Shown here: positions 1-33,086 of the stretch, one piece after another
How the letters are laid out: each line of letters begins with the position of its first letter
How positions within the stretch are numbered: position 1 is the first letter of the stretch
Assembly (NCBI GenBank): GCA_000513055.1
Contig: AZYB01000009.1
Span: forward strand, 1-33,086
DNA: 33,086 nucleotides
From: an alpha proteobacterium SCGC AAA288-N07
GTDB taxonomy: Bacteria > Pseudomonadota > Alphaproteobacteria > Pelagibacterales > Pelagibacteraceae
Direction of reading: 5' to 3'
The notes under the pieces: generated by a model
The model's database searches: none
What the model was told of the DNA's origin: nothing
What the model saw: the letters and a program-made list of their open reading frames with translations, nothing else
Translations under genes and position numbers: made by a program

Positions 1-95
1 TACATCCAAAAGCAATACATCTTTGACATCTCCTTGCAGAACACCTGCTTGTATTGCGGCCCCCATAGCAACTACTTCATCAGGGTTAACACTCT
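1..95. repeat. Left arm of a perfect inverted duplication within dnaK
   Basis: Bases 1-95 are the exact reverse complement of 1132-1226, checked base by base at both ends. The match stops at 95/1132, and the arm may extend left beyond the window. Both arms encode the same DnaK segment, from [13 protein letters not shown] to about VLLLDV. Confidence 0.95.
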
Positions 96-1131
96 TATTC
101 GGTTCTTTACCAAAAAAGTTTTTAACTTCTTCTATTACTTTTGGCATTCTTGTCATTCCACCCACTAATACTACTTCGTTAATTTCTGCAGCGCTTAGTC
201 CAGCATCTTTTAAAGCCATTTTACAAGGAGGTAATGTTTTTTTTATTAAATTTTCAACAAGTGCTTCTAATTTTGCTCTCGTAAATTTCAAGTTAATATG
301 TTTTGGTCCAGTTTTGTCTGCAGTAATAAAAGGGAGATTAACTTCTGTCTGAGTTGCAGACGAAAGTTCTATTTTTGCTTTTTCTGCTGCTTCTTTTAAA
401 CGCTGTAGAGCTAATTTATCAGTCTTAAGATTAATTCCATTTTCTTTCTTAAATTCGCTTAGCAAATAATCTACGATAGTTCTGTCGAAATCTTCACCAC
501 CTAAAAAAGTATCTCCATTAGTTGATTTAACCTCAAATACACCGTCACCTATTTCTAAAATAGAAACATCAAATGTTCCTCCTCCTAAGTCATAAACGGC
601 AATTTTTTTACCACCTTTTTTATCTAAACCATATGCGAGAGATGCTGCTGTTGGTTCGTTAATTATTCTTAAAACTTCAAGGCCTGCAATTTTTCCTGCA
701 TCTTTCGTGGCTTGTCTTTGGGAGTCATTAAAATATGCGGGCACAGTTATTACAGCTTTTGTAACTTCTTGACCAAGATATTTTTCAGCTGTCTCTTTCA
801 TCTTTTGCAAAATAAAAGCAGATATTTGTGAAGGTGAATATTTTTCGCCTCTGGATTCTATCCAGGCATCATTATTATCAGCTTTAATAATTTTAAATGG
901 AGCTACTTGAATATCTTTTTTTACATTGGGGTCATCAAAATTTCTGCCCATTAACCTCTTAACTGCAAAAATAGTATTTTCTGGATTTGTAACAGCCTGT
1001 CTTTTTGCAGGTTGTCCAACTAACTTTTCTTTATTTTCACCAAATGCTACTATCGAAGGCGTTGTTCTAGTCCCTTCAGCATTTTCCAAAACTTTAGCCT
1101 GCGTTCCTTCCATAATAGCAACACAAGAATT
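1..1131 (-). CDS. dnaK: Molecular chaperone DnaK, N-terminal and middle part, in inverted orientation (partial)
   Basis: Read on the - strand, this is one open frame of 377 codons. It starts inside the N-terminal phosphate loop ([11 protein letters not shown], about residue 13) and runs off the window at about residue 389. It contains the Hsp70 ATPase signatures [11 protein letters not shown] and [10 protein letters not shown] and the later [10 protein letters not shown]. Hsp70 is a cytosolic ATP-driven chaperone working with DnaJ and GrpE. The first dozen codons are missing because the frame is cut at 1131/1132, where the sequence switches to a + strand copy of a later part of the same gene. 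Together with 1134-2003 all but about 12 residues of a normal DnaK can be rebuilt. Identity is certain. The orientation is suspicious and is more likely an amplification or assembly chimera than a real rearrangement. Confidence 0.93.
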
Positions 1132-1226
1132 AGAGTGTTAACCCTGATGAAGTAGTTGCTATGGGGGCCGCAATACAAGCAGGTGTTCTGCAAGGAGATG
1201 TCAAAGATGTATTGCTTTTGGATGTA
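1132..1226. repeat. Right arm of a perfect inverted duplication within dnaK
   Basis: This is the partner of 1-95. The junction with the inverted segment at 1131/1132 has no obvious microhomology: the left side follows the normal dnaK start region up to 1131 and the right side follows the normal middle region from 1132. The in-frame codon at 1131-1133 on the + strand is TAG. Confidence 0.95.
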
Positions 1227-2003
1227 ACCCCACTTTCTCTTGGTATAGAAACTTTAGGCGGAGTTTCAACAAAATTAATAGATAAAAACACAACAATTCC
1301 AACAAAAAAAAGTCAGGTATTTTCTACTGCTGAAGATAATCAGCCAGCAGTATCAATTAGAGTCATGCAGGGTGAAAGAGAAATGGCAGCAGATAACAAA
1401 TTATTAGGAAATTTCGAATTAGTAGGGATTCCCAATGCTCCAAGAGGCATACCTCAAATAGAGGTTACTTTTGATATTGATGCTAATGGAATTGTTAGTG
1501 TATCTGCCAAAGATAAAGGCACAGGAAAAGAACAAAAAATTCAAATTCAAGCTTCAGGTGGATTAAGTGAAGAAGATATAAATAAAATGGTTAAAGAAGC
1601 TGAGGCAAATAAAGAAGCAGATAAGAAAAAAAGAGAAGCTGTGGATGCAAGAAATCAAGCAGATACAATGTTACATACAACAGAAAAAAGTTTAAAGGAA
1701 CATGGAAGTAAAATCTCAGATGCAGAAAAAAAGGCAATTGAAACAGCATCTGCAAATCTAAGAAATGCTTTGAAAGGAACTGATTCAGAAGAAATTAAAA
1801 AAAAAACCCAAGAATTAGTTCAAGCTTCAATGAAATTGGGTGAAGCAGTATATAAAAACCAACAAAGTGCTAGTTCTCAAAATACAAAAGACAAAGGCAA
1901 AGACAAAAAAACTCAAAATGAAAATAAAAATGACAATGTTGTTGATGCAGATTTTGAAGAGGTAAAAGAAGATAAGACAAAAGATAAAGAAAAAAGCGCC
2001 TAA
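1134..2003 (+). CDS. dnaK: Molecular chaperone DnaK, C-terminal part (partial)
   Basis: The frame is open from 1134 ([11 protein letters not shown]) to the TAA at 2001-2003. It encodes the end of the ATPase domain, the interdomain linker ([16 protein letters not shown]), the peptide-binding beta domain, the helical lid and a Lys/Asp/Glu-rich tail ending in [13 protein letters not shown]. The first internal ATG, at 1161, is not a real start; the frame is simply cut off at 1132. The C-terminal VDADFEEV segment is the usual GrpE/DnaJ-linked tail of bacterial DnaK. It lies 30 bases upstream of dnaJ in the classic dnaK-dnaJ order. This orientation agrees with all downstream genes, so it is probably the true one, with the inverted 1-1131 segment as the intruder. 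Confidence 0.95.
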
Positions 2004-2033
2004 GACCAACAAACAATTGTTTAGTAAGTTTAT

Positions 2034-3176
2034 ATGGCAAAAAGAGATTACTACGAGGTCTTGGGAATTAATAACTCAACATCACAAGAAGAAATAAAAA
2101 AAGCTTATAGAAAATTAGCTTTAAAATATCACCCCGACAAAAATAAAGGTGACAAAGCTTCAGAAGAAAAATTTAAAGAAGCAAGCGAAGCTTATCATGT
2201 ATTATCAGACAAGAAACGACGACAAAGCTATGATCAATTTGGTCATGCAGCCTTTGAAGGAGCAGGTGGAAGAGGTGGTTTTGCAAATTTTGATTTTACT
2301 AACACATTTTCTGACATTTTTGGATCAGATATTTTTGATGATTTTTTTGATGGCTTTGGTGGAGGTAGAAGGGGCAAGAGACAAAGACAATACGAAAATA
2401 GAGGCGCGGACTTGAGATACGATTTAACGATATCATTAGAGGAAGCTTTTTCAGGAAAAAAACAAGAAATTAGATATTCGTCATCTGAAAAATGCGATAG
2501 ATGTAATGCCCAAGGTTCTGAGCCAGGCTCTAGTCCTAGCGAGTGTTCTATGTGTGCTGGACATGGTAAAGTTAGATCTAATCAAGGTTTTTTTACAGTT
2601 GAACAAACTTGTTCACAATGTGGAGGTACAGGTGAAGAAATTTCTAATCCATGTAAAAGTTGTAAGGGAGTAGGAAAAAAACAATCTAATAAAAAATTAT
2701 CGGTTACCATTCCTAAGGGAGTAGATGATGGAACAAGAATTAGATTGTCTAACAAAGGTGAGGTGGGAGTAAAAGGAAGTTCCTATGGAGATTTATATAT
2801 TTTTATAAATATTAATTCCCATGATATTTTTAAAAGATCAGAGGAAAATCTCTTCTTTGAGTTTCCAATATCCATAGCTGATGCAGCACTTGGAACGGTT
2901 GTAGAAGTTCCAACAATTGGTGGGGGAAAGGCAAAAGTTAAAATCCCTACAGGAACTCAAACTGGCAAACAATTTAGATTAAAAGATAAGGGAATGCCAA
3001 TAATGAGAAGTAAAGAATATGGAGATTTGTATATTAGAATAATCACAGAAGTCCCAATTTCTTTAAATAAAGAACAAAAAGAACTTCTTGAAAAATTTAG
3101 AACTCTTGAAAATAACAAAACAACTCCTAATATTAGAAATTTCTTTGAAAAAGCTAAAAATTTTTGGAAAAGTTAA
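2034..3176 (+). CDS. dnaJ: Co-chaperone DnaJ (Hsp40)
   Basis: A full-length type I DnaJ of 380 residues that stimulates DnaK ATPase and delivers unfolded clients. The J domain (about 1-70) has the invariant HPD (KYHPDKNKG). A Gly/Phe-rich linker follows ([15 protein letters not shown]). The zinc-binding region at about 145-210 has four CxxCxGxG-type repeats: [24 protein letters not shown] and CKSCKGVG. Two C-terminal beta domains complete it. The start at 2034 begins [11 protein letters not shown], the standard N terminus. The 30-base gap after dnaK holds no strong ribosome-binding site but has a 12-base palindrome (2011-2022). dapB starts on the base after the stop codon, so the genes are very likely co-transcribed. 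Confidence 0.97.
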
Positions 3177-3953
3177 ATGAATAAAATTAAACTAACTATT
3201 ACTGGATGTCTTGGAAGAATGGGGCAACAGCTGGTTAAATCAGTCAAAAATTCAAAAAAATTTAAATTAGTTTCACTTACAGAAAATAGAACAAATAATA
3301 AAAAAATATCTGGTTTAATACTTCAATTAAATTCAGTATCTGCATTTAAAAATGCAAATGTAATTATAGATTTTACAATTCCAAAATGCACTTTGGAAGT
3401 TTTAAAAATTGCTTCAAAACTAAAAAAAAGGGTAGTGATTGGAACAACTGGATTTTCTAAAAAGGAGGAAAATTTAATTAAAAAATATTCAAAAAAAATC
3501 CCAATACTTAAAGCTGGCAATATGAGTTTGGGAATAAACTTATTAATATATTTAACTGAAATAGCCTCTAAATCCCTTGGAGATAATTTTTTAAGCAAGG
3601 TTTTTGAAGTACATCATAAACATAAGAAAGATCATCCATCTGGAACAGCTTTGATGCTTGGAAAAGGTATCGCTGTAGGAAAAAAGAAAGATTTTTATAA
3701 ATTAGCAGGAAAAAAATATTTTAACAAAAATACTTTTCCTTACAGCAAAAAAATTAATTTCAATTCAATAAGAAAAGGTGAAATTGTAGGAAATCATAAA
3801 GTTTTCTTCTCAAGCGGAAAAGAAACCATCACCTTAGACCATGAAGCGTTTGATAGAGCCCTTTATTCAGAAGGTGCTTTTACCGCAGCTCAATGGTTAA
3901 TGAATAAAAAACCTGGTCTTTATTCGATGAGAAACGTTTTAAATTTCAAATAA
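3177..3953 (+). CDS. dapB: 4-hydroxy-tetrahydrodipicolinate reductase DapB
   Basis: Catalyses the NAD(P)H-dependent reduction step of the diaminopimelate/lysine pathway in the cytosol, supplying lysine and peptidoglycan precursor. The 258-residue length is normal. The N-terminal Rossmann loop reads TGCLGRMGQQL, IDFTIP precedes the central nucleotide-binding residues, IGTTGF follows, and the catalytic segment is EVHHKHKKDHPSGTA, matching the family pattern with the HH pair and the K-x-D/H-x-PSGTA loop. The ATG directly follows the dnaJ TAA, indicating translational coupling. The dnaJ-dapB pairing is inferred to be an operon of convenience in a compact genome; no functional link is implied. Confidence 0.95.
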   Translation: MNKIKLTITGCLGRMGQQLVKSVKNSKKFKLVSLTENRTNNKKISGLILQLNSVSAFKNANVIIDFTIPKCTLEVLKIASKLKKRVVIGTTGFSKKEENLIKKYSKKIPILKAGNMSLGINLLIYLTEIASKSLGDNFLSKVFEVHHKHKKDHPSGTALMLGKGIAVGKKKDFYKLAGKKYFNKNTFPYSKKINFNSIRKGEIVGNHKVFFSSGKETITLDHEAFDRALYSEGAFTAAQWLMNKKPGLYSMRNVLNFK

Positions 3954-3973
3954 ATGAAAGAAGAAAAAAAGTA

Positions 3974-4132
3974 ATGACATATATAAGAAAAGAAAATGGT
4001 ACTTGTAAATGTGGTAGATCTCCAACTGGAGATTGTGTTGGTTGGCATACACTAACTGAAGAACAATACCAGACAAAAACGAAAGAAGATAAAGAAAAAA
4101 TAATAAAAGAAGCAGAAGAGAAAAAAGAATAA
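3974..4132 (+). CDS. 52-residue protein with a CDGSH-like Cys/His motif
   Basis: A short frame that exactly fills the space between dapB and nth; its TAA is followed at once by the nth ATG. It begins MTYIRKENGTCKCGRSPTGD and continues with CVGWH, then a charged helical tail rich in Lys and Glu. The pattern C-x-C-x7-C-x3-H resembles the CDGSH [2Fe-2S] motif (C-x-C-x8-C-x3-H, with Ser after the second Cys and Gly before the His), but the loop is one residue shorter and the Pro and Asp are absent. A small Fe-S or zinc protein is a reasonable inference; no function is known to me. Its position next to nth, itself an Fe-S enzyme, may be chance. An ATG at 3954 is in another frame and stops after six codons. 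Confidence 0.72.
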   Translation: MTYIRKENGTCKCGRSPTGDCVGWHTLTEEQYQTKTKEDKEKIIKEAEEKKE

Positions 4133-4768
4133 ATGAAATCAGGAGAAATAAATTCTCTATTTAAAAATCTAAGTAAAATAATAAAAAATCCTAGAAGTGA
4201 TCTTAAATATAGAAATAAATTTACTCTTTTAGTTTCGGTTGTTCTTTCTGCTCAATGTACTGATATCAATGTAAATAATGTTACTAAAAATATATATCCA
4301 AAATATAATAAGCCTGAACATTTTATTAAATTAGGAAGAAAAAAGATTGAAAAATTAATTAAAAGCATAGGTCTTTTTAGAAATAAAGCTAAAAGTGTAT
4401 ATTTATTATCAAACCAATTAATTGAAAATCATAACGGAAAAGTTCCAAAAAATTTTGAAGATTTGTATGCTCTACCAGGAGTTGGAAAAAAAACTGCAAG
4501 TGTTGTCTTAAATGAAGGTTTTGGATTGCCTACTATTGCAGTTGATACACATGTATTCAGGGTGAGTAATAGAACGGGTTTAGCCTGTGGAAAAAATCCT
4601 GACGAAGTTCAAGAAAATTTATACAAAGTAGTTCCTAAAAAATACTTAAAAAAAGCTGGTCATACCCTATTGCTTCATGGAAGATATACTTGCAAAGCAA
4701 GAGCACCTTCATGTAAGACATGCATAATAATCAAATATTGTAAATATAATAACAAGGAACTTGTATGA
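4133..4768 (+). CDS. nth: Endonuclease III (DNA glycosylase/AP lyase)
   Basis: A base-excision repair enzyme that removes oxidised pyrimidines and nicks abasic sites. The 211 residues are a normal length. The helix-hairpin-helix is LPGVGKKTASVVLNEGFG, with the catalytic Lys, followed by the catalytic Asp in AVDTHVFRVSNR. The C-terminal [4Fe-4S] cluster ligands are spaced C-x6-C-x2-C-x5-C (CKARAPSCKTCIIIKYC). Its ATG follows the stop of the small Cys/His protein directly, and its TGA overlaps the ATG of the downstream kinase by four bases, so all sit in the same + strand operon. Confidence 0.96.
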   Translation: MKSGEINSLFKNLSKIIKNPRSDLKYRNKFTLLVSVVLSAQCTDINVNNVTKNIYPKYNKPEHFIKLGRKKIEKLIKSIGLFRNKAKSVYLLSNQLIENHNGKVPKNFEDLYALPGVGKKTASVVLNEGFGLPTIAVDTHVFRVSNRTGLACGKNPDEVQENLYKVVPKKYLKKAGHTLLLHGRYTCKARAPSCKTCIIIKYCKYNNKELV

Positions 4769-5694
4769 AGGTACTAGGAATTGGAAATGCTATAGTTGAT
4801 GTAATTTGTAAAGTAGAAGAAAACTTTTTATCTAATAATAATCTCACCAAAAGCACCATGAAACTTGTTGATGAAATTGAATTTAAAAAACTATTATCAA
4901 ATTTAAAAATTGAAGAAACAATAGCAGGAGGTTCTGTTGCAAATTCCATAGTGGGATTATCACAATTAGGAAATCCAGTTTCTTTCATTGGAAAAGTAAA
5001 TAATGATGAATTGGGTAATAAATATGAAAAAAGTTTAATAAATGAAAAAGTAAAATATTGTTATCAAAAAAAAGAAGAAACAATACCAACGGGAACTTGT
5101 TTAGTTTTAATTACTCCTGATTCTGAAAGAACTATGTGTACTTTTTTAGGTATAGCTGGAAAAATTAGTGATAAAGATATTGATAAAAATGCAGTTAAAA
5201 ATAGTGAATTAATTTTTTTAGAAGGCTATTTGTGGGATGAAGGTGAACCTAAAACTGCTTTTAATAAAGCTATAAATATCTCTAATAAAACAGCAATGTC
5301 ACTATCAGATAAGTTTTGTGTTGATCGTCATAAAAAAAGTTTTTTGGATTTAGTAGATAATAAATTAGATATTACTTTTGCTAACGAACAAGAAATTTTA
5401 TCTTTGATTGATGCCAAAAATTTTGATGAAGTAATTTCATTTGGTAAACAACTTGGAAAACTTATTGTTATTACTCGTGGTGAAAGAGGAAGTATTGCAA
5501 TACAAAAAAATGAAGTGGTTGAATACGATAGTAAAAAAAATTTAAAAATTGTTGATTTATCTGGAGCGGGTGACCTTTTTGCGGCAGGTTTTTTACACGG
5601 CTATGTTAATAAATTATCAATAAAGGAAAGTCTTGAAAAGGGAACTGAAATGTCTTCAAAAATTATTCAAAAAATTGGATCTAGACTAAACTAA
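4765..5694 (+). CDS. PfkB-family sugar/nucleoside kinase, adenosine kinase-like
   Basis: A 309-residue ribokinase-fold kinase. Both PfkB signatures are seen: the substrate-side GGSVANSIVGLSQLG near residue 55 and the catalytic DLSGAGDLFAAGF near residue 270, whose Asp is the general base and whose GAGD forms the anion hole. The IETIAGGSVAN segment and overall layout match proteins usually annotated as adenosine kinase in alphaproteobacteria, but PfkB substrates cannot be settled by eye. The start overlaps the nth stop (ATGA). The stop codon lies two bases from the stop of the convergent ArfA-like gene, with no hairpin terminator between them. Confidence 0.88.
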   Translation: MKVLGIGNAIVDVICKVEENFLSNNNLTKSTMKLVDEIEFKKLLSNLKIEETIAGGSVANSIVGLSQLGNPVSFIGKVNNDELGNKYEKSLINEKVKYCYQKKEETIPTGTCLVLITPDSERTMCTFLGIAGKISDKDIDKNAVKNSELIFLEGYLWDEGEPKTAFNKAINISNKTAMSLSDKFCVDRHKKSFLDLVDNKLDITFANEQEILSLIDAKNFDEVISFGKQLGKLIVITRGERGSIAIQKNEVVEYDSKKNLKIVDLSGAGDLFAAGFLHGYVNKLSIKESLEKGTEMSSKIIQKIGSRLN

Positions 5695-5696
5695 CA

Positions 5697-5804
5697 TTAT
5701 TTTTTTTTTCTTATAAAACTTCCTTTACCTTTTTTAGACTTTACTATTCTTTTTTTATATTTTGAAGAATAAAGGTCTTTTGCTATAGGATTTCTTCGAC
5801 TCAT
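5697..5804 (-). CDS. arfA: ArfA-like alternative ribosome-rescue factor (35 residues)
   Basis: A short - strand frame starting MSRRNPIAKDLYSSKYKKR and ending in a run of lysines. The core KSKKGKGSFIRKK closely matches the conserved ArfA segment of E. coli (NKKGKGSYMRK), preceded by the same Leu-x3-Phe/Tyr-(R/K)-x-R-V-like stretch. ArfA frees ribosomes stalled on messages lacking a stop codon by placing a basic tail in the mRNA channel and recruiting RF2. The protein ends right after the basic core and lacks the long hydrophobic C terminus of the E. coli form. Its ATG directly follows the stop of the upstream regulator gene, suggesting coupling. The function is inferred from the motif; a small ribosomal-type basic protein is the alternative. 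Confidence 0.72.
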   Translation of the reverse strand: MSRRNPIAKDLYSSKYKKRIVKSKKGKGSFIRKKK

Positions 5805-6461
5805 TTAAATATAATAGCCTTCTTTATTATTTTTAATAAAATTATTATCATTAAAAGAATTTAAAAATTTTTTTCTTAATCGATGTACATGAGTTTCGAT
5901 CGTATGGGTCTCCATCCTTTCTGAATAACCCCAAACTGATTCGAGTATATATTTTATTGTTTGCGGTTTTTTAGAATTTTTAAGAAAAAGTAAAAAATCT
6001 TTTTCACGTTCTGTTAATTTTAATTTTTTTTGTCCAATAATAATCTCTCTAGTATTTAAATTAATTGTATAATTCAAAAGTTGAACTTTTGAATTAATTG
6101 CAAATTTAGATTTAATATATGTTAAATTTATTTTTTCTATAAAATTTTTTAAATTAAGAGGAAAGTAAATTAATTCATATCTCAACATTTTTTTTTTAAT
6201 ATTTATTTTTTTTTTACTAGTTAAATAAAAAATAGGATTGTAAATTTTAAATTTTGAATTTTTGATTGTTTCAAAATTAGAAAAATCAATAATTACGATA
6301 TTGTTTATGATGTTATCTTTAATATTTTTAAAAAAAAAATCTAAATTTTCAAAAAATAAAACATTCATTTTTGTAATATCTTCTTGCTCTTTGAGCACAT
6401 CCGCTAATACTCTTTGTCCTACAATATTCAATGTGATATTTTTCATTTTAAAACTATACAC
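5805..6461 (-). CDS. OmpR-type winged-helix regulator with a degenerate receiver domain
   Basis: The 218 residues divide in two. The C-terminal 95 or so form an OmpR/PhoB-type DNA-binding domain: LTEREKDFLLFLKN, then a recognition-helix region METHTIETHVHRLRKKF and the wing ending EGYYI. The N-terminal 110 or so resemble a response-regulator receiver in length, but the usual acidic pair near the N terminus is absent. A single Asp in NIVIIDFSN may sit at the phosphorylation position, and the late Lys is not evident (YFPLNL). It is therefore probably phosphorylation-independent, and no kinase gene is nearby. The start may be Met6 (MKNITLNIVG, at 6446). It faces the transpeptidase gene head to head with one base between the ATGs, and runs directly into the arfA-like gene. 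Target genes are unknown. Confidence 0.82.
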   Translation of the reverse strand: MYSFKMKNITLNIVGQRVLADVLKEQEDITKMNVLFFENLDFFFKNIKDNIINNIVIIDFSNFETIKNSKFKIYNPIFYLTSKKKINIKKKMLRYELIYFPLNLKNFIEKINLTYIKSKFAINSKVQLLNYTINLNTREIIIGQKKLKLTEREKDFLLFLKNSKKPQTIKYILESVWGYSERMETHTIETHVHRLRKKFLNSFNDNNFIKNNKEGYYI

Positions 6462-6462
6462 T

Positions 6463-6954
6463 ATGTTAATTAAAATAAAAAAAAATGGAGTTCTGATTTA
6501 TAAAAAATTCAGATTTAGATGCGTTTTGGGTAAGTTAGGAATAAAAAAAAATAAAAAGGAAGGCGATAAATCCACTCCACAAGGAATTTTCTCTTTGGGA
6601 AAGCTTTATTATCGATCTGATCGAATTAAAAAAATAGATACCCATTTAAAATGCAAAACGATAAAAAAAAATATGGGCTGGTGTAATAATCCAATAGATA
6701 ACAAATATAATAAAGAATTTGATTTAAAAACTAAAAAAAAGGGTGAAAAGCTATTTAGAAAAGACCACAAATATGATGTTTTGATTCCGATTAATTATAA
6801 TACAAATCCAGCAATCCCCCATAAAGGTAGTGCAATTTTTTTACACTTAACTCAAAACTACAAATCAACAGTTGGCTGTATAGCCATTAATATTAAAAAT
6901 TTCTTAACTTTAGTAAAATATATAAAATCTTCTGATAAAATAAAAATTGGTTAG
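6463..6954 (+). CDS. L,D-transpeptidase (YkuD domain)
   Basis: A 163-residue YkuD-family protein that cross-links or trims peptidoglycan stem peptides, or attaches other groups to them. The catalytic region reads HKGSAIFLHLTQN followed by STVGCIAI, matching the family pattern H-x(14-17)-S/T-x-G-C with the nucleophilic Cys. The early segment KEGDKSTPQGIFSLG matches the usual D-x-R/K-T-P-x-G-x-F strand. I chose the ATG at 6463; the frame is open further upstream but that part is antisense to the regulator gene. No signal peptide is visible, which is common in this subgroup. Its stop overlaps the convergent YggS gene by three bases. Confidence 0.88.
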   Translation: MLIKIKKNGVLIYKKFRFRCVLGKLGIKKNKKEGDKSTPQGIFSLGKLYYRSDRIKKIDTHLKCKTIKKNMGWCNNPIDNKYNKEFDLKTKKKGEKLFRKDHKYDVLIPINYNTNPAIPHKGSAIFLHLTQNYKSTVGCIAINIKNFLTLVKYIKSSDKIKIG

Positions 6955-7622
6955 CTAGTATTTCTTTCACCCAAAATCTTTGATCCAATTCTTAAAAACG
7001 TTGATCCACATTTTGCTGCAATTAAATAATCATTTGACATACCCATGCTTAAATGGTCGAGACCTACTTTATTCTTAAGTTGGTTTAAATAAAAAAAATG
7101 TTTTTCAGAATTTTCCTTTATTGGTGGTAAACACATTAATCCAATAATATTTAAAGAAAGATTTTTACTACAATGATTTATAAATTGATTTACATTTTTT
7201 GGAATAATACCATTTTTTTGATATTCTTCACCAAGATTAACCTGAACAAAAGTTTTAATTTTTTTATTTAATTCTTTTTCAAATTTAATAATTTTTTCTA
7301 CTAATTTATAATTATCAACCGAATGAATATAATCAAAAATTTTTAAAGCTGTTTTGACTTTATTTGTTTGTAACTTGCCAACCATGTGTAATTTAATATT
7401 AGGGTATTTTTTTTTAACCTCTTTCCATTTTAATTCTGCTTCTTGGACTTTATTTTCACCAAAATGAACATGGCCAATTTCAATCAGTGGCAATATTTTA
7501 TCCATGGAAAAAGTTTTGCAAACGATAACTATATTAAGATCTTTATTTATTGAATTATTTTTTTTAAAAAGTTCTTTGATTTCAGATTGAATCGATATTA
7601 ATCTTTCAACAACATTATGCAT
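6951..7622 (-). CDS. yggS: YggS/PROSC-family pyridoxal-5'-phosphate homeostasis protein
   Basis: A 223-residue PLP-binding protein with the alanine-racemase-like N-terminal barrel fold but no known catalysis; the family controls cellular PLP and amino-acid balance. The PLP lysine is in NIVIVCKTFSMDK (usually V-S-K-x), followed by FGENKVQEAELKW, HMVGKLQTNK and the SVDN segment, and near the C terminus LSMGMSNDYLIAAKCGST, a diagnostic stretch binding the phosphate. It ends LRIGSKILGER, also family-typical. The start codon shares the palindrome ATGCAT (7617-7622) with the opposing gene. Confidence 0.94.
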   Translation of the reverse strand: MHNVVERLISIQSEIKELFKKNNSINKDLNIVIVCKTFSMDKILPLIEIGHVHFGENKVQEAELKWKEVKKKYPNIKLHMVGKLQTNKVKTALKIFDYIHSVDNYKLVEKIIKFEKELNKKIKTFVQVNLGEEYQKNGIIPKNVNQFINHCSKNLSLNIIGLMCLPPIKENSEKHFFYLNQLKNKVGLDHLSMGMSNDYLIAAKCGSTFLRIGSKILGERNTS

Positions 7623-8186
7623 AAAAATAAGTTACCAAAATATTTTTTATTTGTAGATAAATACGAAAAAAATATTTTAAAAAATAATATCATAAATTTA
7701 GGAATAATTTATAGAAATTATTTAAAAAAGCAAAATGAAAATGATATCTTTAAATTAAGATCATATTGTAACAAAAAAAAAATTAAATTTTATATTTCAA
7801 ATAACCTGAAATTAGCAATTAAATTTAAAAGTGATGGAATTTATATACCCTCCTTCAATAAAAGAATAACTTTAAATAAAAAAAGTTTAACTAAAAATTT
7901 TGCAATAATAGGATCTGCACACAACCAAATGGAGATTAAAAAAAAAATTGATCAAGGGTGTGAAGCAATATTTCTATCTCCTTTATTTAAGGTTAAAAAG
8001 AATAATAAAAATTTAGGAGTTTGTAAATTTAATCTGTTAACTCTTAAATATAAAAATAAATTTTTTGCTTTGGGAGGCATTAGAAAACAAAATATAAATA
8101 TTTTAAAAATATTAAATATTTATGGTATGGCAGGAATAAGTTATCTAAAAAAAAACCGGCCCAAAAATTTGGGCCGGTTTTTATAA
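7617..8186 (+). CDS. ThiE/TenI-like thiamin phosphate synthase family protein
   Basis: A 189-residue divergent member of the thiamin-phosphate synthase/TenI superfamily (TIM barrel). Supporting segments are SDGIYIPS (position of the usual DGVHLGQ), IIGSAHNQMEIKK (phosphate-loop strand), GCEAIFLSPLF (like TenI ADYVFLSPVF) and FALGGI near the end. ThiE joins the pyrimidine and thiazole halves of thiamin; TenI homologues isomerise the thiazole or have lost activity. The HLGQ and GPxxxTxTK residues of true ThiE are not conserved, so catalysis is uncertain. The last codons (RPKNLGRFL) lie inside a strong hairpin terminator. Base composition is extremely AT-rich, with many Lys and Asn codons. Confidence 0.75.
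   Translation: MHKNKLPKYFLFVDKYEKNILKNNIINLGIIYRNYLKKQNENDIFKLRSYCNKKKIKFYISNNLKLAIKFKSDGIYIPSFNKRITLNKKSLTKNFAIIGSAHNQMEIKKKIDQGCEAIFLSPLFKVKKNNKNLGVCKFNLLTLKYKNKFFALGGIRKQNINILKILNIYGMAGISYLKKNRPKNLGRFL
8151..8182. terminator. Bidirectional intrinsic terminator
   Basis: Five A residues, then a 7-bp GC-only stem (CCGGCCC at 8156-8162, GGGCCGG at 8171-8177) enclosing an AAAAATTT loop, then five T residues. The symmetry gives a U-tract on either strand, so it can end both the ThiE-like gene and the convergent porin gene. It is the clearest terminator in the window, and it overlaps the last coding codons of the + strand gene. Confidence 0.93.
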
Positions 8187-8205
8187 ATTTATATAATTTT
8201 ACTTT

Positions 8206-9378
8206 TTAAAACGCTATTGACAAGTTTATCTCGCTGTGTGTTTTCTGCAAACCAAAACCTGTATTGGCTCCATTTTCACCCCAGCCACCAACTCTATTTT
8301 TAGTTCCTTTGATAGCTACAGGACCCATGTTTATTGCTGCAGAGAAGCCGTGGAATTTAGTTTCAGTATATTCACCACCTGATCCATCTATATCAAGACC
8401 ACCAGATTTAAACTTATTTCCATTTCCTTCATTCAGATTGATACCCAAACCATGACCAGTATCACCGCCTCGCGATGCATCATTCCATCTATATCTATCC
8501 CATCCTTCACCGTAACTAAAAGATAGATTTTGGAATACTAATGCAGCACCAGCTACTATTGATCTCTTGTTTTTGATACCACTATCAGCAGATTGCATAG
8601 GATCTTGGAATGTTCCTTGAAGACCAAGATGTAATGGACCGAGCGCAAGTTTTGCAAATGTAGAACCACCATATGGATTACCCTTATGTATACTACATGT
8701 GTGTGCGTTTGAGGCATCTTGACAATGTTGTTCTGCAAAGATTTGTTGTCCAGCTATTCCCCATCTTAAACCAAAATGAGACGAAGAGTAGTTTACAAAG
8801 TCAATAGTGGCGTCAACGCCTCTATGTCCCGAACTTGCAGCACCACTGTCAGTTGCACCATCACTTATGTGACCAGTGCCCATTCTTGGAGCATAAGATA
8901 CAGAAAACCCAGTGCCGACTCCAGGCGCTTTAACAGAAAAATGAACTGAACCTTTGGTAGCTGAAACAGCTCCAAGATCCGATATTCCTGTACTTAACCC
9001 ATAGTCTATTTCTTCCCAAGCTGTTGGTACAATATTATCAACTGCATTTGCACCATATCCACCTGTTCCAGAATCATAAGCAAGAGTCGCTATTCCGCCC
9101 ATGTTTATGGCTAAGCTTGCACTAGAAAGACCTAATGAATCACTTGCAGCAACTGTTGTTCCCCAAGTTACAGCACCACCATCAGAAATGTCACCAGAAG
9201 CACCAAATGTAATGTTTTTATTTACACCTAGTTTATTACCAGTAACCTTACCGTGGTTAAGGTTAGTATAACTTAGTTCCCAAGAACCAGTTACTGATAC
9301 CCCTCCTGCTTCTGCAGCAGATAAGGATACTAGCGTACCAGCTAGAGCTGTTATACCAATGTTTTTTAATTTATTCAT
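8206..9378 (-). CDS. Outer-membrane porin-like beta-barrel protein (downstream paralogue)
   Basis: 390 residues with a signal peptide (MNKLKNIGITALAGTLVSLS, cleavage probably after AEA), alternating hydrophobic and polar strands, many Gly, Ser and Asn residues, and a terminal Phe (SEINLSIAF) as in barrel proteins recognised by the BAM complex. It is paralogous to the next gene upstream: the start, the DNIVPTAWEE segment and the end align. It carries three Cys residues: one in EQHCQDASNAHTCSI pairs naturally with the second there for an external disulfide loop, and no CxxC is present. A strong ribosome-binding site (AAAGGAG) precedes the ATG. Solute specificity is unknown. GC content is visibly higher than in surrounding genes, which suggests high expression or different ancestry. 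Confidence 0.85.
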   Translation of the reverse strand: MNKLKNIGITALAGTLVSLSAAEAGGVSVTGSWELSYTNLNHGKVTGNKLGVNKNITFGASGDISDGGAVTWGTTVAASDSLGLSSASLAINMGGIATLAYDSGTGGYGANAVDNIVPTAWEEIDYGLSTGISDLGAVSATKGSVHFSVKAPGVGTGFSVSYAPRMGTGHISDGATDSGAASSGHRGVDATIDFVNYSSSHFGLRWGIAGQQIFAEQHCQDASNAHTCSIHKGNPYGGSTFAKLALGPLHLGLQGTFQDPMQSADSGIKNKRSIVAGAALVFQNLSFSYGEGWDRYRWNDASRGGDTGHGLGINLNEGNGNKFKSGGLDIDGSGGEYTETKFHGFSAAINMGPVAIKGTKNRVGGWGENGANTGFGLQKTHSEINLSIAF

Positions 9379-9406
9379 AAAAATACTCCTTTCTTTCTAT
9401 GTTAAA

Positions 9407-10384
9407 TTAAAATGACATCGATAAGTTTAGCTCTCGATTGTTATCATCCTTGCTTACACCGGTTGTACCACCATTAACGTTCTTACCTTCGTTATCAGTG
9501 AACTTAATAGCCATAGGACCAATGTTATAAGCAGCAGAAATTCCTGTGAACTCTGCAGTTATTCCACCAGCATAGCCTTCTGTTTCACCATATTGGTAAG
9601 ATACTGACAGCGCGTCATTTACATTAAATGAAACACCATAAACGTCAGTGTCATAGCTTGTTGCACCGCTATCTTCGTCAGCTGTTTGGTAACCAATAGT
9701 TAAAGGACCATATGCATAAGTTGCAAACCATGTTTCTTCGTCTAGGTCTTTACCACCTGCTACACAATCTTCGCAGTTTCCAATAGCACCACCAACCCTA
9801 AGGCCAGGCACCATTTCAGGACTCCAATCAACTGCAAATTCCACAGCATGTCCTCCAGAACCTTCTGAAGTTGCTCCGTCAGCATTATTTGCTGCACCTG
9901 ATCTTGGGTTATACGCAACACCTAATTGCGCACCAGCCATTACAGGCATTTTATAAACAATTGATCCTGATGGACTAACCGCACCACCACTAAGAACCAA
10001 ACCAGTAGCCATACCAGCATCAGCTTCTTCAAAAGCAGTTGGCACAACGTTATCAAGTGCACTTCCCATATCTGCACCAGATCCTTGGTCTATGATTACA
10101 GTTCCTAATGAACCCATACCAATAGTAAGGGCAGCACTTGAAAACCCAATTGCATCAGTTGTTGCTATGCTAGTTGAAACTGTCCAACCATTGTCCAATT
10201 CACCTGAACCAGCAAAACCAATGTTCTTATTCATACCTAAAGGATTACCTGTTATCTCATCCCCATCACGCTGAGTATAAGATACTTCAGCACTACCAGT
10301 TACTGACAACTCACCTGCTTGCGCAGATAAAGAAGCCAGAGTACCAGCAAGAGCCGATAACCCTATTTTCTTTAATTTATCCAT
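9407..10384 (-). CDS. Outer-membrane porin-like beta-barrel protein (upstream paralogue)
   Basis: 325 residues: a signal peptide (MDKLKKIGLSALAGTLASLS, cleavage after AQA), a Gly/Asp/Ser-rich barrel with repeated amphipathic strands, and a terminal Phe (NRELNLSMSF). DNVVPTAFEEADAG corresponds to DNIVPTAWEEIDYG in the downstream copy. Its only cysteines are in GNCEDCVAGG, a CxxC in what is probably a surface loop. An AAAAGGAG ribosome-binding site precedes the ATG. Acidic loops and the low Lys content contrast with the Lys-rich cytosolic proteins around it. It is probably a major general porin of this organism. The 28-base gap to the second porin allows co-transcription. Confidence 0.87.
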   Translation of the reverse strand: MDKLKKIGLSALAGTLASLSAQAGELSVTGSAEVSYTQRDGDEITGNPLGMNKNIGFAGSGELDNGWTVSTSIATTDAIGFSSAALTIGMGSLGTVIIDQGSGADMGSALDNVVPTAFEEADAGMATGLVLSGGAVSPSGSIVYKMPVMAGAQLGVAYNPRSGAANNADGATSEGSGGHAVEFAVDWSPEMVPGLRVGGAIGNCEDCVAGGKDLDEETWFATYAYGPLTIGYQTADEDSGATSYDTDVYGVSFNVNDALSVSYQYGETEGYAGGITAEFTGISAAYNIGPMAIKFTDNEGKNVNGGTTGVSKDDNNRELNLSMSF

Positions 10385-10640
10385 AAGTATTCTCCTTTTC
10401 TTAATAATTAATTATTATGAATGATGCAAAAATATCACGAATAATCCTTGTATACTTGATGAAAATTGAATAAATGTTATATTTTTTATTAAATGTTGCA
10501 AAAATGTCACTAAAACTAAACATTAATAAATACAATAAATTAGCTATTTTTTGGGGTAACTAACATTTTATTAATGTAAAAGTTGTTTTAAAGTGAGATT
10601 CATTCAGTAGATGTGCCTACTACATGGGAAAAGAAAGGAA
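10385..10640. promoter_or_regulatory. Divergent control region between porin and DUF3576 genes, with two direct repeats
   Basis: This is the longest gene-free stretch (about 225-255 bases). It holds two direct copies of a motif that reads GTGAYATTTTTGCAWC on the - strand, at 10423-10438 and 10495-10510, centred 72 bases apart; over 20 aligned bases 17 agree. They flank an AT-rich segment containing candidate -10 boxes such as TATACA. They look like operator sites for the porin operon, but the regulator is unknown and no transcription start can be fixed by eye. Nothing else was recognised here. Confidence 0.5.
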
Positions 10641-11240
10641 ATGACTGGTCATAATTTGATAAAAACAATTTTACCAATTTTGTATTTATTATTATTTTTT
10701 CCAATTTTTTCATGTGGAATATATAAAAAAAGTGATGCTAGAGTAGTTAGCCCTAATGTCGATGAAAGAGTTCAACAATCAATCCAAGAAGGAAGAGGAT
10801 TTAAACTTGGAACGGGGATGGGGAAAGGTGGAACAACATTTGAGTTTGCTTCCTCCAATGAATTATGGAGAGCTACCTTAGAAGTTTTAGATTTCTTACC
10901 TCTTACAAACGTAGATTACTCAGGGGGAATTATTATAACAGAATGGTATAATGAAGGAACTTCAAATGATGAAGCTATTAAAATTACGGTAAGATTTTTA
11001 TCTAATGAGATCAGAGCTGATGGACTTAATGTTATTATTCATAAAAAAATTTGTAACAAATTTCAACAATGCACAATAACTAAAGTTCAATCATCCTTGG
11101 AAGAAGAAGTAAAATTAGCTATTTTAAAAACAGCTACATTACTTGAAAAAGGAAAATACAAAAAAAATAGAGAAGAATATATTGAGAAATTTGGAGATCA
11201 GGAAGCTAAAAGCACAGGAAAAAAATACGGAAATAACTAA
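10641..11240 (+). CDS. DUF3576 family lipoprotein
   Basis: A predicted outer- or inner-membrane lipoprotein of about 199 residues: a hydrophobic signal segment ends at a lipobox (FPIFSC), placing Cys at residue 25. The mature part includes the GLGTGMGKGGTTFEF-like stretch KLGTGMGKGGTTFEFASSNE and DYSGGIIITEWY, typical of the alphaproteobacterial DUF3576 family, which is commonly found just before leuS, as here. Function is unknown; a link to outer-membrane assembly is only suggested by the lptE gene downstream. The frame could start at 10611, but Met11 at 10641 gives a normal signal length and has an AAAGGA stretch just upstream. Confidence 0.82.
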   Translation: MTGHNLIKTILPILYLLLFFPIFSCGIYKKSDARVVSPNVDERVQQSIQEGRGFKLGTGMGKGGTTFEFASSNELWRATLEVLDFLPLTNVDYSGGIIITEWYNEGTSNDEAIKITVRFLSNEIRADGLNVIIHKKICNKFQQCTITKVQSSLEEEVKLAILKTATLLEKGKYKKNREEYIEKFGDQEAKSTGKKYGNN

Positions 11241-11270
11241 TAATTTTCAAATTTATAATCAAATAAGTTA

Positions 11271-13814
11271 ATGCAGAGATATAACTTTAAAACTGCTGAA
11301 GAAAAATGGCAGAAAATATGGAAAGAAAAAAAGAGTTTTAAAACTTCAATAAAAAAAAATAAAAAAAAATTTTATTGTTTAGAAATGTTTCCTTATCCAT
11401 CGGGTAAAATACACATGGGTCACGTGAGAAATTATACTATTGGAGATGTATTGGCTCGAGTAAAATTAATGCAAGGATATAATGTTTTGCACCCAATGGG
11501 TTGGGACTCTTTTGGTTTGCCTGCTGAAAATGCAGCTAGAGAAAATAATTTACATCCAAAAATTTGGACTGAATCCAATATCTTGGTGATGAAAAATCAA
11601 TTAAAAAAAATGGGCTTATCTTTAGATTGGGATAGAGAAATATCAACTTGCTCTGAGAAATATTATAAACATCAGCAGCTTTTTTTTCTTGAATTATATG
11701 AAAAAGGTTTAGTTTATAGAAAAGAAAATTATGTAAATTGGGATCCTGTTGAGCAAACAGTTTTGGCAAATGAACAAGTAATTGATGGAAGGGGCTGGAG
11801 ATCTGGGGTACTTGTTGAAAGAAAAAAATTAAATCAATGGTTTTTTAATATCTCAAAATTTTCGGAAGAACTTCTTAAAGGGTTGGATGAATTAAAAAAC
11901 TGGCCAGACAAAGTAAAAATTATGCAAAAAAACTGGATTGGTAAGTCTTTTGGTTGTGAAATTAATTTTAAAATAGAAGGAAATTTACCCTTTAATACAA
12001 TCAAATGTTTTACAACAAGGCCTGATACTTTGTTTGGATTTTCTTTTTTAGCGGTTTCCGTAGATCATCCTTTATCAAAATATTTTTTGGATAACCCAGA
12101 ATTTATAAAATTTAGAGAAGAATGTTCAAAAACTGGGACAACCGAAGAATCTATTGCTCTTGGTGAAAAAATTGGTTTCAAAACAAATTTGTTTGCCATC
12201 AACCCATTAGATAAAAAACAAAAAGTCCCAGTATATTTTGCAAATTTTGTTTTAATGGATTATGGTTTTGGCGCAATTTTTGGATGTCCGGCACATGATC
12301 AAAGAGATTTAGATTTTGCAAATAAATATGATCTAAATATCAAAACTGTCGTAAAACCTTTAGATGAAGATGACAGCTTTAATGTTCAGAAAGAAGCTTA
12401 TATAGGACCAGGAGTTATTATTAATTCTGATTATTTAAATGGTTTTAAAGTTCCAGAAGAGTCAATCATTAAAACTATAGAGATACTTGAAAAAAGAAAA
12501 TTAGGGAAAAAAAAAATTAACTTTAGATTAAAAGACTGGGGTGTATCAAGACAAAGATATTGGGGCTGTCCAATACCAATGGCTTACGATAAAAATGGAA
12601 ATGTCTTTCCTATTCCAAGAAAAGACTTACCGGTAAAATTACCAGAAAATATTAATCTTAATTCCAAAGGAAATCCGCTAGATAGTGCTAAAGAATGGAA
12701 AAAAATAAAAATAGAAGGAAAAGAGCTAACTAGAGAAACAGATACTTTAGATACTTTTGTTGATTCATCGTGGTATTTTATTAGATTTTGTTCTCCTAAT
12801 AATGAGAAATATGGTTTTGATTACGATGAAATAAAATATTGGATGCCTGTTGACCAATATATCGGTGGTGTTGAACATGCAATATTGCATTTACTTTATT
12901 CAAGATTTTTTACTATGGCACTAAATTATAAAAATGAAAAATTTAATTTAAAGGAACCATTTAAAGGGTTATTCACTCAAGGAATGGTTTGTCACGAGAC
13001 TTATAAAGATGAAAAAAATAAATGGTTAAGTATAAATGAAGTTGAAACTAAAGATGGCAAAAATTTTTTTCAAAAAAAAGATTCAACAAAAAAAGTAATT
13101 GTTGGTCCTTCAGAATCTATGTCAAAATCAAAAAAAAATACTATCGATCCTGAGGAAATTATTGAAAATTATGGCGCTGATGCGGTTAGATTATTTATGT
13201 TATCTGACAGCCCGCCAGAAAAGGATATCCAGTGGTCGGAGCAAGGAATGGTTGCTTGCTATAAATTCATTCAAAAATTATGGACTTTGCATGAAAAGAT
13301 TAAAAAAAAAATTGAGGACAATGAAAAAGAACAAAAAATTTCAGAAGATTTAAATAAATTTACCAATCAATTAATAAATCAAATTAATAAGAATCTAGAA
13401 AAGTTTAACTACAATGTAGTAATAGCTAAAATTTATGAAATGTATAATTTTTTTAATCAAATAATTGTTCATAAAATTGATAAAAAGACTTTAGTTGAAA
13501 ATTATAAAAAAATTTTATCAGTAATATCTCCTGTAATTCCCCATTATACGTCCGAGTGTTTTGAAGATTTAGGTTTTAACTCATTTCAAAAATGGCCACT
13601 TGTTGATAATTCTAAATTAGAAGAAGATATTATAGAATATGTAATTCAGATAAATGGTAAAAAAAGGAGTTTAATTAGATTACCAATCAATTCCAATGAA
13701 AATTTTGTAGTAGAAAAAGCCAAGGAAGAATCAAATGTAAAGAAATATTTAACTAATAATAATGTTAAAAAACAAATTTATGTTAAAAATAGATTAATTA
13801 ATTTTATAATTTAA
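11271..13814 (+). CDS. leuS: Leucyl-tRNA synthetase
   Basis: Charges tRNA-Leu in the cytosol. A class Ia synthetase of 847 residues, normal length. The HIGH signature appears as [15 protein letters not shown], the editing (CP1) domain has the threonine-rich TTRPDTLFG and the conserved [13 protein letters not shown], and the KMSKS loop is SMSKSKKN. The zinc/insertion region and a Lys-rich anticodon-binding domain follow. It is preceded by the DUF3576 gene and followed without a gap by lptE (TAA then ATG), the standard alphaproteobacterial order. The predominance of AAA and ATT codons fits the host background. Confidence 0.97.
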
Positions 13815-14285
13815 ATGACTAAACTTAAAAAAATTTTTATATCACTTACTCTTTTTTTGTTTTTTTTAAGTTGTGGTTACACGCCTATTTTTTCTAAAAA
13901 AAGTGTAAATTTTAATATAGAAAACATTGAATTTTCCGGTAACAAAGATGTTAATAATAAAATTAATTACACACTTTCCAATTATAAGAACAAACCCGAT
14001 AAAGAAAAAACAATATCATTGGTTATTGCAAACACAAAAAATATAACTATTGCATCAAAAAACTCTAAAGGAGAAGCTCAAACAAAAAGAATTGGCATTG
14101 ATGCAAATGTGAAAATTATTCTAGCTAAAAATAGTATTGTTAAAAAAAAGTTTAGTAAATCATCAATATACGATGTTATTGACAGAAAATCGGAACAAAA
14201 ATCAACTGAAAATAAATTAATTGAAAATTTATCAGGAGAAATAGCTCAACAAATTATTTTAGAAATACTAAAAAGCATAAAATAA
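13815..14285 (+). CDS. lptE: LPS-assembly lipoprotein LptE
   Basis: A short (156-residue) lipoprotein: a Lys-rich N terminus, a hydrophobic core and a lipobox LFFLSC with Cys20, followed by GYTPIF, the usual start of mature LptE/RlpB. LptE plugs the LptD barrel, which delivers lipopolysaccharide to the outer leaflet. Sequence conservation in this family is low, so the assignment relies on lipobox, size, the GYxPxF start and position between leuS and holA, which is conserved in proteobacteria. It begins immediately after the leuS stop codon. Confidence 0.85.
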   Translation: MTKLKKIFISLTLFLFFLSCGYTPIFSKKSVNFNIENIEFSGNKDVNNKINYTLSNYKNKPDKEKTISLVIANTKNITIASKNSKGEAQTKRIGIDANVKIILAKNSIVKKKFSKSSIYDVIDRKSEQKSTENKLIENLSGEIAQQIILEILKSIK

Positions 14286-14293
14286 AAAAATAA

Positions 14294-15307
14294 ATGTTAA
14301 TAAAAAGTTTTGAAATTTTTAAAAAAAATTTAGATTATTTAAATTTCTTCCTAATTTATGGTGAAAATTTTGGTTTGAGACAGGACATATTAAAATCATT
14401 GCTTAAGGTAAAAGAAAAAAAAAATGAAAAATATAAACAGTTTGAATTTGAAGAAGAGGAAATAATAAAAAATCAAAATAATTTTTTTAATTTAATTTTT
14501 TCCGGTTCTTTATTTGATAAAAAAAAGGTTATTTTTATCAATAGAACAACTGATAAATTATTTAATTTAATTAGTGAAATATTAAAAAAGGATATCAAAG
14601 ATATATTAATTTTTTTAAAAGCAGAATCGCTAGAAAAAAAATCAAAAATTAGAAATTTATTTGAAAAAGATGAAAAATTAGTTTGCATTGCATGTTATCA
14701 AGATAACAATTTTAATCTCATAAAAATTATAGAAGATGAAATTAAACAAACAAAAATTAAACTATCTAGAGAGACTATTAATCTATTAGTTGAAAGAGCA
14801 AATGGTGACAGAAATAACTTAAGAAATGAAATGAAAAAACTAAAGAGTTTTGCTTTTAATAAACAAGAGATTTCTTATGAACAAGTAAAAAAATTGACTA
14901 ATATGGCAGGAAGTCATCAAAATGATTACATTGTTAATTTATGTTTAAATGGTGATAAAAAAAATTTAAACAAAAAACTTAGAGAAAATAATTTTCTTTT
15001 TGAAGATTTTTTTATTCTATTAAAAATATTTAGTAAAAAAATACACCGTTTACTCGAAATAAAAATACTTAATTATTCAGAAAAAAATATAGATCAAATA
15101 TTTAATCAAATAAAACCCCCTATATTTTGGAAAGAAAAAGAAGACGTTAAAAAACAGATTAAGTTATGGAATGAAAAAAAATTAAATTTAATAATTTATA
15201 AAATAAACGAAATAGAATTAATCTGTAAAAAAAATCACGAACTAGCAACAAATATTATGCTCGATTTTTTGTTAACTGTTTGTAATGAAGTTAATAATTA
15301 TTCTTAA
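14294..15307 (+). CDS. holA: DNA polymerase III delta subunit
   Basis: The clamp-loader delta subunit, 337 residues, which opens the beta sliding clamp. Visible family features are FFLIYGENFGLRQDI near the N terminus (delta subunits keep a YGxxxxLxxE-type segment), LIFLKAESLEKKSKIRNLFEK, and TINLLVERANGDRNNLRNEMKKL, the conserved D-x-x-x-L-x-x-E-x-x-K-L element. Being delta rather than gamma or delta', it has no Walker A. Its end overlaps the convergent parB gene by 17 bases. Confidence 0.9.
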   Translation: MLIKSFEIFKKNLDYLNFFLIYGENFGLRQDILKSLLKVKEKKNEKYKQFEFEEEEIIKNQNNFFNLIFSGSLFDKKKVIFINRTTDKLFNLISEILKKDIKDILIFLKAESLEKKSKIRNLFEKDEKLVCIACYQDNNFNLIKIIEDEIKQTKIKLSRETINLLVERANGDRNNLRNEMKKLKSFAFNKQEISYEQVKKLTNMAGSHQNDYIVNLCLNGDKKNLNKKLRENNFLFEDFFILLKIFSKKIHRLLEIKILNYSEKNIDQIFNQIKPPIFWKEKEDVKKQIKLWNEKKLNLIIYKINEIELICKKNHELATNIMLDFLLTVCNEVNNYS

Positions 15308-16142
15308 TAATATTTATTAATCTATCTAATTGTTCCAGGTTTTTGTATTCAAAAATCAATTTACCAAAATTGTTTTTATAATTTTTTATTTCAACATTGA
15401 TTCCAATCTTATCTACTAAAGATTTTTCTAAATCTAGAATATTGCTATCTTTTGAAGGAACAATCTTTAAATTTCTTTTATTTTTTAATGCTCTAACTAA
15501 ATTTTCAGATTGTCTCACTGAAAGTTTGTTTTCTGTAATTTTCTTTGCTATTTGTAAAGCATTAGGGAGACCAACTAAAGATCTAGCGTGTCCTGCGGAA
15601 ATTTTTTCATTTTCAACATATAAAATAACTTCTTTTGGAAGACTCAATAATCTCAAAGAATTTGCAATATAACTTCTGCTTTTACCAATAAATTTTGCTA
15701 GCTTTTCTTGGTCATATGAAAATTCATCTATTAGTCTTTGATATCCTTGAGCTTCTTCAATCGAATTCAAATCTTGTCTTTGAACATTTTCAACAATTGC
15801 AAATTCGAGAGATTTTTCATCATCAACATCTAAAATAACCACGGGTATTTCATGTAATCCAGCATTTTGAGAGGCAAGCCATCTTCTTTCACCCGCAATA
15901 ATTTCAAATTTCCCAACTAAACTTTTATCTTTTCGAACGATAATTGGTTGGATTACACCTCTTTCCTTAATTGAATTAGTTAATTCTTCCAAGTTTTCTT
16001 TATTAAAAACTTTTCTTGGCTGTAATCTATTTTTTTTTACATCGTAAATTTTAAGTTTAGTAATATTAGTTTTACTTTTCGTGTCACCAAGTAAAGATGA
16101 CAATCCTCTTCCCAAACCTTTTTTTAATTGAAATGTATTCAT
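15291..16142 (-). CDS. parB: Chromosome-partitioning protein ParB
   Basis: The 283-residue CTPase and DNA clamp that loads at parS and spreads. It starts with the basic segment KKGLGRGLSSLLGD. The nucleotide-binding region includes QPRKVF and the conserved EIIAGERRWLASQ box, and the helix-turn-helix region begins QEKLAKFIGKSRSYIANSLRLLSLP. A C-terminal dimerisation domain follows. The start codon overlaps the parA stop by one base. A parS site lies about 1.4 kb upstream inside rsmG. The protein acts with ParA to segregate the origin region. Confidence 0.96.
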   Translation of the reverse strand: MNTFQLKKGLGRGLSSLLGDTKSKTNITKLKIYDVKKNRLQPRKVFNKENLEELTNSIKERGVIQPIIVRKDKSLVGKFEIIAGERRWLASQNAGLHEIPVVILDVDDEKSLEFAIVENVQRQDLNSIEEAQGYQRLIDEFSYDQEKLAKFIGKSRSYIANSLRLLSLPKEVILYVENEKISAGHARSLVGLPNALQIAKKITENKLSVRQSENLVRALKNKRNLKIVPSKDSNILDLEKSLVDKIGINVEIKNYKNNFGKLIFEYKNLEQLDRLINIIKNNY

Positions 16143-16942
16143 TAAGCTGCGCTTTCTAAGAATTTATCTTGACTAATAAATTCCTCAGTAAAATTAAAAT
16201 AAGATTTACTACCAGAACAGTTTTTATCATAAACTAAAACAGGCATTCCATGCGACGGCGCCTCGGATAATCTTACATTTCTTGGAATCACGGCGTTATA
16301 CACTTTTTCTTTAAAATAATTCCTCGCCTCTGTTTCTACCTGTGAAGATAATTTATTTCTTTTATCAAACATGGTTAATAAAATTCCTCTAATACCCAGA
16401 TCTGGGTTTAATTGATCTTTTATTCTTTCAATTGTTTTCATCAATTGAGTAAGACCTTCAAGTGCAAAAAATTCGGTTTGGAGAGGAACTATTAATGAAT
16501 GTGAAACGACCAATGCCATTACCGTTAATAAACTCAATGAGGGTGGACAATCGACAAAAACATAGGAAAATTGATTCTGATTTGATTTTAAAAATTGGCT
16601 TAATTTGTCTTTCAAAAAAAACGCTCTTTTACTGTCCCCTGCTGTTTCAATTTCTAATCCCGAAAGCTCTACATTGGAACTAACAATTTTTAGATTATCG
16701 ACATTGGTATCTTTAATTATATCTTTAAATTCTTTATTTCCTATCAACACTTCATAGATTGTATCTTTTGAATCTATATTTGAAAGACCAAGTCCTGTTG
16801 TAGCGTTTCCTTGTGGATCTAAATCAATCACTAAAACTTTTTTATTTTGCATTGCAAGGCCCGCGGCTAAGTTTATAACTGTTGTGGTTTTTCCTACGCC
16901 ACCTTTTTGATTGATTACAGAAATGATTTGGGTTTTGATCAA
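16142..16942 (-). CDS. parA: Chromosome-partitioning ATPase ParA
   Basis: A 266-residue deviant-Walker ATPase. The signature is QKGGVGKTTTVINLAAGLA with the first Lys characteristic of ParA/MinD proteins, followed by VLVIDLDPQGNATTGLG (A' motif) and YVFVDCPPSLSLLTV (Walker B). ParA binds DNA non-specifically when ATP-bound, and ParB-parS complexes stimulate hydrolysis. The first four bases overlap the rsmG stop, and parB follows at once. Confidence 0.97.
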   Translation of the reverse strand: MIKTQIISVINQKGGVGKTTTVINLAAGLAMQNKKVLVIDLDPQGNATTGLGLSNIDSKDTIYEVLIGNKEFKDIIKDTNVDNLKIVSSNVELSGLEIETAGDSKRAFFLKDKLSQFLKSNQNQFSYVFVDCPPSLSLLTVMALVVSHSLIVPLQTEFFALEGLTQLMKTIERIKDQLNPDLGIRGILLTMFDKRNKLSSQVETEARNYFKEKVYNAVIPRNVRLSEAPSHGMPVLVYDKNCSGSKSYFNFTEEFISQDKFLESAA

Positions 16943-17580
16943 ATTTTTTTTCTAATTTTTTTTATGTTTAATATTAACGAATCATTGCTCGTTATGCTCT
17001 TCCGTTCCTTATACTCAAATTCCCAAACCTTGGAAGCATCTAATAGGGTCTGTTTCCCGCTTTTCCCTAAAAATAAAATTAAATTTTCAAAATTTTTAAA
17101 ATTTACTGTTACAATTTCAAAAACTGATTGAATCGGCTTAAAAGCGCGAGCAAGAATTGTGTCTACATTCAAATTTTTCTGTTCTAAAACATTTTTTTCT
17201 ACAACTTGAACGTTTAAATCAAGTTTTTTTACTACCTTAGTTAAAAATTCACATTTTTTTGGACTCTTGTCGTATAGATCCATCCTAATTGGGTATTTTC
17301 TTTCTCTAAACAAAATTGACAAAATAATGCCGGGGAAACCAGCTCCCGAACCTAAATCAGCACAAATTTTACTTTTTTTATCAATAAAATCAATAGCTTG
17401 AGCACTGTCTAATATATGCCTTGTTTTTAATATTTTTTCAGTAGACTTGCCAATTAAGTTAAATTTAGCATTGTTTTCTAGCAATAACTCTTCAAATATT
17501 TTTAAACTATTGATTGTTTCACGTGAAACTTGTAATAATTTTATCAATTTTTCGTGATTCTGGCTGCCGTTAAGAGCCAT
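16939..17580 (-). CDS. rsmG: 16S rRNA (guanine-N7) methyltransferase RsmG
   Basis: Methylates G527 of 16S rRNA in the 530 loop. The 213 residues are a normal length. The SAM-binding glycine loop is ADLGSGAGFPGIILS, preceded by the family RHILDSAQAIDF segment (usually RHxxDSL) and followed by DSPKKCEF-like DLYDKSPKKCEFL. The codons for VSRETI near the N terminus form a near-perfect parS site. The ATG is directly after the mnmG stop codon, placing it in the mnmE-mnmG-rsmG-parA-parB operon. Confidence 0.96.
   Translation of the reverse strand: MALNGSQNHEKLIKLLQVSRETINSLKIFEELLLENNAKFNLIGKSTEKILKTRHILDSAQAIDFIDKKSKICADLGSGAGFPGIILSILFRERKYPIRMDLYDKSPKKCEFLTKVVKKLDLNVQVVEKNVLEQKNLNVDTILARAFKPIQSVFEIVTVNFKNFENLILFLGKSGKQTLLDASKVWEFEYKERKSITSNDSLILNIKKIRKKI
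17515..17530. other. parS partition site
   Basis: TGTTTCACGTGAAACT differs from the palindromic parS consensus only in the last base (A expected). It sits in the 5' end of rsmG, encoding the VSRET residues, beside the parAB genes. Such coding parS sites in rsmG are known in other bacteria. ParB should load here; it is the only copy seen in the window. Confidence 0.93.
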
Positions 17581-19453
17581 TTAAGCAGTTTTTCTTAAAG
17601 ATTTTCTTTTTACAAATGATAAAAGTATATAAACAGCTGCTGGAGTAATACCATCTATTCTCAGAGCTTGCCCCATGGTTTGTGGCTTTATCTTCTTAAA
17701 CTTTGATTTTACCTCATTTGAAAGACCATCTAAATCATCAAAATTTATGTTTTTTGGTATAACTAAATTTTCATCTCTTTTAAAAGCTAATATATCAGCT
17801 TTTTGCTTAACTAAATAACCTCTATAATGTGCATTTATTTCAATCTGATCATCTATTTCATCGGAATATTTAATAATTTCAGGCCATATTTTTCGTAATT
17901 TTGAAATATTAACTTCTTTTTGACCTAATATGTAATTTGCAGATCTAACTACACCATCTTTAGCTACTTTTATGCCAAATTTTTCTGCCTTTGATGGTGA
18001 AATTCGTAATTTGTCCAATTTTAATGAAATGCTTCTTATTTTCTTCATTTTATCCTTAAAAAATATTAGTCTGTTCTTGTTAATTAGCCCTATTTTATCA
18101 CCTTTAGCAGTTAATCTTTGGTCTGCATTATCTGCTCTTAAAGATAATCTATACTCAGCTCTAGACGTGAACATGCGATATGGTTCTGAGACACCTTTTG
18201 TTACCAAGTCGTCAATCATGACTCCTATATATGCCTCTGATCTATCCAAAATAAATGGTTCTTGATTTTTAACAGAAAGTGAAGCATTGACCCCAGCAAT
18301 TAAACCCTGCGCGGCGGCTTCTTCATAACCTGTTGTTCCATTAATTTGTCCAGCCAAAAATAAATTTTGGATTTTTTTTGTTTCTAAAGTCAAAAATAGT
18401 TCTCTTGGATCGACGTAATCGTACTCTATTGCATATCCAGGTCTCAAAATCGATACATTCTCTAACCCATTGATTTTACTAAGTATTTCAGCTTGTACAT
18501 CTGCTGGTAAAGAGGTGGAAATTCCATTTGGATAGATTGTATAATCATTTAAACCCTCTGGTTCTAAAAAAATTTGATGTCGGTGTTTGTCGGAGAATTT
18601 TACTATCTTATCTTCGATCGATGGACAATATCTTGGACCGACTCCTTTTATATTACCGGAGTACATCGCACTTCGTTTTAAATTTTTTGAAATAATTTCA
18701 TGAACAACTTTGTTTGTATAAGTCATACGACATGTAATTTGTTTGTTTAGAATTTTTTTTGTTAAAAAGGAAAAATAGTATGGTTTGTCATCAGCATGTT
18801 GTTCTTCCAAATTTTCAAAATTAATTGTACGTCCATCTAACCTTGGTGGAGTTCCAGTTTTTAACCTTCCGATTTTAAAATTAAATTTTTTTAATTGTTC
18901 ACTTAAACCAGCTGAAGATTTTTCATTAAATCTTCCTGCGGGAGTCTGCTTTTCCCCAATATGAATAAGCCCATTTAAAAAAGTTCCTGTTGTCAAAATT
19001 AATTTTTTACAAAAAACTTTTTTTTCTGACTGAGTTTTAAATCCAATTATGCTATTTTCATCAAAAAATAAACTTAATTACTGGATCAGAAAAAACCCTC
19101 AAATTACAATAACTTAGAAGCTTTTTTTGCATAAATTTACGATATAAAGCTCTATCTGACTGAGTTCTTGGACCTCTTACTGCGGGTCCTCTACTTCTAT
19201 TTAACAATCTAAATTGAATACCAGATTTATCTGCTACATCGCCCATAACTCCATCAAGTGCATCAATTTCTCTAACCAAATGTCCTTTTCCAAGACCTCC
19301 GATTGCTGGATTACATGACATTTCACCAATAGTTTCAATTTTATGAGTATACAATGCAGTATTAACACCTAGCCTGGCTGATGCAGCAGCTGCTTCACAG
19401 CCAGCATGACCACCACCAATTACAACAACATCAAATGACAAATCGTTTTCCAT
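17581..19453 (-). CDS. mnmG: tRNA uridine-5-carboxymethylaminomethyl modification enzyme MnmG (single-base frameshift)
   Basis: The FAD partner of MnmE in making cmnm5 modifications at wobble uridine 34 of several tRNAs. The frame from ATG 19453 carries the FAD loop [19 protein letters not shown] and [23 protein letters not shown], then runs into TGA at 19061-19063. The coding continues in another frame with [28 protein letters not shown] and the full C terminus. One surplus T in the six-T run (19063-19068, A's on the + strand) explains the break. Removing it gives 623 residues, the usual size. This could be a read error, a recent mutation or a +1 shift at TTT TGA. rsmG follows without a gap. 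Confidence 0.9.
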
Positions 19454-19491
19454 GTTTAGAATTTATAGATGATCTAAATATTTACAAGAAA

Positions 19492-19519
19492 AGAGATAAT
19501 ATTAATAAAATTATCCTCT
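19492..19519 (-). terminator. Possible hairpin between mnmE and mnmG
   Basis: AGAGATAAT and ATTATCCTCT form an imperfect stem (one bulge) around a 9-base loop, in the gap of about 118 bases between the two genes. On the - strand it is followed by TTTTC. It is AT-rich and weak, so it may be an attenuator or chance pairing. Nothing else was recognised in this gap. Confidence 0.3.
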
Positions 19520-19571
19520 ATTTTATTTACTTTTTTAAAAAAATTGTAAAAATAACCAGTAAAAACGTACT

Positions 19572-20904
19572 TTACTTGCCTATACAAAAATCGTTGAAAA
19601 TACTACCTAAAATCTCCTCTACATCGACTTTTCCTACAATCATACCTAATTGACGAGTGGCCAGTCTTAAATCTTCTGCTGCCTTGTCAAATTCTTCACT
19701 TTTATTTTTATTTTTAAAATTCTTTAAATGGGCAATACATTGTTCAAGATTTTGCCTGTGTCTTTCTCTTGTTATCAAAATATTTTCAGAACTTACAAAT
19801 TTGTTTTTTAATTTATTTTTTATCTTTGAAATTAGTTGATCAAGATTTAAATTATTTTTTACTGAAACTAAAACATGGTCATAATTTTTAATTTGTTTGT
19901 TTAATTTTCCATTTAATAAATCTGATTTATTAATCACTAAAATGGCATTTTTATGCACCAAATCTCTCAAAACACCAGCAAAATCAACATTTTTTGCGTC
20001 TACAATAACAAGCTTTAGATCAGCATCCTCAGCCTTTTTTACAGCAAGTTTAATCCCTTTTTTTTCTATTTCATTTTTTGATTCTCTTATTCCCGCTGTG
20101 TCTGAAATTACAACCGGATACCCGTCTAAATTAAGATGCGTTTCAATTACATCTCTTGTGGTACCTGCAATTTCAGAAACAATTGCTACATCTCTTTTTG
20201 AAAGATAATTTAAAAGGCTGGATTTACCGGCGTTCGTTGGCCCAACAATAGCAATTTTAAAACCTTCTCTAATTCGTTCTCCTACTCTTTGATCGTCTAA
20301 AACTTTTTCTATTTCTTTTGAAACTTGTTCTGAAGTTTTTCTTATTTCTAAAAGAATGTCAGATGGTAAATCTTCATCTGGAAAATCTATTTTTGCTTCA
20401 ATATGAGATAAAATTTTCAAAAGTTTGTCTCTCCATGAATTAAATTGGCTAGACGACTTGCCGCTCATAACTTTTATTGCCTGTTTCCTTTGAATCTCAG
20501 TTTCGGAAGAAATTAAATCTGCAATGCTCTCGGCTTTTAATAAATTTACCTTGCCATTCTGAAATGCAATCTTTGTAAACTCTCCTGGCTCAGCCAACCT
20601 ACAATTTTTTATTTTTGAAATTGAAGAATGTAAAGCAGAGATCACCGCTCTGCTACCATGCACATGAAATTCTGCTAAATCTTCGCCTGTGTAGCTTTTG
20701 GGTCCTGGAAACCATAAAATTACCCCTTCATCAATTAGCATATTTGTGTCGATTTTGTAGAGTTTTTTGAGTGTAGCTACTCTTGGTGGTGGTAATTTCT
20801 CATCTGTCAGTTTTTTTTACAACCTTAGCCGTATCTTTTCCTGACACCCTCACTACAGCAATGCCAGAAATACCCGGTCCAGATGATAATGCATAAATAG
20901 TCAT
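19572..20904 (-). CDS. mnmE: tRNA modification GTPase MnmE (single-base frameshift)
   Basis: The GTPase that works with MnmG. From ATG 20904 the frame reads MTIYALSSGPGISGIAVVRV and reaches the lysines of KVVKK, where an eight-A run in coding sense (20811-20818, T's on the + strand) shifts it into a TGA at 20800-20802. The other frame supplies LTDEKLPPPRVATLKKLYKI and the whole remainder: FHVHGS, the G1 loop GPTNAGKSSLLN, G2 GTTRD, G3 DTAGIRE, G4 NKSD, and the terminal FCIGK with its catalytic-type Cys. Deleting one A gives 443 residues, a normal length. This is either a homopolymer error or a real slippage site. The gene heads the mnmE-to-parB operon. Confidence 0.9.
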
Positions 20905-20912
20905 AAAGATTT

Positions 20913-20920
20913 AGTATAGT
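20913..20920. promoter_or_regulatory. Candidate bidirectional promoter core between mnmE and the Ogt-like gene
   Basis: The near-symmetric AGTATAGT offers a -10 box to each strand: TATAGT (20915-20920, +) and TATACT (20913-20918, -). The + start codon (20926) and - start codon (20904) are 5 and 8 bases from their boxes, so both messages would be leaderless or nearly so. No strong -35 box is evident on either side. This is judged by eye only. Confidence 0.4.
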
Positions 20921-20925
20921 ACGTT

Positions 20926-21288
20926 GTGAATTCTTTGTCATTTAAAACAAAATTTGGTTGGATTAGTACTTTTGAAGAAAAAGGAAAGGTAGTAAGGATT
21001 AAATTCGAGAAACATAAAAATAAAGGCACAAGCAATAATTTAAGAAATCTTAAAATTAAAATTAATAGTTTTTTTAATAAAAAGAAAAAAAAAATAAAAT
21101 TTAATTTTCTTATTAAAGGAAATCATTTCCAAAAAAAAGTTTGGTATGAATTAACTAAGATTAAAATAGGTAAAACAAAAAGCTATGGAGAAATTAGATC
21201 TGATGGGACTATGGGTGGCTTTTCTTCAACTGGAGGAATAATTCTTAAAAAAAAACTTTTAAACTTTGAAAAATCATGGATGCAATAA
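20926..21288 (+). CDS. Ogt-type methylated-DNA-cysteine methyltransferase homologue lacking the active-site segment
   Basis: 120 residues, starting at a GTG (a TTG three codons later is also possible). The N-terminal half and KKVWYELTKIKIGKTKSYGEI match the DNA-binding helix region of O6-alkylguanine transferases, and RSDGTMGGFSSTGG with KKLLNFE matches the segment normally after the PCHRV active site. The roughly 30-35 residues between, which include NP-x-AVG and PCHRV with the acceptor Cys, are absent: the join is at about 21195/21196, where ATT may have been shared. The remaining protein cannot accept alkyl groups. This could be a real deletion or an assembly collapse. Its last 13 bases overlap the following gene. 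Confidence 0.8.
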   Translation: MNSLSFKTKFGWISTFEEKGKVVRIKFEKHKNKGTSNNLRNLKIKINSFFNKKKKKIKFNFLIKGNHFQKKVWYELTKIKIGKTKSYGEIRSDGTMGGFSSTGGIILKKKLLNFEKSWMQ

Positions 21289-22004
21289 TTTTGCAACACA
21301 TAAAAATTGAAGATCCAGGGTATATTAAAGATTTGATGCTAACAGATGGATGGAAGCTTACGACTATAGAATTGGACGAGGGAGATAAAATTCCAAATAA
21401 TTTGAATCAATTCGATGCAATGTTTTGCATGGGTGGCCCTATGGATACTTGGATGGAAAAAAAACATCCTTGGCTTATTGAAGAAAAAAACACAATAAAA
21501 GAATTTGTTATTAACTTAAAAAAACCTTTTTTTGGCTTTTGTTTAGGATGTCAACTTTTAGGAGAAGCGATTGGAGGCAAAGTAGTAAAATCCGATCCTG
21601 CAGAAATTGGCATAATGAATGTAGATTTCTCAGGAGCTAAGGAAAATGATACTCTTTTTTCTACATTTCCAGATAAAATCAAAGCCCTTCAATGGCATTC
21701 CTATGAGGTTAAAAATCTTGAAAGTAATAGAGATGTTACTCTTTTAGCTTCTTCTAAAACAACAAAATACCAGATTTTTAAATACCAAAGTCATGCCTAT
21801 GGAATTCAATTTCATATTGAAATTAAAAACACAACTGTCAATGATTGGGGATGCGTTCCTGAATATAAGTTTGCTTTAGAAGCTCAATTCGGAAAGGGCG
21901 CTTTAGAAAAGTTTGATAAAGAAGCAAAATTAAACATGAAGCAAATGAACAATTTTTCAACTATTTTATATTCAAAATTTAAAAGAGAAATTTTAAAAAT
22001 TTAG
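21276..22004 (+). CDS. Class I glutamine amidotransferase-like protein (GMP synthase-type domain)
   Basis: A 242-residue stand-alone GATase1 domain. The nucleophile elbow is GFCLGCQLLGEAIGG, and the His-Glu pair of the triad lies in GIQFHIEI. AMFCMGGPMD is the oxyanion-region strand. Such proteins, annotated as GMP synthase-like amidotransferases, hydrolyse glutamine or gamma-glutamyl substrates, but this one has no synthetase domain, so its acceptor is unknown. It overlaps the Ogt-like gene by 13 bases and converges with the transporter gene, sharing the last four bases. A gamma-glutamyl peptidase role is possible. Confidence 0.86.
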   Translation: MDAIILQHIKIEDPGYIKDLMLTDGWKLTTIELDEGDKIPNNLNQFDAMFCMGGPMDTWMEKKHPWLIEEKNTIKEFVINLKKPFFGFCLGCQLLGEAIGGKVVKSDPAEIGIMNVDFSGAKENDTLFSTFPDKIKALQWHSYEVKNLESNRDVTLLASSKTTKYQIFKYQSHAYGIQFHIEIKNTTVNDWGCVPEYKFALEAQFGKGALEKFDKEAKLNMKQMNNFSTILYSKFKREILKI

Positions 22005-24277
22005 TTTATTAAAGATAAATATTTATTATATAATTTTGCAATATTTGGAACAGTGATATTACAAGTTCTTAGCTTGTCTTCATCTTTCATAATACTATCG
22101 GTTGGGCCATCAATTTCAATTTTTCCATCTTTCATAATGATAAGTCTTTCTGCATAATTCCATGCTAGATGAATATCATGAGTTATTAATATAATTGTTT
22201 TACCTTCTTTATTAAGTTCTTCTATAATTTTCATTAATTTAGTTATTTCATTTTCATCCAGAGTATTTGTTGGTTCATCAAAAATAATTATATCGGGGTC
22301 AATTGCAAGTATAGATGCAATTGTTAATTTTCTTAAATTTTCAGGGGATAAATTAATAGGGTTTTGATTTAATTCTAAACCAAATCTTTCACTTTCAAAT
22401 AAAGTTATTTTATCAATTTGATCTTTTTTAAATTTAAGTTGCTTAGGACCAAATGCTAACTCTTCCCTTACAGTAGTTGAAAGAATTTGATAAGATGGTT
22501 CTTGAAATATATATCCTATTCTTATGTTTTTATCTTTAATTACTTTACCTTTTGTAGGTTTTAATGCATAGCTAAGTACTAAACTTAGTGTCGACTTTCC
22601 TGAACCGTTTGCCCCTAGTATTGCAGTTAATTCATTTTTTTTAAAATTTAAATTTATATTATTTAAAACATTATTTTTTTTGTCATATGAAAAACAAAGG
22701 TTTTCTGTTTGAATAATGTTTTGATTTACATTTTCACTTTTTTCTCTTTTAGGCAAAAAATAATCTTTAATATCGCCGTTTTTAGATACTAGCTCTTTTA
22801 AATTATTTAAATAATATTCAATATTATCTATATTTTTACTAGGCGAAAATTTGAAACCTAATTCTACTAATAATGGAACTCTTCTTCCTGACTCCTTTAA
22901 AATTTTTATAAAATCTTTATTACTTTTATCTATTAATTCTATAGCTTTATCTTTTACTAAATATATTTTATCAAATTCGAGAGGATTTAAATTTGGTTCC
23001 GATAGTATTATTGATTGATCTGAACTAATTCGATTTATGGATTCAATAACTTCTTCCTTTCCTACAGGGTCTAATTGACCAGTAACTTCATCAAAAAGAA
23101 GCAATTCTGGTTCAGCAATTAAAGCGGAAGCAATCGCAACCCTTTGTTGTTGGCCACCTGACAAAGATAAAGTTTTTCTCTTTAGAAAACTTTCATCTAG
23201 ACCTACTAGTTTAAGAATTTTTAATTTTTGCTCCTTCCACTTTGATTTATCAATTTTTGACCTTAAAAGACTTAATTCTAATTCATCATCTATTCTTATT
23301 CCAACAAGCCCATGTGCAGCACTTGGAAAAACTATTCTTACTATTTGAGATAATTCTCCAAGAGTTAAATCTTCTGTATTATTTCCAAATATGTTAATTG
23401 TACCAGTATATTGACCAATAGTTCTTGAAAATAATCCTCGAGATAAAATCAAAGTACTACTTTTTCCTGATCCATTTTCTCCAATTAACATTATTTTTTC
23501 ACCTTTATTAAACTGTAAATTTATATTTTTAAGAACAAAATCATTATCAGGCATATCTTTACTTAAATTATATGTTGTTGAGGCTTTTAATATTTCAAAT
23601 TTATTACTATTTTTTGTATTGATAAAAGATTGTGATGTTGAGGTTCCTCCAAGATTATCTACAGCTAAACTTTGTTGGTTAATATGACCAATTAATCTAA
23701 ATATCATAGGAACAGGTATTAATCTTAAACCTTGGATTTTATCTAAAACTGAGCCTTCCCATTTTATACCTCTAATAGCCATTGATTGTTGTAATGTGGT
23801 AAATTCTTTATTTAGTAAATCTATATATCTAAGAACAATCATTAAATATATTTGACCTTTGTGAGGAAGTTTTAATGATTTTGCGGTATCAAATAAATCT
23901 TCTAAAGAAGTTACAGAAATATAGGCAATAGCAAAAAGGATCATAAAAAATAATCTTAATCCTAGTATAGCGCCTGTCTCTAAACCTCCTTCTGTTAGAG
24001 TTAGTGGCCCAAGAGTCAAAATAATATTGCCAGAATGATGGATAAATATATTTCCTACGAAACTTAAAAATCCTGCTACGGTACAAGTTATTAAACCTAA
24101 CTTGAAATATACTCTTCCTGATAAATATATGATTGTTACAACGATTCCTGAAACAGCTACGCCTGCCCAATTGTAAGTAAAAAAAGTGCTAGCTAAACTT
24201 AATACAACAAAGAAAATAAATCTTGGAAGGGGGGCTAATGCCCCCATTCCAAATCTATTTTTTTGATCTAAACCCAT
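22001..24277 (-). CDS. ECF-type vitamin transporter, fused T-A-A' protein
   Basis: 758 residues joining three ECF parts in one chain. Residues 1-205 are an EcfT-like membrane domain with about five or six hydrophobic segments and the coupling motif SMAIRG. NBD1 has Walker A GENGSGKSS (266-274), signature LSGGQQQR (about 372-379) and LLLFDEVTG, but its Q-loop Gln is replaced (IVFPSA) and the switch His is missing (IILSEPN). NBD2 has Walker A GANGSGKST (555-563), IFQEPS, LLITHD-like IILITHD, and FDEPTNTLD, but its signature is LSPEN. So one ATP site is canonical and one degenerate. It energises the S component encoded upstream. The T-A-A' fusion is unusual; separate genes are the norm. Confidence 0.9.
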   Translation of the reverse strand: MGLDQKNRFGMGALAPLPRFIFFVVLSLASTFFTYNWAGVAVSGIVVTIIYLSGRVYFKLGLITCTVAGFLSFVGNIFIHHSGNIILTLGPLTLTEGGLETGAILGLRLFFMILFAIAYISVTSLEDLFDTAKSLKLPHKGQIYLMIVLRYIDLLNKEFTTLQQSMAIRGIKWEGSVLDKIQGLRLIPVPMIFRLIGHINQQSLAVDNLGGTSTSQSFINTKNSNKFEILKASTTYNLSKDMPDNDFVLKNINLQFNKGEKIMLIGENGSGKSSTLILSRGLFSRTIGQYTGTINIFGNNTEDLTLGELSQIVRIVFPSAAHGLVGIRIDDELELSLLRSKIDKSKWKEQKLKILKLVGLDESFLKRKTLSLSGGQQQRVAIASALIAEPELLLFDEVTGQLDPVGKEEVIESINRISSDQSIILSEPNLNPLEFDKIYLVKDKAIELIDKSNKDFIKILKESGRRVPLLVELGFKFSPSKNIDNIEYYLNNLKELVSKNGDIKDYFLPKREKSENVNQNIIQTENLCFSYDKKNNVLNNINLNFKKNELTAILGANGSGKSTLSLVLSYALKPTKGKVIKDKNIRIGYIFQEPSYQILSTTVREELAFGPKQLKFKKDQIDKITLFESERFGLELNQNPINLSPENLRKLTIASILAIDPDIIIFDEPTNTLDENEITKLMKIIEELNKEGKTIILITHDIHLAWNYAERLIIMKDGKIEIDGPTDSIMKDEDKLRTCNITVPNIAKLYNKYLSLIN

Positions 24278-24298
24278 TCATTATAGTTTTTATAAAAC

Positions 24299-25042
24299 TT
24301 AATAGGTTGATAGACCTCTTCTTTTCATTTCGCCCGTCAAAGAAAATAAGACACCAAGACCAAGTATGCTTGCCACTATGTCTCCCATTGCCCAACCAGG
24401 GAAAACTATTGTCCAAGCTGATGCACCCATTTCACCAATGCTAGCCCAAACATAAGCCCCCATTGCTGCACTTACTACGCTAGCTATTACAACTGCAATT
24501 ACTGCCTTGAACACGTTTTCATCGAGTTTAAATGCTGCTTTAGTTGTTTGTGCTAAAATATACCAACCAACTACACATATTAAACCAGCAATTACTCTTC
24601 CCCAAATTCCTAAAGATGGAGCTAGGTAATAACCTGCTATCATTGCAACAATTATAGTTACTGCAACTAAAACGGTACTTTTAACTAAATCTGCACTATT
24701 AGCTTGACCACTAGACAAGTCAATTTTCATTGCTTTAAACAAATAATAAAGAAGTAGAGTATTTGCAAAAAAAGCAGGAATTGGGTTTTGACCAATATTA
24801 ATAGCTATTGGATTACCTGCCAAAGCACCTCCTATAAATGTTCCTATGGCGGCTGCTATCCATCCGTATGGTCCAAACCAAATTGCTCCCGTTACCATAA
24901 ATATACATGGTAACCAAAAGAAACTTGCGCCAGCTGCCCCTGGAATTGATAAAAGCATTGAGCATAGATAAGCAGAAGCAACTATAGCGGCTGCCCAAAT
25001 AGCTGAAGCTACAAAAATTCCAGTTCCAGATTTTGTACTCAT
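24299..25042 (-). CDS. ECF transporter S component (substrate-binding membrane protein)
   Basis: 247 residues with about six hydrophobic helices (for example FVASAIWAAAIVASAYLCSM, VTIIVAMIAGYYLA and AVIAVVIASVVSAAMG) and a Gly/Pro-rich WFGPYGWIAAAIGTFIGG stretch reminiscent of the S-component core. There is no ATP-binding motif. Its position 21 bases upstream of the fused T-A-A' gene identifies the role: it binds the vitamin or precursor and docks with the energising module. The substrate cannot be read from sequence. A strong Shine-Dalgarno (TAGGGAGG on the - strand) lies in a 95-base leader, where a possible 4-bp stem (CCCT with AGGG) touches it. Confidence 0.82.
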   Translation of the reverse strand: MSTKSGTGIFVASAIWAAAIVASAYLCSMLLSIPGAAGASFFWLPCIFMVTGAIWFGPYGWIAAAIGTFIGGALAGNPIAINIGQNPIPAFFANTLLLYYLFKAMKIDLSSGQANSADLVKSTVLVAVTIIVAMIAGYYLAPSLGIWGRVIAGLICVVGWYILAQTTKAAFKLDENVFKAVIAVVIASVVSAAMGAYVWASIGEMGASAWTIVFPGWAMGDIVASILGLGVLFSLTGEMKRRGLSTY

Positions 25043-25137
25043 ATTTTTCCTCCCTAAATGATTCTACGAGGGTAATACACTATGACATTATTTAAAGTAT
25101 ATAAAGAAAGTAATTTGATTCTTGTTTTTATTTAAAT

Positions 25138-25881
25138 TTATTTTTTATCTAAGATTTTTTTTAGTTCTCGTAATGGTGGAGTTGCTTCTAACATACCTTT
25201 TTCTAGTAAATTCCAGTAAATTCCAGAAGGTCGACTTTTATTTCTGTTTGTGGATAACTTTTGTTTATTGGTAATTATCAAATCAACTATTATATCTGTT
25301 TCGCTTGGCTCAAGATCAAAATCAACTACTTGTACATCATGGACCACTGCAATAATGGATGTATTTTCATCAACAATTTTTAAATCAGCAAACATTCCCC
25401 ATTCAAGATCAAAAAAACCATGTCCCTTTCCGAACCTAACCCCATTCTTTGATACAGCGGATGCACCTGTTAACATTAAATCTATTTTTCCTAAATTCTT
25501 AATTTCTTTTAGGGAAATATTTTTACCAAAATGCTCTAAACCATCTAGGGTACTTGCAAAAACTTCATTTCCTTTATTTACCATATTTTTTGTGATTAAA
25601 ATTAATCCCCTATAGATCCCATATGTTGAAACAATTATATCTTTGTCATCTTTAATTGCTTGTTCTCTTATTGTTGTTAGGCAATTATCGGGGGTAATGA
25701 ATAATAACTTTGATTTCTTGTATTCTTCACTTTTAATAATTTTTTCATGAGCATTTACACTATCTTTAAAATCAGGAATATATTCTTCAAAATTCAAATG
25801 AAATCTTGAGTCTGGTAAAGCAACATTTTTTAGCTTTTGCCATACTTTTAAACGTATTTGTTGTTTCTCTTGTTTATCCAT
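25138..25881 (-). CDS. COG0212 5-formyltetrahydrofolate cyclo-ligase paralogue
   Basis: 247 residues of the 5-FCL fold. The family's ATP/substrate loop is GVRFGKGHGFFDLEWG, and there are VVHDVQVVDFDLEPSETD and DLIITNKQKL near the end. The protein is longer than true 5-FCL (about 180-200 residues), with an extended N terminus, matching COG0212-type paralogues, which published comparative genomics has tied to thiamin metabolism rather than folate. The S component lies 95 bases downstream on the same strand, so the operon is probably COG0212, then S, then T-A-A'. A folate-specific role is the alternative. The EVE gene diverges upstream. Confidence 0.8.
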   Translation of the reverse strand: MDKQEKQQIRLKVWQKLKNVALPDSRFHLNFEEYIPDFKDSVNAHEKIIKSEEYKKSKLLFITPDNCLTTIREQAIKDDKDIIVSTYGIYRGLILITKNMVNKGNEVFASTLDGLEHFGKNISLKEIKNLGKIDLMLTGASAVSKNGVRFGKGHGFFDLEWGMFADLKIVDENTSIIAVVHDVQVVDFDLEPSETDIIVDLIITNKQKLSTNRNKSRPSGIYWNLLEKGMLEATPPLRELKKILDKK

Positions 25882-25956
25882 AAATTAGTATATTATAATA
25901 ATATTAAATATATCTATATAATATTTTTTTTACGAATAATAACTGAAAGAATATAA
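25882..25956. promoter_or_regulatory. Divergent promoter region between the COG0212 and EVE genes
   Basis: 75 almost purely AT bases with TATAAT at 25894-25899 and at 25917-25922 on the + strand and ATTATA at 25892-25897, a -10-like box for the - strand gene. The + gene starts 35 bases after the second box. In DNA this AT-rich such boxes arise by chance, so confidence is limited. Confidence 0.35.
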
Positions 25957-26379
25957 ATGAAATTTTGGTTGCTCAAAACTGAGCCCGAAAATTGGTCTTG
26001 GGGGAATCAATTAAATTCAAAAAATAAAATTGCAGAATGGAATGGAGTAAGAAATTATCAAGCATCCAGAAATTTGAAAAGTATGAAAAAAAATGATTTA
26101 TGTTTTTTTTATCATACAGGCAAAGAAAAAAAAATAGTAGGAATTGTTAAAATAATTAAAGAACATTTTATTGATAAGTCAGATAAAACTAAAAAGTTTG
26201 TATCGGTGCTTGTTCGTGCTGAAGTTAAATTAACAAAAGCAGTAACTTTGGAAGATATCAAAAATAATGAGTTTTTTAAAGAATTTGTACTAATAAAACA
26301 AAAGCGATTATCTGTTATGGAAGTTAATACAAAATACTGGAAAAAAATATGTAAGATAGGTAAAATGAATCTATATTAA
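25957..26379 (+). CDS. EVE domain protein
   Basis: 140 residues forming a complete EVE domain (PUA-like fold). It begins [15 protein letters not shown], the usual EVE N terminus, followed by [38 protein letters not shown], and the C-terminal [23 protein letters not shown] proteins bind modified bases in DNA or RNA, and bacterial stand-alone copies are of uncertain role. No modification enzyme is next to it. acs begins 10 bases after its stop with a weak ribosome-binding site, so co-transcription is likely. Confidence 0.9.
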
Positions 26380-26389
26380 AGAGAAATTC

Positions 26390-28450
26390 ATGGCTAAAAA
26401 AAACAAAAAAAAATCAAAAGTTAGAAAAAAAATAAAAAAAGTTAAGTCAAAAGTTAGAAAAAAAATAAAAAAAGTTAAGTCAAAAGTTAGAAAAAAAATT
26501 ATTCCAGAATCAGAAAAAGAGCTGATTATTAAAACTTCTAAAGCTTGGTCAAAACAAGCCTACATAAACAAAAAAGTATATGAAAAAAAATATAATTTAT
26601 CCATCAAAAATAATGAAAATTTTTGGAGGAAAGAAGGAAAAAGAATTACATGGATCAAACCTTATACAAAAGTAAAAGATATAAACTATAGTAAGACAAA
26701 TGTTAAAATAAAATGGTATTATGACGGTACTTTAAATGCTTCTATAAATTGCATAGATAGACATCTTGATAAAAGAAAAAATAAAACAGCAATAATTTGG
26801 GTAGGAGATAATCCCGAGGACTCTAAAACCATTAGTTACCAAGAACTTTATAACAACGTTTGCAAGGCTGCCAATGGATTAAAAAGCGTAGGGATTAAAA
26901 AGGGAGACAGGGTTACAATTTATTTAACTATGATTCCTGAACTTGCTTTTGTGATGCTAGCTTGTGCAAGAATTGGAGCAATACACTCTATTATTTTTGG
27001 TGGTTTTTCAGCAGATTCAATAGCTGGAAGAGTAAATGATTGTGATTCTGATTATATAATTACAGCTGATGAGGGTATAAGAGGTGGTAAAATTATTCCA
27101 TTAAAAAAAACTACAGATGAAGCTCTAACTAAATGTCGAGATATAAAAAAATGCATCGTTATAAAGAGAACAGGGAATGAAATCAATTGGGTTAACAACA
27201 GAGATGTTTGGTATCATGACATTACTTCAAAAGTTTCCAATGAATGTGATCCAGAAGAAATGAACGCAGAAGATCCACTATTTATTCTTTATACTTCGGG
27301 ATCAACTGGAAAACCTAAGGGTGTTTTACACACCACAGGTGGATACATGGTTTATACTTCAATGACACACCAATACATTTTTAATTATAAAGAAAAAGAT
27401 ATTTATTGGTGTACTGCTGATATTGGTTGGGTTACGGGACATAGCTACATTATTTATGGACCTTTAGCTAATGGAGCCACAACAGTAATGTTTGAGGGGG
27501 TACCAAATTATCCTGATAGTTCCAGATGGTGGGAAATAGTTGATAAATATAAAGTTAATATTTTTTATACAGCTCCAACTGCTCTTAGAGCCCTCATGAA
27601 AGAAGGGTCAGTTCCAGTTAAAAAAACAAGCAGAAAATCTCTTAAACTTTTAGGTACCGTTGGAGAACCTATTAATCCAGAAGCTTGGATGTGGTATTTT
27701 AGAACAGTGGGTAATTCTAAATGTCCAATAGTAGATACGTGGTGGCAAACTGAGACAGGCGGAATATTAATTTCACCTCAAACAGGGGCAATAGATTTAA
27801 AACCTGGTTCAGCAACAAAACCATTTTATGGAATTAAACCAGTCATTGTTGATGAAAAAGGACAAACTCTAAAAGGAGCCTGCAAAGGAAGGCTTTGCAT
27901 AGCTCAATCATGGCCAGGACAAATGAGAACAGTTTATGGAGATCACCAAAGATTTATTGATACATACTTTTCACAATATGATGGAAAATATTTTACTGGC
28001 GATGGATGCAGGAGAGATAAAGATGGATATTATTGGATAACTGGACGTGTCGATGATGTAATAATTGTATCAGGACATAATCTCGGTACCGCAGAAATAG
28101 AAAGTGCATTTGTTGCCCATCCAAAAGTTGCTGAAGCTGCAGTTGTGGGTTATCCGCATGATATAAAGGGAAATGGACTTTATTGTTATGTAACTTTAAA
28201 TTCTGGTGAAAAACCTTCTGGAGAATTAGATAGAGACTTGAAACTTTGGGTTAGAAGACAAATCGGAGCAATAGCCAAACCTGATATTATACAATTTGCT
28301 TCTAGTTTACCTAAAACTAGATCAGGAAAAATAATGAGAAGGATTTTAAGAAAAATTGCAGCTAATGAACATGATCAACTTGGAGATACCACTACTTTGG
28401 CCGATCCTACTGTTGTTGATGGTTTAGTTGAAAACAGAAAGAATAAATAG
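26390..28450 (+). CDS. acs: Acetyl-CoA synthetase with Lys-rich repeat extension
   Basis: Makes acetyl-CoA from acetate, ATP and CoA through an acetyl-AMP intermediate. 686 residues. The core (from about residue 45) aligns closely with E. coli Acs: [11 protein letters not shown], the ATP loop [37 protein letters not shown], and the regulatory acetylation site [11 protein letters not shown] (Lys about 647). The added first 40 residues are a Lys/Arg/Val/Ser repeat ([11 protein letters not shown], 11 residues) seen about 2.6 times. No later Met can serve as the start before the core, so the extension is probably translated. It is rare in this family and could interact with nucleic acids or membranes. 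A terminator follows. Confidence 0.96.
26414..26500 (+). repeat. 33-bp tandem repeat, about 2.6 copies, at the acs 5' end
   Basis: The units 26414-26446 and 26447-26479 are identical, and a third partial copy runs from 26480 to about 26499. Each 33-bp unit encodes 11 residues ([11 protein letters not shown]). Identical adjacent units suggest recent slippage or unequal exchange, so the copy number may vary between strains. Confidence 0.9.
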
Positions 28451-28470
28451 ATTTTAAAAATTTAATGAAT

Positions 28471-28492
28471 GGTTTTTTTAAAACCTTTTTTT
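28471..28492 (+). terminator. Intrinsic terminator after acs
   Basis: GGTTTT and AAAACC form a 6-bp stem with a TTT loop, followed by seven T residues, 20 bases after the acs stop. The stem is short and AT-rich, as expected in this genome. A TTG at 28491 overlaps it and is therefore an unlikely rpe start. Confidence 0.65.
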
Positions 28493-28526
28493 GACTTTAT
28501 CAAAATATAAAAATATAAATTTTCCT

Positions 28527-29189
28527 ATGACTTCAACAATTAAAATATCCCCTTCAATTTTATCAGCAGATTTTGCTAAATTAGGTGTAGAAATTTCTGA
28601 GTTAGAAAAAGCTGGCGCTGATTTAATTCATATAGATGTAATGGATGGACATTTTGTTCCAAACATAACAATAGGTCCAGAAATAATAAAAGATCTTAAA
28701 AAACACACTTCTTTGCCTTTAGATGTACACTTAATGATATCTCCTGTTCACAAATATATAAAAAATTTTGCAGAAGCCGGAGCTGACATAATTACAATAC
28801 ATCCGGAAACAACAAATAATTTAATTGAAACAATCAATGAAATTAAAAAATTTAGTAAAAAAGCAGGTATATCTCTCAATCCAGAAACAACTATAGAAAA
28901 AGTTCTTCCTGTACTAAATTTAATTGATTTAGTTTTGATAATGAGTGTAAACCCAGGTTTTGGAGGTCAAAAATTTATTAAAGAAACATTAGAAAAAGTT
29001 AGGTTGTTAAGAAAAGAAATAGATCAAAAAAAACTCTCTGTAGAAATTGAAATAGATGGTGGAATTAATTTTGATAATGCAAAAATAGCTAAAAATGCGG
29101 GTGTTGATATTTTAGTTTCAGGTACAACAATATTTAAAAATAATAAAGGTAATATTAAAAAAAATATTGAGACACTAAGAAATCTTTAA
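28527..29189 (+). CDS. rpe: Ribulose-phosphate 3-epimerase
   Basis: Interconverts ribulose-5-phosphate and xylulose-5-phosphate in the pentose-phosphate pathway. A TIM barrel of 220 residues from the ATG at 28527. Motifs: ISPSILSADF, HIDVMDGHFVPNIT with the metal-binding His and Asp, LPLDVHLMI, MSVNPGFGGQKF, and IEIDGGINFDNA, all standard. The frame extends upstream to a TTG at 28491, but that would start inside the terminator and add 12 unconserved residues, so I chose the ATG. The next gene begins five bases after its stop. Confidence 0.95.
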   Translation: MTSTIKISPSILSADFAKLGVEISELEKAGADLIHIDVMDGHFVPNITIGPEIIKDLKKHTSLPLDVHLMISPVHKYIKNFAEAGADIITIHPETTNNLIETINEIKKFSKKAGISLNPETTIEKVLPVLNLIDLVLIMSVNPGFGGQKFIKETLEKVRLLRKEIDQKKLSVEIEIDGGINFDNAKIAKNAGVDILVSGTTIFKNNKGNIKKNIETLRNL

Positions 29190-29193
29190 TTTA

Positions 29194-30846
29194 ATGCAAA
29201 AAATAAAAAGTATAAGTGAATACTTTTTATTAATTTGTAAATCTTTTTTATTTGAACTAAAAATATTTTATTTTAAATCAAATTTTTATAACAAAAAAAT
29301 ATCAAATAATTTGTCTTCTAAATTAGATTACAAGCCAAGTTTACATATAATTAATTCCATAACTCATTTTAATAAAAAAAAAATTAAAATTGAAAGTTAT
29401 TCTTTAAATTCTCTTTGGAAATTAAGTTCTAAAAATAAATTAGAATTTAAAAATTTACATAATTTTCTATGGCTTACCTTCCTAGATATAAAAACAAATA
29501 AAACTTCGGCGCAAAATATTATTGAAAATTGGATTGACAAAAATAATAATTTTAATGAAGAGACGTGGAAATTAGATATACTCTGTAAAAGACTAATTGC
29601 CTGGATATCAAATTCTAATTTAACTATAGATGGGTGTAGTTTAAAATATAAAGAAAAATTTATTTCAAATATCACAAAACAAGCTAATCACCTTGCGATA
29701 AATATCGATAGTTTGGAAAATGACGAAAGTAAATTAACTTGTTGTTCGTCATTAATTTTAGTTGGCTTAACTTTTAAAAATCAATACAAACATTACAAAT
29801 CAGGCTTAACGATACTTCAAAAATTTATCAAAAATTATTTTGATGGTTTTGGATTTCCTAAATCTAGAAACCCCGACGAATTAATGATTTATCTTAAATA
29901 TTTAATCTTAATAAAAGAATGGATAAAGGAATCACAAAACCAAATACCTGATTATTTAGAAGAAATAATTTTTCATTGTGGAAAATCTTATAATTTTTTA
30001 TCAAAAAATTTGAATGAATTGCCACTTTTTAATGGATCTTCGGAGGTAAAAAACGAAGAATTTGAAAAATATCTAAATTATCTTAAGTACAATTTTAATG
30101 ATAATTCAAAAGAAAAAAGTGGATATGTTATATTTAAAGATAAAAAAATAGTTTTTATAATGGATATTGGAAATTCTCCAGATTTCAAATATTCAAAGAA
30201 ATATCAATCTGGTTGTCTATCATTTGAAATAACTTCAAATGAAGAAAAATTAATTTGTAATTTAGGTTTTGCTATAAATAAAAGCAATAAAATAAAATTA
30301 CTAAGCAGATCTACTGCGGCTCATTCAACTTTATATTTAAATAATCATTCTTCATGCATTTTTAGTAAAATTTATCCCTCTAAAATTTATCGTGAAAATG
30401 AGTTACGTGAAGGATTGAAAATTGTAAATAAGAAAATTGAAAGCGAAAAAAATTTTGAGAATATTATTGCAAGTCATAATGGATATCAAAGCAGATATGG
30501 TTATATTCATGAACGTTCTATAAAATTTTTAAAAAAAGAAAAAATTTTCCTTGGAACAGATAATTTAATTAAAAACAATAAAGCTAGTAATATAAGCTAC
30601 GGAATAAGATTCCATATTTATCCTGGAATAAAAATAGTAAAAACTCAAAATTCTCAATCTATTTTATTAAGTTTAAAAAATGGTGAAGGTTGGAAGTTTA
30701 GTTGTCACAATAAGGAAGTATTAATTGAAAAAGGTATTTATTTAGGAAATAAGAATAAAATTATAGAAAATGAGAATATATATATTCCGGGAATGACAAA
30801 TGGAGAAAATCAAATGATCCAATGGAGTTTTGAAAAAATACCTTAA
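29194..30846 (+). CDS. Heparinase II/III-like protein
   Basis: 550 residues resembling the alphaproteobacterial heparinase II/III-like family: a helical N-terminal (alpha/alpha toroid) part with KLDILCKRLIAWI and YFDGFGFPKSRNPDELMIYL (the usual DGGxxSRNP region), and a beta-rich C-terminal part with SRSTAAHSTLYLNNHSS and a HNGYQSRYGYIHERSIKF strand. Members cleave acidic polysaccharides, but this family's substrate is unknown. It lies in the rpe-heparinase-purH order seen in many alphaproteobacteria. No signal peptide is evident. The stop overlaps the purH ATG by one base. Extremely rich in Lys, Asn and Ile. Confidence 0.85.
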   Translation: MQKIKSISEYFLLICKSFLFELKIFYFKSNFYNKKISNNLSSKLDYKPSLHIINSITHFNKKKIKIESYSLNSLWKLSSKNKLEFKNLHNFLWLTFLDIKTNKTSAQNIIENWIDKNNNFNEETWKLDILCKRLIAWISNSNLTIDGCSLKYKEKFISNITKQANHLAINIDSLENDESKLTCCSSLILVGLTFKNQYKHYKSGLTILQKFIKNYFDGFGFPKSRNPDELMIYLKYLILIKEWIKESQNQIPDYLEEIIFHCGKSYNFLSKNLNELPLFNGSSEVKNEEFEKYLNYLKYNFNDNSKEKSGYVIFKDKKIVFIMDIGNSPDFKYSKKYQSGCLSFEITSNEEKLICNLGFAINKSNKIKLLSRSTAAHSTLYLNNHSSCIFSKIYPSKIYRENELREGLKIVNKKIESEKNFENIIASHNGYQSRYGYIHERSIKFLKKEKIFLGTDNLIKNNKASNISYGIRFHIYPGIKIVKTQNSQSILLSLKNGEGWKFSCHNKEVLIEKGIYLGNKNKIIENENIYIPGMTNGENQMIQWSFEKIP

Positions 30847-32393
30847 TGAAAAATATAGTTAAAATTAAAAGAGCTTTAATTTCTATTTCAGACAAATCAT
30901 TATTAAAAAGTTTGTTACCAGTTCTTTCCAAATATAAAATTGAAATTATTAGTTCAGGAGACACATACAAAAAAATAAAAAAATTTGGTTTTGAAAATAT
31001 TAAAATTTCAAGTTTTACTGAATCCAATGAAATCCTTGGAGGTAGAGTAAAAACACTTCATCCTAAAATACATGCTGGAATTTTAAATATCAGAAATAAT
31101 AAAAATCACAGGATAGATCTTATCAAGAACAATTTCAAAGAAATAGACTTGGTTATTGTAAATTTTTATCCCTTTAAAAATGTTATTAAAAAAAATAATG
31201 ATTTTAAAAATATAATTGAAAGTATTGATATCGGTGGTCCTGCGTTAGTTAGATCAGCAGCAAAAAACTTTCATGATGTTTTGGTAATTACAAATCCAAA
31301 AAATTACATAGATGTAGTTAATGAAATAAATAAATACAAAGGTTCAACATCTTTAAACTTTAGACAACAAATGGCTGTAAATGCATTTAATGAGATTGCA
31401 AATTATGATTCTATAATCGCAAATTATTTTAATGATAAATTCAATATTAAATTTCCAAATAAAAAAACTTTTACAGGAGAATTAATTGAAAACTTAAGAT
31501 ACGGTGAAAATCCTCATCAAAAAGCTGCAATTTATTCAAATGAAAATAATATAAATATAAAACAATTACACGGGAAAAAATTAAGTTTTAATAATTACAA
31601 TGATATTTTTTCTGCTCTATCAATTTCTAAATTCTTTAAAAAAAATAACGGAACTGTCATTATTAAGCATGCAAATCCTTGTGGGGTTTCAATAGAAAAA
31701 AATAATTTAAAATCATTTAATTTAGCTTTTAATTGTGATCCTGTAAGTGCATATGGAGGAATAGTATCGTGTAATTTTAAGATTAATAAAAAATTTGCAA
31801 AAAAACTTAACCAATTTTATTTTGAAATTATCATTGCAAATAAATTTGAAAGAGACGCTTTGAAAATCTTAAAAAAAAGGAAGAATGTAAGATTAATAAA
31901 CGCGCATAACTTTCAAAATAAGGGTAATTCAAATATTCTTTTTTATAAAAAAAACTTTTTATATCAAGATTCGGATGATTTAATTACTAATAAAAAAAAT
32001 TTAAAAGTAGTTTCTAAAAAAAAACCATCTAAACATGAAATGGAAAGTCTGATTTTTGCATTTAATATTTGTAAATATGTAAAATCAAATGCAATAGTAT
32101 TGGTTAAAGATAAATCAACAATAGGAGTGGGTTCAGGACAACCAAGCAGATTAGATAGTTGTGACCTGGCGATAAATAAAGCCAAAAGGTTTCAGTTTAG
32201 AAATCTTTTAAATTCGGTCGCTGCGTCTGATGCTTTTTTTCCATTTACAGATGGCCTTGAAAAATTAATTCAGTCAGGAGTTAGTGCAGTTATTCAACCT
32301 CAAGGATCAATTAGAGACAGGGAGATAATAAAACTGGCTGATAAAACGGGAACTGTCTTAGTTTTTTCAAAAACTAGACACTTTAAACATTAG
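30846..32393 (+). CDS. purH: Bifunctional AICAR formyltransferase/IMP cyclohydrolase PurH
   Basis: Catalyses the last two steps of purine synthesis: formylation of AICAR and ring closure to IMP. 515 residues, full length. The N-terminal IMPCH domain begins RALISISDKSLL and has GGRVKTLHPKIHAGIL and the SIDIGGPALVRSAAKNF segment. The formyltransferase domain has LRYGENPHQKAA, KHANPCG with the catalytic Lys-His, VAASDAFFPFTDG and the C-terminal QPQGSIRD (usually QPGGSIRD). It ends in the usual GTVLVFSKTRHFKH. Its last 11 bases overlap the convergent PCD gene. Confidence 0.96.
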   Translation: MKNIVKIKRALISISDKSLLKSLLPVLSKYKIEIISSGDTYKKIKKFGFENIKISSFTESNEILGGRVKTLHPKIHAGILNIRNNKNHRIDLIKNNFKEIDLVIVNFYPFKNVIKKNNDFKNIIESIDIGGPALVRSAAKNFHDVLVITNPKNYIDVVNEINKYKGSTSLNFRQQMAVNAFNEIANYDSIIANYFNDKFNIKFPNKKTFTGELIENLRYGENPHQKAAIYSNENNINIKQLHGKKLSFNNYNDIFSALSISKFFKKNNGTVIIKHANPCGVSIEKNNLKSFNLAFNCDPVSAYGGIVSCNFKINKKFAKKLNQFYFEIIIANKFERDALKILKKRKNVRLINAHNFQNKGNSNILFYKKNFLYQDSDDLITNKKNLKVVSKKKPSKHEMESLIFAFNICKYVKSNAIVLVKDKSTIGVGSGQPSRLDSCDLAINKAKRFQFRNLLNSVAASDAFFPFTDGLEKLIQSGVSAVIQPQGSIRDREIIKLADKTGTVLVFSKTRHFKH

Positions 32394-32727
32394 AAATATT
32401 ATCAATTTTTGCTGCTAGAATAAAATCGTTCTCGGACAAACCACCAATTGCATGGGTAAAAATTTTAATTTTAGCATAACCCCACCCAAAGCTAATATCT
32501 GGATGATGACCTTCCTTTTCTGAAATATCCCCTGCTAAATTAATAAATTTTTGGCTGGATAAGAAATTTTTGAATTTGAAATTTTTTTCTAAGTAATAAT
32601 TTTTTTTATCATTTTGTTTTACTTCCCAACCATTTACTTTTTTCAAGTATTTGTGTATCTCGGAATAATCAAAAGCTGAAACATTTCCCTCACAGGGTAC
32701 ACATTTTTTTTTAAAAAGTTCGATCAT
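32383..32727 (-). CDS. Pterin-4a-carbinolamine dehydratase
   Basis: 114 residues. The active-site motif appears as SEKEGHHPDISFGWG, matching the family pattern E-x3-H-H-P with catalytic histidines, after the L-x3-W-E region (LKKVNGWEVKQ). The enzyme dehydrates 4a-hydroxytetrahydropterin made by aromatic-amino-acid hydroxylases; in organisms without them it may have another pterin role. It begins with a Cys-containing KKKCVPCEG segment, common in bacterial members. It converges with purH, overlapping by 11 bases. Confidence 0.95.
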   Translation of the reverse strand: MIELFKKKCVPCEGNVSAFDYSEIHKYLKKVNGWEVKQNDKKNYYLEKNFKFKNFLSSQKFINLAGDISEKEGHHPDISFGWGYAKIKIFTHAIGGLSENDFILAAKIDNISNV

Positions 32728-32796
32728 TTATATTTAAGTTAACATAACATAAAAATTTATTAAAATTCATAAAATTTCTATACCATCAATTTTTTC

Positions 32797-33086
32797 TTAT
32801 GACTTGTAATTAAACAATTTTTTTATTAATTTTAAATTAAAAAATAACGTTAATCCAAAAAATATAGACATCATTACTATATCCAAAAATGCCTTAACAT
32901 AAAGTAATACATAAATTTTTTTAAAAAAAACGTAGTAGTTAATAAAATAAAAAATAATTAATCTTGAAATAATAAATAGAACAAAATATTTAAAAAATAT
33001 TATATTTTTATTATCTTTTAATTCTAAAATTAACGGAAATAAAGCGATAAGGAAAATTTCTCTATAATGAACATTATGTGTGATTA
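32797..33086 (-). CDS. C-terminal end of an uncharacterised multi-pass membrane protein (partial)
   Basis: A 95-codon open frame on the - strand, running off the right edge and ending with TAA at 32797-32799. It contains three or so hydrophobic stretches (EIFLIALFPLILEL, YFVLFIISRLIIFYF, DIVMMSIFFGLTLFF) with Lys-rich connections and ends LIKKLFNYKS. The N-terminal visible residues THNVHYREIF could be a conserved active or ligand segment, but I do not recognise the family; a membrane glycosyltransferase or polysaccharide protein is only one option. Extreme Ile, Phe, Lys and Asn content fits the local composition. Confidence 0.55.
   Translation of the reverse strand, partial: ITHNVHYREIFLIALFPLILELKDNKNIIFFKYFVLFIISRLIIFYFINYYVFFKKIYVLLYVKAFLDIVMMSIFFGLTLFFNLKLIKKLFNYKS

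What the first reader, a model, noticed from the sequence alone, without database searches (positions are those of the whole stretch)
22001..25881. ECF transporter next to a COG0212 paralogue: a candidate thiamin-related uptake locus
The COG0212 5-FCL paralogue has been linked to thiamin metabolism by comparative genomics (Pribat and colleagues, 2011, recalled from memory). It lies upstream of the S component and T-A-A' gene on the same strand. Marine SAR11 cells need a thiamin precursor (HMP) from outside, and a ThiE/TenI-like gene is in the same window. The module may import thiamin, HMP or a related compound. I saw no TPP riboswitch upstream, which leaves other vitamins open.
Basis: partly seen in the sequence, partly recalled or inferred. 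Interest (0 to 1): 0.6.

Follow-up and report, generated by a model that had tools for sequence, protein, structure and literature searches.

The report
SAR11 vitamin-type importer gene cassette
A few ocean bacteria of one SAR11 genus carry a self-contained three-gene cassette for an ATP-driven importer of an unrecognised type plus a mysterious vitamin-B1-linked enzyme, probably to take up a thiamin-like or other nitrogen-ring compound, but the exact cargo is still unknown.

Summary
On the minus strand lie a COG0212-type 5-FCL paralogue (25138-25881), an orphan membrane protein in the S-component position (24299-25042) and a fused T-A-A' ECF protein (22001-24277). They form one discrete 3.9-kb cassette. 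Three Pelagibacteraceae copies sit in three different flanks, homology stops at the cassette edges, and all three genes are under purifying selection (dN/dS 0.05-0.17). All three genes are absent from the other Pelagibacterales searched, including 55 near-complete genomes.

New support for a thiamin-like cargo: the closest outside relatives of this COG0212 (52-54% identity), in three other alphaproteobacteria, each start an operon for an ABC importer. Its THI5/NMT1-type binding proteins match ThiY (thiamin-pyrimidine binder) best in the PDB where searched (two of three).

Against it: no TPP riboswitch is found at the cassette. A sister genome with the cassette already has riboswitch-linked thiV elsewhere. 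The window's ThiE-like gene is 14 kb away. The S protein matches no known S family. Related COG0212 or ABC genes also sit beside nucleoside hydrolase and deaminase genes. So a dedicated importer plus COG0212 is near certain; thiamin vitamer is the leading but unproven cargo, with other amino-N-heterocycles the main rival.

The parts
21998..25962 (-). Whole cassette: the stretch homologous between the copies in three genomes
   Evidence: blastn: homology with L006 spans window 21998-25962 (92.7%), with L005 slightly less (86.5%); flanks unrelated
25138..25881 (-). COG0212-type paralogue of 5-formyltetrahydrofolate cyclo-ligase (247 aa)
   Evidence: PF01812 60 bits; second copy besides the canonical 5-FCL at G000:C24:6953-7480; R-x-GKGxGxxD core kept, C-terminal extension
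25043..25137 (-). Intergenic spacer with a strong Shine-Dalgarno sequence before S; no conserved RNA structure
   Evidence: alignment of 3 copies; folding no better than shuffles; no Rfam match
24299..25042 (-). Putative ECF substrate-binding S component (247 aa integral membrane protein), orphan family
   Evidence: position between COG0212 and T-A-A'; hydrophobic helices and AxxxA repeats at residues 14-22; strongest purifying selection of the three (dN/dS 0.045-0.09); no family match
22001..24277 (-). Fused ECF module: T (CbiQ-like, aa 21-197), ATPase A (from about aa 245), ATPase A' (aa 522-752)
   Evidence: Pfam/NCBIfam; Walker A at 266 and 555, LSGGQ at 372; A' signature degenerate (LSPEN in the window and L006, LSPED in L005)

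Best explanation
The locus is a self-contained, horizontally spread cassette for a group-I-like ECF importer. The orphan membrane protein binds the cargo outside. The fused T-A-A' protein turns ATP hydrolysis into toppling of the S component and release of the cargo inside. The COG0212 protein, encoded as the first gene of the same run, then acts on the imported compound with ATP. The most likely cargo is a thiamin-related pyrimidine: thiamin, or a vitamer such as HMP or its amino/formylamino degradation products. Shown: anatomy, co-inheritance, purifying selection, and the link of the same COG0212 clade to THI5/ThiY-like importers. Inferred: S function, co-transcription, transport cycle, COG0212 activity, cargo.
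For: T and two ATPase domains in one intact ORF. One S candidate in the operon and no other CbiQ or PF12822 gene in the genome. Three copies in three flanks with homology ending at the cassette edges and dN/dS 0.05-0.17. All three genes in the same genomes and nowhere else in Pelagibacterales. The closest outside COG0212 genes (52-54%) each start an operon with a THI5-type binding protein, an ATPase and a fused permease, next to an RpiR regulator: Roseinatronobacter, G100, G734. The binding proteins of the first two are NMT1/THI5 by Pfam (137-142 bits), and their best PDB match is 3ix1, the N-formyl-4-amino-5-aminomethyl-2-methylpyrimidine binding protein (2.5e-14 and 1.8e-11). COG0212 listed as 'not a 5-FCL enzyme; involved in thiamine salvage' (PMC3223725). 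Canonical 5-FCL is separate.
Against: No TPP riboswitch at the cassette, although 52 of 61 relatives have one elsewhere. G002 already has thiV behind a TPP riboswitch. S matches no ThiT, YkoE or other S family, and its AF2 model is too poor to use (pLDDT 46). THI5/NMT1 is a broad family. A related importer in Rhizobium ACO-34A has no COG0212 nearby and sits in a catabolic-looking cluster with adenosine- and cytidine-deaminase-family genes.
Confidence: 0.5

Rival explanations
1. The cassette imports another amino-N-heterocycle (nucleobase, nucleoside or a modified or damaged one), and COG0212 is a kinase- or ligase-like enzyme acting on it; the thiamin link of some COG0212 genes is only one case of this.
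For: Rhizobium pRL1 COG0212 (41%) abuts an inosine-uridine nucleoside hydrolase and lies near PfkB kinases and a sugar-type ABC importer. Roseinatronobacter has a second COG0212-like gene beside a BMP-family ABC importer. A related THI5-type importer in ACO-34A sits with adenosine- and cytidine-deaminase-family genes. The L005 copy is next to adenosine deaminase. No TPP riboswitch.
Against: The adenosine deaminase is not part of the cassette (absent beside the other two copies). The nearest COG0212 genes have THI5/ThiY-type importers and no nucleoside genes next to them in G100 and G734. The published COG0212 link is to thiamin (PMC3223725).
Confidence: 0.3
2. A folate importer: S binds folate or 5-formyl-THF and COG0212 recycles it as a true 5-FCL.
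For: COG0212 shares the 5-FCL family (PF01812) and most of the ATP-site core; ECF folate importers (FolT) exist (PMC7145868).
Against: The genome has its own canonical 5-FCL. COG0212 lacked detectable 5-FCL activity in the cited work (PMC3223725). S has no match to any S-family model. No folate-synthesis gene was recognised near the three copies.
Confidence: 0.08
3. An importer of an unrelated vitamin or metal (for example biotin, cobalamin, nickel or cobalt) with COG0212 as a passenger.
For: S family unknown; ECF importers cover many vitamins and metals; no regulatory signal.
Against: COG0212 is first gene in all three copies and itself under purifying selection; the same COG0212 clade leads importer operons elsewhere, so a passenger role is unlikely.
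Confidence: 0.12

Closest known systems
Group I ECF transporters, e.g. YkoEDC (thiamin; YkoE S component) of Bacillus
   Same: One S component encoded with its own ECF module; CbiQ-like T and two ATPases; no binding protein
   Different: T, A and A' are one polypeptide here; S has no detectable similarity to YkoE or other S families; A' signature motif degenerate; no TPP riboswitch
COG0212 (5-FCL-like protein of Arabidopsis At1g76730 and of archaea and bacteria)
   Same: PF01812 paralogue with GKGxGxxD core, C-terminal extension, present besides canonical 5-FCL, next to transporter genes
   Different: Partner is an ECF importer rather than a periplasmic-binding-protein ABC importer; biochemical role unknown in both
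ThiXYZ / ThiY-type ABC importer (FAMP-binding ThiY, PDB 3ix1)
   Same: Binding proteins of the operons led by the nearest COG0212 homologues match ThiY best in the PDB (two tested)
   Different: Not present in the SAR11 cassette, which has an ECF importer in its place; similarity to ThiY is modest, cargo untested
ThiV, sodium:HMP symporter of SAR11
   Same: Likely the same nutritional field (B1 vitamers) in the same organisms
   Different: Different transporter class, conserved in SAR11, TPP-riboswitch controlled; at another locus in G002

Membership tests
ECF transporter | T component (CbiQ-like transmembrane protein) | tested here: met
   PF02361 65 bits against cut-off 25
ECF transporter | Two ECF-type ATPases | tested here: met
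   two ABC_tran domains; ECF ATPase models TIGR04520/04521 at about 302 bits, slightly under their 315/330 cut-offs; A' signature degenerate
ECF transporter | S component with the conserved core fold | tested here: inconclusive
   hydrophobic protein in S position with AxxxA in helix 1, but no family match and AF2 model with pLDDT 46
ECF transporter | Group I: dedicated S encoded with its module (PMC7145868) | tested here: met
   one S candidate in the operon, no other T gene or PF12822 match in the genome; caveat: assembly 66% complete
Known thiamin/HMP S families (ThiT, YkoE, ECF_trnsprt and others) | Match to the family's profile | tested here: not met
   no S-family model in Pfam or NCBIfam even at E up to 10; remote relationship not excluded
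COG0212 | PF01812 paralogue distinct from and additional to canonical 5-FCL | tested here: met
   G000 has both; sequence clearly apart from canonical copies
COG0212 | No 5-FCL activity, role in thiamin metabolism | not testable with these tools
   needs enzyme assay or genetics; literature only (PMC3223725)
TPP regulon | TPP riboswitch upstream | tested here: not met
   no Rfam match in the window or beside the other copies; G002's riboswitch is on another contig

The most novel reading that the evidence does not exclude
A new family of ECF S component that binds a thiamin vitamer other than HMP (for example thiamin, AmMP or FAMP) gives some SAR11 cells a second, mobile B1 supply route, with COG0212 as the so far unidentified enzyme that makes the imported vitamer usable.
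Probability: 0.27. Interest if true: 0.75.

Novelty: new variant of a known kind. Interest (0 to 1): 0.47.

Why it matters
ECF importers were found here in no other Pelagibacterales genome (2 of 148 searched, both from this genus). SAR11 dominates the surface ocean and its tested members are HMP auxotrophs, and a 2023 study still asks which transporters carry FAMP and AmMP (PMC10470507). A three-gene cassette that always carries COG0212, plus the COG0212-ThiY-like operons in other alphaproteobacteria, gives a compact way to test both the cargo and the long-unknown role of COG0212: express S and measure binding, then ask what COG0212 does to the bound compound.

Tried and rejected
S homologue searches in 385 alphaproteobacteria, genome contigs, viral contigs and plasmids gave only the same genus; L003 and L004 were chance hits. 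T-A-A' searches in 240 Alphaproteobacteria and 299 Pseudomonadota found no fused relative, only separate A-A' proteins in one genus, with their own small S gene. AF2 of S on three near-identical sequences gave pLDDT 46, and fold searches returned rhodopsin-like helical bundles that mean nothing at that confidence; ECF S components did not appear in those lists, which excludes nothing. RNA structure in the S leader: no better than shuffles. The viral contig L051 looked like a phage-borne copy; more likely it is host DNA next to a tRNA-Leu(TAA) fragment where an integrated element begins. Adenosine deaminase next to the L005 copy was rejected as part of the cassette because the other two copies lack it.

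Full report
Observation. The three ORFs exist as described. Window 22001-24277(-) encodes 758 aa: a CbiQ-like T domain (aa 21-197) followed by two ABC ATPase domains. 24299-25042(-) encodes a 247-aa hydrophobic protein without any Pfam or NCBIfam family that makes sense, even at E up to 10. 25138-25881(-) encodes a 247-aa PF01812 protein. Gene order on the strand is COG0212, S, TAA', with 95 and 21 nt between them. The S leader has a strong Shine-Dalgarno sequence and no conserved structure.

Organism. The window is contig C9 of a 0.95-Mb, 66% complete genome.

A discrete cassette. Besides the window, the block occurs in L006 (AG-464-P07) and L005 (a Pelagibacteraceae MAG). Nucleotide homology covers window 21998-25962 and stops there on both sides. 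The three flanks differ. The window has a GATase gene and EVE-acs. L006 has NAD kinase and dehydrogenase/GcvT-family genes on one side and tRNA-Leu(TAA) plus a glycosyltransferase on the other. L005 has adenosine deaminase. In relatives the EVE gene lies next to a gene that looks like tsaD (by its sequence); G002 and G003 have other genes inserted there, so it is a variable site. The viral contig L051 shows another TAA' (92%) followed by a tRNA-Leu piece and an integrase-like gene. dN/dS between copies is 0.078-0.171 (COG0212), 0.045-0.090 (S) and 0.103-0.135 (TAA') at dS 0.18-0.87, so all three genes are conserved by selection.

Distribution. S: 2 of 61 relatives at full length (a third hit is spurious) and none in 385 alphaproteobacteria apart from the window's own (one spurious hit). 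CbiQ: 2 of 148. COG0212 protein: the same 2 of 148. The 55 genomes at least 90% complete all lack it. Absence from incomplete genomes is weak evidence; absence from the near-complete ones is stronger. The GC3 of the three genes (0.13-0.21) is like the rest of the window, so the gain is not very recent or came from an AT-rich donor. Donor and S relatives remain unknown.

What COG0212 tells. The genome has a canonical 5-FCL elsewhere (G000:C24:6953-7480), so the cassette copy is an extra paralogue. It keeps the R-x-GKGxGxxD core, has different middle regions and carries a C-terminal extension. Its nearest relatives found outside SAR11 are at 52-54% identity: Roseinatronobacter sp. S2, G100 and G734 (identities). 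In all three it is the first gene of an operon COG0212 - binding protein - ATPase - fused permease, with a MurR/RpiR regulator beside it (RpiR in G100 by Pfam; in G734 read from the sequence). The three binding proteins are 65-79% identical to each other. Those of G100 and Roseinatronobacter are NMT1/THI5-family. Their best PDB match is 3ix1, the FAMP-binding ThiY (2.5e-14, 1.8e-11), then 4nmy, which I recall as a thiamin-bound protein (not checked). So one COG0212 clade is linked to importers of two unrelated classes, a THI5-type ABC importer and, in SAR11, an ECF importer. The simplest reading is that COG0212 acts on what is imported and that the cargo is of the same kind. Literature held here lists COG0212 as 'not a 5-FCL enzyme; involved in thiamine salvage' (PMC3223725) and as co-expressed with THIC in plants (PMC4120688). 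The original Pribat 2011 paper was not available.

What speaks for caution. No TPP riboswitch lies at the cassette copies or the COG0212-ABC operon tested (G100 and G734 were not scanned). In Pelagibacterales such riboswitches are found in 52 of 61 genomes, and in G002 it precedes a thiV-like symporter gene on another contig (thiV by its place behind the riboswitch and its 485-aa symporter sequence). SAR11 thiV is the known HMP route (PMC11452348). If the cassette serves B1, it is an addition, not a replacement, and differently regulated. The 41% relative in Rhizobium pRL1 lies beside a nucleoside hydrolase and near PfkB kinases. A related importer without COG0212 in Rhizobium ACO-34A sits with adenosine- and cytidine-deaminase, isochorismatase and FMN-oxidoreductase family genes. 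Thus the wider neighbourhood points to amino-N-heterocycles, of which thiamin pyrimidines are the best supported but not the only candidates.

Mechanism. By established knowledge of ECF importers (PMC7145868), S binds the cargo outside, topples onto T, and ATP binding and hydrolysis by A and A' reset it. Here T, A and A' are one chain. A has an intact LSGGQ signature; A' has LSPEN or LSPED in its place in the copies, so one of the two ATP sites is probably impaired, as in other asymmetric ABC pairs (inference). S carries AxxxA repeats in helix 1, the kind of packing motif by which S components dock on T (from memory). All this is inferred from sequence.

Verdict. Real, conserved, apparently mobile ECF cassette with a COG0212 enzyme; a new variant of a known kind. 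Thiamin-related cargo about 0.5, other amino-N-heterocycle about 0.3, folate or unrelated cargo about 0.2 together.

Noticed in passing
window 20926-21288: Ogt/MGMT-like gene that seems to lack the catalytic PCHRV segment: the sequence runs from 'KSYGEI' straight to 'RSDGTMGGF', leaving a 120-aa ORF. Probably a broken gene or an assembly deletion.
   Followed up: partly
window 17581-20900: mnmG and mnmE are each split by a frame change near the 5' end (around 19060 and 20815): the missing N-terminal parts are readable in another frame. Assembly error or decay; the cassette genes are intact.
   Followed up: partly
window 1-1150: Start of the contig looks like dnaK 5' DNA in inverted orientation ahead of the dnaK C-terminal part, a likely chimera at a contig end.
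   Followed up: partly
L051 1-2318: Integrase-like gene and a tRNA-Leu(TAA) remnant directly after a TAA' copy in an IMG/VR contig: the cassette lies at an integration hot spot in one SAR11 lineage.
   Followed up: partly
L052 4991-8720: Two different COG0212-type genes within 4 kb on a Roseinatronobacter plasmid, each beside its own ABC importer (BMP family and THI5 type).
   Followed up: partly
L105 514-3986: Three unrelated genes inserted between the tsaD-like gene and EVE in G003, the same junction where the window has broken synteny: a variable site in this genus.
   Followed up: no
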